Source: Thiotrichales bacterium
GTDB lineage: Bacteria > Pseudomonadota > Gammaproteobacteria > Beggiatoales > Beggiatoaceae
NCBI GenBank assembly: GCA_016744475.1
Contig: JADGEH010000005.1
Coordinates: forward strand, 1-64,000
DNA: 64,000 nt
Direction: 5' to 3'
Numbering within the stretch: position 1 is the stretch's first letter; each line of letters begins with the position of its first letter. Below the pieces are notes generated by a model that was not told the origin of the DNA, made no database searches, and saw only the letters and a list, made by a program, of their open reading frames with translations. Of the stretch, positions 1 through 64,000 are shown piece after piece. The position numbers and the translations under genes are program-made.

Positions 1-4
1 GTAG

Positions 5-1466
5 CTATTCAGCATCCCATGCCACTTGAGGTTTCAAAAAATCCTCAATAGCAGCTTGAATGCCTTGTAGAATATTTTGGCTTTGCTTTTTGAGTGTAGA
101 AATATAGCTGCGAATTCGGCCAAACACTTTTGCACCTTGCGTCGTTCGGACAGTCCCAGATATTTTCTGCTGAGTTTTTATCATGCGAATATCGCGTTCA
201 GCTTGATGATTGTCGAACGGTACGCGAAAGTCATAGACGAAACGCAGCACTTGCGTTTTGTATTTACGCAAACGGTCGTAGAGATTTTTAGCGGGATGCT
301 GTGCAGGTTTTCCCCGTTTTTTCGGGGATGGATGAGCTAATTGAGCCATTTCTTTGATGGCTTGCTTGAATATGTCGTCATACCTTAGTCGGATGCTGTC
401 TGTGAGGGTGTCGCTCAGAGGGTTAAAACCCAATGATTTGTTGTGTTTGATGATGCGCCACGTATCTTTGAGCAGCCTCATCATCCACATGGCCGATTCT
501 TGACCATAGTGCTCAAACAGGAGGGGCAGTTCACGTAAAGGGGGTGCATGACACAGTGCATGACGGCAGTTATCAAAGGCCGGGTAGCTGACATAGCCAT
601 CATGCATGGCAATACCTGTGTAGTTCGGTAATACCTCAACCGCTTTCATCGCTTCGCTACCCCGTTTTTTATGTGCAAAGTACAGGGCTAAATCGGGTGT
701 GCTGGCGATGTGTATCCAATGTCCACTGCCTTCTATGCGCATGCCTGATTCATCACAGCACAACACCGAGGCTTGTCATAGTCCAGCTTTGATGGCTTTG
801 TCGAACGGTGCAAGATGGGTGAAACACTCGCGTTCTATTTCTATCAACGTCGCCAGACTGAGAGAATGACCGAATACGTCCTGTAGTCACTCATTTTGCC
901 GTGCATAATAAGGGATGAGCGGGTAGTTTTTCAGGTCAACACTCAGCGCTTTGATGCGATGACCGTACTGTACGGTATCGTCAACATAAACAGGAAACTG
1001 GGCTTGCGTGAGCGCATCACAATGGGGACACTGACTATGCATAGCACGATGTTCAACCGTTTCCATCTGCAACTCAGGTATATCGACCACTTGACGCGCT
1101 GCAAAGCCAACAATGTCTGCATCAGATAAACTATTGTGGCAATGCTCACAAAAATGTGCAGTATGGGTTTCAATTGCATCAGGAGACGCACTAACGCTGC
1201 GAGACACCACATTTTAAGGTCTGCCCCTTATACCCAACTTGACCAGCTACTTTACGTTTGTGTTTCGAGCCTAGACTTTTCTCATTGGCAGCAGTTTTTT
1301 TCAAGCCATCGCTTGATGGCGGCTTGCTGCTAATGTAGCTATCTTTTCCTAGCTGTGCTTCAAGTTCACGGATACGCGCTTCTAACTGCTCGACAGTATC
1401 GAGCAGGGTCAGAATCAGAACATCTTTTTAAGCTTCTGTTAGTTGGGATACATCAAGACCTTTCAT
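5..1466 (-). pseudogene. IS66-family transposase, decayed
   Basis: Reading the minus strand from an ATG at 1466, the frames give an N-terminal coiled coil (VEQLEARIRELEAQLGKDS) and then the SSKPPSSDG motif typical of IS66 TnpC. A zinc-binding region follows (CEHCHNSL, CPHCDAL), then the DDE transposase core (CDESGMRIEG) and the C-terminal NHQAERDIRMIKTQQKISG motif, ending at 5. The frame is broken by a TAA 13 codons in, a frameshift near 1210, a TGA near 887 and another TGA near 778, so no active enzyme can be made. The accessory IS66 genes tnpA and tnpB are not seen upstream. The family call is secure from motif order. The left end of the element may lie outside the window. Confidence 0.9.
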
Positions 1467-1804
1467 TGGCAACTCTGGACGACAAAATTTTTCTCTAAGT
1501 CTGCCATATATCTAAATTTTGGCATCTTGATCTGAATAGTTACGAAAAAAGTGAGGTTGTTCCAGAAGTTGTGCTACTTAGACGGGAATCAAGCGTTTGG
1601 ATGGATGTCCACGGATAGCTCTCATGGCGGAGGAATGGGCATTAAAATAAAGTGAATAATATTGAGTATTTATTATGTTAAACAATAGTATTACACTAGA
1701 CAGAGAATAGTTAAGTGTTTGTACAAAATGCAAAATTCTAGTTTTTAGCATAAACATCAGCAGTCGTTTTTAAACAACAATTCAAAAAAACCAAGGGCGT
1801 TTTC
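1467..1804. other. AT-rich intergenic stretch, no gene seen
   Basis: It lies between the IS66 remnant and the large secreted nuclease gene. No open frame with recognisable similarity and no clear palindrome was found. The promoter of the downstream gene should lie in the AT-rich part near 1640-1790, but I cannot assign -35/-10 boxes with confidence. An AAGGG sequence shortly before 1805 may be the ribosome binding site. Confidence 0.4.
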
Positions 1805-4800
1805 ATGAAGATAATCCAGCGATTCAATAAAACCACAGGCACTAGGGTGTTGTTTTTGATGGGACTACTGTGGGGACAGGCGATTCACGCCGCCTCTGAC
1901 TTAATCATTTCCGGGGTCTTTGATGGACCTTTAACGGGCGGACTTCCTAAAGGGGTGGAAGTCTATGTGCTTAATCCTGTGGCTGATTTGAGTATTTATG
2001 GTCTGGGTTCGGCGAATAATGGCGGTGGTACGGATGGGCAGGAATTTACATTTCCATCTGCGGCAGCCAGTGCTGGAGACTTCATTTATATTGCGACAGA
2101 AAGCGTTCAATTTACGGCTTATTTTGGTTTTGCACCAGACCATATTCATTCAGCGGTCAACATCAATGGCGATGATGCGGTTGAGTTGTTTAAAAACGGT
2201 AGCGCAGTCGATGTTTTTGGGGATGTGAATACGGATGGGTCCGGTCAGCCTTGGGAATATATGGATGGTTGGGCTTTTCGTAAGGACACTGCAACAACGC
2301 CTTCAACGAAGTTTAACCTCAGCGACTGGTTATATAGCGGCCCGAATGCTTTGGATGGCGTGCTCAATAATGCCTCTGCACCAAACCCGGTGCCTCAATC
2401 GAGCTATCTTTCAAGCAGTGCAGGCATCACCTTCACGCCGTCCAGTGCCGATGTGAGCGAAGCGGGCAGCACCGCTGATACCTACACTTTGGCACTCAAG
2501 ACCACGCCTGCCAGTGCTGTGACTATCACGCTGTCGGTGGCGGATGGTGAAACAGTCATCAGTAAGGACGGGGCTACCTTTGCTGTCTCAACTACGGTGA
2601 CTTTAAGTGATACTTCAGCCGTGACCATGACGGTTAAAGCAGTGGATGATGCGGATATTGAGGGGATACATACAGGGGTTATTAGTCATGCCATCACGAC
2701 GGGGGATGGTGAGGATTACACCGCAGCACTAAGCATCGCTGATGTGACAGTAAATATTTCTGATAATGATGCTGCCAGTGGCGGATGGGTGATTAATGAG
2801 ATTCATGCTGATCCTGATGCCAGCACGGGAGATGCGAATGGTGATGGCTCCGTCAATACCACACAGGATGAATTTGTTGAGATCATCAATAATACGGGAA
2901 CCAGTGTTGATATTTCCGGCTGGACTTTATCAGACAGTGTTGGGGTTAAATATACTTTTCCTTTCAGGAGTCAAATTGTTGATGGCTGTGGTGTGGTGGT
3001 GTTTGCTGGAGGGATTCCAACAGGTCGTTTTGGTAATATTTTGGTTCAAAAGGCTGGCAGCTTAGGTCTGAATAATACGGGAGATACGGTCTCTTTAAAT
3101 AATGGCAGTGCAGATGTTGCCAGCTACACCTACGGTAGTGAAGGTGGGGATAATCAGTCTATCACCCGTGATCCCGACATCACAGGCAGTTTTGTGAAAC
3201 ATTCGACCGCTACAGGGGCAAACGGTGCCTTGTTCTCTCCGGGTACTCAGGCGGATGGCTCGGCTTTTAGTGGTTGTCCGGTGTCGATCAGTACGCCGAA
3301 CACTGAAGATTTCAGTGATTGTAGCTTAAGCGGATGGACGATTTATAGCGCTGATGCTGATAGCAGTCATACATGGTCTTGTGGCAATGGTTATGTTGAA
3401 GTCAATGCGTTAGGCGGCAGTGTTGCCGCCGATGATTGGTTGATTTCTCCGCGTCTTGATCTTGATGCCAGCAAGGCTGAATTGTTCAGTTTTGACGCTT
3501 TTACGCAATGGACTGATACCTTATCGCCCGATCAGAGATTGAACCTTTATTTTTCAGAAGATTATGTGGGTGAGGGTGATCCAAGTCTGGCTTTTTGGAG
3601 TCCTCTATCCGCTATCTTTGATCTGCCTTCTGAGAATTCTCAACACTGGACATTTTCTAATGCATGGGATACGTCAAGCACGTTTGTACCGGTGGATTAC
3701 CTTTATATTGGCTTCCAATATCGCTCATCAGGTACCAGTAGCGGCAGTGCTACTTTGTGGCGAGTGGATAACGTCATGTTCAAAGAAGCGGATGCAGAGC
3801 CGAGTCAGTATCCCACGGTATTTTCTGCTCAGGCGCAGAGTGATACCGAGATCACCTTGACTTGGACTGATGCGATGGGGGCTGTTGAACCAGGAGGTTA
3901 TGTACTTCATTGCAATACCGTGGATAGTTTTTATCCACAGTTAGACGGTTTCCCAGAACTGGAGGGAACTGACTGCGATACTTATGGGCTGGTGTATATT
4001 GCGCAGGGTGAGCAAAGCTATACTTGGGCGGGTTTGAACACGGGCACACAGTATTTCTTTAAGCTGGTGCCTTACACCAATAGTGGCTCTTCGGTTGATT
4101 ATAAAACCGATGGCTCAGCGCCCACAGCAAATGCGACGACCACCACACGCGATCTTTTAGCCCTCTGGACGTTTGACAGTTTAACCGATGTCGCCCATGC
4201 GCTGGACATCCCTGCCTCAACAGATAATGCACTGGACACGCCCATATTGCAGGCGGTTTATCAAAGTATTTTGCCTATAGGGATGAGCGGTACGGCTTAC
4301 ACCGACGCAGACAATGTGGCTCACTTGCCAGGTAGCGCCGTGGCTTGGATTGATATTAAAAGCAGTGGTCATGGTGCGGAACTGTGGTTGACGCTGAACA
4401 CAACGCATTGGTCGGCCTTGAAGCTCCGCTTTGATTACAAAACAGATTCAGCCGATTCTTTTGATCTGGAATACAGCACCGATGGCGGTGTGAGTTGGAC
4501 AAAGCCGTTTAATCAAGAAGCACTGATAGCCGCAGCGGGGACTTACAACAGTAAAACGCTGGATTTAAGCAGCGAAACGGCTTTGAATCATCAGGGGCGT
4601 GTGTGGTTTAAATTCAGTGGTTTTGATAACAACGGCGATGATGGCTTAAGTCTCGATAATATCGAAATCACTGGCAGCCAGGACTCAGCTACGCTGCTGA
4701 CAGCGCCCACATTAAGCCTCGCCAGTAGCACATCTGCATTTCTCTCTCTCAATAACACGGGCATGGGTTTTCTTAATGCCTCTCTCAATGATCCCAGTGA

Positions 4801-7800
4801 TCCCGCTCACACTTTAGGCATCGATTGGACGCTGGCTGATCCTGATACCGCGCTGGGCAGTCTGACGCTTACCGCCAGCAGCAGCGATCAAGCGGTGGTG
4901 GCGGATGCTGGTTTGGTCTTCAGCGGTACGGGCAGCACGCGCACTTTGCACATCACGCCGTCGGCTCGTGGTGCTGCGGATATTACTGTCACGCTCAGCG
5001 ATGGCACGGATAGCAGCACGTATGTCTTGGCTTATCGTGTGTCAAATGTCGCCAGCGATGCCAGCCACAGCCGTTTCCACAGTGGTGCAGCGGATGCCAG
5101 CGCTGCTATAGCGATTGATGCGAATTACATGATTATCGCTGATGACGAAGATCAAATTTTGCGCATTTATGATCGCCAGCATTCAGGTATGCCGGTGAAA
5201 AGTATTGATATGAACCTGAGCTTAAAGCTTGAAGGGCAGCAAAAAGTAGACATAGAAGCCGTGACCCGTGTGGGCAATACGCTGTATTGGCTGGGTTCGC
5301 ACAGCAATGACAGCAGCGGTGCGGAACAATTGGATCGAGAACTGATTTTTAGCACGCCATTGTCGGGGACGGGTGCGGCAACAGACTTAATGGCGATTGA
5401 CCAGTATGCTGATTTAAAAACCGAGCTAGAACAGTGGGATAGCAGCAATGGACACGGCTTAGGCGCTGATGCTTTAGGTCTCACCAGCAGCGCGGCGGAT
5501 ACTCAAATACCGCAAGCTAATAATGGTTTCAGCATTGAAGGTTTGAGTATGCAACCAGGGAGCACGACAGCGGCTTTCTTAGGCTTTAGAGCGCCGTTGA
5601 TGAATATCACGGATCGCAATAAAGCTTTAGTGATTCCAGTGTCTAACTTGACCGATGCGATGCAGGCCAGCCCCATACAATTTGCTGCGCCGATCTTCTT
5701 GAACTTAGGCGGACGTGGCATTCGCAGTCTGGAATGTAACGCGAATGGCTGCGTCATCCTCGCGGGTGCTGTGGATAGCGTAGCTGATTTTGCGCTGTAC
5801 ACCTGGAGTGGCTTGCCTGCGGATGAGCCTGAGTTACGTAGCGTCGATTTAAGCGGCGAAGGCGGTTTTGAAGCCATTGTTGAATTGCCTAGCGGGGCTT
5901 TTCTAGGCAGCGATGGTGATGCGCAAACTCTGCCAGTGTTACGTGATAATGGCGATACGGATTGGTACAACACGGGGGCGGCGAAGGATTTAGCCCAAGC
6001 AACTTGGAAAAAATCCCAAAGTGATCAACTGACTTTAGGCGCTGTGGTTCTTTCTTCCTGCGATCTCAGCACGGCTGATACCTGCATTCATCACATCCAA
6101 GGCGATGGGATGAGCAGTCCATTAGATGGACAAATCGTGACGATTGAAGGGATTGTCACGGGCGATGTCCAGAATGGTGTGGGGACACAAGGCGATTTAG
6201 GCGGCTTTTTTGTCCAAGAAGAAAACACGGATGTCGATAATAATGCACTGACTTCTGAAGGCATTTTTGTCTACGAAGGCGCATCGCCTAGCGTCAACGT
6301 GGCAGTGGGTGACAAGGTGCGCATCACAGGTACGGTCGCTGAATACAATGATTTGACCGAAATCACAACGGTCAGCACGATCACTATTGTCAATTCAGGC
6401 CACAGTTTGCCTGCTGCATCTGCGGTCAATTTACCGCTCAGCGATGCGGCTTATTTAGAGCGTTTTGAAGGTATGCGGGTGAACTTACCGCAAACCTTGA
6501 CGGTGACGGACACTTACAATTTAGCCCGGTATGGAGAAATATTGCTGGCAAATGGACGTTTAGATACGCCCACTCAAGTCGCTACACCTGGGGCGGCGGC
6601 AAATGCTCTACAAGCTGCGAATGATCTGAATCAAATCCTATTAGATGACGGCTTCAGCACACAAAACCCTGATCCAGCGCCTCATGGTTTAACCGCCAAT
6701 CACAGCATTCGTGGAGGCGACACGGTGACGGGAGTCACGGGCTTGCTGCATTATGGCTATCAAACCTATCGCCTGCATCCGACTGCCAGCGTCAGTTTTA
6801 CTTCAGTCAATCCGCGTCCTGCCACGCCGCCCAGCACGGGCGGGAGTGTGACAGTGGCAAGCTTCAATGTCTTAAACTATTTCACCACGCTGGATGGTAG
6901 TGGTTCTATTTGTGCGCCGAGTCACACGCTAGACTGCCGAGGGGCGGATAGTGCCGCCGAATTCACCCGCCAGCGCGATAAAATCATTGCCGCCATCAGC
7001 CTTATGAACGCCGATATTGTGGGTTTGATGGAAGTTGAAAACACCGATGCCAGCAGCGGTTTAGCGGATTTAGTCGCGGGCCTAAATGCGACGATGGGGG
7101 CGGGCACTTATGCCTATGTCGATACGGGCACGATAGGTTCTGATGCGATTCGTGTGGCGCTCATTTACAAGCCTGCCAGCATCAGCTTAGTCGGCAGTCA
7201 TGCGATATTAGACAACAGTGTGGATGCGCGTTTTATTGATACTAAAAACCGTCCTTCTCTGGCACAAAGCTTTGCGCAAACAGCCAGCGGGGAGGTGCTC
7301 ACTGTGGTGGTCAATCACTTCAAATCCAAAGGCTCTGATTGCGATGCTTTGAGTGATCCTGATGCGAATGACGGTCAAGGCAACTGTAATGTGACTCGCA
7401 CCCAAGCCGCTACCGCATTGCAAACCTGGGTCGCCACCGATCCCACGCAAAGTCATGACACGGACTTTTTATTGCTGGGCGATTTCAATGCTTATGCCCA
7501 AGAAGACCCTATCACCACTTTAGAAGCCGCAGGCTTTACCAACGAAACCACGGGTTATTCTTATGTGTTTCATGGGCAGTGGGGCGGATTGGATCATGCG
7601 CTGAGCAGTCAGACCCTACACGCTCAAGTGACGGGCGCGCATAAATGGCCTATTAATGCGGACGAGCCTTATGGATTGGATTACAACATGGAATCCCGTC
7701 CCTCAAATCTCTACAATTCCGATCCCTATCGTGCTTCAGACCATGATCCTATTATTATCGGGCTTAATCTCAACGTGTCACCGATTTATGCCTCCACGCC

Positions 7801-10507
7801 CAGCGCAGGTAGCGCGTTAAGCTTCACGGCTGAAACGGGCACCGCTGCATCCACTAGCTTAACGGTAACAGAAACGGGCTATAACACTTTAAGCATCAGT
7901 GATTACAGCATCACGGGCACTCATGCCGACAAATTCAGCTTTTCTCCCGCCTTTGCGGCTTTTGATATTGTCGATGGCGGTAGCGCACAGGATTTAACCC
8001 TGCGGTGTAATAGCAGCGAGTTCGGTGTTTTCAGCGCCACTTTAAGCCTGGATCACAACGCCGCAGGCAGTCCGGCTACCTACACTTTAAGCTGCACCAT
8101 CAGCGAATCTGCCGCATCGCCAACCCCCTCTCCCGCAACACCTGATCCGAGGATGTTTTTAAGTCTCCAAGGCAGCGGGCAAGTCAGCCTTAATAACGCG
8201 AACCCGTGTACGCAATCCTGCTCATCCACTTATCCCAGTGGCACGGCTATCACACTGGAGGCGCAAGCCAACAGCGGTTGGATATTCAGCGAATGGGAAG
8301 GCGCGTGTGTGAGCCAACACCAGGATCATCTAGCACAACTGATCATGAGCCATGCTCGCGCTGACTGCACGGCTCGCTTTGCCCGCGATCCTTTGGCAGA
8401 CAGTGATGGAGATGGGGTTAAAGATGTAGAAGAACTCACAGCACCTTACACGGGCGATGCGAATCAAGACGGCGTGACGGATGACCTGCAAGCCCATGTC
8501 TTGAGCGTGCCCGATGCGGTCACAGGCCATGACATCACTATCGTCGCTGAGCCGCATTGCGCCATCCTCAATGCCCAAGCGGACAAGCCGCCCACAGAGG
8601 CTGATTATGCTTATCCTCAAGGCGTGATCGATGTCACTGTCGATTGCCCTCAGACGATATTAAGCTTGTATTTTCATGGTTTACGTGCAGAAGTGGGCAG
8701 CGCTGCTGCCGCAGGTTTAAGCAAAGTGGAAACACAATTGCGCTATCAAAACCGCGATCAAAGCTGGCATCTGTCATCCGCTGTGATGCAGACCACCTCC
8801 ACGTTTGACGACAACAGCTTCACACATTGGGCGGTGCCCGGTGTGAGCGTCACCTTACAAGACGGTGGCGAAGACGATCTCAACGCTGATCCACAACGTC
8901 TTCAATGGCGTGCAGGCGTGGTGTACAGCCGTGCGTCCCAACCCCCCAACATCCCCGACCCAATCACGCCGCCGGATTCCAATCCCCCCACAAACAACAC
9001 CCCCACCGCAGGGCAATTACGCTTGCTCAATGCGGATGTACAAGGGGTAAATAAAGGTGAAGACATCCGCCTGTGGGTGGAACGTTTTAATGGCAACCAA
9101 GGCGAGCTACTCGCTACTTTCGAGGTCGATCCCAGCAGCACCGCACAAGTCGGCGTGGATTATGAGCTTTTGAACGCGCCTTTAATGTACTGGAAAAACA
9201 GTTTGCTCACGCAGCATGGCTGGTATTTGCGCATTCTCAATGACCCTCAACGGCTTGGAGAGAAAACCCTAATCCTGCGCTTGCGCGTGCTCAGCGGACA
9301 AGCCAGCATTCAAGGGCGCGACACCTTAACCCTCACATTGCTAGACCCACCCATAGCGCCAGAACCCAGTCGTTTAAGCTTATTAGAGGGCAATGATTAT
9401 CAAGTGAATGAACGGGATACAGAGCTACGCTTGCTGATACAACGTCAAGGCCATAGCCAAGGCGAATTGCACGCCCGCGTTAATATTCTGCCCAGCAGCA
9501 CCGCGATAGAACACGAAGATTTTCGTTTTACTCAAGAACCTCTTTTAGTCTGGAAAGACAGTCTTTTATCCACAAAAAGTCTCTCCATTAAATGGCTAGA
9601 TAATCCTCGTGTCGAGCCTGATAAAATATTGAATTTACAGCTAGAAGTGGTTCAAGGTCGCGCATTCATAGTGGCTGAAAATATTAATATAGTGATACAC
9701 AACGATGATGTGTGCTCGCCCTTAATCCCTCTTTTCCCCATGACTGATCCGCAAAATACCGCCTGTGTTAATAATCGCTTGCTAGGCTCGCAGGCCGTAT
9801 TCCCCCGCAATCCACTGTTGCTCATGGACGATAGGCTCAGCCTCAATGTCTATACCGACTATGGTTCTTTGCAAGGACAAGCAGGCCGTCTATTGATCAT
9901 GCTGACGGATGGCAAACAAGTATGGATACATGACGGGATGGATTGGCAAGATTGGCAGGGCGAGTTCATCACGTTTATTGATTTTGATGTACTACCATCA
10001 GAATCCAGTACGCGCTTGGGTTTAGAAGATGTATTGCAAACCCCTAGCGATTACACCCTGTTTACAGGACTGAGGCTCAATGACGGAATGGTACTGTATA
10101 GCCCCGAAGCCGCTTTATCCTTTAGTGCTGCGGCCTGTCGCAAGGGACAACGCTTAAGCGATGGCGTGCTCACCCAAGAAGCCTGTTTCGGCTTACAAAC
10201 GCAGCGTGGACATTTTCGTGCAACGCTCAACACAGGTACCTATCGTGGTCAAGCCGAAGCGCAAATATTTGTGGCGGCGGCACACGCCGATTTTAGCGCT
10301 TTCTATTTGCACGATGGTCACACTTGGGGGCCTTGGTCTGGCGAGTTATTCGCCTATCAACAACACGCCTTTTTGCCACAGCGCCTCACGCTAGACATCC
10401 CCCTAGACGGCCTGCCTGCCCATCGCTATCAATTGATGACAGGTTGGCAAGTCAACGGAGACATCATCTTAAATGGTGCGACACCGCTTTGGCTGGAACA
10501 TCAATAG
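1805..10507 (+). CDS. Giant secreted ExeM/NucH-type endonuclease with multiple adhesion-like domains
   Basis: This 2,900-residue protein starts with a signal peptide (cleavage near AIHA-AS, residue 29). Domains in approximate order: lamin-tail-like (31-190), Calx-beta (206-323), lamin-tail (326-445), choice-of-anchor J-like (499-663), fibronectin III (666-780), a second jelly-roll-like region (783-960), a DUF3616-like beta-propeller (1083-1405), an OB-fold as in ExeM (1428-1535) and an endonuclease/exonuclease/phosphatase domain (1679-1992). The catalytic signatures are FNVLNY, GLMEVEN, VNHFKSKGSD, LLGDFNAY and SDHDP. After it come a choice-of-anchor D-like domain, an InlB-like region, a thrombospondin-3 motif (DSDGDGVKD, about 2199), two Calx-beta-like repeats (2402-2512, 2522-2634) and two further tandem C-terminal domains (2682-2770, 2805-2896). 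Known ExeM/NucH nucleases are usually below 1,000 residues, so this is a large fusion. A role in degrading extracellular DNA or remodelling a sheath or biofilm is inferred. No sorting signal was identified at the C-terminus. Confidence 0.85.
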   Translation: MKIIQRFNKTTGTRVLFLMGLLWGQAIHAASDLIISGVFDGPLTGGLPKGVEVYVLNPVADLSIYGLGSANNGGGTDGQEFTFPSAAASAGDFIYIATESVQFTAYFGFAPDHIHSAVNINGDDAVELFKNGSAVDVFGDVNTDGSGQPWEYMDGWAFRKDTATTPSTKFNLSDWLYSGPNALDGVLNNASAPNPVPQSSYLSSSAGITFTPSSADVSEAGSTADTYTLALKTTPASAVTITLSVADGETVISKDGATFAVSTTVTLSDTSAVTMTVKAVDDADIEGIHTGVISHAITTGDGEDYTAALSIADVTVNISDNDAASGGWVINEIHADPDASTGDANGDGSVNTTQDEFVEIINNTGTSVDISGWTLSDSVGVKYTFPFRSQIVDGCGVVVFAGGIPTGRFGNILVQKAGSLGLNNTGDTVSLNNGSADVASYTYGSEGGDNQSITRDPDITGSFVKHSTATGANGALFSPGTQADGSAFSGCPVSISTPNTEDFSDCSLSGWTIYSADADSSHTWSCGNGYVEVNALGGSVAADDWLISPRLDLDASKAELFSFDAFTQWTDTLSPDQRLNLYFSEDYVGEGDPSLAFWSPLSAIFDLPSENSQHWTFSNAWDTSSTFVPVDYLYIGFQYRSSGTSSGSATLWRVDNVMFKEADAEPSQYPTVFSAQAQSDTEITLTWTDAMGAVEPGGYVLHCNTVDSFYPQLDGFPELEGTDCDTYGLVYIAQGEQSYTWAGLNTGTQYFFKLVPYTNSGSSVDYKTDGSAPTANATTTTRDLLALWTFDSLTDVAHALDIPASTDNALDTPILQAVYQSILPIGMSGTAYTDADNVAHLPGSAVAWIDIKSSGHGAELWLTLNTTHWSALKLRFDYKTDSADSFDLEYSTDGGVSWTKPFNQEALIAAAGTYNSKTLDLSSETALNHQGRVWFKFSGFDNNGDDGLSLDNIEITGSQDSATLLTAPTLSLASSTSAFLSLNNTGMGFLNASLNDPSDPAHTLGIDWTLADPDTALGSLTLTASSSDQAVVADAGLVFSGTGSTRTLHITPSARGAADITVTLSDGTDSSTYVLAYRVSNVASDASHSRFHSGAADASAAIAIDANYMIIADDEDQILRIYDRQHSGMPVKSIDMNLSLKLEGQQKVDIEAVTRVGNTLYWLGSHSNDSSGAEQLDRELIFSTPLSGTGAATDLMAIDQYADLKTELEQWDSSNGHGLGADALGLTSSAADTQIPQANNGFSIEGLSMQPGSTTAAFLGFRAPLMNITDRNKALVIPVSNLTDAMQASPIQFAAPIFLNLGGRGIRSLECNANGCVILAGAVDSVADFALYTWSGLPADEPELRSVDLSGEGGFEAIVELPSGAFLGSDGDAQTLPVLRDNGDTDWYNTGAAKDLAQATWKKSQSDQLTLGAVVLSSCDLSTADTCIHHIQGDGMSSPLDGQIVTIEGIVTGDVQNGVGTQGDLGGFFVQEENTDVDNNALTSEGIFVYEGASPSVNVAVGDKVRITGTVAEYNDLTEITTVSTITIVNSGHSLPAASAVNLPLSDAAYLERFEGMRVNLPQTLTVTDTYNLARYGEILLANGRLDTPTQVATPGAAANALQAANDLNQILLDDGFSTQNPDPAPHGLTANHSIRGGDTVTGVTGLLHYGYQTYRLHPTASVSFTSVNPRPATPPSTGGSVTVASFNVLNYFTTLDGSGSICAPSHTLDCRGADSAAEFTRQRDKIIAAISLMNADIVGLMEVENTDASSGLADLVAGLNATMGAGTYAYVDTGTIGSDAIRVALIYKPASISLVGSHAILDNSVDARFIDTKNRPSLAQSFAQTASGEVLTVVVNHFKSKGSDCDALSDPDANDGQGNCNVTRTQAATALQTWVATDPTQSHDTDFLLLGDFNAYAQEDPITTLEAAGFTNETTGYSYVFHGQWGGLDHALSSQTLHAQVTGAHKWPINADEPYGLDYNMESRPSNLYNSDPYRASDHDPIIIGLNLNVSPIYASTPSAGSALSFTAETGTAASTSLTVTETGYNTLSISDYSITGTHADKFSFSPAFAAFDIVDGGSAQDLTLRCNSSEFGVFSATLSLDHNAAGSPATYTLSCTISESAASPTPSPATPDPRMFLSLQGSGQVSLNNANPCTQSCSSTYPSGTAITLEAQANSGWIFSEWEGACVSQHQDHLAQLIMSHARADCTARFARDPLADSDGDGVKDVEELTAPYTGDANQDGVTDDLQAHVLSVPDAVTGHDITIVAEPHCAILNAQADKPPTEADYAYPQGVIDVTVDCPQTILSLYFHGLRAEVGSAAAAGLSKVETQLRYQNRDQSWHLSSAVMQTTSTFDDNSFTHWAVPGVSVTLQDGGEDDLNADPQRLQWRAGVVYSRASQPPNIPDPITPPDSNPPTNNTPTAGQLRLLNADVQGVNKGEDIRLWVERFNGNQGELLATFEVDPSSTAQVGVDYELLNAPLMYWKNSLLTQHGWYLRILNDPQRLGEKTLILRLRVLSGQASIQGRDTLTLTLLDPPIAPEPSRLSLLEGNDYQVNERDTELRLLIQRQGHSQGELHARVNILPSSTAIEHEDFRFTQEPLLVWKDSLLSTKSLSIKWLDNPRVEPDKILNLQLEVVQGRAFIVAENINIVIHNDDVCSPLIPLFPMTDPQNTACVNNRLLGSQAVFPRNPLLLMDDRLSLNVYTDYGSLQGQAGRLLIMLTDGKQVWIHDGMDWQDWQGEFITFIDFDVLPSESSTRLGLEDVLQTPSDYTLFTGLRLNDGMVLYSPEAALSFSAAACRKGQRLSDGVLTQEACFGLQTQRGHFRATLNTGTYRGQAEAQIFVAAAHADFSAFYLHDGHTWGPWSGELFAYQQHAFLPQRLTLDIPLDGLPAHRYQLMTGWQVNGDIILNGATPLWLEHQ

Positions 10508-10508
10508 C

Positions 10509-10586
10509 GTAGGGTTTGCGCCGCGTGTTTTGCGGCGCGAACGTGGATGGATAGCCGCATCGGACATATCCGCGTGCGCACCCTAC
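10509..10586. repeat. Palindromic repeat with GTAGGG/CCCTAC ends
   Basis: The outer ends GTAGGGT and GCACCCTAC are inverted, and an inner hairpin pairs TTGCGCCGC with GCGGCGCGAA. Related sequence is seen at 16149-16235 (TTTGCGGCGTGAAC then GAGCACCCTAC) and at 55609-55648 (GAGCACCGC then CAAACCCTAC). It sits just after the stop of the nuclease gene. It could act as a transcription end signal, although it lacks a T-run. Confidence 0.55.
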
Positions 10587-10623
10587 TTGGCTATTTGGCT
10601 TTTATATCTCCGAGTTTAAAGAC

Positions 10624-10720
10624 TCATAACGCTTAAGCTCAGCCGCCAATTGCCGCCAATGAATTATCTACAGCCAAAAAAGCCCGACGGCAATTGGTCG
10701 GCTGGAGCGCCAAGTTGGGC
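10624..10720 (-). other. attC-like integron recombination site (downstream end of cassette)
   Basis: Read on the minus strand it has the attC order. The R'' box is GCCCAAC (10720-10714, a full match to RYYYAAC). The L'' arm contains GCTCCAGCCGACCAATTGCC, followed by a variable centre, the L' arm GGCAATTGGCGGCTGAGC and an R' box GTTATGA (10630-10624, a partial match to GTTRRRY). The two arms pair except for unpaired bases in L'', the extrahelical-base feature that gives attC its polarity. It begins 9 bp after the stop of the HNH gene, as expected for a cassette end. No integrase gene is present in the window. Confidence 0.75.
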
Positions 10721-10729
10721 TAGAACTGA

Positions 10730-11359
10730 TTATGCCCCCGTTAATGTTTGGATATTATTCCTAACATCCTCCAACTTATTCTCATGTTCTTTCTTCATTG
10801 AAAGTAGTTTATCTCTATTTTTAGCTGAAACACCACCTAACTTGAGGTCTATTTGCGCAAGCGTATTAATCAATTTGCGTTCTACACTAATGGCATGTTC
10901 AAACGCTGCAATAATGGCTTTTCTAAAGTTCAAGCGCTCTTCCTCATTCAAACGGAGGAGGTCAATTGTCCATGCTCCTGCTGGTGAGTGTGCGACAACA
11001 GTTCCGCTTGACTCAGAACGAAGGTGTTGATGCATAACATAATCGCATGGATTGGGGACAAATTGCCCATTACTTAGCTGGATGTGAGTGGGCCAAAATT
11101 CTCCTTTTCTCCGGTTGCAGGTATTGCATGAATAGAATAAGTTGGAATAATCCGTTTCTAAGGAGGGGTATTTCTTTTTTGGCTTGTAATGATCAACTCC
11201 AAAAGCATCAAGGTCGCCTAAGCTGTCCGGTTTTCGGCAGTAAATACACGTCCTACCAAATTCCTCTCTCAAATAGGGCTTATATTTTCTATAATTGTTG
11301 TATTGAGGGGGCTTCTGGGTTCTGATGTGTATGTTTTTAGGATAATGAAATGGTTTCAT
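10730..11359 (-). CDS. HNH endonuclease
   Basis: This 209-residue protein has a zinc-ribbon HNH core in its first half: CIYC (residues about 37-40), FGVDHYKPKK with the catalytic histidine, NLFYSCNTCNRRKGE with the second cysteine pair and the asparagine. This is the HNH arrangement found in many restriction and defence nucleases (CxxC, DH, CxxC). The C-terminal half is helical with no domain I can name. The start ATG at 11359 lies 9 bp after the stop of the preceding gene, so co-translation is likely. It is the last gene of the cassette and is followed directly by the attC-like site. An antiphage or DNA-targeting role is inferred from the nuclease fold and mobile setting; it is not shown. 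Confidence 0.8.
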   Translation of the reverse strand: MKPFHYPKNIHIRTQKPPQYNNYRKYKPYLREEFGRTCIYCRKPDSLGDLDAFGVDHYKPKKKYPSLETDYSNLFYSCNTCNRRKGEFWPTHIQLSNGQFVPNPCDYVMHQHLRSESSGTVVAHSPAGAWTIDLLRLNEEERLNFRKAIIAAFEHAISVERKLINTLAQIDLKLGGVSAKNRDKLLSMKKEHENKLEDVRNNIQTLTGA

Positions 11360-11368
11360 AGCCTGATA

Positions 11369-11857
11369 TCAATCCATTAAATTTAGCATCTCCCTCAGTT
11401 CAGCGTCGGCCTGCTCGATTTCCTGGAGTTGCCCAATGATTTGCTCAACATGTGCAATTTCTTGTTCCGAGACGCAAGGGATAAGGTTTTCTATGCGTTT
11501 ATTGAGGATTTGCAGTCTGGCTTTGTCTTCAGTAGAAAGTGAGTTATCTGCATATTGCCTTGCCAGTAAGGTTATGCGATGCATATTTGAAATATAAACC
11601 TTGTCATTTTCAAGGTCTTCAGCGGGTATAGGCTCAACATCATATTCTTCCGTATCGTACACCATTTCGGATTGCAGCATTGTCCGTCTGGATGATGACC
11701 CGAATTTTGGTAAAAATCGCTTAATTTGCTCGAAAGCATTTGATGATAAAGAGGTGTCTTTTTGGGCATGTTGATCTGCATTGCCCTCAATGTGAGTCTC
11801 TGGCAGGGGGAAATCCCAAATATCACCATCGCGGGAAATGAGTGTTCCAGTATACAT
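11369..11857 (-). CDS. Conserved-looking protein of unknown function in the cassette
   Basis: The protein is 162 residues from the ATG at 11857, which has an AGGAA ribosome site 9 bp upstream. The frame extends further upstream to 11929, but that part overlaps the previous gene. I do not recognise a family. The N-terminus reads MYTGTLISRDGDIWDFPLPE; the middle is acidic; the C-terminal 80 residues are predicted helical and glutamate/glutamine rich (EQIIGQLQEIEQADAELREM), suggesting a coiled coil. It lies 17 bp after the TIGR04255 gene and 9 bp before the HNH gene, so it is probably a subunit or regulator of whatever that pair does. Confidence 0.6.
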   Translation of the reverse strand: MYTGTLISRDGDIWDFPLPETHIEGNADQHAQKDTSLSSNAFEQIKRFLPKFGSSSRRTMLQSEMVYDTEEYDVEPIPAEDLENDKVYISNMHRITLLARQYADNSLSTEDKARLQILNKRIENLIPCVSEQEIAHVEQIIGQLQEIEQADAELREMLNLMD

Positions 11858-11874
11858 TGTTATTTCCTTATGAC

Positions 11875-12630
11875 TTAGGTATGACTGCTTGCGACAAGCT
11901 TTTCTTTGGCCTTTTGTCCAAGTGACCACATAAAGAGGGAATAATTTGTTTTATTAAAGTCTTTTACAAGCTCAAGCGCATCGTTATATTCAACGCCTTC
12001 ACTGTAATGGTCAAAATCTAAATAATATTTGGAAATCGGCTCAGACGGGTTGTTTCTTGGGGGAAAGCCATGCTTTACAGCATATTGACCTCTTTCAATA
12101 AACCCTCGAAACTCTGAGTTAAACTGCGAGAGTGTCCCTAACTGCTCACAAACTGGCGTACTTAAAAGAATAGGGTTAAGCCAGCCATTAAGGTCTGTAT
12201 CATCTATCGGTATGATATTGATGTAACGCAAACCAATACGCGTAAAAAAGTCTGTGTCAAGCAGGTTTTTTGATATACCCAGTAATTCTTCAAGGCGCTC
12301 AAAAAATTCTTCAAATTCAGTGTATTTTGAAGTTTCCAAGGAAATGGCGCTGGTTCGTAAAGAGATAATCCAGTCCCGCTTTTTGGACTCGAATAAATAT
12401 TTTTTTCCTAACGTTGAGGGACCTGCTTCGCTAATGCCAACGCCTGTTTCTTTAGAATAATGAGGGTAATTCTTTCGTAGTAGCTTCTGCATTTTCACGG
12501 GAGGGCTTTCTTCAAGCTCAAGGAGTGTTGGAAATTTGAGTTCGCATACTGCCGTTTTGATAAAGTTATTTTTATGACGTACAGGCTCTTCATCTGGGAC
12601 ATTTAGATAACAAATGGTTTCGTCTGTCAT
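11875..12630 (-). CDS. TIGR04255 family protein
   Basis: This 251-residue protein resembles TIGR04255: an N-terminal NNFIKTAVCELKFPTL strand-helix start, a central WIISLRTSAISLETSKYTEFEEF segment and the DFFTRIGLRYINII motif that marks the family, followed by a C-terminal KYYLDFDHYSE strand. The biochemical function of the family is not established. It is often met next to restriction or other accessory genes. Here it is the first gene of a three-gene cassette ending in an HNH nuclease. The start ATG at 12630 is preceded by AAGGATATAAA, a plausible ribosome site. The upstream 140 bp to the attC site should hold the cassette promoter, if it has one. Confidence 0.75.
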   Translation of the reverse strand: MTDETICYLNVPDEEPVRHKNNFIKTAVCELKFPTLLELEESPPVKMQKLLRKNYPHYSKETGVGISEAGPSTLGKKYLFESKKRDWIISLRTSAISLETSKYTEFEEFFERLEELLGISKNLLDTDFFTRIGLRYINIIPIDDTDLNGWLNPILLSTPVCEQLGTLSQFNSEFRGFIERGQYAVKHGFPPRNNPSEPISKYYLDFDHYSEGVEYNDALELVKDFNKTNYSLFMWSLGQKAKEKLVASSHT

Positions 12631-12767
12631 TTTATATCCTTAATAGGCAATAGATGAAGGTTGAAATAATGTGGTAACAACTACCCACTGGCAACGCTAC
12701 TTTCAAGAGCAACGCTAGACGCGGAATTATATAATATTTTGAACGGGCTGTGCATTTAACTTATGCA

Positions 12768-12864
12768 GCCCAACGCCTAAGCTAAGCCGACACCCGCCGC
12801 CACAGCCCTAAAATCAAACCCAAAAAGCCCGACGGCGGGTGGTCGGCCTTGAGCGACAAGTCCA
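12768..12864 (-). other. attC-like integron recombination site (upstream of cassette)
   Basis: On the minus strand the R' box is GTTGGGC (12774-12768, a full match to GTTRRRY), preceded by the L' arm CGGCGGGTGTCGGCTTAGC. The L'' arm GCTCAAGGCCGACCACCCG pairs with it except for several unpaired bases. The R'' box at the far end is poorly conserved, probably because the GTAGGATGGG palindrome starting near 12866 is inserted against it. Both attC sites share a GTCGGGC-T-run stretch at the start of the central loop. Confidence 0.7.
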
Positions 12865-12865
12865 G

Positions 12866-12991
12866 TAGGGTGGGATGGGTAGAGGCGCATTATGATGTTT
12901 GATTTTGCTATGAACCTTATCGCGCCGAAACCCATCATTCATCCATTACCGAAATGATGGGTTTCGCTCTACTCTACCCATCCTACCGCGC
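12866..12991. repeat. Palindromic repeat family E, copy 1 (GTAGGATGGGTAGAG type)
   Basis: The left arm is GGGTGGGATGGGTAGAGGCG, the right arm CTCTACTCTACCCATCCTAC, and the centre contains CGAAACCCATCATTC pairing with GAAATGATGGGTTTCG. Other copies are at 18494-18608 and 15671-15786, with a partial copy at 22346-22400. The arms are nested, so the whole can fold into a long hairpin. It abuts the R'' side of the neighbouring attC. Confidence 0.75.
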
Positions 12992-13009
12992 TCACAACAA
13001 GTCTAATCA

Positions 13010-13530
13010 TCATTGAACAAAACGCACAAAATATAAACACCACATAACGATTAAAATAGCGACACCCGAGATGAAAGCTTTCATTCGATATTTCAAATTA
13101 TTGTTGGTGGTATGAATATAGCTGTGCACATATCTTGATGTGACAAACATCCAAGCCAAAACTATTTGACTTATTTCAACCTTATTTGTAACAAACAACA
13201 TGATTGAAATGACATAAAACAGAATGGGTAATGCCAATAAATTGTCATAGTTTTGGCTTACTTTAGCCAAGTATTCTGGATGTTCCCCACCTCTGTTGAG
13301 AACATAATGTAGCAAAATTACATCAGTTGTTAAGACTGCCAGTCCTTCAAGGACTGGCAGTCTTGGATTTGGATATATCGTAAGCCTATAAACGATGTAA
13401 TTTAGCTATAGTTTCGATTCAGATCACCTTTCTTTACCGCTGTAAACCTTAGTTTTCCTAGCCATAGACCTATACCAAAAGTAAGGAATACCAAAGCAAA
13501 CACAGGAAAAAATATTGTAGCTTGTTCCAT
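13010..13530 (-). pseudogene. MAPEG family membrane protein gene interrupted by a family B repeat
   Basis: The 5' part (ATG at 13530) encodes a membrane segment, MEQATIFFPVFALVFLTFG, then KKGDLNRN. A 99-bp element at 13310-13408 follows and puts a stop directly in frame. Beyond it the frame continues YVLNRGGEHPEYLAKVSQNY and DNLLALPILFYV, then RYVHSYIHTTNNN, the typical MAPEG end (N-x-x-N-x-x-E/D-x-P, R-x-x-H). Removing the element and one TA copy restores AAC TAT TAT GTT, an intact frame. A TTG at 13315 could still allow a truncated 101-residue product. MAPEG proteins are four-helix membrane enzymes of glutathione or eicosanoid metabolism; the bacterial ones are mostly uncharacterised. The gene lies just upstream of an attC-like site, so it may itself have been a cassette gene. 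Confidence 0.8.
13310..13408 (-). repeat. Family B 99-bp element, copy 1 (inside MAPEG gene)
   Basis: Terminal inverted repeats TAGCTAAATTAC and GTAATTTTGCTA, with a central hairpin GACTGCCAGTCC-TTGA-GGACTGGCAGTC. It is flanked by TA on the left and CA on the right, the latter probably a mutated TA duplication. Same length as copy 4 at 50531-50629. Confidence 0.85.
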
Positions 13531-13611
13531 TATGTATCCTCTTATTTGTCATTTAACATCTTGTATAACCGACTATTTGCAGAATCATTGCAAATAATCG
13601 AGTTCTCCATA

Positions 13612-14532
13612 TTATTCATCGACAACCCCATAAATCCAAGCGCGTTCCACCATTTGACGCGCCCAACCGCTGTGCGTGGCTTTTTCATGCATTTGCTCAT
13701 GACGCTTGAACACCGCAGGGCTGTATTCATCCAAGAGTTTTTGCGCCACTTCATAATCTTGTCGAGACACGCGATATAGATGTTGCACCACATCAATTTG
13801 CCAAGGATGAATAATGGTTTTTCCAAATAAACCATTGAGCAAATCTAAACGCACTTCTTGTTGCAAAACACGGCGATGTTGATCATTAAAGCATTCAAAA
13901 ACGGGCGCTGAGATATTAAACCCACTGGAACCAAACAATAAAACACAATGCGTCACAATATGTTTAATAATCCCAATATCATAAATCAAGGTTTGGCAAT
14001 CACGGCGCAAATTAAAACAGGCCAGCAAATCCGTTGCACCAATGCGCACTGATAAAATCTGTTCTTTATGTGGCAATAGAAAATCACGAATAGCCGTCAT
14101 CTGTGAAATCTCAAAGACATCTTTTTCCAGAATCGGCATGTAGTATTTATCAGGTAAGAGATGTTCACAGTATTGCACCATATTATCAGTGGTCAATTTA
14201 GGCAAAACAAAACCATCAATTTTGTCTAAATGCGCCAATTGATTCAATTGCTGTAAAGCTTTGGGATGGCGGACACGAATAAACAATAGAGGACGCTGTT
14301 GTTCATCTGCATCTAATGCATGGAGTAGTTTTTCAATAGAATGGTAAGCATAGGGTAGATCATCATCGGCGATAGAATCTTCAGTATCTATGACTAAAGA
14401 TTTTAAGTTCGGATATTTTAAACCTTGTGCCAGATGAATTAAGTCAGGGTGAATGGCGGGCACATACAAAGTAGCACCCAGCGTTAAATATTTGCGCGTT
14501 AACTTCGCATCTAATAGATGTTGTCTAGACAC
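13612..14532 (-). CDS. HpcH/HpaI aldolase / citrate lyase beta-like protein
   Basis: The 306-residue protein has the CitE-like TIM-barrel pattern: LGATLYVPAIHPDLI at the start, LVIDTEDSIADDDL with the acidic metal-binding residues, LFIRVRHP with the conserved arginine, DGFVLPKL, MPILEKDVF in place of the usual I-E-T, and LSVRIGATDL followed by GKTIIHPWQI. The C-terminal KATHSGWARQMVERAWIYGV segment extends beyond the barrel and resembles CitE-like proteins of tellurium-resistance-type biosynthetic clusters, though no ter gene is seen here. The substrate is unknown. Translation starts at a GTG (14532) with GAGGA upstream. Confidence 0.75.
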   Translation of the reverse strand: MSRQHLLDAKLTRKYLTLGATLYVPAIHPDLIHLAQGLKYPNLKSLVIDTEDSIADDDLPYAYHSIEKLLHALDADEQQRPLLFIRVRHPKALQQLNQLAHLDKIDGFVLPKLTTDNMVQYCEHLLPDKYYMPILEKDVFEISQMTAIRDFLLPHKEQILSVRIGATDLLACFNLRRDCQTLIYDIGIIKHIVTHCVLLFGSSGFNISAPVFECFNDQHRRVLQQEVRLDLLNGLFGKTIIHPWQIDVVQHLYRVSRQDYEVAQKLLDEYSPAVFKRHEQMHEKATHSGWARQMVERAWIYGVVDE

Positions 14533-15140
14533 TTAAAATCCTCATTCCTTCATTATTCATTGACATAAAAGCACCGCTTTTGCAGAGTCTGTGAGTGATG
14601 GAATCACAGGGATGTGGGCAGGGTGCATGATTAGGCGGGCATTCTGCTGGATTTTATGGATGTGCTCAACTGACTAATTTGTCAGATATGTAACACGCTA
14701 AGATGAGGCAATAGCCTTTGTTAAAGATTGTCTCATGCCAACGCTCTTTTCTCGTGCCAGCATTCCACCATGAGGGCTACAGGGCTGACGCACCGCAGGT
14801 GTGATGACAGGGTGCATGGAAACCAGACAAGCCACTGAGCGGCGATGTCCAACGGGCGTTCAGATATTTAACAAACCAAGTTGCCCTCGGATATTGCTGG
14901 GTTTTTTCAGCGCGGTATTCAGCGTACCGAGGAGCACACTTCTATACAGAAACACGAGATGATTTAAATAACCATCAATGCAAAAATAGAATAAGAAAAA
15001 TGGCCTGTAGAATATTGTTTATTTGCATCTAATGCCCCCGACCAAAACCCAGGCGCTTCTTGTCCGCTGTAGAAGCACGCCATAGACATATTATGTATAA
15101 TACAAAAACACACTCACCCATTATCACCAGGCATCAATAT
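14533..15140. other. 600-bp stretch without a recognised gene
   Basis: No coding frame with family resemblance was found on either strand. The segment contains short repeated phrases such as CAGGGTGCATG (near 14619 and again near 14808). It probably holds the promoter for the minus-strand aldolase-like gene and decayed sequence next to the IS630 remnant. Confidence 0.35.
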
Positions 15141-15600
15141 ATGGATACACAAGATCATTTACTATCTCTGATAGAAACAGGAAAGCCACTTGAAATAAAG
15201 CGGGCACTGGCTGTTCGCATGTCTATAAAAGGATATAGCCGTGCAGAAATTGCTCAATTGTTAGACGTGAGTCTTCAATTTATAGATAAATGGAAGCCCA
15301 TTTATTTTGAAAAGGGCGCAGAAGGCTTGAAGTTGAATTACAAAGGTTCTGAAGGTTATCTTTCAAAGCAAGAACGTGAGTCTATTATTAAATACATACT
15401 CGCTCAAGAGTGCATGGCAACAGATGAACTTAAAGCTTATATCACTACAAAATATGGTGTGACATACAATTCCATGCAATCTTATACACGGTTATTAAAC
15501 AAAGCTCGCGCTAGAGGTAAAAAGACATAACAAAGTGAATCTTCAAAACAGATTGACATTAAAAAGAAGAGATAGAGATAGGAGGAATGTCATCAGCTAC
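15141..15600 (+). pseudogene. IS630-type transposase, N-terminal part only
   Basis: A 130-residue frame from ATG 15141 encodes the winged-helix N-terminal DNA-binding region of IS630-like transposases (IKRALAVRMSIKGYSRAEIA, QFIDKWKPIYFEKGAEGL). It stops at 15530 just after the NKARARGKK linker. Sequence matching the next part (VNLQNR-LTLKRRDRDRRNV) continues in another frame to about 15600, where a palindromic repeat begins. The DDE domain is missing, so this is a frameshifted and truncated remnant. IS630 elements insert at TA, the same target as repeat families B and D. Confidence 0.65.
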
Positions 15601-15611
15601 GGGGATTTAAA

Positions 15612-15656
15612 AATGGCGGATGACGGCGCAAAAAGACGCGCCTTATCCGCCTTACG
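15612..15656. repeat. Palindromic repeat family F, copy 1
   Basis: GGCGGATGACGGCGCAAAAA pairs with GACGCGCCTTATCCGCC to form a hairpin. A second copy in the opposite orientation is at 49882-49935 (TAAGGCGGCATAAGGCGCG). It truncates the IS630 remnant. Confidence 0.65.
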
Positions 15657-15670
15657 GGTTCATTGGACGG

Positions 15671-15786
15671 AATTAGCCCACCCTACATGGCTTGATCCGC
15701 GAGTTTTGGCATTAACTTTACCGCCCCGAACCCCATTATTCACCAAACACCGAAATGATGGGTTTTGCTCCGCTCTACCCATCCAC
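15671..15786. repeat. Palindromic repeat family E, degenerate copy
   Basis: The right half (CCGAAATGATGGGTTTTGCT and CTCTACCCATCC) matches the family E copies at 12866 and 18494. The left half is more diverged (CCCACCCTACATGGC). Confidence 0.5.
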
Positions 15787-15833
15787 CTCGCTTGCGAGCT
15801 CAAACCTTGACCCACAAGTTATGGAACCCCCAA

Positions 15834-16148
15834 ATGTCGCATGACGCTATCGCTTATGCGACCTACGCGAGCTCCATCACAGGCCCGATTCGCTGCCCCT
15901 TGCCCAATCCGCTAGCCTGGAATATTCCCAAAGGCAGCGCTTATGCGCGTACAGAATCGTCCAAAGGTGAATTAGGGTTTTATGCAGTATCGGATGGCGG
16001 CAGCAAGCCCTGGCGCGTGCATGTACGCGGTGCCTCCAGTATGCACGCCGTGCAAGTGTTGGAAAATCTGTGCAAAGGCGCACGTTTAGAAGATGTTGCA
16101 CAAATCATGTTTTCTTTAGATGCGTGTCCACCCGAAGTAGATCGCTAA
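15834..16148 (+). CDS. NuoD-like C-terminal domain, stand-alone fragment
   Basis: The frame from ATG 15834 gives 104 residues whose last 80 match the C-terminus of the 49-kDa/NuoD subunit of complex I: PKGSAYARTESSKGELGFY, VSDGGSKPWRVHVRGASS, then LEDVAQIMFSLDACPPEVDR ending in the hallmark EVDR. Full NuoD is about 400 residues; the quinone- and N2-cluster-proximal N-terminal part is absent, and the upstream DNA is repeats. Either a pseudogene fragment left by rearrangement or a short expressed protein; the intact reading frame leaves both open. The usual GSID near the end is FSLD here, showing divergence from a functional complex I subunit. Confidence 0.6.
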   Translation: MSHDAIAYATYASSITGPIRCPLPNPLAWNIPKGSAYARTESSKGELGFYAVSDGGSKPWRVHVRGASSMHAVQVLENLCKGARLEDVAQIMFSLDACPPEVDR

Positions 16149-16266
16149 GTGCTGAAGTGGTTTGCGGCGTGAACATGGGGGGGATAGTTGCGTGCACACC
16201 CAAAAGACGGTGAGCACCCTACCGGGCTAACATCCCTATAGGTGGCACACCTGCGCCCGCAATGAG

Positions 16267-17604
16267 TTATTTTTTAAAGTGAAAAAATTTTTGTGTAGGT
16301 AGACGTATGATGTCGTTTGTTTTTATATCAGAACGCCTTTGCTCACCCTTTTCACCAATAGCTTCAATTTCTTTACATTGCAACAGTTCTTTTGATAAGT
16401 CTAGCAATTGCTCTTTAGATGCGAGACAGTGATTAGCAGAGTCATTATAGAAATCTTTGAACTTAACTTCTTTAGCATACAACCATTTAGGCATATCTTC
16501 TTGTATTGAAAACCCCATTTTCCTCTTATCATGTTCATTAAAATTAAACTTATCTTTAGATTCAAATAACTCTGGTTGTCCAATAATATCCTTTTTCCCA
16601 ATAAAGCCAAGTATATCCAAGCCATGTGTTCCATAATGAGAGATTATAGCTTTATTATTATTGGCATATTGCCAGTGGATATTTATCATTACAGACCGAG
16701 CTTTTGAGTGGTTAGATAAGTGAATCAGCCATATATCTCTATGGTTGCCGACCTCGCCTAAAAAAAATGCAGTGTAATATTTTGCATTAGAAAACAAGAG
16801 TAATTTCTCTAGAACTTTAGTTTGAATGATACCCCTATATGTTTTTGGGTAAGCCAATTTGTCTTCCTGTAATTCATTTATATTTAAGCCAAGTTTTTCG
16901 ACATAATTCTTCACCTGTTTTGCAGATTCAATTTTTTTTGTAGGCTCAGCTTCAGAAAATAAACTTTGTTGAGCAGCTTTGCGTGTTTCTGTTTCAGGGT
17001 TAGCAATATAATCAATCAAGTGATTAACAGATAATGTCAAGATTACTTCAGAATTTTTCAGTAAATCGAAAATTCTTCTAATACATTCAAAAGGAACATC
17101 TACATAGCCGTATTGATCAAGTATAAAGATACTGCGTGCTGTTTCCCCAATGCTATCAGAAATATTAGTGACTATATCAAGATAGGTTTTCTCAAAATTT
17201 CCTGGAATAAGTTTTATGTTAGGTTGTTGCTTAATTCCAATTTTAGATAAATGATTTTCTAAATACTCAAATACAGATTTCTTTTTTTCTATAAAAAACA
17301 GTCTTGAGTCAACTGTAAAAAGAGAGCTTCTATTCGAATTAACTAATTGCTCTCCATTTTTAATAGCTTCTATAATTTTTACGGGAGAACCTTGATGTTC
17401 ATTAGCATTATCATCAAGATATAAACCACCTCCTGCAAAAGCATCAACAACAGCTAATTTCAACGACGGTATTGATGGTCTTTGAATGAGTGTTTTTATA
17501 TATTGCTCAATATAAGATTGATAAATAGCCTGTTTTACTATCGTATGTGGTTCGATAAGTGGTGGCGGTTGCCCAATTTCCCAGTCATATTCATGTTTAG
17601 GCAT
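16267..17604 (-). CDS. tcmP: Three-Cys-motif partner protein TcmP
   Basis: This 445-residue protein has the features of TcmP proteins: an N-terminal W-x-x-G-x-P-P-x-I-x-P-H-T start, LAVVDAFAGGGLY, which resembles motif I of Rossmann methyltransferases, and IFILDQYGYVDVPFE in place of the D-P-x-G motif. It is defined by its strict pairing with a three-cysteine protein, and the DUF5131 gene lies directly upstream (stop TAA at 17610-17608, TcmP ATG at 17604, 3 bp between). The TcmP ribosome site (AAGGAG) lies inside the last codons of the upstream gene, so translation is coupled. The function is not established. The fold suggests nucleic acid or nucleotide chemistry, and the pair is typically found in accessory regions. 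Confidence 0.85.
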   Translation of the reverse strand: MPKHEYDWEIGQPPPLIEPHTIVKQAIYQSYIEQYIKTLIQRPSIPSLKLAVVDAFAGGGLYLDDNANEHQGSPVKIIEAIKNGEQLVNSNRSSLFTVDSRLFFIEKKKSVFEYLENHLSKIGIKQQPNIKLIPGNFEKTYLDIVTNISDSIGETARSIFILDQYGYVDVPFECIRRIFDLLKNSEVILTLSVNHLIDYIANPETETRKAAQQSLFSEAEPTKKIESAKQVKNYVEKLGLNINELQEDKLAYPKTYRGIIQTKVLEKLLLFSNAKYYTAFFLGEVGNHRDIWLIHLSNHSKARSVMINIHWQYANNNKAIISHYGTHGLDILGFIGKKDIIGQPELFESKDKFNFNEHDKRKMGFSIQEDMPKWLYAKEVKFKDFYNDSANHCLASKEQLLDLSKELLQCKEIEAIGEKGEQRRSDIKTNDIIRLPTQKFFHFKK

Positions 17605-17607
17605 ACA

Positions 17608-18357
17608 TTAACTCCTTATTTCCGTCGGCATTCCATCCCATGTTTTCCCTTGCAATAAACGACCGTTTTCCTTTTTATTGCGTTTAGCGCCATCGGCTCC
17701 CCATGCTCCCCATTGCTTAAAGAAAAATAAAACATTTTGAGCCTCGCATTGCCGTTTAACATTTTCAACCCAAGCAGGTTCCATTTTTCTAGCTTTGGCA
17801 CCACTTTCACCGCCTACAATCACCCAGTGAATATCAGAGAAATCAACTGCACCTAAGTCTTCTAATAGCGGCTCAACCGATAAAAAGCGAATACTGGCAG
17901 GCATATTTCTTAATAAATCTATTCTAGGTAAACCTTCTTTAATATTTTCGACAGTGACACCCAACCAAACATTTTCAGGAATGGATTTTTTTTTGAAATA
18001 CAAAGGCAAACGCTCCGCACGTTTGGTCAATATTTGGTAGCGATGATGAGGTGTTTGACGGATAACATCGAATACCTGATCTAAATAATGATCCGGTATG
18101 TCTTGGTGGAACAAATCGCTCATTGAGTTGACAAAAAATGTTGTTGGCGTTTTACGCTTTAATGGCTGGCTTAGGCGTTCAGGCATGATGCTTAATGCAA
18201 AACCATTGTCATACCCGCTTGTTTTCATTGCTTTCAGGCGTTTAGCCATCGTTTCAGCGTAACAATGCTTGCATCCTGCTGACACCTTATCGCAACCTGT
18301 CGTTGGATTCCAAGTTTGTTCAGTCCATTCAATTTTTGAAACACTAGACACGCGCAT
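17608..18357 (-). CDS. DUF5131 (phage Gp37/Gp68-like) three-cysteine protein
   Basis: The 249-residue protein starts SKIEWTEQTWNPTTGCDKVS and continues AGCKHCYAE, giving the three-cysteine motif CxxxxxxCxxC that resembles a radical-SAM iron-sulfur site. Other family motifs: FFVNSMSDLFH, YQILTKRAERLP, VWLGVTVEN, RFLSVEPLLEDLG, WVIVGGESG and FFFKQWG. This is the Gp37/Gp68 family found in phages and bacterial accessory DNA. It forms a two-gene unit with TcmP, which begins 3 bp after its stop. The reaction is unknown. A radical-SAM-like modification carried out with its partner is an inference. Confidence 0.88.
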   Translation of the reverse strand: MRVSSVSKIEWTEQTWNPTTGCDKVSAGCKHCYAETMAKRLKAMKTSGYDNGFALSIMPERLSQPLKRKTPTTFFVNSMSDLFHQDIPDHYLDQVFDVIRQTPHHRYQILTKRAERLPLYFKKKSIPENVWLGVTVENIKEGLPRIDLLRNMPASIRFLSVEPLLEDLGAVDFSDIHWVIVGGESGAKARKMEPAWVENVKRQCEAQNVLFFFKQWGAWGADGAKRNKKENGRLLQGKTWDGMPTEIRS

Positions 18358-18493
18358 TTACCTCTGACATTTTAGTTTATCCAATATTGCATCATCGTAA
18401 TGATTAAGAATAATACTGTTAAAAAATACAGTATAAAAGTAAAAGCCTTTATAAAACAATATTCCAAGTTAGAAGTTTATAGGCTATAGCACG

Positions 18494-18608
18494 GTAGGAT
18501 GGGTAGAGGCGTGCCCATGAACCTGTTTTAATGGCAAAACCTTCCCGCACCGAAACCCATCATTCATCCCTCGAAATGATGGGTTTCGCTCCGCTCTACC
18601 CATCCTAC
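18494..18608. repeat. Palindromic repeat family E, copy 2
   Basis: GTAGGATGGGTAGAGGCG on the left and GCTCTACCCATCCTAC on the right form the outer arms. CGAAACCCATCATTC and GAAATGATGGGTTTCG form the inner arms. It lies in the 265-bp gap between the DUF5131 gene start and the PqiC gene end, which otherwise shows only AT-rich, gene-free sequence. Confidence 0.8.
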
Positions 18609-18622
18609 AACCACAACTGAAT

Positions 18623-19285
18623 TCAATCCCTCTCCCGCACAATCTGCGCAGCGATGTGCTCTGACAATGCAGCGATGGTTTGGCTCATGGCATGAACGAG
18701 GGCGGCGGTGTTGGCGGGGGAGGCGGTTAAGGCTTGATGATGCACTAGGGTGTCTTTGTAGATGATTTTGCGGTCTTTGGGGACGAATAATCGCCAATGC
18801 GCGTTGAGATCAACGCCGTCTTGGGGTGCTCCGATAAAATGGTTGACCACCACGTTTACTAGAATATCGACGTGTTTCGGGGCTTGGCTGGGATAGATGT
18901 AGACCTGTTGTAGACCAAGGCGTTGGGCGAGATCGCGGGCTAACACGCGGGTAAAGTTATCCGTCAAGGGTTCTGCCCAGCGTTGGCCTTTAGTCTGTTC
19001 GAGTTGGTTGTCGTTTTTGCGCAGCATAATCCGAAAGCTTTTGAGGTATTTCGGCAATTCGACGGGTTTTAAGGCGACTATGGGTAAAGGCTTTGCGGTT
19101 TGTAGGGTTTGACCGGATAGGGATGACAGCAGGTATAGTTCTGGATCGCCGCCTAAGCTGGAGCAACCATTGAGGAATGCGAACGCGAGAAGGCTAGAAA
19201 ATAGGGGGTACACCTTCCAGGTTTTGAAAACCTGGAAGGTGTGCGTGTTGACACTTATATCATTCTGATTCTTTCTCATTCTCAC
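18623..19285 (-). CDS. pqiC: PqiC-like membrane-integrity lipoprotein
   Basis: This 220-residue protein matches the PqiC/YmbA (DUF330) family: a lipobox AFLNGC (cysteine near residue 41), YLLSSLSGQ, IVALKPVELPKYL, then RWAEPLTDNFTRVLARDLAQ. PqiC is an outer-membrane lipoprotein that works with the PqiA/PqiB transport bridge. The first ATG (19285) overlaps the PqiB stop by 4 bp (ATGA), implying translational coupling. Oddly, a 33-bp perfect palindrome (19210-19242) sits in frame between the start and the signal peptide, adding 11 codons to the n-region. GTG 19213 is an alternative start that would skip most of it. Confidence 0.85.
   Translation of the reverse strand: MRMRKNQNDISVNTHTFQVFKTWKVYPLFSSLLAFAFLNGCSSLGGDPELYLLSSLSGQTLQTAKPLPIVALKPVELPKYLKSFRIMLRKNDNQLEQTKGQRWAEPLTDNFTRVLARDLAQRLGLQQVYIYPSQAPKHVDILVNVVVNHFIGAPQDGVDLNAHWRLFVPKDRKIIYKDTLVHHQALTASPANTAALVHAMSQTIAALSEHIAAQIVRERD
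19210..19242. repeat. 33-bp palindrome inserted in frame at the start of the PqiC gene
   Basis: ACACCTTCCAGGTTTT and AAAACCTGGAAGGTGT form two perfect 16-bp arms around a single G. The length of 33 keeps the reading frame. The core resembles the central hairpin of family D elements (CAGGTTTTGGAAACCTG) and the hairpin at 34420-34444 (AACCTTCCAG/CTGGAAGGTT). Confidence 0.8.
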
Positions 19286-20949
19286 TCTCCTAAAATCAAT
19301 GATGCGGGGTTACGTTCTAGCGCTTCGAGCAGGGCTTGCACGGATGCGGTGGCATCTTGAATCGCCCGTAAGGTGGTGGTGGATTCGTAGTATAAGGGCG
19401 AATCTGTGTCCAGGCCGTCCATGACGGTGCTCATGTCGTTTAAGCTGGATTTGAGTTGTGTCGATAAGTCGTTAAGCGCCAATAAGGTGCCGCGCACTTG
19501 AGCTAACGTTTTATTCACATTGTTGGGGATGGCTTTGATGCCTTTGGATTCCACTAGGGCACGAGCGCTGGCGACGGTTTCGACCGCGTTGGAGAGCAAG
19601 GCTTCTAGCGGTAGCGCGTTGAAGCGCTCAAAGGCTACATTGACTTTATCGGTGATTTGGTTGAGTTCGGTGGCGACGGTGGGAATTTCGGGATAGGGGT
19701 CTTTGTCCATGAATGTGGGCGCTGCGCCTTCTGGCAACATTTTGAGCGCGACGAATAATTGCCCGGTGAGTAAATTTCCGGTTTGCAGTTGTGCGCGTAG
19801 CCCTGATTGCACCGCTTGTGCCAGCATGGCTTGATAGTCGTCACTGCCGTTCATGCCGATGCGTTCGGGTTGCAATTCGACCAAAATCGGAATGTAGGCT
19901 TTGTCGATGCCGTCGTCGTAGCGCAAGCTGACTTCGATGACTTCGCCTACGGGCACGCCAAGGTATTCGACGGGGGCGCCGGGTTTTAAGCCGCGTACTG
20001 ATTCGTGGAAATACAGCACACAGGTGATGCGGTGGGTGAGTTGTTCGGTGTAATACTGTTCTCGCGCCGCTGTTTCGTCATCGAACAGGGGGAATTCGGT
20101 GTCGCTCGCCACGGTTTGACCTGCGTTTCCGCTGCTGAGTGCGGCGAATGCGATACCGCCTGCGAGCATGGATTCTAGCGATTCGGTACGTAATTCAATG
20201 CCTTCGCTGCTTAAGGTGGCTTCAATGCCGCTGACGTTCCAAAAGCGAGTTTTTTGAGTAATTTGACGATGATGCGGGGCACGAATAAATACACTGAATT
20301 CAACGCCTTGATAATCTGCGCTGAATTTTCGGGCTTCTACTTGTCCCACCGCAATTTGGCGAAAATACACGGGCGATCCCACCGAGACTGAACCCGCCTT
20401 GTGCGCTTTTAGAATGAGGCGCAAACCTGGCGCGTTGCTTTCGGTGAGCGGTGGATTTTCCAGGCCAATGAAATGCTGCGCAGGCTGCCCTTTGAGCACC
20501 ACGTCGGCTTGAATGTAAGCGCCTGAAAATAAAGTGCCTAAGCCCGATACGCCGCCGAGACCAATTTGCGGACGCACCACCCAAAAACGGGTGTTGTCAT
20601 TTAACCAAGGTTGCGCTTCTTTAATCATCCGCACGCTGACGATCACGCCGTCTAAATCATCCGCCAAGCGAATACTTTTAACTTCGCCGATGTTCATGTC
20701 TTTGTATTTCACCCGCGTCACACCGGCTTCGATGCTTTCTGCGCTGTTAAATTGCAGGCTGATTAACGGCCCTTGTTCGGCGTAATGATGATACGCCAGC
20801 CACACCGCCAAGCCTGCGGCAAACAGCGGCACCAGCCACGCCAGCGATAGGCTGCGATGGTTTTCCGAAGGCGTTTCGATATGCGGCGTAGCGAGTGTCA
20901 CCTCGGTGGGCGCGTCGCTGGTTGCGTCGGTCGTTGCAGGTTCATTCAT
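19282..20949 (-). CDS. pqiB: PqiB intermembrane transport protein (three MCE domains)
   Basis: The 555-residue protein has one N-terminal membrane helix (SLAWLVPLFAAGLAVWLAYH, about residues 34-53). Three MCE/MlaD domains follow (about 55-150, 170-265, 300-400), recognisable from SIEAGVTRVKYKDMNIGEV, GSPVYFRQIAVGQVE and GAPVEYLGVPVGEV, and then a long helical C-terminus. E. coli PqiB (546 residues) forms a periplasm-spanning syringe-like hexamer for lipid transport. The ATG (20949) overlaps the stop of the upstream pqiA gene by 4 bp and its own stop overlaps the PqiC start, so the pqi genes form a tightly coupled operon. Confidence 0.93.
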   Translation of the reverse strand: MNEPATTDATSDAPTEVTLATPHIETPSENHRSLSLAWLVPLFAAGLAVWLAYHHYAEQGPLISLQFNSAESIEAGVTRVKYKDMNIGEVKSIRLADDLDGVIVSVRMIKEAQPWLNDNTRFWVVRPQIGLGGVSGLGTLFSGAYIQADVVLKGQPAQHFIGLENPPLTESNAPGLRLILKAHKAGSVSVGSPVYFRQIAVGQVEARKFSADYQGVEFSVFIRAPHHRQITQKTRFWNVSGIEATLSSEGIELRTESLESMLAGGIAFAALSSGNAGQTVASDTEFPLFDDETAAREQYYTEQLTHRITCVLYFHESVRGLKPGAPVEYLGVPVGEVIEVSLRYDDGIDKAYIPILVELQPERIGMNGSDDYQAMLAQAVQSGLRAQLQTGNLLTGQLFVALKMLPEGAAPTFMDKDPYPEIPTVATELNQITDKVNVAFERFNALPLEALLSNAVETVASARALVESKGIKAIPNNVNKTLAQVRGTLLALNDLSTQLKSSLNDMSTVMDGLDTDSPLYYESTTTLRAIQDATASVQALLEALERNPASLILGE

Positions 20950-21548
20950 GGACGTTTATCCCATAATAAGCGCGGGTCTAAATGGATGGCAGCGATCATG
21001 GTAAACACCACCATCATTGCAAACGCGCCTGCGCCCACGCCAGGAATCACTTGTGCCAGTGACCCAAATTGAATGAGGGCGGCGAGAATGGCGACGACAA
21101 ACACATCGACCATCGACCAACGCCCGACGAATTCCACCAGATGATAAAGCCGATGCTGTTCTTCACAGCCTGCCTGTTTTTTCAATTGAATGCTCAGTAG
21201 CAAATAGATCATGACAAGAAATTTTAAGAGGGGAATTAACACGCTGGCAATAAACACCACCGCCGCCACGGAATACGCATGATGTTGATACAGCATCAAC
21301 ACGCCGCCGATAATCGTGCTGTCGGAAGTTCGCCCTAGATAGGCGTTACGCATAATCGGATATAGGTTAGCAGGAACATACAAAATCATCCCCGCGATCA
21401 GCCACGCCCAAGCGCGTTGTAGGCTGTGGGGAATACGCTCATACAGCGCTGCACCACAACGCTGACAATGCGCCGTACCCGCTAAATGCAGCTTGCCGCA
21501 AGCCGAACAACGCCAGATACCCGCTTGCGCGGCGGTTAAATCACTCAT
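20946..21548 (-). CDS. pqiA: PqiA-like membrane protein, second half
   Basis: About 200 residues from ATG 21548. A GTG at 21557 would add three residues. It carries a zinc ribbon (WRCSACGKLH, HCQRCGAAL) and four predicted membrane helices with the PqiA signatures NLYPIMRN and GRWSMVDVFVVAILAALIQFG. It corresponds to the C-terminal half of E. coli PqiA (417 residues, two such domains). Here the two halves are separate genes 36 bp apart. Its stop overlaps the PqiB start (ATGA). Confidence 0.88.
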   Translation of the reverse strand: MSDLTAAQAGIWRCSACGKLHLAGTAHCQRCGAALYERIPHSLQRAWAWLIAGMILYVPANLYPIMRNAYLGRTSDSTIIGGVLMLYQHHAYSVAAVVFIASVLIPLLKFLVMIYLLLSIQLKKQAGCEEQHRLYHLVEFVGRWSMVDVFVVAILAALIQFGSLAQVIPGVGAGAFAMMVVFTMIAAIHLDPRLLWDKRP

Positions 21549-21584
21549 TGGATACACACCTATGAAAGGTCAACAGCTCATTTT

Positions 21585-22244
21585 CTAACATGATGATGGC
21601 GCGTGTTCGAGCCGATGCCACACCGTGTCGTCATCCAACACCAAACGGACTGTCGTTAAAGTGAGCACCAGCGCCATTAAACCCCAAAACGCCACGCCTA
21701 AAATCATCGTGCCCATGGCTGCGAGTTTAATCAACGCCACCAGCGTACCGAGCAAATGAATCTCCGCCATGCTCCAGGGTTTCAGCCATTCTGCCAGACG
21801 GTATAAAGCCATCGCATACCGCCAACGACGATTCATCCCCAACGGCAGCAACACATATAACAGACTGACAATCCGCAATAAAGGCGCACACAGCAAAATC
21901 GCAAACGTAAACAACGCAAGCCCCGGCATCTGGTGTTGATACAACTCCGTGATACAGCTCAACAAGCTGATCTCGCGCAATTGCCCTTGCGCCTCAATCG
22001 CCATAAACGGAAAAACATTCGCAATCCCATACAGCAGCAAAGCCGCCAGACTCAACGCCGCCGCTTGCTGAATACCAGCGGGTTTATGGCGATACAGGAC
22101 GGCATGGCAACGGCGACAGCACGCGCTTTGCCCCACCGCTAAATCACGTTTGTCATGCAGCACATCGCATTCAGGGCAGGCGATCAAATGTTCGAGATCA
22201 GCTTGGGAAAAAGTGGGAAAGGGTTTGTGACTCATCCTATACAT
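21585..22244 (-). CDS. PqiA-like membrane protein, first half
   Basis: 219 residues (ATG 22244, or 22235 if MSHKPF is the start). A zinc ribbon (CPECDVLHDKR, CCRRCHAVLYRH) precedes four predicted helices with NVFPFMAIEAQG and the end-of-domain motif LKPWSMAEIHLLGTLVALIK. It is the first gene of the pqi operon and corresponds to the N-terminal half of a standard PqiA. The split arrangement is found in several gammaproteobacteria and is probably functional, since both halves keep their four cysteines. Confidence 0.85.
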   Translation of the reverse strand: MYRMSHKPFPTFSQADLEHLIACPECDVLHDKRDLAVGQSACCRRCHAVLYRHKPAGIQQAAALSLAALLLYGIANVFPFMAIEAQGQLREISLLSCITELYQHQMPGLALFTFAILLCAPLLRIVSLLYVLLPLGMNRRWRYAMALYRLAEWLKPWSMAEIHLLGTLVALIKLAAMGTMILGVAFWGLMALVLTLTTVRLVLDDDTVWHRLEHAPSSC

Positions 22245-22581
22245 CCAGTTTGAAAATAATAGTGTTTTATCATTTGTAAGCGGTATAAATCGATGGCTTT
22301 ATCAGCCATAAAAGTTATGATCATTTTGGCGAATAAGGCTCCACTACTCCGCACAAAATCAAACATTATAATGCGCCTCTATCCATCCTACCGTGCTGAG
22401 CAGATAGTCAACGTAGATTTCTAACGTGTCGTTTTTCATGTGAAAAATTTACCACAATATATTTAGCAGCGCGTAACGTGAGTTAGTAAAATCAAACAAA
22501 GTAGTGATTGATGCAGTGAGGAATGAACCTCGTTAATATGGAATATTGCCCACCCTTTGAATACTGTAGAAGCGAGAAACA
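22245..22581. other. Intergenic stretch between divergent genes
   Basis: It contains a partial family E repeat at about 22346-22400 (AAAATCAAACATTATAATGC and CTATCCATCCTACCG). It should hold the promoters of the leftward pqi operon and the rightward zinc-ribbon gene. No other gene was seen. Confidence 0.45.
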
Positions 22582-22992
22582 ATGAAACCCTGTAGAGAAT
22601 GTCAGCATCAAATAAGTGAACAAGCCATCGCGTGTCCGGCTTGTGGTGCTCCGTACCCGGCAAAGGCCGAATGGAATGGTTGGGGGTTTGAGTACAAGTC
22701 GAAAATGACATTGCTCGGTCTTCCGTTGCTTCATATTTCCTTCAAATATCGTCCGAACAAAGTGCCTGTCGTCGCTGTTGGTGTCATTTCAGTAGGCCAA
22801 TTTGGGGTTGGAATATTTAATGTGTCCCAATTTGGGGTGGGTGTTGTGAGCATTAGCCAATTTACCATCGCTGCATACGCAGTCGCACAATTTGCTGTGG
22901 CATATTCGTGTATTGCACAATTTGGTCTTTATGTTGATCAAGGCATGGGGCAATTTGTGCGCAGCATCAGCCAGTTATGGGCAGGTTTCTAA
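22582..22992 (+). CDS. Zinc-ribbon protein with QF decapeptide repeats
   Basis: The 136-residue protein starts with a short zinc ribbon (CRECQHQISEQAIACPACG), then WGFEYKSKMTLLGLPLLHI. From residue about 70 it has a regular ten-residue repeat: QFGVGIFNVS, QFGVGVVSIS, QFTIAAYAVA, QFAVAYSCIA and QFGLYVDQGM. The period could build a small beta-solenoid like pentapeptide-repeat proteins, or a membrane-associated hairpin array; the residues are strongly hydrophobic. I do not know a function. No operon partner: the next genes are a kinase fragment on the other strand and, further on, a two-component pair. Confidence 0.7.
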   Translation: MKPCRECQHQISEQAIACPACGAPYPAKAEWNGWGFEYKSKMTLLGLPLLHISFKYRPNKVPVVAVGVISVGQFGVGIFNVSQFGVGVVSISQFTIAAYAVAQFAVAYSCIAQFGLYVDQGMGQFVRSISQLWAGF

Positions 22993-23024
22993 CTCCGCAT
23001 CCCATCACGCACTCTACCAGACGC

Positions 23025-23500
23025 TTATGATTTCAATTCCATTAAACGTGCTTGGAGTCTTTCTAGTTCAAATTCTTGAGACAGTGTTAATAATTCTTGC
23101 AGCAATGGGCGTTGTCCGGCGGGGGCTTCTTGTACTTGCTGGCGCAAATATTGGTCAAGGGTATAAATATCACCATTGATTGGTTAGAGCCTATACGAAG
23201 ATGGGGGATCGAAGCGAAAATTCGCTATTTTGAGGCAGGTTTTTCGGTTTTTTGAGGCGAATAGCGGGCTATTTAACGAGAAAAAGCGGAAAACCTGACC
23301 AAAAGGGCGAGTTTGCAGCCGATTATCCCGTTTTCGTATAGGCTCTTAATGTCAGCGCAGTGTCGAGTTGTTCAGGGTTTAAAGGCAGGCGGGGTTCGTT
23401 AGAGGGTTCAGGTATTGAGCCTCCTCCATATTGGAAACCATCATCATCAGCCAATGAAAAGCTGTAATCGCTATGCTGGCTCAATTTATACAATGGCCAT
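23025..23500 (-). pseudogene. 3' fragment of a hybrid histidine kinase paralogue
   Basis: The segment 23025-23178 is essentially identical to the 3' end of the large kinase gene at 30680-30836. Beyond the family A element (23187-23345), minus-strand reading gives EPSNEPRLPLNPEQLDTALT, again matching that kinase's C-terminal region. The linker before it (SDYSFSLADDDGFQYGGGS) differs, so this is a piece of a related gene, not a simple copy. Everything upstream of about 23500 is missing. Confidence 0.75.
23187..23345 (+). repeat. Family A 159-bp element, copy 1
   Basis: Ends GAGCCTATACGAAGATGGGG and CCCGTTTTCGTATAGGCTC are inverted, flanked by the 3-bp duplication TTA on both sides. It interrupts the kinase fragment at a TTAA that is intact in the paralogue at 30837-30843 (GGTTAATG), so the empty site can be seen. 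Confidence 0.88.
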
Positions 23501-23654
23501 TTTTTGCGTCTAGCAACATGAGGATGGGATCAAAACCAAGGGAATTTTTGACTGCGTTTCTTTCAGATGAGAAAGACACTATACTTAATTCCTATAAAGC
23601 ATAATCATGACAAATTATTACAAAAATAATCTACGTAATGAGTAGGGAGGGTAT

Positions 23655-24926
23655 ATGCCAGAAGACATTTCACTGAATATTTTAATCGTTGATGATAATC
23701 CTAATAATATATTTAGTTTGCGCAATCTATTGGAAGACAATATCGAAAATATCACTATTTTCGAGGCAGTTTCAGGCATGGTTGCGCTCAATACCTTAGT
23801 GAAAATCCCCATTGATTTGATTGTCTTAGATGTTCAAATGCCAGAAATGGATGGCTTTGAAACGGCACAACTTATTCGTTCACGTAAAAAAAATCGCCAA
23901 ACCCCCATTATTTTTCTGAGTGCAGCTTATAAATCTGAGCAATTCCAAAAGCAGGGTTATGCTTTAGGTGCAACGGACTATTTAACTAAGCCGATTGATT
24001 CTATTCAATTATTAAGTCATATGCGTTTGTATATCCGCTTCATTTTGCAAGAGCGAGAATATAATCGTGACTTGGAAAACCGAATTTTAGAGCGCACCCA
24101 GGCTTTACGTGAAGCCAATAAAAAAATGCGTGAAGAAGCCTTTGAACGTGAAAAAGCCCAGCAAGCTGTGGAATGGGCAAAAAATAACGCAGAAGCTGCG
24201 AATATGGCTAAAACACAATTTTTAGCCAATATGAGCCATGAACTGCGTACACCATTGAATGCTATTTTGGGTTATAGCGAAATTTTAAAAGAAGAATTAA
24301 GCGAAGAAGGACAAATTGAACACTGTGAAGATTTGGGACATATTTATCAAGCAGGGCAACATTTATTGACTTTAATTTCAGATATTTTAGAAATATCTAA
24401 AATTGAAACAGGTCAAATAGAAGTCAATGTGGAAACTTTTTTCCTTAAGGACTTTTTAGAAAAAATAATTAAAACTATTAAACCATTTGCCGATAAAAAT
24501 AATAATACATTAGAAATTAATCATTATGAACCTTCCATTCAACTTCATAGCGATCCGGCTAAGCTCCGTCATATTCTACAAAATATATTGTGTAATGCGA
24601 GTAAGTTTACACATGATGGCATTATTAAATGGACCATTTCTTGTGTACAGGTTGATGATTCAGAATGGCTGTTTTTTTCCATCGAAGATACAGGGATTGG
24701 CATTGAACCTCAGCAGCAAGCCATTATTTTTGATGCCTTTAATCAAGTTGATAATTCCACCACACGCAAATATGGCGGCACAGGTTTAGGGCTTGCCATC
24801 AGTAAACAATTTGCACATTTATTAGGTGGTGATCTTGATGTCAGTAGCCAACCTGGAGAAGGCAGTAAATTCACTTTAAAACTACCCATGCAAAGTCCAT
24901 TTAATCATCAGGAGAAGGCATCATGA
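23655..24926 (+). CDS. Response receiver-histidine kinase hybrid protein
   Basis: This 423-residue soluble protein has an N-terminal receiver domain (residues 1-125; acidic DD near 13-14, phospho-acceptor D59 in [11 protein letters not shown], conserved K in LTKPID). A coiled coil follows, then a HisKA domain with H195 in [15 protein letters not shown] and an HATPase domain with DTGIGIEPQ and [13 protein letters not shown]. It has no membrane segment. The start has a strong GGGAGG ribosome site. The stop overlaps the start of the next kinase gene by 4 bp (ATGA), so the two proteins are coupled. A receiver at the front of a kinase suggests that it takes phosphate or protein input from another kinase. 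Confidence 0.92.
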
Positions 24927-27900
24927 TTGGATTTAAACATTTGAAAATAGGTAGTAAAGCGATTCTTCTCAGTACCCTTTTATTCAGTGTCGTATTGAGT
25001 TTAATTTCTTTCAGTATTGCTTATCAAGTCGAACAATTTGCAGAAAAAATGGCAGAACAAACGGTACAAAAAACCGTTGAGCGCTATACCAATGCTTTAT
25101 ATACCTCAATAGGTGAGCCCTTACACCAAGTTCAAGTTTTATCTGATACATTTCAAAGTATTTTAAATATAGATGTGCTCGATATTAAAGAACAGCATGT
25201 CGATAAAATATTAAAAGATTTTATTCATCATCACCCTGACTATTTAGGTGTTTGGCTCGTACTCGATGTTGACGAAAAAAATACCGAACAAGCTTGGCGA
25301 TTTAATTCTTATTGGGTTTTAGATGTCAATAAGTTCCCTAAAAAAGAACCTGCCGTCACTGTAGAATCTATGCAAACCGGGGATTATTACCAAATACCTA
25401 AACGAACCCTGCAAGCGACAATTACAGATCCTTTCTTATATCCCGTGCAGGGTGAAGATGTTTTAATGAGTACCATCGCTACTCCCTTGTTAAATAAAGA
25501 AGGGCAGTTTATGGGGATTACTTCTATTGATATTGAGTTAAAAGCCTTAGCTAAAAAACTAAAAGAATTCAAAAACATTGATTTTAATAATATTGCGATT
25601 GATTTCTATTCGAGTAATGGCACTTTAGTGTCTGGACAACACAAAAAAAATATTGGCAAAAATATCAAAGAAATAGAAAACGCAGACTTTGCTGAAGCCA
25701 TATTAGAACATCAAAGCTTTTCTACCAATCGATTTTCTGAACAAACCCAAGAAACCATGATCAGCTATGTTATTCCTGTTAGCTTAGGTTCAAATAGCCA
25801 AAAATGGATGATAGCGATTCATATTCCAGAACAAGAACTCTATTCTATGTCTCGCCAAACACTGACATTAATTGGGGCTAGTGGGGTATTGGGTATTATT
25901 TTAATCATCTTCAGCATGTATTTTTTTGTTAAAAGTTTTATGTCTCCCTTATTAAGAGTTAATCGACAACTGAATGCTTTATCTTTAGGTAAAACATTGA
26001 ATGATGATGATATTGAGTATCATGCTGAAGATGAAATTGCAGAATCAGTCAGCTATACAAAAAAATTGAAACACAGTATGAATGATACGATTCAAGTGGC
26101 AAACAGTATTGCCTCTGGTGATTATACTCAAACCATCACATTGCTATCTGAAGAAGATCAGCTTGGGCGTGCTATCACAAACATGACCATTAGTTTGCGT
26201 GAGGCAATGCAAAAAAACCAAATACAAGATTGGTTTAAATCAGGTCAAGCTAAACTTGCAGATGAAATGAGTGGTGAACAAGATATTATTCATTTGGCTG
26301 AAAAAATAATTAACTTCTTAGTCCCTTATTTAGAATCTCATGTTGGTATTTTCTATATCTATGAAGAAGAAAAAGAACCTGAAAAAAACAATGATGATAC
26401 AAAAAATGTTGCTGTTTTACGCATTATCGCCACTCATGCTTACGTAGTACGCCGTCATTTTCAAAATGATTTTTGTGTTGGTCAAGGTATTGTTGGGCAA
26501 GCTGCTTTAGAACGCCGCTTATTTATGGTTACGGATGTGCCTGAAGGCTATATGCCAATACAAAGCGGGGTGGGTGAATCCACGCCAAAAGCAATATTAG
26601 TGATGCCCTTGTTACATGAAAATGAAATAAAAGGTGTGATAGAAATTGCCTCTTTACAGCCTTTTAGTGAAACACAATTAGAGTTCTTGAACCAAATAAA
26701 AACCACAATTGCAACAGCCGTACATACTGCTGAAGCAGGGACTAAAGTACAAAAATTATTAGAACAAAGTCAGCATCAAGCCGATGAGCTTCGGGAACAA
26801 TCAGAAACCTTACAAGCTCAACAACAAGAACTTAAACAAACCAATGAAGAATTGCAGGCACAATCTGAAGAGCTACAAGCTCAACAAGAAGAACTCAGGC
26901 AAGTCAATGAAGAATTAGAAACACGCACCTTAGATTTAGAAAAACAACGTGAAGAGATAAAAAGAAAAAATGATGAACTGCAAAATACACAGGAAGTGAT
27001 TGAAACAAAAGCTAAAGAACTAGAGTTAGCCAGTAAATATAAATCTGAGTTTTTAGCCAATATGTCACATGAATTACGTACTCCATTAAATAGCATGTTG
27101 ATATTGGCGCAGCTATTAGAGAAAAATAAAGATGGTAATTTAAGTGAAAAGCAAATGGAATACGCGCAAACCATCTACAATGCGGGTTCAGACTTGCTCA
27201 ATTTAATTAATGAAATATTAGATTTATCTAAAGTTGAAGCAGGTAGATTAGAAGCCAATATTACCGAAATTATTTTGCCTGACTTAATCCATGATACAGA
27301 AAATAACTTCCGGCATGTTGCAGCAGAGAGAAAACTAGATTTCCATATCAATGTTGATAATGAGAAATTAAATAAAATCTACAGTGATGAGCAACGCCTT
27401 AAACAAATTATCAATAACCTTTTATCTAATGCCTTTAAATTTACTGCACAAGGCAGTGTTAGTTTAATTGTTCAAGAACTTAATCAAGCGGTATCTGGTT
27501 TAGCATTAAAACCTGGAGAGGCATTAAGCATTCAAGTAAAAGATACAGGAATTGGTATTCCTGAACATAAACAAAGCATTATCTTTGAAGCCTTTCAGCA
27601 AGCTGATGGTACAACCAGTCGAAAATATGGCGGAACAGGTTTAGGTTTAGCCATTTCGCGTCAACTTTCCCGCTTACTAGGTGGAGATTTACGCCTGCAT
27701 AGCGCCAAAGGTGAAGGCTGTACATTTAATTTATACCTACCTAAACGCCTACATGGTTCTAGCAAACAAGCCATTGTTGATGCCCCTCGTACACCGACTG
27801 TCTCAAATCAAAAACCTGACAATAGCCATGTAGTACATCCAACAGAAGTAGAAGAAACCGAAATTCATGATGATAGAGAACAGCTTAAAATTGATGCCCC

Positions 27901-29062
27901 CCGTTTATTAATCATCGAAGATGATAAAGCCTTTTCTCAAGTTTTACTTGATTTAGCCCATGAGCGAGATTTTTCTGTCATTGTTGCAGGCAATGGCAAA
28001 ACAGGTTTGGAATACGCAACTACATATCGACCTAATGCCATTATTCTTGATTTAGGTTTACCACAAATGGACGGTCTCAGCGTTATGGAAGCCCTAAAAG
28101 ATAACGTTGATACACGTCATATTCCCGTACATTTTATTTCTGCCAGTGATGAAACGCGACAATTAAAAAATATGGGTGCCATTGGTTATATTCTAAAACC
28201 TGTCAATATGCATGAACTCAGTCAAGTATTCACTAAAATACAGTGTTTTATTAATAAAAAAGTGAAAAATGCGCTGATATTTAGTGATATAGAAGCACAT
28301 TTCAAACAAATTGAGGGGTTAATTAAAAATGAGGATGCACAAATCAAAACCGTGCAAACGGTTGAACCACTGATTGAAATATTAAAAACGACCGATCAAG
28401 ATATGCTAATCATTGATGCTCAAGCCAATCAACATAGCAGCTTAGATATACTTGAACGCTTCATTATTGAATCAGTCAATATTCCAATTATTATTTATTC
28501 AGAGCAAGAACTCACTGAGGAAGAAGAAGAGAAAATCAATAAAACCCAAGATAAATTAACGATTAAAGCAGTACGTTCCGAGCCTCGTCTATTAGATGAA
28601 ACCACTTTATTCTTGCATTCTGTAGAGAATAAATTACCGGAAGAAAAACAAAAACTGATCAGAATGGTGCATGATAAAGATGCATTATTTAAAGATAAGA
28701 AAATATTTGTTATTGATGATGATATGCGCAATACCTTTGCATTAACCACAACCTTAGAAGATAAAGACATGGAAGTGCTGGTCGGAAACAATGGCAAAGA
28801 AGCCTTGAGTTTACTAGAACAATATCCAGATGTTGATTTAATTTTAATGGATATTATGATGCCACAAATGGATGGTTATGAAACCATGCGCACCATTCGT
28901 GAACATAAAAATTTCCGCCATCTACCTATTATTGCTTTAACAGCCAAAGCCATGAAAGACGATAAAAGAAAATGTCTTGAAGCAGGCGCTAATGATTATT
29001 TAAGCAAACCTGTTGATATAGATAAACTCCTCTCCTTAATGCGCGTATGGTTATATCAATAA
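24923..29062 (+). CDS. Membrane hybrid histidine kinase with Cache, GAF and three receiver domains
   Basis: Order in the 1,379 residues: TM1 (about 12-32), a periplasmic dCache sensor (33-310), TM2 (about 315-338), HAMP-like linker (340-430), GAF (450-606) and a glutamine-rich coiled coil (610-706). Then HisKA with H716 in [11 protein letters not shown], an HATPase ending near 942, receiver 1 (D1043 in ILDLGLPQMDG), a degenerate receiver (about 1110-1230, no clear acceptor aspartate; DMLIIDAQANQ at the site) and receiver 3 (D1310 in LMDIMMPQMDG). The layout resembles large sensor kinases that control developmental or surface behaviour. The overlap with the upstream receiver-kinase gene suggests a phosphorelay. 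No Hpt domain or output regulator is adjacent. Confidence 0.92.
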   Translation: MIGFKHLKIGSKAILLSTLLFSVVLSLISFSIAYQVEQFAEKMAEQTVQKTVERYTNALYTSIGEPLHQVQVLSDTFQSILNIDVLDIKEQHVDKILKDFIHHHPDYLGVWLVLDVDEKNTEQAWRFNSYWVLDVNKFPKKEPAVTVESMQTGDYYQIPKRTLQATITDPFLYPVQGEDVLMSTIATPLLNKEGQFMGITSIDIELKALAKKLKEFKNIDFNNIAIDFYSSNGTLVSGQHKKNIGKNIKEIENADFAEAILEHQSFSTNRFSEQTQETMISYVIPVSLGSNSQKWMIAIHIPEQELYSMSRQTLTLIGASGVLGIILIIFSMYFFVKSFMSPLLRVNRQLNALSLGKTLNDDDIEYHAEDEIAESVSYTKKLKHSMNDTIQVANSIASGDYTQTITLLSEEDQLGRAITNMTISLREAMQKNQIQDWFKSGQAKLADEMSGEQDIIHLAEKIINFLVPYLESHVGIFYIYEEEKEPEKNNDDTKNVAVLRIIATHAYVVRRHFQNDFCVGQGIVGQAALERRLFMVTDVPEGYMPIQSGVGESTPKAILVMPLLHENEIKGVIEIASLQPFSETQLEFLNQIKTTIATAVHTAEAGTKVQKLLEQSQHQADELREQSETLQAQQQELKQTNEELQAQSEELQAQQEELRQVNEELETRTLDLEKQREEIKRKNDELQNTQEVIETKAKELELASKYKSEFLANMSHELRTPLNSMLILAQLLEKNKDGNLSEKQMEYAQTIYNAGSDLLNLINEILDLSKVEAGRLEANITEIILPDLIHDTENNFRHVAAERKLDFHINVDNEKLNKIYSDEQRLKQIINNLLSNAFKFTAQGSVSLIVQELNQAVSGLALKPGEALSIQVKDTGIGIPEHKQSIIFEAFQQADGTTSRKYGGTGLGLAISRQLSRLLGGDLRLHSAKGEGCTFNLYLPKRLHGSSKQAIVDAPRTPTVSNQKPDNSHVVHPTEVEETEIHDDREQLKIDAPRLLIIEDDKAFSQVLLDLAHERDFSVIVAGNGKTGLEYATTYRPNAIILDLGLPQMDGLSVMEALKDNVDTRHIPVHFISASDETRQLKNMGAIGYILKPVNMHELSQVFTKIQCFINKKVKNALIFSDIEAHFKQIEGLIKNEDAQIKTVQTVEPLIEILKTTDQDMLIIDAQANQHSSLDILERFIIESVNIPIIIYSEQELTEEEEEKINKTQDKLTIKAVRSEPRLLDETTLFLHSVENKLPEEKQKLIRMVHDKDALFKDKKIFVIDDDMRNTFALTTTLEDKDMEVLVGNNGKEALSLLEQYPDVDLILMDIMMPQMDGYETMRTIREHKNFRHLPIIALTAKAMKDDKRKCLEAGANDYLSKPVDIDKLLSLMRVWLYQ

Positions 29063-29190
29063 TACAAAAAATGATGTTGTAGAGAGAATAAAGTTTTAAA
29101 GTCTCTACCCTAGTTTTCAATGTTTCTACTCCATCGTTTTCACGTATTACATCAACAGCGCCTGCACGTCATCTGTTTAAAAAAGGGCTA

Positions 29191-29290
29191 CATGGGAAAA
29201 ATAAACCAGTGATACGACAGATATGATAGGTTTCAAAAACCTGTCATATCTTAATCACGATATACCAGTAGCACTGAAATATTATCCATA
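29191..29290 (-). repeat. Family D element, diverged copy
   Basis: About 100 bp flanked by TA. The centre is GATATGATAGGTTT-CAAA-AACCTGTCATATC, both arms differing from the standard copies in a compensating way. The right end TGAAATATTATCCATA matches the reverse of the standard left end. Confidence 0.65.
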
Positions 29291-29542
29291 TATCAGTACT
29301 GACCGCAACGCGGTCAAGACGGTATTCCCATGCGGCGCATGGGAATGAGTTAAACATCGTTTCGCTTGCGCTCTTTTGCACCGTTTGCGTTGCCTTTTAA
29401 AGCGGATGATTTGAGTTGTACAACTGAGATCATTTCTCTATATCAATGCAGCGCATTTGAAAGCTGCACATGCAGAACTGGACTCCGGTCGTTCAATCGG
29501 AAAAATTGTTTTGCAGGATTTTTAACGGTAAAGGATGACCTA

Positions 29543-29698
29543 GGCTCTGTTGACATTTGGAGGCTGGCGGCTTTTTGCCCCCTTTCCGTGCTGACGGCGT
29601 TATTTTTTTCTACCTATAAAATGCATGGCTACGTCGAGTGTCTTGTCAGCTCAAAAATGTGGCTAGAAATCCAATCAGCCTCAAATCTCAACAGAACC
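29543..29698. repeat. Family C element, copy 1
   Basis: The inverted ends are GGCTCTGTTGACATTTGGAG and CTCAAATCTCAACAGAACC, flanked by TA on both sides. The second copy is at 51619-51778. The ends resemble those of IS5-type elements. No transposase frame lies inside. Confidence 0.7.
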
Positions 29699-29716
29699 TA
29701 GGAAACATAAATACCC

Positions 29717-30538
29717 ATGTCCCCATTTAAAACTATTTTGATAACGGGTTCCACCGATGGCATTGGCCTAGAAACCGCTAAAATGCTGGTATCACAAGGC
29801 CATCAAGTGCTGCTACAGGGTCGCAATCCAGAAAAACTGAAGGCCGTGAAAAAAACTGTCATCAGTTTATCAGGGGGTCAGCCTATTGAAGGATACCTGG
29901 CTGATTTATCGCGTATGGCGGATGTTGAGCGTCTTGCAAAAACGGTAATTGAAAAGCACGCTATACTGGATGTGTTAATCAACAATGCGGGTGTTTTCAA
30001 TACCCCCCATCCCATCGCACAAAACGGGCTTGATGTGCGCTTTGCAGTCAACACCATTGCCCCTTATCTATTGACGCAACGACTTTTGCCATTGATGGAC
30101 TCAACGGGACGGGTAATTAACCTTTCCTCGGCTGCTCAGTCACCCGTTGATTTAAAAGGACTGGCAGGACACGTCAGGCTGTCTGACATGGCGGCTTATT
30201 CACAAAGCAAATTAGCGCTAACCATGTGGTCACGCAGCATGGCGCTTTCGCTGACAGAAGATGAGCCTGCCATTATCGCGGTTAATCCAGGTTCGATGCT
30301 GGGTACCAAGATGGTCAAAGATGCCTTTGGTGTGGATGGTGGTGATACTCGTATCGGTGCGGAAATATTGACTCGTGCGGTACTGGCAGATGAATTCTCA
30401 GCGGCTTCTGGACAGTATTTCGACAACGATTCAGGTCGATTTGCGGTGCCTCATCCCGACGCACTGGATGCACAAAAATCTGCACAGGTGGTGCGAGCTA
30501 TCGAAGTTATTTTGGGTAGAATCAGTGATGTTAGCTAA
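29717..30538 (+). CDS. Short-chain dehydrogenase/reductase
   Basis: The 273-residue SDR has the cofactor motif TGSTDGIG (residues 8-15), a basic RNPEK after beta-2 suggesting NADP(H) preference, NNAG near 89, a catalytic serine in VINLSSAAQ and YSQSK with Y160. The length fits the classical or slightly extended SDR type; the substrate cannot be told. An AGGAAAC ribosome site precedes ATG 29717. The gene stands alone between repeats. It faces the large kinase gene on the other strand, which ends 142 bp downstream. Confidence 0.88.
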   Translation: MSPFKTILITGSTDGIGLETAKMLVSQGHQVLLQGRNPEKLKAVKKTVISLSGGQPIEGYLADLSRMADVERLAKTVIEKHAILDVLINNAGVFNTPHPIAQNGLDVRFAVNTIAPYLLTQRLLPLMDSTGRVINLSSAAQSPVDLKGLAGHVRLSDMAAYSQSKLALTMWSRSMALSLTEDEPAIIAVNPGSMLGTKMVKDAFGVDGGDTRIGAEILTRAVLADEFSAASGQYFDNDSGRFAVPHPDALDAQKSAQVVRAIEVILGRISDVS

Positions 30539-30679
30539 AGTCTTTGTTTGCGCATCAAGAAAATGGCTGCGGATAGTGGGCATTGATCGAGAAAGCATCT
30601 GGAAGGCTTATAGGCTCTTAGCATCGGAAGCCGCGAGGAGGGGGGTACTCGCTCATGGCTTAAAAAGCTGCAATGATGC

Positions 30680-33600
30680 TTATGATTTCAATTCCATTAA
30701 ACGTGCTTGGAGTCTTTCTAGTTCAAATTCTTGAGACAGTGTTAATAATTCTTGCAGCAATGGGCGTTGTCCGGCGGGGGCTTCTTGTACTTGCTGGCGC
30801 AAATATTGGTCAAGGGTATAAATATCACCATTGACGGTTAATGTGAGTGCCGTGTCGAGTTGTTCAGGGTTTAAAGGCAGGTGGGGTTCGTAAGAAGGCT
30901 TAGATTCCAAGTATTCCGCATATTTCCAGTGAATCGGTAAGCAGTATTCTAATTCAGCTAATAATTCGCTAAAGCATAGGGGCTTGCTCACATGTGCGCA
31001 GCAACCGGCTTGTAATGATCGTTGTTTTACTTCAGAAAAAGCGCTGGCGGAGATAGCGATAATGGGCAGGCTTAAAAAGGCACTTTGTGTACGAATGCGT
31101 TGTGTTGTTTCTAGGCCGTTGAGACCTGGTAGGCGTAAATCCATCAGTACAGCATCAGGCGGGCAGGTGGCTTGTTCTAAAAAGGCTAAGCATTCTTCGC
31201 CGCTACCGACTTCATGCAGTTCAAATTTCAAGGGTTTTAATAGTTGTTGTAAAACCACTCGATTGTCGGCGATGTCTTCAACAACCAATAAGCGCACTGG
31301 GATGTCTCCTTTTAGGCGTTGGTAGCCGACGATAGGACGAGTGGGTAGCGGATGGCTGAGGTGAGCTTCTTCCAGAGTGGAGACCACTTCAGCGGGTAAT
31401 CTCACCTGAAAATGGCTGCCTTGTCCTTTGCAACTATGGACTTGGATGTCGCCGTTCATGAGTTGGACTAAGCGCCGTGTGATGGATAGCCCTAAACCCG
31501 TGCCTTGGGTTTTATGTTCTGCGTCTCCGACCTGAGTAAAGGCTTCAAAAATGTGGGATAACTCGTCGGTGGACATGCCCGCGCCACTGTCTTCCACCGC
31601 AATATGCAAGTGCCCTTGTGCAAAGTTCACACTTAAACGCACCCAACCTTGTTCGGTAAATTTCACGGCATTACTGAGTAAATTCATCAGCACTTGGCGC
31701 AAGCGTTTTTCATCGCAATAGAGACGGCGGGGTAAATCAGGGTCGGCTTCATACAGCACTTGCACGCCTTTTTGTTGTGCTCGCATACGAAACATTTTGC
31801 TTAAGGTGTCAAAAAAAGTTTGAGTGTCCCAGGTGTTGGGAAAGAGTTCAAAACGTCCTGCTTCGATTTTGGCTAAATCTAAAATATCGTTAATGAGTGT
31901 GAGTAAGTAATCACCGCCATGCCGAATGCTATGTATTTGACTCAGCTGGTTTTCTGATAAGGCATCCATTTCTAGAATTTGCGCAAAGCCTAAGATGACA
32001 TTGAGCGGGGTGCGCAATTCATGGCTCATATTGGCTAAAAAGGCACTTTTTGCTCGGTTAGCGGCTTCTGCGGCTTGTTTTGCTCTTAATAACTCGGCTT
32101 CTGTTTGTTTATTGCTGGTGATATCAGAGGCGATTTCTAAACGCACTAAGCGGTCTTTTTCATCCCACACAATGGCGCTATCTGAACATTTCATCCACAT
32201 TCCATTTCGGGTATTTTGAAATTCCCACACATAGGTGCCGGTGGGTGTGCCTTCTGCATCTAACAGCTTGTCATTCGTGCAAAAATCACAAGGGCCGTGT
32301 TGGTTTTTTTGCAAGACTTGCCAGCAAATCTGCCCGACATCAGCTTGATAGAGGGTTTTAAGCTTATGATTCACATACAGCAATTCATGTGTTTGCATAT
32401 CGGCGACATAAATCACCGCATCAATACCATCCAATACGGCAGTAAAACGTGTATGAGCACGTTCTAACGCGAGTTCTGTGCATTTTTTCTCAGTAATATC
32501 TTGCACCGTGCCTAGCATAGACAGCGGTTTATCTTGGCTGTCGTAGGTGACGGCACCGCGCTCACGTACAAAGCGCACCTCACCATCAGGACGCACAATA
32601 CGATGCTCAATATCATATTCTCGATCAGGATGATTCAAGGCTTGTGAGACGGCAGCGTCTACTAAAGCGCGATCATCAGGGTGAGTACCTTCAATAAAGG
32701 TGGCATACGTGGCGGTCAATACTGGCTCAGTAAGACCAAAAATCTCATACACCTCATCAGACCATTGCAAGCCGCCCGTGACGAGATTCCATTCCCAATT
32801 GCCTAAATGCGCAATGGCTTGTGCTTTGTTCAAACTTTCATGGCTATGTTGTAAAGCCGCCTGACTGTACTGTAAAGCTTGAGTGCGTTGCTGAATTTCA
32901 GCGTTTAAGCGCTCGGTCATGAAGCGAATGGTGAGATATAACAATATTTCAATCGCACCATAAGCCAGCACAGCAAAAATGATATTGGTGCGTACCGAGG
33001 TCTGTAAGTCAGCGACTTCTTGTTCGATATCACCCCATAACACGACATGGCCCACATGCGCAGATGGGGAGGTCTCCTGATGTCGATAATCGTAGAGTGG
33101 AAAATGTGTCGCCATCAGATATTGCTGTGGTAAAGCTAAGACCTGGGTGTGCAATGAGGTGTTGTCAGGTAGCTGAAGTCGGGTTTTAAAGGCGAGCCAC
33201 AATGGCTCAAAAGCGGCTACATTTGAGGTCGCTTCAAGCACATATGAATGATCTTTAGAAAACTGCCAAACCCGTGTTTGAGAGGGTGTGAAATGAGTGC
33301 GTTTCTCGACATATTGGGTGTGTAGGAGGATAGCTATCTCACCGTGCAATTGTGTGCCTAACACGTTTAACATAGACGTAAAAGAAGCGCCTATTTCTAA
33401 TGCACCAATATGTTTGGATTGCCCATTGACTTCAACAAACACGGGAGCCACACCACGCAGACTGGAGTAAGTGTGCCCCGTTTCAAAACCTGAACGGGCT
33501 TGTTGATCTTGATGGGTATCCAGCACCATCGAACGCATTTGATCCAAACGATCACCAAATGTCTCTGGGCTATGCATGCGTAAAAAACTTAATGCCTCTG

Positions 33601-33994
33601 GTGCGAGATAAAAGTGCAATTGGTGAATGCCCAATTGTATTTGCATGTGCTGCCAAGTGGGCTGCAAAGCGTCTAATAATTGCTGCCGGATACGCGCAGC
33701 TTGTGTTTCTCCAGCCCCGCCACCTTCGTATTCAACGGCTAACTTCGCTTGCCCTAACCACCGCTGAACCTGCTTATCTTGGGCTAAAAAGGTCGCCATG
33801 CGTTGCAGGCTAGTGAGTTCCATATTGAGGGCTAATTGATAGGCGTGTTGCTGTTGCTCGCCCCGCTCTTGTATAGCATGGTTAAACACGCGATGTGCCA
33901 TCCAATAATTAGCGGCAACAAACCCCACATCCGTTAACAGTAATAACAGACTGAGTAATGCAAATATTTTTTGAGGTTTGGATAGTCGCATCAT
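30680..33994 (-). CDS. Membrane hybrid histidine kinase with Cache-like sensor, two PAS domains and a receiver
   Basis: I choose ATG 33994 (1,104 residues); an upstream TTG at 34063 would add 23 residues with no signal character. Order: TM1 (about 10-30), an extracytoplasmic Cache-type sensor (40-330) and TM2 (335-357). A PAS domain (396-515, GNWEWNLVTGG to TVQDITEKK) and a second PAS with a CxxxxxxHGPCDFC cluster (520-635) follow. Then HisKA with H658 in [15 protein letters not shown], HATPase (765-870, EDSGAGM and TGLGLSITRR) and a receiver (about 895-1015) with D952 in LMDLRLPGLNG. The C-terminal 90 residues are helical but have no obvious Hpt histidine. The 3' end of this gene is duplicated at 23025-23178. 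Confidence 0.9.
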   Translation of the reverse strand: MMRLSKPQKIFALLSLLLLLTDVGFVAANYWMAHRVFNHAIQERGEQQQHAYQLALNMELTSLQRMATFLAQDKQVQRWLGQAKLAVEYEGGGAGETQAARIRQQLLDALQPTWQHMQIQLGIHQLHFYLAPEALSFLRMHSPETFGDRLDQMRSMVLDTHQDQQARSGFETGHTYSSLRGVAPVFVEVNGQSKHIGALEIGASFTSMLNVLGTQLHGEIAILLHTQYVEKRTHFTPSQTRVWQFSKDHSYVLEATSNVAAFEPLWLAFKTRLQLPDNTSLHTQVLALPQQYLMATHFPLYDYRHQETSPSAHVGHVVLWGDIEQEVADLQTSVRTNIIFAVLAYGAIEILLYLTIRFMTERLNAEIQQRTQALQYSQAALQHSHESLNKAQAIAHLGNWEWNLVTGGLQWSDEVYEIFGLTEPVLTATYATFIEGTHPDDRALVDAAVSQALNHPDREYDIEHRIVRPDGEVRFVRERGAVTYDSQDKPLSMLGTVQDITEKKCTELALERAHTRFTAVLDGIDAVIYVADMQTHELLYVNHKLKTLYQADVGQICWQVLQKNQHGPCDFCTNDKLLDAEGTPTGTYVWEFQNTRNGMWMKCSDSAIVWDEKDRLVRLEIASDITSNKQTEAELLRAKQAAEAANRAKSAFLANMSHELRTPLNVILGFAQILEMDALSENQLSQIHSIRHGGDYLLTLINDILDLAKIEAGRFELFPNTWDTQTFFDTLSKMFRMRAQQKGVQVLYEADPDLPRRLYCDEKRLRQVLMNLLSNAVKFTEQGWVRLSVNFAQGHLHIAVEDSGAGMSTDELSHIFEAFTQVGDAEHKTQGTGLGLSITRRLVQLMNGDIQVHSCKGQGSHFQVRLPAEVVSTLEEAHLSHPLPTRPIVGYQRLKGDIPVRLLVVEDIADNRVVLQQLLKPLKFELHEVGSGEECLAFLEQATCPPDAVLMDLRLPGLNGLETTQRIRTQSAFLSLPIIAISASAFSEVKQRSLQAGCCAHVSKPLCFSELLAELEYCLPIHWKYAEYLESKPSYEPHLPLNPEQLDTALTLTVNGDIYTLDQYLRQQVQEAPAGQRPLLQELLTLSQEFELERLQARLMELKS

Positions 33995-34121
33995 GGACAC
34001 GGAACAATAATACCAACAGCTATTTTGCAAGTAATGAGTTTTATATTTGAATTTACTGTGCAAAGAACATCTCTACTTCACATGGGGCACTGGAGGGGCA
34101 TATGACGAATCGTAGATATTA

Positions 34122-34279
34122 GAGCCTATACGAAAACGGGATAATCGGCTGCAACTCCGCCCTTTTGGTCAGGTTGTCCGCTTTTTATCAACACACGCCC
34201 GCTATTAGCCTTAAAAAACCGAAAAACCTGCCTCAAAATAGCGAATTTTCGCTTCGATTCCCCATCTTCGTATAGGCTC
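34122..34279 (+). repeat. Family A element, copy 2
   Basis: 158 bp with ends GAGCCTATACGAAAACGGG and CCATCTTCGTATAGGCTC, flanked by TTA on both sides. It lies in the 470-bp gap upstream of the large kinase gene, where no other gene is seen. Confidence 0.88.
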
Positions 34280-34413
34280 TTAAGCAGGCGTGCTATTTTC
34301 AAATCCTACAACACGATCAATAGAACCTATGCTTAATTGTAACCAAGGTCTCGCTGATTGCTGGGTTTTTGGCTGAATTTAAAAGATGCAGAACGCTACC
34401 TTATTGACTGGGA

Positions 34414-34444
34414 TAAAAAAACCTTCCAGAACACCTGGAAGGTT
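34414..34444 (-). terminator. Likely rho-independent terminator after the DUF4189 gene
   Basis: On the minus strand AACCTTCCAG-GTGTT-CTGGAAGGTT is followed directly by a run of T (TTTTTT). The 10-bp perfect stem plus T-run fits an intrinsic terminator, 88 bp after the DUF4189 stop. Its core also resembles the palindrome in the PqiC gene, so it may have begun as a mobile hairpin. Confidence 0.65.
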
Positions 34445-34531
34445 TACACGAATCTCGACGGAGGCGTGCTCAGATAGCCGCCTCCCAGTCTTCAAGAACC
34501 GAGCTTCTTATGACTAAACAGAGGTAGCCCC

Positions 34532-34918
34532 TTAATCAGTTCCTACCGTCAGGCTAATATCACAGTCTGTAGTGTGTTTTTGACATACGTTTAAAGCTTC
34601 TAACTGTGCATCTTGTTTGTATCGCCCCCAACCCGTTCCAAAACCATTTTCACCTTCGGCTAAAGCGGCATAAGCATTTTTGAACCAGAGTTCAATGCCA
34701 CATTCATTGCCTTCATGCTCTAATTCTTCTACACAACTGTCTAAAGCCGCTTCTTCTGCTTCAGCCTGTGAATCATAATTGACCGCATAACCATGCACGC
34801 CTTCTTCTAGAGAATAAGCAATAGCACCATATAAATCCCCTGCCATAGCAGAGGAAGTCATCACACTGGCCGCACAGAACACCAGTGTTGAAGTAAGAGT
34901 GGATATAGAGTGACGCAT
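34532..34918 (-). CDS. Secreted DUF4189 domain protein
   Basis: 128 residues with a signal peptide (cleavage after SSAMA, near residue 26) followed by a DUF4189-like domain: YGAIAYS, GYAVNYDSQAEAEEAALDSC, YAALAEG and a C-terminal pattern of paired cysteines (four in total: DSC, NEC, VCQ, TDC), probably two disulfides. The domain occurs in small periplasmic or secreted bacterial proteins without known function. A strong GGAGG site lies before ATG 34918. The gene appears monocistronic, with a likely terminator at 34414-34444. Confidence 0.8.
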   Translation of the reverse strand: MRHSISTLTSTLVFCAASVMTSSAMAGDLYGAIAYSLEEGVHGYAVNYDSQAEAEEAALDSCVEELEHEGNECGIELWFKNAYAALAEGENGFGTGWGRYKQDAQLEALNVCQKHTTDCDISLTVGTD

Positions 34919-34985
34919 AAAGACCTCCAGGGTGTCATAAAGCCGTTTTTCACTGCTTTATCAAATATGAAATAAAAGTGGTTTA

Positions 34986-35068
34986 TAGCCAAAGTACATC
35001 ATTTATAGACTTGCGATAGAGCCAAACCCAAGACTGCCAGCCCTTGAAGGACTGGCAGCCTTAACAAC
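34986..35068 (+). repeat. Family B element, copy 2, right end lost
   Basis: It starts TAGCCAAAGTACATCATTTA and contains the hairpin GACTGCCAGCCC-TTGA-AGGACTGGCAG. The right terminus is replaced by the left end of a family D element (TAGGGATAATATTTCAG, from 35071), which is itself cut by the family A element at 35100. Confidence 0.75.
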
Positions 35069-35070
35069 TA

Positions 35071-35099
35071 TAGGGATAATATTTCAGTTGTACGACTCA
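35071..35099 (+). repeat. Family D element, left-end fragment
   Basis: TAGGGATAATATTTCAGTTG followed by TACGACTCA, the start of a family D copy, ends at the family A insertion. Together with 34986-35068 and 35100-35258 it forms a nest of three families. Confidence 0.6.
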
Positions 35100-35258
35100 G
35101 AGCCTATACGAAAACGGGATCATCGGCTGCAAATCCGCCCTTTTGGTCAGGTTTTCCGCTTTTTTTCGTTAAATAGCCCGCTATTCGCCTTAAAAAACCG
35201 AAAAACCTGCCTCAAAATAGCGCATTTTCGCTTCGATTCCCCATCTTCGTATAGGCTC
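35100..35258 (+). repeat. Family A element, copy 3
   Basis: 159 bp, ends GAGCCTATACGAAAACGGG and CCATCTTCGTATAGGCTC, flanked by TCA on both sides. The TCA (not TTA or TAA) shows that the 3-bp flank is a true target duplication of the form TNA. Confidence 0.9.
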
Positions 35259-35364
35259 TCAAGCTATTCACTTTAAAAGGCCACGCAAACGGCGCAAGAG
35301 GCGCAAAAGAACGCCAGCGTTTCCAAACGATGTTTAACTCGTGTTCCCATGCGCCGTATCACTA

Positions 35365-35462
35365 TAGGGACAATACATCAGTGATACGACAGACCTAGCA
35401 GGTTTCAAAAACGAGTCTGGTCTTAATCACTATGCCCCAGTACCACTAAAATATCACCCCTA
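35365..35462 (-). repeat. Family D element, diverged copy
   Basis: 98 bp flanked by TA. The ends TAGGGACAATACATCAG and TATCACCCCTA fit the family. The central hairpin is imperfect (GACCTAGCAGG / GAGTCTGGTC). Confidence 0.65.
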
Positions 35463-35510
35463 TATGAAAGGTTTTTTTCACTTGAATAAAAGCACTATAG
35501 GCTCTAAGTA

Positions 35511-36362
35511 TTAATCCACCTGACTGGCTGCGTATACGGTGTTTTCCAACAAGGTGGCAACGGTCATCGGCCCTACGCCACCTGGTACAGGGGTGATCCA
35601 TCCGGCTTTTTCCTGTGCTTGCGCAAAATTCACATCGCCGACCAGCTTGCCTGACTCTAAACGATTAATTCCCACATCAATCACCAGCGCACCTGGTTTT
35701 ATCCAATCGCCAGGGACAAATTCTGGACGACCCACGGCGGCGACTAAAATATCGGCTTGACGGGCTTTTTCAGCTAAATCTTTGGTGCGACTGTGACACA
35801 CCGTAATCGTGCAACGTGCCATCAACAGCTCTAAGGCCATCGGACGACCCACAATATTGGATTGCCCAATAATCACGGCATCCAAGCCCGCTAAATTCTG
35901 CCCTGTTTTAGACAATAAAGTCATCACGCCTTTGGGCGTGCAAGGACGTAGCAAAGGCATCCGCAAGGCCAAGCGTCCAATGTTATAAGGATGAAAGCCG
36001 TCCACGTCTTTGTGGGGGGCAATGTGTTCAATCACCGTATCTTCATCAATCTGTTCAGGCAAGGGTAATTGCACCAAAATACCATGAATTTCAGTATCTT
36101 GATTGAGTTCATCAATCAGCTTAAGCAGCGCCTCTTGGGACGTATCTATCGGCAAATCATAGGCTTTTGACAAAATGCCAGCGGCTTCACAGGAGGTGCG
36201 CTTGCTACGCACATACACTTGCGAAGCCGGGTTTTCCCCCACCAGTACCACCGCTAAGCCAGGACGCGCCAGCCCTGCACTCAAACGGGCATCCACTTGT
36301 TGTTTAATCTCTGCTTTGAGTTCAGTGGCAATGGCTTTGCCATCAAGAATTTGAGCGGTCAT
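35511..36362 (-). CDS. folD: Bifunctional methylenetetrahydrofolate dehydrogenase/cyclohydrolase
   Basis: 283 residues, standard FolD length. Motifs: ILDGKAIA at the start, [19 protein letters not shown] with the catalytic lysine, [44 protein letters not shown] (cofactor loop) and [15 protein letters not shown] near the end. It interconverts 5,10-methylene-, methenyl- and 10-formyl-tetrahydrofolate with NADP. AAGGAAATAAC precedes ATG 36362. The gene starts 45 bp after the rpoS stop on the same strand and could be read from rpoS transcripts. Confidence 0.97.
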
Positions 36363-36407
36363 GTTATTTCCTTAAAAATCAAATGTCAGAAAGTCTTGGT
36401 GGTGCCG

Positions 36408-37433
36408 TCAGTATTTGAAAATATCGGCTGAGAGTCCTTCGCGTTCTAAAATATCGCGTAGACGGCGCAGGGCTTCAATTTGAATCTGGCGCACGCGCTC
36501 ACGGGTGATGCCGATGGCATGTCCTACTTCTTCTAAAGTATGAACATCTTTTCCATGCAGACCAAAGCGGCTCTCGACGACGGTGCGTTGTTTTTCGTTG
36601 AGTTGTGATAACCACAAATCAAGATGTTGGCTTAAGTCAGCATCTTGCAGCAATTCAGAAGGATCAGGGTTTTTATCGTCAGGAATCGTGTCTAGCAAAG
36701 AGGTATCTTGATTTTCGTTGCGTGGTGCATCCACCGAAGCAATGCGCTCATTTAAACCCCGCATACGTTTGACTTCATCCAGTGGGCGATCAAGATAGGT
36801 GGCGACATCTTCAGAAGTGGGTTCGCGTTCAAGTTTGTGGGCTAATTGGCGTGCAGCGCGGGTGTAAACATTGATTTCTTTGATGACATGAATGGGTAAG
36901 CGGATGGTACGGGTTTGATTCATTAAAGCCCGATCAATGGTTTGACGAATCCACCAAGTGGCGTAGGTCGAAAAACGAAAACCGCGTTCAGGATCAAATT
37001 TTTCGACGGCTCGAATCAGCCCTAAATTGCCTTCTTCAATCAAGTCTAATAGCGCTAACCCTCGGTTCATTTGTTGGCGGGCAATTTTAACCACTAAACG
37101 TAAATTGGCTTCAATCATGTGTTGGCGGGCTTTCATATCGCCATCCCGCGATAAACGTCCTAAGCTGATTTCTTCTTCAGGGGTCAATAAAGCGGTAAAA
37201 CCGATTTCATTAAGATACATGCGCGTCGCGTCATGCTCTGTATCCGCTAATGAATGCTTCACCGCTTGCTTAATAAAATCTGCTTCAGAGTCAGTCGGGT
37301 CATCATCTAGCACCTGCGGAATCTCATCATCCATGACTTCAGTGTCTAATGATTCCAGTTCGCGCCTATTCTCATGATGTTTGAGCGATTCTGAGGATGC
37401 TTTGACGCTTTTGAGTTCTGGCGGATGCTTCAT
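36408..37433 (-). CDS. rpoS: RNA polymerase sigma factor RpoS
   Basis: 341 residues, close to E. coli RpoS. Region 1.2 ([20 protein letters not shown]) is followed by region 2 with [17 protein letters not shown] and [19 protein letters not shown], then [19 protein letters not shown] and [13 protein letters not shown]. Region 3 and region 4 follow, with [20 protein letters not shown] as the -35-binding helix-turn-helix. RpoS controls the general stress and stationary-phase response. It lies directly downstream of an NlpD-like gene (14 bp), the conserved nlpD-rpoS arrangement. In E. coli the main rpoS promoter lies inside nlpD; I cannot place it here. Confidence 0.96.
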
Positions 37434-37447
37434 GGAAATTCTGCCTG

Positions 37448-38230
37448 TTAGCTGGGCGGTAAGTATTGAAGGGGATTAACGGTTTTTTCATGGCAACTGA
37501 GTTCAAAATGCAACACTGCACGACGTTGTAAGTCTAAGCCCATATCGGCAATAGGCTGTCCGCTATTGACTGATTGCCCGCTGCTGACTCGGCGGTTGCG
37601 CGTGTGGGAGTATACCGAAAGCCAAGTGGGGCTGTGTTGGATAATAATCAAGCTGCTTTCATAACCGTTCACGCCTTGACCGCTGTAAATAACTTGACCA
37701 CTCGCCGCTGCTAAGACGGGTTGATTAAGTTGTCCAAAAATATTCAGGCCGCGTCGTCCGGTGCGCGTAAAAGTGGTTTCTGTCTGTCCGCGACTCGGCC
37801 ATTGCCATTGTCCCTGACTGGTGGCACAAGAGGTTTGAGCGCTGCGAGTCGATTGTTGCGTGTGTCCCTGATAATTAGGCGCGACGCGACGAGTGGGAGT
37901 TTGATCAACGGCGGGCGTAGAGTTGACTAAGCTAGGCGGCGGGGCGGCGGGAGTCACCCGCAAGGTTTGCCCTGGATGCAAGGTGTAGGGCGATTGAAGA
38001 TGATTCCAAGCGGCAATGCTGGCGACGCTGCGTTGATAACGCCTAGCAATGGCATACAGCGTATCTCCGCGTTGCACAGTATGGGAGCCGCTCTGGCTAA
38101 GGTGTTTATCGGTGTCGCGGGTTTCTATGGGCGCGGGGCGGTGGGCTGGAGTCTCGGTTTGAAAATAATCAATATGCAATCCGCAACCGCTGAGTAAACT
38201 CAATGCGAACAGGCTGCATACTGAGCGCAT
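37448..38230 (-). CDS. nlpD: NlpD-like lipoprotein (LysM + degenerate M23 peptidase)
   Basis: From ATG 38230 the protein is 260 residues with a lipobox LLSGC (cysteine near residue 16). ATG 38287 is an alternative only 3 bp after the previous stop but gives an n-region of 19 extra residues. One LysM domain ([16 protein letters not shown] to HPGQTLRV) is followed by an M23-type domain ([34 protein letters not shown]). The first zinc histidine of active M23 enzymes is replaced (RRGLNIFG), as in NlpD/EnvC amidase activators, so a role in activating an N-acetylmuramyl amidase at division is likely. It precedes rpoS. Confidence 0.88.
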
Positions 38231-38290
38231 GATGCGGACTGTGTTTATGCTCAAACACAGCGCACTATCAGAGCAATAAACTGCCATTGT

Positions 38291-39778
38291 TTAACGATAA
38301 ATCATGATGGTTTGACCCGGATAAATCGGGTACGGCGGGGCAATGCCATTCCATAAGGCCAGTTCTTCGGGTTTTTGTTGATAATGGCTTGCGATGGAAT
38401 CCAGGCTTTCACCATTTTGCACCGCGTGATACACCACTTCGCCGCGTAAAGTTTTGGGTGGTGTGGATGAGCGGGTATCAGGCACCGTATTGAGATTAAT
38501 CGGCACGGCGCTGATGGGTTTCGCGCTGGCGGTCATGATGCTGTGGGTTTTAGGTGCGCCAACAATGCCGGACATCCCAGACATGCCGGACATATCCATC
38601 GCTGAGAGAGGAATCACCGGAACGCTGACCACGGGTACCGTGTTTGAGGCACTCGCCAAGTTCATATTAGCCGCGACACGCAGCGATTGTCCGACGTTTA
38701 AAGGATAAGGTTTACGCAAACTATTCCAGGTCGCTAATTCTTCTACCGAGCGGTTAAAACGCCGTCCAATGCTGGATAAGGTATCGCCTTTCTTGACTTG
38801 ATATTGTGCCGGAGAAGGGGTGTTGGCACTGGCTGCTGCGCTCAGAGCGCCACTGATGGCGGGGGAGACCTGAAGGTTTTGTCCCACGCGCAGATAATAA
38901 GGCGCGGGGATATTATTCCACGCCGCCACTTCACGATAATCACGTCGGTATAAATCCGCCACGCTGTATAAGGTGTCACCGCGTTGCACACGATGATAAC
39001 GCGAGGTAGTCGCGGTAGATGTATTGGACAGAGCGCTTAAAGGCTGGCTGGGCGTAGCGTTCATCACGCTGAAACTGCTGCTAGAAGCACCCGCAGACAC
39101 TTGCAGGTTTTGCCCTACGTGCAAAGGATAAGGGGGTGAGAGACGGTTCCAGGTGGCTAAATCTTGATAACTCACGCCATGACGTTGCGCCACCAAAGAC
39201 AAAGTATCGCCGGATTTCACCGTATACATTGAACCCTGACCCACGCTGCCCGTGACAGGCGCACTCACCTCACGCGGCATTCCGGTTTCCCAATCAAATT
39301 CCAACACAGGCGTATTATCGGCGACGACCACAGGCGCTTGAGGTGCTTGTGGGACAGGCGTAGTTGAACCTACCGGGCGCACAGTGCCCGTTTCCCAATC
39401 AAACTCCAACACTTCAGGCTCTGTACGAGCAACGGGCACATGGCTGACAGGTGCCGCCTGACCCGACAATGCCAAGCGCTGCCCTGGATAAATCAAATAC
39501 GGACTAGCGATATTGTTCCAGTCAGCAATCTCTTGATAAGACACACCAAATCGGTGCCCAATTAAATACAGCGTATCGCCTTGTTGTACGGTATACAGCG
39601 AGCCATTTTGCTGATTAACCACTGGAGCGCTAGGATAGGTGCCGCCAGACTCCACCACATCAGGATCGCTCGGTCCAATTTGCAAGCGGCTACACGCGCT
39701 GCTGGATAAAATCACTAACGAGACGATGGCTAATTTGCTAAATTGGTCATGAATAGGGGTTTTAGAGACTGGCAACAT
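38291..39778 (-). CDS. Lipoprotein with five LysM domains
   Basis: 496 residues from ATG 39778; a GTG at 39796 is a weaker alternative. Lipobox LSSSAC near residue 29. Five LysM domains bind peptidoglycan, each with the G-D/E-T/S-L and W-N-x-[I/L] pattern: [70 protein letters not shown] and YHAVQNGESLDSIASHY. Between domains 1 and 2 a repeated LEFDWETG linker occurs twice. There is no catalytic domain. It sits directly upstream of the nlpD-like gene, so the two LysM lipoproteins and rpoS appear to be one transcription unit. Probably a structural or regulatory cell-wall protein. Confidence 0.88.
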   Translation of the reverse strand: MLPVSKTPIHDQFSKLAIVSLVILSSSACSRLQIGPSDPDVVESGGTYPSAPVVNQQNGSLYTVQQGDTLYLIGHRFGVSYQEIADWNNIASPYLIYPGQRLALSGQAAPVSHVPVARTEPEVLEFDWETGTVRPVGSTTPVPQAPQAPVVVADNTPVLEFDWETGMPREVSAPVTGSVGQGSMYTVKSGDTLSLVAQRHGVSYQDLATWNRLSPPYPLHVGQNLQVSAGASSSSFSVMNATPSQPLSALSNTSTATTSRYHRVQRGDTLYSVADLYRRDYREVAAWNNIPAPYYLRVGQNLQVSPAISGALSAAASANTPSPAQYQVKKGDTLSSIGRRFNRSVEELATWNSLRKPYPLNVGQSLRVAANMNLASASNTVPVVSVPVIPLSAMDMSGMSGMSGIVGAPKTHSIMTASAKPISAVPINLNTVPDTRSSTPPKTLRGEVVYHAVQNGESLDSIASHYQQKPEELALWNGIAPPYPIYPGQTIMIYR

Positions 39779-39840
39779 GAGAACAAACCTCGGCACACTG
39801 GAAAACGATAAAAACGCAACATTCTACACGGCTTAGTTAA

Positions 39841-39965
39841 GAGTCTATACAAAAACAGGATAATCGGCTGCAAAGCCACCCTTTAGGTCATTTTTTCGTT
39901 ACACACTGGCTATTAGCCCCAAAATGGCGGCTTTTCACTATGGCTTTTTGTCTTCGTATAGACTC
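39841..39965 (+). repeat. Family A element, short diverged copy
   Basis: 125 bp with ends GAGTCTATACAAAAACAGG and TTGTCTTCGTATAGACTC, flanked by TAA on both sides. The terminal bases changed in both arms together (GAGTC/GACTC in place of GAGCC/GGCTC). It lies between the LysM and AIM24 genes. Confidence 0.85.
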
Positions 39966-40063
39966 TAATAAATGAGCAAGAGTTAAGTTTAACATAACCT
40001 CATTTTTTACTTAAAGCAAGCACGCTAAGTCAATTATTTCATTCAAAATATCAGGAGAAAACC

Positions 40064-40876
40064 ATGCCCGATATGTTTGCTGATTTCAATCAAAAACAAG
40101 CGAAACCTTCCACCCCATCCACGCCTCCCGTGGACTCTGCAAGCCCGCCCATGCCCACAGCCAGCGGTTTACAACAAGCGCATGGCGTGAGCTACGAAAT
40201 TCTCTATTCCGGGGCTAATTCCATGCTGCGAGCCAAACTGCCCGCAGGCGGTAGCCTTAAAGCCGAATCCGGTGCAATGGTCGCCATGAGTCCGACGATG
40301 GATGTCGAAGGCAAAATGGAAGGCGGTTTATTAGGCGGCTTAGGGCGCATGTTGTCGGGAGAAAATTTCTTTTTCCAAACCCTAAAAGCCCAGCGGGGGG
40401 CGGGAGAAGTGTATTTATCCCCCGTCGCATTAGGCACGCTACAAGCCATCGACATGGATGGCAGTGATACTTACGTCGTACAAAAAAATGGCTTTTTTGC
40501 AGGCACCGAAGGCATCCAAGTCAATACCAAAATGCAAAATCTCAGCAGCGGATTTTTATCAGGACAAGGCTTTTTTGTACTCAAAATTGGTGGGCGAGGG
40601 CTATTATTTATCAGCTCATATGGCGCGATCCATCCGCTCGACATTCCAGCCGGAGAAGAATTCATCATAGATAACGAACATTTAGTCGCTTGGCCTGAAC
40701 ATGTCAATTTCGAGATTGAAGCGGCTTCCAGCGGTTGGATTTCCTCGTTCACATCAGGAGAAGGTCTAGTCTGTCGTTTTCGCGGTCCTGCACGGGTGTA
40801 CATACAAAGCCGCAACCCAGGCGCTTTTGGCAACTGGGTACGCGGAGTCGCCAATGCGGGGGGTGATCCCGCATAA
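40064..40876 (+). CDS. TIGR00266 / AIM24 family protein
   Basis: 270 residues. After a proline-rich 40-residue start comes the AIM24 beta-sandwich fold: HGVSYEILYSGANSMLRAKL, GGSLKAESGAMVAMSP, EGGLLGGLGRMLSGENFFFQ, VYLSPVALGTLQAIDMD, then GEGLVCRFRGPARVYIQSR near the C-terminus. The bacterial family is widespread and of unknown biochemical function; its yeast relative is mitochondrial. A perfect AGGAG site precedes ATG 40064. No linked gene; the family A element lies about 100 bp upstream. Confidence 0.9.
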   Translation: MPDMFADFNQKQAKPSTPSTPPVDSASPPMPTASGLQQAHGVSYEILYSGANSMLRAKLPAGGSLKAESGAMVAMSPTMDVEGKMEGGLLGGLGRMLSGENFFFQTLKAQRGAGEVYLSPVALGTLQAIDMDGSDTYVVQKNGFFAGTEGIQVNTKMQNLSSGFLSGQGFFVLKIGGRGLLFISSYGAIHPLDIPAGEEFIIDNEHLVAWPEHVNFEIEAASSGWISSFTSGEGLVCRFRGPARVYIQSRNPGAFGNWVRGVANAGGDPA

Positions 40877-41382
40877 TCAAGCCCCCATCGGCACCGCCGA
40901 GACGATGACAAAAGCTTGAGAGAGACTTGTTGTTCAGACATTTCGCAGGATTAAGCTACACAGACAGGATGCCTGCTCATACAATCTTACGAATGTTATG
41001 CGTAAGCTCACGATCTAGTGACAGCACTTCTTCAAGCTACCCATGCCTCAACACAGGCATAGATAAATATTCATTTTTATACAAACAACGTTATTCTATA
41101 GCTAAAGTACATCATTTATGGGCTTACAATATAGACAAATCCAAGACTGCCCGTCCTTCAAGGACTGGCAGTATAGTTCAAAAAAATTGAAGAGAATGTT
41201 TTGAGTGTCTAAACAACAAAGGACTCAAGTTTGTGGTGTCTTCTGGTCTGGTTTCTCGTTTCTCTGGTTTGTTTGGTTTTTTAATCGGCTGTTTTTTGTT
41301 GACAGTTGATTCATAAAATCAATCATTACCTTGCTAACACGGTTATCTGACAACACGACCTATTTCCACTAGAAGCTTTACT
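40877..41382. other. 500-bp stretch with no gene; contains a family B element
   Basis: Apart from the truncated family B copy at 41099-41175 I see no gene. The segment probably holds the promoter of the former sensor kinase gene at 41383. Confidence 0.45.
41099..41175 (+). repeat. Family B element, copy 3, right end lost
   Basis: It starts TAGCTAAAGTACATCATTTA after a TA and contains GACTGCCCGTCC-TTCA-AGGACTGGCAGT. The right arm stops at GGCAGTATAGTTC without the expected GCTA end. Confidence 0.75.
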
Positions 41383-41837
41383 ATGGCATTCTTTTTTCAA
41401 TTGGCTTATACCTTAATGTTGTTCTTAGTGTTATCCACTCCTCTACAGGCGGGTGAAATACAAGAACAACATTTTAGTTCTCATCTTAGATTTGAACAAC
41501 TGACCACCGATGACGGGCTGTCTTACCCCAACGTCTATCATATTTTCCAAGACAGCCGTGGTTTCATGTGGTTTTCGACCAAATATGGCTTAAACCGCTA
41601 CGATGGCATGGCATTCACGCTGTACACCCACGAGCCTGATAATCCCAACAGCTTAAGCCATAACACCGTGACGATGATGGTGAAGGATAAACAAGGCTTT
41701 TTGTGGATTGGCACTTATGGCGGTGGTTTAAATAGCCTTGATTTGTCTGTAAGCACCGATGCCCCAGAGGCACAGCATTATTTTCATCAAGAAGATAACG
41801 CCAACAGTTTAAGCCACAGCAGAATCAGAAGCATTTA

Positions 41838-41935
41838 TAGAGATAATATTTCAGTTGTACTGGAGCATCGTGTTCAAGACCTGGCAGGTTTTGGAAACCT
41901 GCCAGGTCTGTCGCACAACTGATTTATGTTCCCTA
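41838..41935 (+). repeat. Family D 98-bp element, in sensor kinase gene (first)
   Basis: Ends TAGAGATAATATTTCAG and TTATGTTCCCTA, TA duplicated at 41836 and 41936. Hairpin GACCTGGCAGG-TTTTGGAAA-CCTGCCAGGTC. Confidence 0.92.
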
Positions 41936-42895
41936 TATGAAGACTTGCAAGGCAGGCTGTGGTTTGCCAGCAATGTCCAAATTTGACCGCAAGCAAAACC
42001 GCTTTAGAAATTATGACAAATTGGATGGTTTGCAAGGCAGGCAATTTCTCTATCATGCCGCCTATAAAAATGCAGCTGGAATGCTGTTTTTTGGTGGCGC
42101 GAATGGACTCAACGCATTTTACCCAGGCAATCTGCATGATAATCCTTACCAGCCCCCTGTGTATCTAACCGATTTTCAGTTGTTTAACCAGCCCGTAGCC
42201 ATTGGCGCTGATTCCCCTTTACAGCAGCATATTAGCGCGACACAACAACTGAGGCTGTCTTATCAGCAATCCGTCTTTAGTTTTGAATTTGCCGCTTTGA
42301 ACTATCTGGCAGCGGCAAAAAATCGCTATGCCTATAAGCTGGAAGGTTTTGATAAAGACTGGATTTACACCGACAGCCACAATCGTATCGCCAAATACAC
42401 CAACTTGGATTCAGGTTCATACCAGTTTCGCGTTAAAGCATCGAACAATGACGGGCTTTGGAGCAAACGAGAAGCGGCGCTCGACATCACTGTTCAAGCT
42501 CCACCGTGGAAAACAGGCTGGGCGTATGCTGTGTATATGTTGCTGCTGATAGTGCTGGGCTTGGGGATTATTCAGCTAAGAACCAACGCCTATAAAAGAA
42601 AGTTGCAAGAACAAGCGCGGATACAACAGTTGCTAGAAAAAACCGTGGCACAACGAACAGCAGAACTAAAACAAAGCAATACCGATTTGAAAAGCTTTGC
42701 CCACAGTGTTTCCCACAATCTCAAAAACCCCTTGGGGCGCATTGAGAGTCTGGCGATGAGTTTGTTGGATACGGACAGCGCCAGCCCTGAGTTTTTGCGC
42801 CAAGCTCAGCGCATGTTGCCGAGGATTCAAGCCTCTGCCCGCCAATGCCGCTTCACCACCAATGAACTGCTGAAGTTGGCGGAAATCAGCGAATA

Positions 42896-42993
42896 TAGGG
42901 ACAATATTTCAGTTGTACTGGAGCATCGTGGTTAAGACCTGACAGGTTTTGGAAACCTGTCAGGTCTGTCGTACAACTGACTTATGTTCTCTA
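42896..42993 (+). repeat. Family D 98-bp element, in sensor kinase gene (second)
   Basis: Ends TAGGGACAATATTTCAG and TTATGTTCTCTA, TA duplicated at 42894 and 42994. Hairpin GACCTGACAGG-TTTTGGAAA-CCTGTCAGGTC: relative to the first copy, one base pair changed on both sides (G-C to A-T). Confidence 0.92.
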
Positions 42994-43537
42994 TATGAAA
43001 TTGCCCATATCTTGCGCCCAGTGAACGTCCGCGAGTGTGCAGAGCGGGTGTTGCAAGAGCTGGATACGCTGTGCATGGAAAAACAAGCAGAGATTCGCTT
43101 CAATGGATCGCAATGGCCGCAGGCTCATGCCCATGCACCGTGGGTTGAAGAAATCTGGCGCAATTATCTGAATAATGCCCTGCAATACGGCGGCACACCG
43201 CCTGCTATTGTGCTGGGCGCAAGCTGCGACGATGGGCAAGTAACATACTGGATTAGCGACAACGGCGCAGGTTTGGACGCAGAAGCGCGTGCCGAGTTGT
43301 TTCAGCCCTTTATCCGATTCTAGCCTCATCAGGTCAAAGGGCATGGATTGGGGCTGAGTATCGTCCGTCATATTGTCGAGCGGCTGGGGGGCGAAGCAGG
43401 GGTTGAGTGTCCACCTGAAGGCGGCAGTCGGTTTTATTTTCGTTTGCCGACGGCGGCTAAGGCTTAATATCTGGTCACTGAGTTTGCCAAAGTGTTGAAC
43501 GTATCCATCGTAAAACCCACGAAATGGCAGATGACCT

Positions 43538-45337
43538 TTACGAGCCGTGGTGCATTGGTAAAAACACGAGGCGTTCAAAGCCTAAAGCCACCACCGCATA
43601 AGTATGTAAACGCAAGTTGTTATGATAGCGTTTCATTAAAGCTTGATAGTAAGAACCCAATTGTTGTTTAGCTTCATGTAATGCTTTTTCAACTAAAGGC
43701 AATGCGGCGAGTTCTTCCCGGCTTTTTTCTCTTACTTGTTGAGCGGACAACTTCAAGTCAGCCAGTTTGACATACTTAAATTCTACTACATGATCTAATA
43801 GCTGATATTTACGCATGTCAGGACGCACAATTAAACTCAAATCCGCATAACCTTTATTCAATTCTTGCTCAGAATCCATAATGTAAAAGGTATCTGAAAA
43901 CAACATGATTAAAAAGGCGGTTTTAATCACCAATTCATTACTCCAGCGATAATCCCGATTATCAAACACCTGAAAATAACGGTTTTCAATAAACTCGCAC
44001 AAGGGTTCAATATTGCCATGGTGATAAAAAGCATTCGCCACTTCGCGGGTGGTCTCTTTATCTTCATATTCTGGTAACAACATTTCATGCAAACGCTCAA
44101 CATACAAACGTCGAATCACCAAATTCGGAATCTGCAAAGATAGCTCACCAAACTTATCCCGCTCACCAAATGTCACTACCCCCAAATAAAACAACAACGA
44201 ACCCATAAATGGCTGGTCTTTACGCGCATACAACATATCATCAACCCCGAATTTATCCGATAACTCGCCAATTTTAGGTGGGTTTTCAGGGTCTAAGGTA
44301 CGTGCAATCATGTCCGAGCCATGTGGCAATTTGGCAATATAATTCACCCGATTTTTATCCATCGCCAAATTACTATCCAAAATGCGGCGTGGATATTTAC
44401 AATGCTGAGAAAAATAATCCAGAAAATACAACACCAAAGTCGGGTTATAAATTTTCTCTGCCGCGTCCTCATCAAAACGATAGCCATTATAAAAAGTGCG
44501 CATCATCTCCAAAGCCTCGCGGGCTTGCTCGGCAGATAAATGACATTGCAGCGCGACTTTATCAACCAATTCAACCAGTTCTGATGCATAAAAACCGCAT
44601 AAATTGGCATAATCAGGGGCTAAAGTAATGTTCTTCGCCACGTTATAACCGCTACTCACATCACTCATCACCACAGGCGATACGCCCGTAATAAACACCC
44701 GATCAATACCTTGTCCCGCGCTCAAACCTTTAACCGCCTTAAACACTGTTTTCACAATGCCTTCACCACGCACCAGTGCGGGATAAGCATCAGGATGCGC
44801 TATCATCACCTCATTGGCGAAATTATCGTATTCATCAATCAGCAAATACAACTTATGCGGGGTGGCATTAATTAAACTCACTAGATTATGCAAAGACTCA
44901 ATAGAGTCTTCCCGATTAATCTGTACTTTGCTTAAAGTATCGGGATAACGTACCCCCATATCACGAATACAAGCATTAATTTGATTATGCAATGCGCGTG
45001 TAATGACCTCGATTGAACCTTGTCCATCTACCATAGAGAAATCCCAACGCATGACAAAGTATTGATTATGCTTTGCCGTTGGTTGCTTCCCAATCGCTAA
45101 ATGACCAAATAACGCCTCAAATTGTCCCGCTTTGCGCAAATCATAATAATTTTCCAACATGCCAAGCAGCAGGCTTTTACCAAAACGGCGCGGACGCAGA
45201 AATAGCAAATGCTTACCCGCATCTTCTTCTATTTGAGCAATATAATGACTGCGATCCGCATAGTAATAACCCTCGCTAATCAAAGCCTCGAAATCAGCAA
45301 GACCGTAGGGAAATTTAAGTTTTTTCAATACCGTCAT
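43538..45337 (-). CDS. AAA-ATPase-like / PD-(D/E)XK nuclease-fold protein (DUF1703 type)
   Basis: 599 residues. The N-terminal AAA-ATPase-like domain starts LKFPYGLADFEALISEGYYY and has a Walker A-like RPRRFGKSLLL (about 47-57), a Walker B-like YLLIDEYDNFA and VFITGVSPVVMSD. The C-terminal domain has the PDDEXK_9-type core YADLSLIVRP and DHVVEFKYVK (about 505-520). Such proteins are abundant, often multi-copy and of unknown function; they have been noted as lineage expansions in bacteria with large genomes. A GGAG site precedes ATG 45337. It is convergent with the sensor kinase pseudogene and shows no operon partner. Confidence 0.85.
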   Translation of the reverse strand: MTVLKKLKFPYGLADFEALISEGYYYADRSHYIAQIEEDAGKHLLFLRPRRFGKSLLLGMLENYYDLRKAGQFEALFGHLAIGKQPTAKHNQYFVMRWDFSMVDGQGSIEVITRALHNQINACIRDMGVRYPDTLSKVQINREDSIESLHNLVSLINATPHKLYLLIDEYDNFANEVMIAHPDAYPALVRGEGIVKTVFKAVKGLSAGQGIDRVFITGVSPVVMSDVSSGYNVAKNITLAPDYANLCGFYASELVELVDKVALQCHLSAEQAREALEMMRTFYNGYRFDEDAAEKIYNPTLVLYFLDYFSQHCKYPRRILDSNLAMDKNRVNYIAKLPHGSDMIARTLDPENPPKIGELSDKFGVDDMLYARKDQPFMGSLLFYLGVVTFGERDKFGELSLQIPNLVIRRLYVERLHEMLLPEYEDKETTREVANAFYHHGNIEPLCEFIENRYFQVFDNRDYRWSNELVIKTAFLIMLFSDTFYIMDSEQELNKGYADLSLIVRPDMRKYQLLDHVVEFKYVKLADLKLSAQQVREKSREELAALPLVEKALHEAKQQLGSYYQALMKRYHNNLRLHTYAVVALGFERLVFLPMHHGS

Positions 45338-45448
45338 ATCATGCTCCTATTAAACCTATTCACCCAAAGATTCAGACAAACGCTCTTTGGCGCACTGGAT
45401 GAACGCAGATTTTTGCTGGTGTCCAGACTTTGTTTGAACAGCAATCAA

Positions 45449-45967
45449 TCATTCAGATTGCAATTCCCGCAAAAGCGCAAGGCTGGGCGCGTGTTGCGGG
45501 ATGATGTTAAGCTGGGTTTGCAATAAGGCAATTGCGATTTCTGGAACATAACGATGAATTTCTCTGGCTTCCCAATACCCCCCATCGGCACGTCGTTTCA
45601 ACCCACCAATCCCCCGCGCTTTATCATCGACAAACTCGCCTGCGTAATGCGTACCGTCTGCCCAAGTGTAAATCCCTTGACCGTGTTTCATGCCCTGCTT
45701 AAAGCCGCCTCGATAATGATGCAATCCTTGGCTGCTGCCTTGTCCGTGGGCTTTTTCATTGACAAACTCGCCTTGATAATCGCCTTGGATAGTTTCATCG
45801 GCGACAAATGCACAGCGCTCGATAACGTCCAAAAAATACGCTTCGTCGCGTTCTTGACAACTCAATCGCTCACGCGCTAGATAAGTCTTAGCCGTTGCCA
45901 CTAAGGCAGCCTGCGAATCAAGCACCTGCCATAGCTTCGCAGTGTTGTCCTCTGAGGCAGTCACCAA
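45449..45967 (-). pseudogene. 3' fragment of a WD40-MORN protein gene
   Basis: The frame opens with the last part of a WD40 repeat (VTASEDNTAKLWQVLDSQAA), then HLSC-like RLSCQERDEAYF, MORN repeats (HYRGGFKQGMKHGQGIYTWA, YAGEFVDDKARG) and LLQTQLNIIPQHAPSLALLR. The order and wording match residues about 1430-1590 of the large TIR protein at 55744. The rest of the gene upstream is missing, the break lying at the base of the branched hairpin element. It shows that a second member of this protein family once stood here. Confidence 0.8.
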
Positions 45968-46021
45968 GTGTTGACCTGCTGGCTAGGCTTTAGTCAAGTG
46001 GGACTTGAGGGTTACACTCGC

Positions 46022-46162
46022 ACCCACTTGGGTCACTGCCATTAAGTTAATGGCAAAGCGCCTCTGGGAGTGCTGGTCTCCAGACCAGCACAAGCGGCTT
46101 TCAGCCGCTTCGCTAATCAGGAGATTAGCGATCCCAGTCTTAACAGCAGTGACCCACTGGGT
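46022..46162. repeat. Branched multi-hairpin element
   Basis: Outer arms GGTCACTGC (46031-46039) and GCAGTGACC (46145-46153) enclose four hairpins: GCCATTAA-G-TTAATGGC (46038-46054), TGCTGGTCT/AGACCAGCA (46071-46090), AAGCGGCT/AGCCGCTT (46092-46110) and CGCTAATC/GATTAGCG (46111-46130). A further pair CTGGGA/TCCCAG (46064-46069, 46132-46137) closes the last three. All stems are perfect. The result is a cloverleaf-like fold in RNA or single-stranded DNA. It lies between the truncated WD40-MORN gene and the next signal-peptide gene. Confidence 0.7.
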
Positions 46163-46279
46163 AATATCAATCAATTTCTTGTGGCTTTCACCACAATCCC
46201 GAGATTCTGGATTTATCTCGGCACGAACAAACCTTGACCCGCGAGCTACCATTTAAATAACCCTATATTCGGAGAATCT

Positions 46280-49200
46280 ATGAAATCACATATCATTTTG
46301 TCTATTTTATTGCTTGGCATTAACTTATTTTCACCCGTCCAAGCCGAAGAAATTCCTAACAATCGCATCACAGTTGATGCAAATTTTAATCTGCACATTC
46401 CCCAACTCGAATTTCAACACCCTGATGGCATCGATCATTACCGGGCAAACTTCCAATATGCTCCAGATGAACAAGGCAACGCCTTATTCATGCTGAGTGA
46501 TTTTGGTGAATATGTCACCCTGCTTGATGATGTAGCTAATGACTCAACTACTGCACATGATAGTATTGATCCAGCCATTCTGACATCTGTATTTGATCTG
46601 CTCATTCCTGACGTAGGCATCATTCCCGCGCCACCTGAAGACCCACGTTGGACAGCAACACTGCAATATTACCCATTACCCAGTCCAGATATTTACTTCC
46701 GACTCACAAAACTGAGCGAAGTCAATGCAACGCCGATAGATACAGAAACTCCTGAACAAGTGAATCTGATTTCCGTTTCTTCCAGCAATACAGACCGCAT
46801 TCAAGTGGACTGGATGCCAGCCAACGACGCGCAAACGTCGCATGATGCTATACGTTATTTTGTGCATGTTTCTCAACAAAGCGATTTTCAGCCTGATGCA
46901 ACAACGCTTGCTTATCAAGCCACAGGCGCAGTCAGTGCCAATATTTTAGGTTTACAAGCCGATACTGAATACTACGTGATTGTAGTCGCTCAAGATGAAC
47001 ACGGCTTAGAAAGCTGGAGCAATCGCTTATCGGTTAAAACCGTTGAAACCGCAGCAGTGCAAAACACAACGCCGATACAAGTAAATTTAGCCGAACAAAT
47101 CACTGCCATCACTGATAACCAAATTACTTATACAGCCGATGCACCCGTACCTGAAATTGGTGAACTGTTAGTCAGCAGTTCAGGCGATGGCTATGTAAAA
47201 AAAGTCGTCAGCGTCACTCAAGATAACAGCCAAACCATCGTACAAACCGAACCTGCCAGCTTTGCTGAGTTATTTGAAGATGTAGAGTTTTCTACCACAG
47301 TTAAAATGGATGCTGTGCCAGAAGCTGACAATAGTTCAGGCGTAAGCCGTCGTAGCTCTAATAACCAGCATGAAATGCAATGGTTGGATAGTGGCTTGAC
47401 TTTAACGGAAAACATCACGCCTGAACTACGTCGCGTTGCACCAACGCCAATAAACTCACTACCCAATAACCTTATACGCCGCAATGTCACCATACAAAAT
47501 GGCAAGCAAATTGTCACAGGTTCTAAAAACTCACAATTAATCGGTGCAGCTTTTATCAATGAAAAACCAGGGAATCATCTGCTGCATAAAATCACACTCA
47601 AAACAACTGAACCTAATATTAAAGTATGCAATATAAAAATAGTGGGGTTTACTCATGCAGAAAAAAAACATATTGCTTCACCACAAGCAGGACGATTTCT
47701 TATTAAACAAGATAGTTTTGAGCATGAAGGCAGCATTACCATTCATTGGCTTATTACCGAACAATACCTTGATACCAGCGCCTTACCATATCGCCTAAAA
47801 ATAGAAGCCTATACCGATGAAGTCGATGATGGTTGTCAAGATATTTGGCATAACGCTTGGGAAGAAACCCTAGAAATGGAAATTCCCATCTATGTCACAC
47901 AAGGCAATTTACCCAATACGGAGCAAAAAGCACTGGAATTTAATGGCGATTTCAACGTCAAAAATACGGTCACGATTGACTTTAAACCAGAAGTTGAAGT
48001 TGGCGTGAGAGTCAAACGAGCCTCATTACAAAGTGCAAAAATGCTGGTCAAAGCCAACATTGGCTTTAGAAACCAATTACACATTGATGCCAACGGGCAG
48101 GCCACACTGAATAAAACTTTAGCGTTCTTAGAACCGCGTAGCTTTGTCAAAATTTTTGTGATTGGTGGTATACCTGTAGTGGTACGCGGTGAATTTCGTA
48201 TTGACTTAAAAGTAGAAGGTGAAGCTAAAGGCGAGTTAGCGTTAGATTTAGATAAATATTTTGGCTTTCCTAATGCTGTATTTGGTTTGCGTTATACACC
48301 TTCGACAGGCTGGTATGTAGAGAAAAACTTCAACCCAGAATACAAATTTGACATAAAAGGCGAAGGCGAAGCAGGTGCGGAACTGAAACTAACCCTCATT
48401 CCAGATTTGCAACTGTCTTTCTATGATGTTGCATCAGGCAGAATGTTGGTTGAGCCTTATTTATACGGCAATGCAGGGATTCATGGACAATTTCGCTACA
48501 CCCTAGACAATGGACAAGATTTAGCCGATGCGGACTATTGGTTTACCGATTTAGAAACAGGCGGCGGTTTAGATTTGCGTTTATATGCTGGTGTGCATTT
48601 CTTGGGCTACAACCTCATCAGCTATCCTGAAGATACAAAACTCAATGAAACGGATAAGTTTAAGCACTTTACCATTATTGAAAAAACACCTTTTGCCAAA
48701 TTACCCAAGCTCACTGCGAAAATTGATCAAAGTATCATCCCTGAAAGCAATTCTCGCTATATTCGTATTAATGGCACACATGAAGACGTATCGAACCCTT
48801 TCAAAAATTGGTTTGGGCCAGACAGTTATTTTGCTTTTCAACAATGGACAGAACCCAAAGTCATTGGCTTTGCTGACGATGCGCAACTACTGCCCGCTGA
48901 TCAAGCTGGCAGCTATTGGTTTGATTACACCCAAGCAGGTGAATATGAATTACGTTTAGGTGGATACAGCAAAGCAGGAAAATATGTACGGCAAATAGCC
49001 AGTCAAACACTGACTTTAACCGATAATGATAATGATGGCATGGTTGACCAGTGGGAACAACGATATGGGGTTGATGATCCTGAAGGAGACCCTGACGAAG
49101 ATAATTCAAATAATTTATCCGAGTTTAAGAATGGAACTTTTCCTAATGAAAAAGAGGAAAATGAAGAACCTGGTAATCAAGAAAATAGTGGAACTGATAC

Positions 49201-49672
49201 GGACTCAGAAAATACGGGTGACAATGATATAAATAGTGAACAAACTAAAATACCCCTTACATGCAGTTGTGGTGGTTTGATGTGGCTATGTAGTCTAGCT
49301 GCTAATGGAGATGCTATCGTCACTGAAGGAAATTTATATGGAAACCCAGATGGTATGCCTGTGTATGATGAGCCTTCTGCTTGTCAATACTTAAAAGAAA
49401 AATATGAAGAGTCTCTAACAAAGCAAGGATATTATTTTGTAGACAATGAATATGAGCAAATAAAAACGCCTATTACATGTGGTTGTGGTAGTTTGATGTG
49501 GCTATGTAGTCTGGTTGCCAATGAAAATGCTATTGTCACTGAAGGAAATTTATATGGAAACCCAGATGGTATGCCGATGTATGATGAGCCTGCTGCTTGT
49601 CAATACTTAAAAGAAAAACACAGTGAATCATTAAGCCATTTAATAAGTAATGGATATTACTTTGCTTTTTAG
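46280..49672 (+). CDS. Large secreted protein with FnIII domain and duplicated Cys-rich C-terminal module
   Basis: 1,130 residues with a signal peptide (cleavage near PVQA-EE, residue 23). A fibronectin III domain spans about 157-255 (VDWMPANDAQTSHDAIRYFV to TEYYVIVVAQDEHGLESW). The middle (500-900) is beta-rich with no family I can name. A calcium-binding thrombospondin-3/EF-like motif follows (TDNDNDGMVDQWEQRYGV, about 913-930), then an acidic linker. The C-terminus carries two near-identical modules of about 65 residues (990-1054, 1062-1128): C-x-C-G-[GS]-L-M-W-L-C-S-L, AIVTEGNLYGNPDGMP and EP-x-A-C-Q-Y-L-K. GGAGA precedes ATG 46280. Probably a surface or exported protein; the function is unknown. 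Confidence 0.75.
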   Translation: MKSHIILSILLLGINLFSPVQAEEIPNNRITVDANFNLHIPQLEFQHPDGIDHYRANFQYAPDEQGNALFMLSDFGEYVTLLDDVANDSTTAHDSIDPAILTSVFDLLIPDVGIIPAPPEDPRWTATLQYYPLPSPDIYFRLTKLSEVNATPIDTETPEQVNLISVSSSNTDRIQVDWMPANDAQTSHDAIRYFVHVSQQSDFQPDATTLAYQATGAVSANILGLQADTEYYVIVVAQDEHGLESWSNRLSVKTVETAAVQNTTPIQVNLAEQITAITDNQITYTADAPVPEIGELLVSSSGDGYVKKVVSVTQDNSQTIVQTEPASFAELFEDVEFSTTVKMDAVPEADNSSGVSRRSSNNQHEMQWLDSGLTLTENITPELRRVAPTPINSLPNNLIRRNVTIQNGKQIVTGSKNSQLIGAAFINEKPGNHLLHKITLKTTEPNIKVCNIKIVGFTHAEKKHIASPQAGRFLIKQDSFEHEGSITIHWLITEQYLDTSALPYRLKIEAYTDEVDDGCQDIWHNAWEETLEMEIPIYVTQGNLPNTEQKALEFNGDFNVKNTVTIDFKPEVEVGVRVKRASLQSAKMLVKANIGFRNQLHIDANGQATLNKTLAFLEPRSFVKIFVIGGIPVVVRGEFRIDLKVEGEAKGELALDLDKYFGFPNAVFGLRYTPSTGWYVEKNFNPEYKFDIKGEGEAGAELKLTLIPDLQLSFYDVASGRMLVEPYLYGNAGIHGQFRYTLDNGQDLADADYWFTDLETGGGLDLRLYAGVHFLGYNLISYPEDTKLNETDKFKHFTIIEKTPFAKLPKLTAKIDQSIIPESNSRYIRINGTHEDVSNPFKNWFGPDSYFAFQQWTEPKVIGFADDAQLLPADQAGSYWFDYTQAGEYELRLGGYSKAGKYVRQIASQTLTLTDNDNDGMVDQWEQRYGVDDPEGDPDEDNSNNLSEFKNGTFPNEKEENEEPGNQENSGTDTDSENTGDNDINSEQTKIPLTCSCGGLMWLCSLAANGDAIVTEGNLYGNPDGMPVYDEPSACQYLKEKYEESLTKQGYYFVDNEYEQIKTPITCGCGSLMWLCSLVANENAIVTEGNLYGNPDGMPMYDEPAACQYLKEKHSESLSHLISNGYYFAF

Positions 49673-50049
49673 TTTCCCTTGTTCCCACGCGCTTTGAGCT
49701 TGTAAAAGAACCTCGTTTTTTAGATTTTGGACAACGTAAAATCAATGACTTACGAAGAAAAAATGCCAATTCTGGGAGTTCTTTTATAGCCTCAGGGCGC
49801 GTGGGCACGAGGTTTAAGCATCCAACACCAGTTTGATAATCGGTGTGCGCATCCACATTAGAAACAACCCATAACCCGCCTATGTAAGGCGGCATAAGGC
49901 GCGTCTTTTTGCGCCGCCATCCGCCATTCTGCGGTATGCCACAATGTTGAGCATCATCATTGAAGCCACCAAACGGCGCATGACGCTAAAGAGGCTGTGA
50001 AAGTATTCTAAAAATAGCCGTTTTTTAGTGATTTTTTGAGCGTAAGTCA
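49673..50049. other. Repeat-bearing intergenic stretch
   Basis: GTTCCCACGCGC (49681) and GCGCGTGGGCACGAGG (49798-49813) form widely spaced inverted ends. Between them the reverse strand spells a degenerate protein-like phrase with no full frame. A family F palindrome copy is at 49882-49935. A related CCCACGCGCC phrase occurs near 55582. No gene was seen. Confidence 0.45.
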
Positions 50050-50762
50050 TTGATTCTTCGTTGCCGAATACAGCGTATGACTGTCTTCACGCAGACTGCA
50101 ACAGCCCCCCTGCGCAAACTCATCGGCATCAAAGAAACCACCCAACAAGCCTGGGCAGAAAAGCTTATGAGTCTGCGGCTAGAAGGCAAAAAAGAAGCCG
50201 AGCAAGCCAGAGAACATGGACTGCAAACGCTGACAGAAGACCGCATCACTCATTATCAAAATAGCTTTGATGCCCTCATCAGCGAGGGTGAAGCAGAAAA
50301 CCCTCGCAATACCATACCCACAGGCAAACTGGGACGCATCAAACCAACGCCCGCCTACAATCTACTCGCCCGACTACGCAAGCACCAAGACGACACCTTA
50401 CGTTATCTCACAAACCTAAGTGTTCCTTTTGATAACAACCTTGCTGAGCGAGAGGTACGAATGCCGACATGCAAACAGAACATTTCAGGTTGTTTCTGTT
50501 CCGACGCGGGGGCGGAAACATGTGCCACTATAGCTAAAGTACATCATTTATAGGCTTGCGATAGAGCCAAACCCAAGATTGCCAGTCCTTGAAGGACTGG
50601 CAGTCTTAACAACTGATATAATTTTGCTATATACGCTCCTATCTTTCAACGCTACGCAAGCCATCTGAAAATATTCTTGAGGCTCTCATTGATATGTTCT
50701 CAGGACCCCCCGTATGCCTGAACTTCATGTGTCAGAGACGTGAATGGTTACGATTATTATAA
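50050..50762 (+). pseudogene. IS66-family transposase, C-terminal remnant with family B insertion
   Basis: The frame gives LIGIKETTQQAWAEKLMSLR, the GRIKPTPAYNLLARLRKHQD linker and the conserved VPFDNNLAEREVRMPTCKQN-ISGCF end of IS66 TnpC. At 50531 a 99-bp family B element interrupts ACT ATA CGC. After it the frame resumes RSYLSTLRKPSENILEALID and ends at a TAA at 50760-50762. The N-terminal two thirds are missing. Different from the IS66 remnant at 5-1466. Confidence 0.85.
50531..50629 (+). repeat. Family B 99-bp element, copy 4
   Basis: Ends TAGCTAAAGTACATCA and TGATATAATTTTGCTA, exact TA duplication at 50529 and 50630. Hairpin GATTGCCAGTCC-TTGA-GGACTGGCAGTC. The most complete copy of the family here. 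Confidence 0.92.
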
Positions 50763-50934
50763 ATATAATTTATCAGCACTATAAATACAGGACTACCGCG
50801 GTGGGATTCTCCATCATCGGTTGCGCCACTGTCACCTTGATACTGGCAGGTACCCCGCATCAAAGGCATTGATAGTCGCCACCCCCGCGCTTTGTGCCAT
50901 CACCACACCGCTGTCGCTGGCAATGGCAATGGCA

Positions 50935-51385
50935 ATGGCAAAAGCAGATGTCAGTGAGGAAGGTGAAGGTTGGAGTGATGTCCGAATAAGTGAATCTTTT
51001 GATACCCGTGTACGCACAGTCGAACGGGTACGACAACGCTTGGTTGAACAAGGTCTGGAAGCTGCGATAAACCGTGCAAAGCAGCACACAGTAAGAAGGC
51101 GTGTGCTAGATGGCGAACAAGAAGCGCACTTGGTGGCATTATCATGCAGTGAACCACCTGAAGGGCGCACACATTGGACGATGCCATTGCTGGCGGACAA
51201 AATGGTCGAGCTAAAGTACGTTGAAAGCGTTTCTGACGAAACGATGCGCAAAGTTTTAAAAAAACGAAATCAAACCCTGGCAAAAAAAAGAAGGGTGCAT
51301 ACCACCTGAAGCCAATGCAGAATGTGTGTGCGATGGAAGACACACTTGAAGTGTACAAACGACCTTTATTCGACCCCAGCAATGA
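50935..51385 (+). pseudogene. IS630-family transposase, partial and frameshifted
   Basis: From about 50935 the frame reads KADVSEEGEGWSDVRISESF, RTVERVRQRLVEQGLEAAIN, ALSCSEPPEGRTHWTMPLLA and VSDETMRKVLKKR, a typical IS630 winged-helix N-terminus. A frameshift near 51285 moves to PPEANAECVCAMEDTLEVYK, the next part of the transposase. It ends at about 51385 before the DDE catalytic residues. A triple ATGGCA repeat just before 50935 replaces the normal start. Confidence 0.85.
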
Positions 51386-51798
51386 ATGCCAATCAGCGCT
51401 GGCTTTAAGGTGCGTAGTGAGGCATTCATTCCTCACTCAAATGAGCACTGAATGGCTCACTACGCGCTTCACTTGCCAAACTCAGGTTAGAATAGCCCTT
51501 TTAATCATCTGTCCTATTACTCGAAAACAGATAGAAAACCTCAGCTAACACCGCTTTTCGTCGTCGATGGATAGCTGTATCCATCAAGCGTCGATACGAT
51601 GTTTTTGTATAAATACTAGGCTTTGTTGGCATTTGGGAATGAGATGGATTTTTAAGGATTTTTTGTGTCTAGCAAGGCGGTTTTTGCGCCGCAATGCTCC
51701 CCATTGCCAGCCAAAAACCAACGCGGCTAAGCACAAAAAAGACCAAAAATTCGTCATTATCCAAATATCAACAGAGCCTAAGCCCTGCGAGATGTTGA
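51386..51798. other. Gene-free stretch with palindromes
   Basis: GTAGTGAGGCATTCATTCCT and GAGCACTGAATGGCTCACTAC (51415-51463) form a long imperfect hairpin. The family C element occupies 51619-51778. No gene was seen. Confidence 0.5.
51619..51778. repeat. Family C element, copy 2
   Basis: 160 bp with inverted ends GGCTTTGTTGGCATTTGG and CCAAATATCAACAGAGCC, flanked by TA on both sides. It ends 20 bp before the M42 peptidase start and so lies in that gene's promoter region. Confidence 0.75.
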
Positions 51799-52908
51799 AT
51801 GAAGCTATTACCTATAGATGAAACTTATGTGATTAACTTTTTGGTGCGTTTGTTACGCACGCCAAGCCCTGCCGGGTATACCGACCGGGCGGTGCATTTG
51901 GTGTGTGATGAATTAGAAGCGCTCGGCATTGATTATGAGTTGACGCGCCGAGGGGCGATTCGTGCAGAATTACCCGGTCATCAAAAAAGCCCTGATCGCG
52001 CATTGGTGGCACACGTCGATACGCTAGGCGCGATGGTGAAAGGCTTAAAACCCAATGGACGACTGCGCGTGCTGCCCATCGGTCATTGGAATGCGCGTTT
52101 TGCTGAAGGTGCGCGTTGCACTATTTATACGGATAGAGGCACTTATCGCGGCTCCATTTTGCCGTTAAAAGCTTCCGGTCATGCTTATGGTGATGAAATC
52201 GATAAGCAACCGTCTAATTGGGACAATCTTGAAGTACGGGTGGATGAATCGTGCTTTAAAGAAGAGGAATTATTGCGCCTCGGCTTTCATGTGGGGGATT
52301 TTATTTCTATTGATACCAACACTGAGTTGTCGGAGAACGGTTTCATTAATTCTCGTCATTTGGATGATAAAGCGGGTGTGGCGATCATGATGGGTGCGGC
52401 TAAAGCGGTCTGTGATGCAAAAATAGCATTGCCTGTGGATTGTTATTTGTTATTTACGATTTCAGAAGAAGTCGGTTCAGGGGCTTCTGCGGTGCTGCAT
52501 CAAGATGTGGCGGAAATGGTGACGATTGATAATGGTGTGACGGCACCGGGGCAAAATTCCAGCGAATTTGGCGTGACGCTGGCGATGGCTGATATGACCG
52601 GCCCATTTGATTACCATTTGACTCGGCGTTTAATTCAACTCTGCCAAGAATTTAGCATCCCTCATCAGCGCGATGTTTTTCGCTATTATCGCTCTGACAG
52701 CGCCGCCGCCATTGAAGCGGGCAATGATTTGCGCACCTCTTTGATTTGCTTTGGTATTGATGCGTCACATGGTTATGAACGTATTCATTGGTCATCGCTA
52801 GAAGCGTTGATTCAATTGCTGATTGTGTATCTGCAAAGTCCGCCAATTTATGAACGAGATCGTCAAAGCATCGGGCCCCGCGCAGGTTTTCCTACGGTGC
52901 CGGGTTAG
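51799..52908 (+). CDS. M42 family peptidase of the NAGGN osmoprotectant type
   Basis: 369 residues, matching the M42-like peptidase linked to N-acetylglutaminylglutamine amide metabolism (TIGR03106): RLLRTPSPAGYTDRAV, ALVAHVDTLGAMVKGL (metal ligands near 72), HAYGDEIDKQPSNWDNLEVR, NSRHLDDKAGVAIMMGAAKA (near 187), ISEEVGSGAS (near 221) and DASHGYERIHWSSLEALIQL. M42 enzymes are cobalt/zinc aminopeptidases. In known loci this gene accompanies an amidotransferase and a synthetase for NAGGN; neither is in the window, so the system is incomplete here or split. The ribosome site is weak. Confidence 0.85.
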   Translation: MKLLPIDETYVINFLVRLLRTPSPAGYTDRAVHLVCDELEALGIDYELTRRGAIRAELPGHQKSPDRALVAHVDTLGAMVKGLKPNGRLRVLPIGHWNARFAEGARCTIYTDRGTYRGSILPLKASGHAYGDEIDKQPSNWDNLEVRVDESCFKEEELLRLGFHVGDFISIDTNTELSENGFINSRHLDDKAGVAIMMGAAKAVCDAKIALPVDCYLLFTISEEVGSGASAVLHQDVAEMVTIDNGVTAPGQNSSEFGVTLAMADMTGPFDYHLTRRLIQLCQEFSIPHQRDVFRYYRSDSAAAIEAGNDLRTSLICFGIDASHGYERIHWSSLEALIQLLIVYLQSPPIYERDRQSIGPRAGFPTVPG

Positions 52909-53046
52909 GACGTTGTTCTTTATCCTCGTTTCCATGCGGCGCATCACTCCATTCAGTGAAGCCCCAAAGGGGCGTTATCTCTATAGCCTAGGGCAACGCC
53001 CTAGGTTAAACGGATAGAAGAGACTCAGCCCTGAAAGGGCGATATA

Positions 53047-53144
53047 TAGGGACAATATTTCAGTTGTACTGGAGCATCGTGGTTAAGACCTGACAGGTTT
53101 TGGAAACCTGTCAGGTCTGTCGTACAACTGACTTATGTTCTCTA
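53047..53144 (+). repeat. Family D 98-bp element, copy in the 53-kb repeat stack
   Basis: Identical in layout to 42896-42993: TAGGGACAATATTTCAG to TTATGTTCTCTA, flanked by TA on both sides, with the same GACCTGACAGG/CCTGTCAGGTC hairpin. Confidence 0.92.
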
Positions 53145-53253
53145 TAAAACGCCATGCCACCTTTTATTACGCCCTTTCAGGGCTGGGTGGGTATTATCGT
53201 TCTACCCCAGGGCGTTGCCCTGGGCTATAGGGATGCCGCCCCGTTGGGGCTAA

Positions 53254-53413
53254 GAGCCTATACGAAAACGGGATAATCGGCTGCAAACCCGCCCTTTTGG
53301 TCAGGTTTTCCACTTTTTTTCGTTCTAATAGCCCGCTATTCGCCTTAAAAAACCGAAAAACCTGCCTCAAAATGGCGAATTTTCGCTTCGATTCCCCATC
53401 TTCGTATAGGCTC
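53254..53413 (+). repeat. Family A element, copy 5
   Basis: 160 bp, ends GAGCCTATACGAAAACGGG and CCATCTTCGTATAGGCTC, flanked by TAA on both sides. Confidence 0.9.
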
Positions 53414-53568
53414 TAAAAATCCTTATCTGAATGGCAGTGACGTTCCAGCAAGGGAACGAGAAAAAAATTTTACGCTTTGCCTCACTTCAGAGACTCGGTA
53501 ATATCCTCTATCCACTTCATCGACTGCTCTGTACACAGAGCACCACCATTCATTAAGGAAAGCTCAAC

Positions 53569-54297
53569 GTGCAACCGCTTAAATTGGCAAAGGAATTGCC
53601 AATCCCCGCCTATTTACAAGATGTTTATTGGTGGGCTTACGTACACCCTAAAGCCGTGCGTTTTTTTGAACGGCAATGGCTGGTGAATCTGATTTTATGG
53701 GGACATTTTACGCGCCTGCGGGATGCGGCATTGTCCGCTCTCAGCAGCACCTCCAGCTTGCAAGGACTCACGCTGCAAATTGCCTGTGTTTACGGCAATT
53801 TCACCCCGCATTTAGTCGCCAAACTGGCTCCACAAGCGCGTTTAGATGTCGTTGATGTGTTGCCCGTACAACTGCACAATCTCAGTCAAAAATTACCCGC
53901 CGATGCCCCCGTCAAATTGCTGCACAGCGATGCCAGCCAATTACCCTTGCCGGATCACAGCTATCAACAAGCCGTGCTGTTTTTCTTGCTGCACGAACAA
54001 CCTGAAACCGTTCGCCGCCACACGTTAAGCGAAGCCTTGCGCGTGCTACAACCCGGCGGGCGCTTAGTCATTGTTGATTACCACAAACCCGCTGCTTGGC
54101 ATCCGTTGCGCTGGCTCATGTGGCCTGTGCTGCACTTTTTAGAACCCTTTGCGCTAGATTTATGGCGACAAGATATTCAACATTGGCTCCCCGAGCATGC
54201 CCGCGTGCTACACCAGCGCACCTGGTGCGGCGGTTTATATCAATGCCTTAGTATCGAAAAAACCACAGAACCCGTTAAACCTCCGAGCCAGTCATGA
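53569..54297 (+). CDS. rquA: Rhodoquinone biosynthesis methyltransferase-like protein RquA
   Basis: 242 residues from a GTG with AAGGAAAG upstream. The N-terminus (IPAYLQDVYWWAYVHPKAVR, FFERQWLVNLILWGHFTRLR) and the altered motif I LQIACVYGNFTPHL, where normal methyltransferases have E/D-x-G-x-G, mark RquA, the enzyme that converts ubiquinone to rhodoquinone. It continues DVVDVLPVQLHNL, AVLFFLLHEQPE, EALRVLQPGGRLVIVDYHKP. Rhodoquinone is a low-potential quinone used for fumarate reduction without oxygen. No fumarate reductase is in the window. The stop overlaps the start of an integrase gene by 4 bp. Identification rests on motifs recalled from the family. Confidence 0.82.
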   Translation: MQPLKLAKELPIPAYLQDVYWWAYVHPKAVRFFERQWLVNLILWGHFTRLRDAALSALSSTSSLQGLTLQIACVYGNFTPHLVAKLAPQARLDVVDVLPVQLHNLSQKLPADAPVKLLHSDASQLPLPDHSYQQAVLFFLLHEQPETVRRHTLSEALRVLQPGGRLVIVDYHKPAAWHPLRWLMWPVLHFLEPFALDLWRQDIQHWLPEHARVLHQRTWCGGLYQCLSIEKTTEPVKPPSQS

Positions 54298-55478
54298 GCA
54301 GCCACCGTTTTAGCTTTACCAAAGCCACTCTTAACAAACTGTCCAGCCCCGACAAAGGCAAACGCGCCTATTATTACGACACTAAAATCAATGGTTTCGG
54401 GATGGCGGTGACTGACAAAGGCAGCAAAACCTTTTTGGTCTACCGCAAAATCAACGGCAAACCGGAGCGCATCACCATTGGGCGCTATCCCGACATCAGT
54501 TTGGATGAAGCCAGAGCGCAAGCACACGACATCAATGCCGCCATTGCACGCGGCGAAAATCCAAACGCCGCACGCAGAAAAGACAAAGAATGGACGCTAA
54601 CCTATTTGTTCTCGTTGTATCTGGATAACTACGCCAAAGCCCATAAAAAAACCTGGCAAGAAGATGCCGCACAATATCAACGTTATTTAGAAGATTGGGG
54701 CGCACGACGGCTGTCCAGCTTAAAGAAAGCCGATATTCAAGAACGCCACTTAAAAATCGGTGATGAACACGGACATTACGCCGCCAACCGCCTGTTATCG
54801 CTGCTCCAAACCCTGTTTAACTGGGCCAAAGAATGGGGCTGGGATCAGCCCAATCCCGTACACGGCATTAAGCGCTTTAAAGAAAAATCGCGGGAACGTT
54901 TTCTACAAGCCCATGAACTACCGCGTTTTTTTCAAGCCTTAGAAGTTGAAACCAACACCACTATCCGCGATTATGTGTGGCTGTCCTTGCTCACTGGCGC
55001 ACGCCGTTCTAACGTGCTCGCTATGCGCTGGCAAGAGCTTCAATTAGAACAAGCTATTTGGCATATTCCTGAGACCAAAAATGGCACCTCACAGCGCATT
55101 CCTCTGATGACGCGAGCCGTAGACATTCTGCATCAGCGCCGCGCCCAACTCCCCCAAGCCGAATTTGTATTTCCCAGTCACAGCCAAACCGGGCATTTAA
55201 TGGAGCCTAAAAAAGCCTGGAAAAAGCTCTTAGAACGCGCCCAACTAGAGGATTTGCGCCTACACGACCTACGCCGCTCTCTAGGCAGTTGGCAAGCCGC
55301 AACAGGTGCGAACATGTCCGTAATCAGTAAAACCCTGAATCACAAAGACATCGCCACCACAGAGATTTATGCAAGATTGGATTTAGAACCCGTGCGCGAA
55401 GCGATGGAGAAAGCCACCGCCGCCATGCTGGAAGCCACACAAGCTATTCAGCAACAGGAGAGAGGAATAGAGGAATAA
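54294..55478 (+). CDS. Phage/island-type tyrosine integrase
   Basis: 394 residues. The DUF4102-like N-terminal arm-binding domain (YYYDTKINGFGMAVTDKGSK, RITIGRYPDISLDEARAQA) is followed by a core-binding SAM-like domain (about 100-190) and a catalytic domain with R near 235 (TGARRSNVLAMRW), HDLRRS (near 324) and LNHKDIATTEIYARL with Y near 359. The usual G-H of the second motif is N-H here. The ATG overlaps the rquA stop (ATGA), an unusual partner for an integrase. No tRNA gene or attachment repeat was found next to it, so it may be an island relic that still has an intact frame. Confidence 0.9.
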   Translation: MSSHRFSFTKATLNKLSSPDKGKRAYYYDTKINGFGMAVTDKGSKTFLVYRKINGKPERITIGRYPDISLDEARAQAHDINAAIARGENPNAARRKDKEWTLTYLFSLYLDNYAKAHKKTWQEDAAQYQRYLEDWGARRLSSLKKADIQERHLKIGDEHGHYAANRLLSLLQTLFNWAKEWGWDQPNPVHGIKRFKEKSRERFLQAHELPRFFQALEVETNTTIRDYVWLSLLTGARRSNVLAMRWQELQLEQAIWHIPETKNGTSQRIPLMTRAVDILHQRRAQLPQAEFVFPSHSQTGHLMEPKKAWKKLLERAQLEDLRLHDLRRSLGSWQAATGANMSVISKTLNHKDIATTEIYARLDLEPVREAMEKATAAMLEATQAIQQQERGIEE

Positions 55479-55481
55479 GTT

Positions 55482-55550
55482 AGGGTGGAATAGGCGCGAC
55501 GGGCGCTGGGTTAAAACTCGTTGCAACATCGCGCCGTATTCCACCAGCAC
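55482..55550. repeat. Palindromic repeat after the integrase gene
   Basis: GGGTGGAATAGGCGCGACGG pairs with ATCGCGCCGTATTCCACC across a short centre. It may double as a transcription end signal. The remaining 190 bp to the TIR gene contain GAGCACCGC...CAAACCCTAC, related to the repeat at 10509. No gene was seen. Confidence 0.6.
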
Positions 55551-55743
55551 AAGCTGAACTTTCATTTAAGCTCTTGCCTGGTGCCCACGCGCCCTGCGTA
55601 GGAACGTTGAGCACCGCAAAAAGCACGCGGCACAAACCCTACAGTGCTTCAAACTATTCTAAATAAAGTTAAATCCGTGCATCATTGGTGGACAAAATAA
55701 ATGATGAGCCTAGGCTGCACCTATCCTACCTGCGGAGAATGTT

Positions 55744-58700
55744 GTGAACTCATACAAAGACTTATTTATATCCTACGGTCGCCGCGAAAGCCTCGGCTTT
55801 GTGGCGCGTTTACACCAACAACTCAAGCTCGCAGGTTTTGACGGCTGGTTTGATAAGGTCAACATCCCCGACGGTGAAGACTACGCGGCACGGATTAATC
55901 ACGGCATCGAGTCGGCGCATAATTTCGTTTATGTGATGGCTCCACGGGCTTTGTGCTCGCCGTATTGTTTGATTGAACTGGAATATGCACGGGTGTTGGG
56001 TAAGCGGGTAATTCCCATCAATCAAATGGTGATTTTCCAGGCAGATGATGGCGAATTATCAGAGGGCGACAAGCAGGTGTTGCATGGTTTTTACGCCTTT
56101 CATGGACTGGAAGACCCCAACATCAACACCGCACAGCAGGTGCTTGAGCGGAGTCTTAAAGTGGTCGGGCGCACGGATTGGCTCGATGGCAAAGAAAATC
56201 TGTCGAATGAGGATTGCAAGCAGCTCGCAGCCTGGGCGCAGGCTTACGAAAATCACTGGCACAAGCACGAAGAGTTAGCGTATCTACAAACCCTAGAGTT
56301 GCCCGTGTTTGGTGACAATATAGATACGCTAGACAGTGTGATTGAGCGTATAAACATTGTGCTGGAGCGGCACACTCACTACGTCGAACAACATACCGAA
56401 GTGCTGGCGCAAGCCTTGTTGTGGCAGGCGAATCAACGTGCCACGCGCTATTTGCCCGTGGGCGAGGAACGCCATGCCGCACAAAATTGGCTGTTGACGG
56501 CGTTTCAAGATGGTGAACAAGCGCCTTGCGAACCCAGCCATGTAGTCTGTGAATTCATCTGCGAAGCACGCAAGAATGGCGAAAACCTGCTCACCGAAGC
56601 CTTTATCTGTTACGACGTGGACGATAAACCGATGCGTGATGTTGTCGTCCGCACCCTGTCGCGTCATGCCATCACAACCTGGCAACATGACCGTGATATT
56701 CAAACCGGAAGCCGCTCAGAATCAGCCATTCTTGAAGGTATTGCGGGCGCGACCAATGTGCTCTACTTTATTTCACCTCGTTCGGTGCAATCGGAATATT
56801 GCCAAAAAGAATTGGATTATGCGCTGTCTTTGAATAAGCGCATTATCCCGATTTTGTTAGAAGCCACGCCCGATGTGCCTGCGGTGCTAGACACCCTGCA
56901 ATACATCAATTTTTGCGCAGAAGACGGCACTGAACACCTGCTACACGCCTTAAATCATGAGCGCAGTTATTACGAACACCACAAAATGCTGCTCACCCGT
57001 GCGCTGAAATGGCAAGCCAACGCGCAAGGCAGCGCCTTCCTGTTACGCGGGCATCATCTGGAAAACGCCAAAATCTGGCTGCGCCTCAATGAAAACCGCA
57101 GCCAACAAGCCCCCACCGCCTTACACCAAGACCTGATACAACATTCCGAAGCCCTGAAAGGACAACTGGGCACCGATGTGTTCATCTCCTATTCACGCAA
57201 AGATGGTGATTTTGCCCGTCAAATGAATATTCAACTCCAAGAAGCGGGCAAAACCACTTGGTTTGACCAAGAAAGCATTGCTTCGGGCGTGGATTTTGAG
57301 ACCGAACTCTACAAAGGCATTGATAGTGCGGATAATTTCGTTTTCATTCTGTCGCCTGATTCGGTGGAATCCCAATACTGCAAACACGAAGTGGATTATG
57401 CACATGAACAAGGCAAACGCATTCTCACGGTATTAGCCCGTGACACTGACCCACAAACTCTGCCTGAAAACCTAAAGGCAATTAACTGGATTGATTTTAT
57501 CGCCCATCCCTTTGCCGATGCCTTTGCTGACTTGATTCAGGAACTGGATTTAGATCGCGAACATGTGCAACAACACACCCAATGGCAACAGCGCGCGATG
57601 GAATGGCAAAGACAGACACAAAGCACGGATTTTTTGCTGAATCAAACCGCCTGTGAAAAAGCCGAAACTTGGTTAGAACACGCGCAGGCTACGCAGAAAA
57701 ACCCGCCGCCGACAGCGTTTCAACAGCAGCATATTCACAGCAGCCGGGCAGCGATTGAAGCGGCGCAAAGAAAAGAGAAGCGGCGGCAGCGGTTTATGTT
57801 AGTGGGTTTGGTTTTGGCGTTAGTGTTAGCGGGATTTGCTTGGATGCAGATGAAAGAAGCTCAAGTACAAAAACAAACGGCACAACAACAAACCCAACGC
57901 GCCCTGCACAATCAATCACGCTTTTTATCCGAGCAAGCCAGACAACTCAGCGAACAAAATAAACCCATGACCGCGATGCGGGTGGCATTGGAAGCTTTGC
58001 CAAACACTTCCGAAACCTATCCACAGCGCGCATGGTTACTCGAAGCACAACAACAACTGTACCACGCCATCCAAAAAAACTGGCAAGGCGTACTTGAACA
58101 TGACGACAGCGTGGATGGTGCAGAATTCAGCCCCGATGGCACGCAGTTACTGACCTGGGCAGGCAGGCAAGCTTATCTGTGGGATAGGCAGCAAAGCCGC
58201 CTGCTGCGGGTGTTTAGTGGACATATCGACAGGGTAACTCACGCCAGCTTCGCACCCGACGGCAAACGACTGGTCACCGTATCGAATGACAAGACTGCCC
58301 ACCTGTGGGATGCCGACAGTGGGGCTTTGTTGCAGCGTATCGGTGAGGTTAATCACGCCAGCTTCTCGCCCAATGGCAAGGCGCTGGTCACCGTATCGAA
58401 TGACAAGACTGCCCGCCTGTGGGACACCAATAGCGGGGCTTTGTTGTATCGTCTCGAAGGACATGAAGGTTCGGTAACTCACGCCAGCTTCGCGCCCGAC
58501 GGCAAGCGACTGGTCACCGCCTCTGAGGACAACACCGCCCACCTGTGGGATGCCGACAGCGGGGCTTTGTTGCATCACCTTGAAGGGCATGAAGGTGGGG
58601 TTCTTTACGCCAGCTTCGCGCCCGACGGCAAACGACTGGTCACCGCCTCTTGGGACAAGACTGCCCGCCTGTGGGATGTTGACAGCGGAGCGTTGTTGCA

Positions 58701-61065
58701 GCGTCTCGAAGGACATGAAGGTTCGGTGACTCACGCCAGCTTCGCGCCCGATAGCAAGACATTAGTCACCACATCAAGAGACAAGACTGCCCGCCTGTGG
58801 GATGTCGACAGCGGGGTGTTGTTGCACCGTCTCGAAGGGCATGAACATTTGATTACTCACGCCAGCTTCGCGCCCGATGGCAAACGACTGGTGACCGCCT
58901 CTAAGGACAATACCGCCCGCCTGTGGGATGCCGACAGTGGGGCATTGTTGCAGCGCATCGAAGGACATGAAGGTGAGGTTAATCACGCCAGCTTCGCACC
59001 CGATAGCAAGACATTAGTCACCACATCAAGAGACAAGACCGCCCGTCTGTGGAATGCCGACAGCGGGGCTTTGTTGCATCACCTCGAAGGGCATGAAGGG
59101 GCGGTTTTTCACGTCAGCTTCGCGCCCGACGGCAAACGACTGGTCACCGCATCAAATGACAAGACCGCTCGCCTGTGGGATGCCGACAGCGGGGCTTTGT
59201 TGCATCGTCTCGAAGGGCATACAGGTTCGGTGACTCACGCCAGCTTTGCGCCCGATGGCAAGCGATTGGTGACCGCATCTTATGACAAGACCGCCCGCTT
59301 ATGGGATACCGACAGTGGGGCTTTGTTGCATCGTCTCGAAGGGCATACAAGAGGAGTGACTCACGCCAGCTTCGCGCCCGATGGCAAACGACTGGTCACC
59401 ACATCTGGAGACAAGACCGCCCGCCTGTGGGATGTCGACAGCGGGGCTTTGTTGCATCGCCTCAAAGGGCATAGACATTTTCTTATGCACGCCAGCTTCG
59501 CGCCCGATGGCAAACGACTGGTCACTACATCAAGTGACAAGACTCCCCGCCTGTGGGATGCCGATAGCGGGGTTTTGTTGCATCGTCTTGAAGGGCATAA
59601 TATGGGGGTGTTTCACGCTAGCTTCGCGCCCGACGGCAAGACATTGGTCACTGCATCGATAGATAATACCGCCCGCCTGTGGGATGCCGACAGCGGGGCG
59701 GTGTTGCACCGTCTCGAAGGGCATACAGGTTCGGTGACTCACGCCAGCTTCGCGCCCGACGGCAAACGACTGGTGACCACATCGAGTGACAACACCGCCC
59801 GTCTGTGGGATGCCGATAGCGGGGTTTTGTTGCGCCGTCTCGAAGGGCATGCAGATGTAGTTCTGCACGCCAACTTCGCGCCCGATGGCAAACGACTGGT
59901 CACGACATCTAAAGACAAGACCACCCGCCTGTGGGATGTCGGCAGCGGGGCATTGTTGTACCGCCTCAAAGGGCATAAAAGTGCGGTTAATCACGCCAGC
60001 TTCGCGCCCGATGGTAAACGACTGGTCACCGCATCAAATGACAACACCGCCCGCCTGTGGCTGGTGTTTACTGACTTAAGTTCCTTGGTCAGTGAGGCAC
60101 AAACCCGCTTACCCCAACGTCTATCCAAAATTGCAAAACACCATTTAAGCTGCACAGAACGCCAAAGCTATTTCATGGATTATTTACCCCGCTGTGCCAG
60201 CGTGTTAGACCCACACATCGCAGGGTATTATCAAGGCGAGATTAAAAACCAACAGGCACACGGACAAGGACACAGCCAAGGGCGTAACCACTACCAAGGT
60301 GGTTTTAAGCAGGGCATGAAACACGGACACGGGGTGTATACCTGGGCAGAAGGCGGGCGTTATGAGGGTGAGTTTGCCAATGATGAGGCGGTGGGGCTTG
60401 AACATTTTGATGCCACGAACCCTTACGCTTGGTATGAGGCCGCGAGATATGAGGAGGATACCGCTAAAGTCCAGTCCTTATTGCAGACGCAGCTTAAAAT
60501 CACCCCGCAACATGCGCTGAGTTTTGTACGCTGGGGAGAGCTGTTGGTTAAACAGGATAAAGAGCACACTGCGATTGAAAAATTTCAACAAGCATTGGTA
60601 TTCGATCCCAACTTAGGCTTTGACCCCGAACAAAAAGTCAAACAACTACGGATAGCAGTTTTGATTGATAGGATTTATGATTTGGCAGGCAAGGGGAAGA
60701 TTGATCAAGCACTGAGCCAACTCCAACAAGCGCAGGTATTAGATGCTAACGTTAAAATTGAGGTGTCTATTTGGAATGAGCTATGTCGTTATGGTGCATT
60801 ACATCAACAAGCCGATAAAGTTTTGAATGCCTGTGAACAGGCTGTGACGCAAAGCAACGGTGATGTTGATATGCGGGATTCACGCGGCATTGCCCGTGCT
60901 TTAACGGGTGATATTGCAGGCGCATTGGACGATTTTAGATTTTATGTGGCAGAAAACCTTGATGAGGCTGAAGAGGCTGAGGTATTAAAACGGGTAGGCT
61001 GGATAGATTGCTTAGAACGCGGTGAGAATCCCTTTACCGAGGCGGTGTTGGAGTCCTTGCGCTAG
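55744..61065 (+). CDS. Triple-TIR, transmembrane, WD40, MORN and TPR-like repeat protein
   Basis: 1,773 residues from GTG 55744. Three TIR domains: 1-150 (DLFISYGRRES, E78 in YCLIELEYA), 284-400 (EAFICYDVDD, E356 in YCQKELDYA) and 476-600 (DVFISYSRKD, E549 in YCKHEVDYA). The glutamate that is catalytic in TIR NADases is kept in all three. Each TIR is followed by a helical module of similar pattern (H-x-x-L-L-x-R-A-L-x-W-Q, then A-x-x-W-L). A membrane helix (FMLVGLVLALVLAGFAWM, about 685-702) separates this half from 16 WD40 repeats of about 42 residues (781-1441), MORN repeats (1495-1553) and a TPR-like C-terminus (1565-1773). An NAD-cleaving or signalling role triggered through the WD40/MORN sensor half is inferred. 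A truncated paralogue is at 45449-45967. Confidence 0.9.
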   Translation: MNSYKDLFISYGRRESLGFVARLHQQLKLAGFDGWFDKVNIPDGEDYAARINHGIESAHNFVYVMAPRALCSPYCLIELEYARVLGKRVIPINQMVIFQADDGELSEGDKQVLHGFYAFHGLEDPNINTAQQVLERSLKVVGRTDWLDGKENLSNEDCKQLAAWAQAYENHWHKHEELAYLQTLELPVFGDNIDTLDSVIERINIVLERHTHYVEQHTEVLAQALLWQANQRATRYLPVGEERHAAQNWLLTAFQDGEQAPCEPSHVVCEFICEARKNGENLLTEAFICYDVDDKPMRDVVVRTLSRHAITTWQHDRDIQTGSRSESAILEGIAGATNVLYFISPRSVQSEYCQKELDYALSLNKRIIPILLEATPDVPAVLDTLQYINFCAEDGTEHLLHALNHERSYYEHHKMLLTRALKWQANAQGSAFLLRGHHLENAKIWLRLNENRSQQAPTALHQDLIQHSEALKGQLGTDVFISYSRKDGDFARQMNIQLQEAGKTTWFDQESIASGVDFETELYKGIDSADNFVFILSPDSVESQYCKHEVDYAHEQGKRILTVLARDTDPQTLPENLKAINWIDFIAHPFADAFADLIQELDLDREHVQQHTQWQQRAMEWQRQTQSTDFLLNQTACEKAETWLEHAQATQKNPPPTAFQQQHIHSSRAAIEAAQRKEKRRQRFMLVGLVLALVLAGFAWMQMKEAQVQKQTAQQQTQRALHNQSRFLSEQARQLSEQNKPMTAMRVALEALPNTSETYPQRAWLLEAQQQLYHAIQKNWQGVLEHDDSVDGAEFSPDGTQLLTWAGRQAYLWDRQQSRLLRVFSGHIDRVTHASFAPDGKRLVTVSNDKTAHLWDADSGALLQRIGEVNHASFSPNGKALVTVSNDKTARLWDTNSGALLYRLEGHEGSVTHASFAPDGKRLVTASEDNTAHLWDADSGALLHHLEGHEGGVLYASFAPDGKRLVTASWDKTARLWDVDSGALLQRLEGHEGSVTHASFAPDSKTLVTTSRDKTARLWDVDSGVLLHRLEGHEHLITHASFAPDGKRLVTASKDNTARLWDADSGALLQRIEGHEGEVNHASFAPDSKTLVTTSRDKTARLWNADSGALLHHLEGHEGAVFHVSFAPDGKRLVTASNDKTARLWDADSGALLHRLEGHTGSVTHASFAPDGKRLVTASYDKTARLWDTDSGALLHRLEGHTRGVTHASFAPDGKRLVTTSGDKTARLWDVDSGALLHRLKGHRHFLMHASFAPDGKRLVTTSSDKTPRLWDADSGVLLHRLEGHNMGVFHASFAPDGKTLVTASIDNTARLWDADSGAVLHRLEGHTGSVTHASFAPDGKRLVTTSSDNTARLWDADSGVLLRRLEGHADVVLHANFAPDGKRLVTTSKDKTTRLWDVGSGALLYRLKGHKSAVNHASFAPDGKRLVTASNDNTARLWLVFTDLSSLVSEAQTRLPQRLSKIAKHHLSCTERQSYFMDYLPRCASVLDPHIAGYYQGEIKNQQAHGQGHSQGRNHYQGGFKQGMKHGHGVYTWAEGGRYEGEFANDEAVGLEHFDATNPYAWYEAARYEEDTAKVQSLLQTQLKITPQHALSFVRWGELLVKQDKEHTAIEKFQQALVFDPNLGFDPEQKVKQLRIAVLIDRIYDLAGKGKIDQALSQLQQAQVLDANVKIEVSIWNELCRYGALHQQADKVLNACEQAVTQSNGDVDMRDSRGIARALTGDIAGALDDFRFYVAENLDEAEEAEVLKRVGWIDCLERGENPFTEAVLESLR
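58090..60066 (+). repeat. Coding tandem array: 16 WD40 units of about 126 bp
   Basis: Units repeat the phrases HASFAPDGKRLVT, DKTARLWDADSGALL and HRLEGH with few changes, and the DNA is also highly alike between units (GCCAGCTTCGCGCCCGA recurs in most). Unit 2 is shortened at its end (QRIGE in place of xRLEGHxxx). Units 3-14 are the most alike; the first and last are diverged. Such homogeneity indicates recent duplication or gene conversion within the array, so unit number probably varies between strains. Confidence 0.9.
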
Positions 61066-61071
61066 GTCGGC

Positions 61072-61168
61072 TGTAGGTCGGGTTAGGTGGTAGCTGTCAC
61101 CCAACATTGGCAGCTTGACATCCACGGCAAAGGCTTTTGTCGGGTGACGCTGCGCTAACCCGACCTAC
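61072..61168. repeat. Inverted repeat, GTAGGTCGGGTTAG type
   Basis: TGTAGGTCGGGTTAG on the left pairs with CTAACCCGACCTACG on the right; the inner part contains TCGGGTGACGCTGCG. This type of palindrome is a common intergenic repeat in many proteobacteria. It lies just after the TIR gene stop. Confidence 0.75.
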
Positions 61169-61224
61169 GTAGCCAACACCAGACAAAAATCCAGAATGAG
61201 CATTAGACTTATCCGAGCCTCAGC

Positions 61225-61943
61225 CTATTGAATTACAAATGAATTTTTAAGGTTAAATAGTCCAGCGGCAAGGCAAATAATAGTATCCTTAATGGAATCC
61301 GACTTGTTTCTTAAACGATTAACCATAATTTGAAATCGCTTCATTCTGCCAATAGCATTTTCAACATGAACTCGCTTGTTACTGATTACTTTGTTCTCTT
61401 TCTTTTGATTTTCAGTGAGTTTTGGATCAGGGTTTTTCATAGCCTAAATCAACAGCTACTGTTGTGTCTTCAAACCCTCGTTTTTGAGGCGTGAATTCGG
61501 ATTTAAACAATGTGCATCATGTGTTGAACCCACCACTGTTTTTCCAATATAAAAATTTTTCGGGTTTCAGTTGAAATCACTGTGTTTTTTAAAGTGCGTT
61601 GACGTTTCTGAGTCTCTTTTAAAATAGCTAATAGTGTTTTAACATAAGCTTCTGCTGTGGACTGTCCTATTTCAAAATTAAACCCCATGACATCATCAGT
61701 AGGATAATTCTTCATGTAGTAGAGTGTAAATATTAATGTGTCTGTATTTGTTTTAAGTGCTTGAGAATGAGGCATTCTGAGTTTTATTTTGAGAGCACCC
61801 CGATTCTTTTGATAATTAATCTCTGGTTTTTCTTGCAACACTTTTGAAAATGTAGGTAACAATTGATCAAATTCTTCTTGAGTCACACCTAATACTACTG
61901 AAAATTGACGTTGAGTCGTTATACGGTTTATGTAATGGCTCAT
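61225..61943 (-). pseudogene. IS5-type (ISL2-like) transposase with internal deletion
   Basis: The N-terminal part (61943-61503) has the helix-turn-helix region of IS5/ISL2-group transposases (LGVTQEEFDQLLPTFSKVLQ, YYMKNYPTDDVMGFNFEIGQ) and jumps to TLKNTVISTETRKIF. A frameshift then leads through GKTVVGSTHDAH and EDTTVAVDLGY in other frames to the C-terminal piece (61440-61225, KVISNKRVHVENAIGRMKRF). The central part with the first catalytic aspartate is missing, so it is inactive. IS5-type elements can make TA or TNA duplications, as seen for families A and C. Confidence 0.75.
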
Positions 61944-62022
61944 GACTTTAATCTCATGTTTTACTAGAGTGAGTCGATATTCATTAATTTTTAATTGAAA
62001 ATTTAGACTGGGACAAGTCTAC

Positions 62023-62328
62023 TGTAATATCACTGACGACCTTGGTGTTAAAGGAAAAGGCGGTATTCTGAAGTCAATGGAAACTCGCGAACAATTTTTA
62101 TCTGATACAAGCAAATCCGTGGTTTTCCATTACACCCAGAAACATTGCTCATGGACGAACCAAATCGAAATCTGGTTTGAGATATTGATGAAGAAAATCA
62201 TCAAACGTGGTCATTTCACATCCACGGAAGACCTGAAAACTCGGTTGTTGGCGTTTATTGATGACTTCAACAGGACAATGGCGAAACCATTTAAATGGAC
62301 TTATCAGGGCAAGTCTTTGACTGGTTAG
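62023..62328 (+). pseudogene. IS630-type transposase, C-terminal fragment
   Basis: The in-frame sequence [68 protein letters not shown] is the C-terminal DDE part of an IS630-like transposase (W-x-N-Q-I-E-x-W-F with the catalytic glutamate). The N-terminal 250 residues are missing. It is a different subtype from those at 15141 and 50935. Confidence 0.85.
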
Positions 62329-62366
62329 TTATTGCTGCTATTTGCCATTTTCTGTACTAGAGTCTA

Positions 62367-62464
62367 TAGGGATAATATTTCAGTTGTACTGGAACATAGT
62401 GATTAAGACCTGGCAGATTTTTGAAACCTGCCAGGTCTGTCGTATAACTGATTTATTTTCTCTA
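62367..62464 (+). repeat. Family D 98-bp element, last copy
   Basis: TAGGGATAATATTTCAG to TTATTTTCTCTA, flanked by TA on both sides. Hairpin GACCTGGCAG-ATTTTTGAAAC-CTGCCAGGTC, again with matched changes in both arms. Confidence 0.9.
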
Positions 62465-62656
62465 TATGCTTCATACACAAAATTGAGCTTCTAAGTCGGC
62501 ATATAAGTGTGCTACAGAGGAGGTATGAGGGAGGGAATGGTTGTTGATCACTCCCTCTATTATTCCAATCTATTGGGGTATAATGACATTGATGTCTGAG
62601 AATGTCTTTTTAACAACTAATCGACCAACGACAAAAGCCCAACATATGAGTGTTTA

Positions 62657-62688
62657 AGACGGTCTGTCCTGTCAGGACAGGCCGTTTT
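62657..62688 (+). terminator. Terminator-like hairpin upstream of prpF
   Basis: ACGGTCTGTCCT-GTC-AGGACAGGCCGT followed by TTT: a 12-bp stem (one G-T pair) with a short T-run. It may end transcription entering from the left or act as a leader hairpin for prpF. The short T-run makes this tentative. Confidence 0.45.
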
Positions 62689-62802
62689 GAGTTCTAAGCC
62701 ACAACGGCTGAGCGATATTCTTGGATTCAATGTTCACGGTGTTGGCTCATTCCTCATTGAGCAGCACCACCTAACGACCCATCATAAAAGGACATCAGTA
62801 AC

Positions 62803-63981
62803 ATGGAGCACGTCCCTCAAATCAAAATTCCTGCGACCTACATGCGTGGTGGCACCAGTAAAGGTGTTTTTTTCAATATGACAGATTTGCCCGAAGCTGC
62901 GCAAGTGCCGGGTGCTGCACGCGATAAACTGTTGCTGCGCGTGATCGGCAGTCCTGATCCTTACGGTAAGCAGACTGACGGTATGGGAGGAGCGACTTCT
63001 AGTACCAGTAAAACGGTGATTTTATCTAAAAGCAGCCAAGCTGAGCATGATGTCGATTATTTGTTTGGGCAAGTCTCGATTGACAAAGCCTTTGTGGATT
63101 GGAGCGGTAATTGTGGCAATTTAACCGCTGCGGTCGGTTCTTTTGCGATTTCTAGCGGTTTAGTGAATGCGGAGCGCATCCCTGAAAATGGCATGGCTAT
63201 CGTGCGCATTTGGCAAGCCAATATCAAAAAAACCATTATTGCTCATGTGCCTATCACCCATGGTGAAGTACAAGAAACCGGGGATTTTGAATTAGATGGC
63301 GTGACTTTTCCAGCGGCTGAAGTGCAAGTAGAATTTCTTGATCCGTCTGACGGCGACGGCGCAATGTTTCCGACCGGACATTTAGTCGATGATTTAGAAG
63401 TGCCAGGTGTAGGTACCTTTAAAGCAACGATGATCAGTGCGGGTATTCCTACTATTTTCTTGAATGCAGAAGACATCGGTTATAGCGGCACAGAATTGCA
63501 AGAGGCTATCAATGGTGATCCGGCGGCATTAGAACGTTTTGAAACAATTCGTGCTTATGGAGCCATGCGCATGGGGTTGATTGATAAGGTGGAAGACGCT
63601 GCGAACCGTCAGCACACGCCAAAAGTCGCTTTTGTCGCACCAGCAATGGCTTATAGCGCTTCCAGTGGCAAATCTATTAGTCAAGACGCGATTGATCTTA
63701 ATGTACGTGCTTTATCGATGGGCAAATTACACCATGCGATGATGGGCACAGCAGCGGTGGCGATTGGTACGGCTGCCGCTATTCCTGGCACTTTAGTTAA
63801 TCTTGCCGCCGGAGGGGGAGCACGTCATGCAGTACGTTTCGGTCATCCTTCAGGCACTTTGCGCGTGGGTGCAGAAGCCAGTCAAAAAGACGGGGTATGG
63901 AGTGTAGATAAAGCCATTATGAGCCGTAGTGCGCGGGTGTTGATGGAAGGCTGGGTGCGTATTCCTGGGGATGCGTTTTAA
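62803..63981 (+). CDS. prpF: 2-methylaconitate cis-trans isomerase PrpF
   Basis: 392 residues, normal PrpF length. Signatures: IPATYMRGGTSKGVFF, RVIGSPDPYGKQTDGMGGAT, SSTSKTVILS (K70), DWSGNCGNLTAAVG (C104), MFPTGHLVDDLEVPG and AAAIPGTLVNLAAGGGARHA. K70 and C104 appear to correspond to the residues numbered K73 and C107 in Shewanella PrpF. In the 2-methylcitrate cycle PrpF works with AcnD to convert 2-methylcitrate during propionate breakdown. acnD normally lies directly upstream, but here the upstream DNA is repeats and IS remnants, so the rest of the cycle must lie elsewhere or to the right. Confidence 0.95.
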   Translation: MEHVPQIKIPATYMRGGTSKGVFFNMTDLPEAAQVPGAARDKLLLRVIGSPDPYGKQTDGMGGATSSTSKTVILSKSSQAEHDVDYLFGQVSIDKAFVDWSGNCGNLTAAVGSFAISSGLVNAERIPENGMAIVRIWQANIKKTIIAHVPITHGEVQETGDFELDGVTFPAAEVQVEFLDPSDGDGAMFPTGHLVDDLEVPGVGTFKATMISAGIPTIFLNAEDIGYSGTELQEAINGDPAALERFETIRAYGAMRMGLIDKVEDAANRQHTPKVAFVAPAMAYSASSGKSISQDAIDLNVRALSMGKLHHAMMGTAAVAIGTAAAIPGTLVNLAAGGGARHAVRFGHPSGTLRVGAEASQKDGVWSVDKAIMSRSARVLMEGWVRIPGDAF

Positions 63982-64000
63982 GCGGTATGGAAGTTGGAGA

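Follow-up and report, generated by a model that had tools for sequence, protein, structure and literature searches.

A three-gene integron cassette coding for a TIGR04255 protein, a helical protein and a PtuB-like HNH nuclease: a probable anti-phage unit also carried by phages

Organization of the locus

The window analysed here, a 64 kb stretch from a contig of a Thiotrichales bacterium, contains a tight group of three minus-strand genes coding successively for a TIGR04255 family protein, a small protein of variable sequence (hereinafter the middle protein) and an HNH nuclease (Table 1). The genes, separated by only 17 and 9 bp, are bracketed by two attC-like sites and are read towards the attC at their 3' end, on the same strand as both sites; open reading frames, spacing and site orientation are all as the original prediction had described them.

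The cassette has a low GC content relative to the flanking gene for a 2900-aa protein (window 1805-10507, plus strand), which adjoins it and whose product combines lamin-tail, endonuclease/exonuclease/phosphatase and DUF3616 domains. Close to the outer edge of attC site 1 there is an inverted repeat, GTAGGGTTTGCGCC...GTGCGCACCCTAC (10507-10587), unrelated in appearance to a 124-bp MITE-like inverted-repeat element found at 12869-12992, 15704-15792, 18493-18608 and 22354-22398, with about 40 relatives in the genome; one copy of the latter is separated from the outer side of the R'' box of attC site 2 by about 2 bp. A MAPEG-family gene (13010-13315, minus strand) lies upstream of site 2 and is possibly the gene of the preceding cassette; beyond it, neither a motif scan nor a covariance model recovered a further attC in the window. 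The candidate promoter inside the cassette is weak, as 10 promoter-like sites were found in the region against 7.1 expected; its TATAAT is also present in the relative L024 described below.

Table 1. Positions of the cassette, its genes and its recombination sites in the window
Feature	Position	Strand	Description
Integron gene cassette	12773->10630	minus	2144 bp; from TTGGGC (12773) to the G of the site 1 R' box (10630)
attC site 1 (cassette 3' end)	10720-10624	minus	R'' GCCCAAC 10720-10714; R' GTTATGA 10630-10624; L arms with extrahelical C
HNH nuclease, 209 aa	10730..11359	minus	Pfam HNH (PF01844) 39.8 bits vs 21.4, E 5e-10; PtuB-like branch; proposed effector
Middle protein, 162 aa	11369..11857	minus	No Pfam or NCBIfam family; proposed connector
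TIGR04255 family protein, 251 aa	11875..12630	minus	NCBIfam 123.9 bits vs cut-off 30
Candidate promoter TGCACA-17-TATAAT	12726..12754	minus	Inside cassette, upstream of TIGR04255 gene; consensus scan 10/12
attC site 2 (5' boundary; attC of preceding cassette)	12866-12768	minus	R' GTTGGGC 12774-12768; diverged R'' ACTGGAC 12866-12860

The attC sites and the boundaries of the cassette

For the recognition of attC sites we used a covariance model (R1) built with R''/R' and L''/L' pairs from 14 attC sites that lie close to IntI genes in other Gammaproteobacteria, no window sequence being included; the structure covaries over these sites, with 85% of cells paired as against 73% in shuffles. It replaced a model made from the four attC sites of the genome's own family, in which the loops had been misaligned. 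With filters off, site 1 is the best match in the entire window (35.5 bits, E 5e-7) and site 2, on the same strand, the second best (15.6 bits, E 0.067, below significance alone), these E-values being rough owing to a shortened calibration. The proposal that this is an integron-type cassette thus finds covariance-model matches at both ends, the weaker one at site 2.

In an independent scan for motifs, site 1 reached 15.6, the top value among 30 random 64 kb sequences being 13.3; site 2 forms the best stem among the 70 GTTRRRY positions of the window, its R'' box departing from RYYYAAC at two of seven positions. In addition to the model matches, the sites display the R''/R' boxes, the imperfectly paired L arms and the extrahelical base of attC. 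Together with a solitary attC on contig C25 of the same genome, they keep 17 of 17 stem pairs, five of them through compensatory changes on both sides, and the loop motif shared by sites 1 and 2 has only one other occurrence in the genome, likewise in an attC. Elsewhere in the genome R1 matched the C25 site (28.3 bits) and two attC sites associated with IntI genes, one adjacent on contig C134 (45.5 bits) and the other nearby on C102 (32.0 bits).

The boundaries are equally consistent with a single mobile unit. The TTGGGC with which the cassette starts pairs with the R'' box of its own attC, and the two R boxes singled out by the original prediction are exact partners across it, GTTGGGC being the perfect R' of site 2 and GCCCAAC the R'' of site 1. 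This is the match expected between the ends of one cassette. Moreover, in comparison with L024, a 3 kb contig of a gammaproteobacterial metagenome-assembled genome, homology to the window starts at 12774, the G of GTTGGGC, and stops at 10721, immediately ahead of the site 1 R'' box, so that on sequence comparison this relative marks both boundaries of the cassette.

IntI was absent from the window's contig (C98), and an intI gene with attI adjoining the cassettes, as in a complete integron, was not found at this locus; the two sites, which lie 2.1 kb from each other and share their orientation, would instead form a small attC cluster without a local integrase (CALIN), the second site being below significance alone. 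The earlier statement that there is no integrase therefore holds for this contig and fails for the genome (253 contigs, 99.99% complete), where we found four IntI genes above the NCBIfam cut-off. The best of them, on C134 (L016, 318-5121), adjoins a cassette with one small ORF of 123 aa and an attC, and a caspase-like Peptidase_C14 protein is encoded further along the IntI strand. Site 1 and the C134 attC have identical L boxes (GCTCCAGCC and GGCTGAGC), which suggests that an integrase able to act on this cassette in trans may be at hand.

The three proteins

The assignment of the last gene to an HNH nuclease was upheld by its Pfam match, and D56-H57, N73, the zinc cysteines C38, C41, C78 and C81, and N82 are invariant in ten homologs, indicating that the catalytic and metal-binding residues of HNH endonucleases are conserved. 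Its nearest solved structures are PtuB chains, and the PADLOC PtuB models match it with up to 70 bits. Membership in Septu (PtuAB) proper was considered and rejected, as the cassette codes for no ATPase and the NCBIfam PtuB score is 45.7 against a cut-off of 150; the TIGR02646 score is likewise below threshold (37.5 vs 52). PtuB-containing systems have been reported to cut DNA or tRNA (PMC11555353, PMC13096335).

The N-terminal half of the middle protein is variable and largely disordered, and its C-terminus is conserved and made up of three helices: the model has about 75 residues at low confidence, followed by helices 79-103, 109-125 and 131-161. Single-sequence searches of plasmids, phages, genome contigs and 58 relatives matched only the window itself, the protein being too divergent for searches of this kind; nevertheless, homologs sit between the TIGR04255 and HNH genes in all trio loci. 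A resemblance of its C-terminus to the helical C-terminus of receiver proteins preceding related HNH genes was dropped, as the hhalign P of 0.04 obtained with four sequences became 0.28 once a fifth was added.

The TIGR04255 protein was predicted by AlphaFold2 to adopt a duplicated beta-sheet-plus-helix fold (pTM 0.78). Its resemblance to the AdoMet decarboxylase and TBP folds (TM 0.25-0.38) is too weak for assignment of a ligand.

Recurrence of the trio in phages and its evolution

A search of IMG/VR with HNH and TIGR04255 profiles recovered the order TIGR04255-middle protein-HNH in all eight viral contigs found with this TIGR04255 branch, the viral status of four of them (L112, L113, L114 and L115) being the IMG/VR label. 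The genes mostly overlap by 4 bp or are separated by a few bases, and the carriers include inovirus-like and P2-like contigs. A tyrosine (phage) integrase gene lies directly beside the trio in three contigs (L116, L119 and L120), the last of which also codes for the filamentous-phage assembly protein pIV and a rolling-circle initiator; another (L121) has terminase and portal genes, with a DNA methylase beside the trio. An RnlA/RnlB toxin-antitoxin pair lies upstream of the trio in L112 and UmuD/UmuC beside it in L114. Taken together, these neighbours are those of places typical for phage accessory genes. Hence the trio is not confined to non-integron chromosomal settings with a housekeeping role, and its presence in several unrelated phages suggests that its role is probably anti-phage or phage-versus-phage.

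In bacterial genomes the trio was also found twice outside integrons, in L024 and in genome G209. The L024 proteins are 90, 78 and 89% identical to those of the window trio, and the corresponding dN/dS values are 0.09, 0.20 and 0.08 for the TIGR04255, middle and HNH genes, pointing to strong purifying selection that has kept all three. R1 gave nothing convincing on L024, which has no attC, or on the phage-borne trio loci; L024 may be a cassette without its former attC or a pre-cassette form. Relative to the window, it has an insertion of about 139 bp (585-723) between the promoter region and the TIGR04255 start, which may be a small mobile element. The G209 copy (L093, 1610-3404) has frameshifts in the TIGR04255 gene and at the HNH start, representing either decay or assembly error.

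The divergent copies share with the window about 28-37% identity in the TIGR04255 protein, 34-43% in the HNH protein and 19-26% in the middle protein. Over seven divergent loci the TIGR04255 and HNH distances are correlated (r 0.75, p 0.003); co-divergence of the middle protein, whose sequence has diverged too far to reveal it, was not significant over the same loci, and restricting the comparison to its C-terminal columns did not rescue it. An apparent co-divergence of all three genes, with initial correlations of 0.87-0.94, was discarded as being driven by near-identical pairs. Judged by its conserved order, the combination of a TIGR04255 protein, a fast-evolving helical protein and an HNH nuclease is a real unit. 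It is also rare: in the class and phylum samples (369 and 398 genomes), apart from the genome of the window, it occurs only in G209. The remaining clear HNH matches were a Septu-like ATPase-HNH pair in G142 and the operon of G721 taken up below, and most trio copies are on unannotated metagenomic contigs.

The wider TIGR04255 family

The TIGR04255 family itself occurs in 35 of the 369 sampled gammaproteobacterial genomes. Nearly all of 35 inspected loci, drawn from genomes and three plasmids, have two short co-directed ORFs downstream, mostly overlapping or close, these counts being approximate as the ORFs were called mechanically. The partners vary, and comprise an HTH protein with a TCD-motif protein, an 'NWDxYG' protein with a protein of about 140 aa, and a small protein with a PIN protein. 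The last arrangement is seen in L096 (4063-5598) and in L111 (from 4224), the PIN domain being confirmed by Pfam for L096 only. On a Rhizobium plasmid (L025, 1171-6153), genes for multiubiquitin, ThiF and DUF6527 proteins, which we take to be Bil-like defence genes, immediately precede the TIGR04255 operon.

As TIGR04255 proteins head three-gene operons with such varied partners, the family has the look of a module for sensing or gating that is combined with interchangeable effectors. We extend this, tentatively, to the proposal that three-gene conflict systems built on this family might form a large modular class not yet described, in which a common sensor or gate is joined by swappable second and third proteins (HNH, PIN or 'TCD'). 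Such systems would spread on prophages, plasmids and chromosomes, and their small size would allow capture in one cassette, past the limit of two genes reported for defence in integrons.

Relationship to known systems

The cassette shares with Septu and the type I-A retron effectors (PtuA-PtuB) a similar-sized HNH effector of the same branch in a compact operon on mobile elements; unlike these, the trio has neither the PtuA ATPase nor a reverse transcriptase, and the partners of its nuclease are instead the TIGR04255 and middle proteins. An HNH protein related to that of the trio, with 28-42% identity where the two align and again preceded by a short gene, is found in an operon of GHKL histidine-kinase-like, receiver-like, HNH and N6 DNA methylase genes, which differs from the trio in having the receiver and kinase in place of the middle and TIGR04255 proteins, and in the methylase that follows the HNH gene; the short partner proteins of the two systems show no significant similarity. 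This operon recurs in L028, L029, L030, L031 and L145 (Salipiger, Ensifer, Deinococcus and Bacteroides plasmids and genome G721), with a different methylase order in the Deinococcus copy, and itself looks like a defence system. The other TIGR04255-headed operons resemble the trio in starting with the TIGR04255 gene and in continuing with two short genes at mostly close spacing. They differ in the identity of the second and third proteins, such that the HNH form constitutes one subtype.

Integrons, chromosomal as well as mobile, are known to carry anti-phage gene cassettes (Darracq et al.; Kieffer et al. 2025, both cited in PMC12409362). As far as that citing review presents them, the present case is similar in carrying candidate defence genes as a small cassette and differs in having three genes in one cassette, with a role predicted from sequence. 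According to the same review, integrons conspicuously lack defence systems with more than two genes (PMC12409362). TIGR04255 went without mention in the open literature searched, and its representative here was unmatched in PADLOC, in agreement with the earlier suspicion that the trio is undescribed. Thus, candidate defence genes in integrons and HNH effectors are known already, while, within the literature searched, the trio and its three-gene cassette are not described.

Weighing the alternatives

The terminator-like scores of both stems on the minus strand and the weakness of site 2 alone could be taken to mean that there is no cassette, but a simple chromosomal operon between two common terminators or dispersed repeats. 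Set against the site 1 match to an independently built attC model, the matching R boxes across the cassette ends, L024 homology that begins and ends exactly at the boxes, and a loop motif otherwise confined to one other attC, this account is highly improbable. Alternatively, the trio could be a phage moron or selfish nuclease serving the prophage itself, through superinfection exclusion restricted to relatives, homing-like spread or prophage control, with accidental entry into the integron. Viral contigs do make up eight of the 11 known loci, with the trio directly beside a phage integrase in three of them; however, the trios of the window and L024 are intact under purifying selection with no phage genes nearby, and insertion of the homing type into a conserved gene was not seen, leaving this a distinctly unlikely explanation.

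Prophages and integrons are both habitats of toxin-antitoxin pairs, and the trio might accordingly be an addiction module, with an HNH toxin restrained by the TIGR04255 and/or middle protein, such that its loss kills the cell and thereby stabilises the cassette array or prophage, defence being perhaps a by-product. The compact operon with overlapping or nearly overlapping genes, the adjacent RnlAB pair in one viral contig and the PIN proteins, common toxins, encoded third in other TIGR04255 operons would all suit such a module. On the other hand, the trio exceeds the two genes of such a pair by one, searches of Pfam, NCBIfam and PADLOC placed neither its TIGR04255 protein nor its middle protein in a known antitoxin family, and neither a weak-promoter nor an autoregulator (HTH) protein accompanies them. 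We therefore regard addiction as rather unlikely, and the location, neighbours and nuclease of the trio favour defence over it.

The reading that we prefer, with a probability of roughly 0.6, is that of a genuine cassette in a CALIN, a self-contained three-gene operon that is also cargo of temperate phages and most likely acts as a system against phages or mobile elements. It draws on the attC matches, the ends marked by L024, the conserved gene order, the phage contexts, the dN/dS values, the TIGR04255-HNH correlation, the affinity of the HNH protein to the anti-phage effector PtuB and to the HNH proteins of the kinase-receiver-HNH-methylase operons, and the low GC content. Counting against it are the rarity of the trio, the placement of most copies on unannotated metagenomic contigs, its lack of enrichment in a tested defence island, the non-significant co-divergence of the middle protein, a TIGR04255 fold that gives no clear ligand, the weakness of site 2 alone and the L024 copy outside an integron. 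The history that best accommodates the data is carriage by prophages followed by capture by an integron.

Conclusions

We posit that the trio is probably an undescribed anti-phage or phage-versus-phage weapon. The TIGR04255 protein would sense a product of infection or keep the complex inactive, and the middle protein, with its fast-evolving N-terminus and conserved three-helix C-terminus, would couple it to the effector. Once triggered, the HNH protein might cut nucleic acid, either DNA or, as in some PtuB-containing systems, tRNA, and infection would thereby be stopped. As the 2.1 kb cassette can be cloned whole, the question is directly testable. If the proposal is true, the uncharacterised TIGR04255 family would join the components of bacterial immunity, and a complete three-component system would be seen to move in two forms, as an accessory operon of prophages and as one cassette of an integron.
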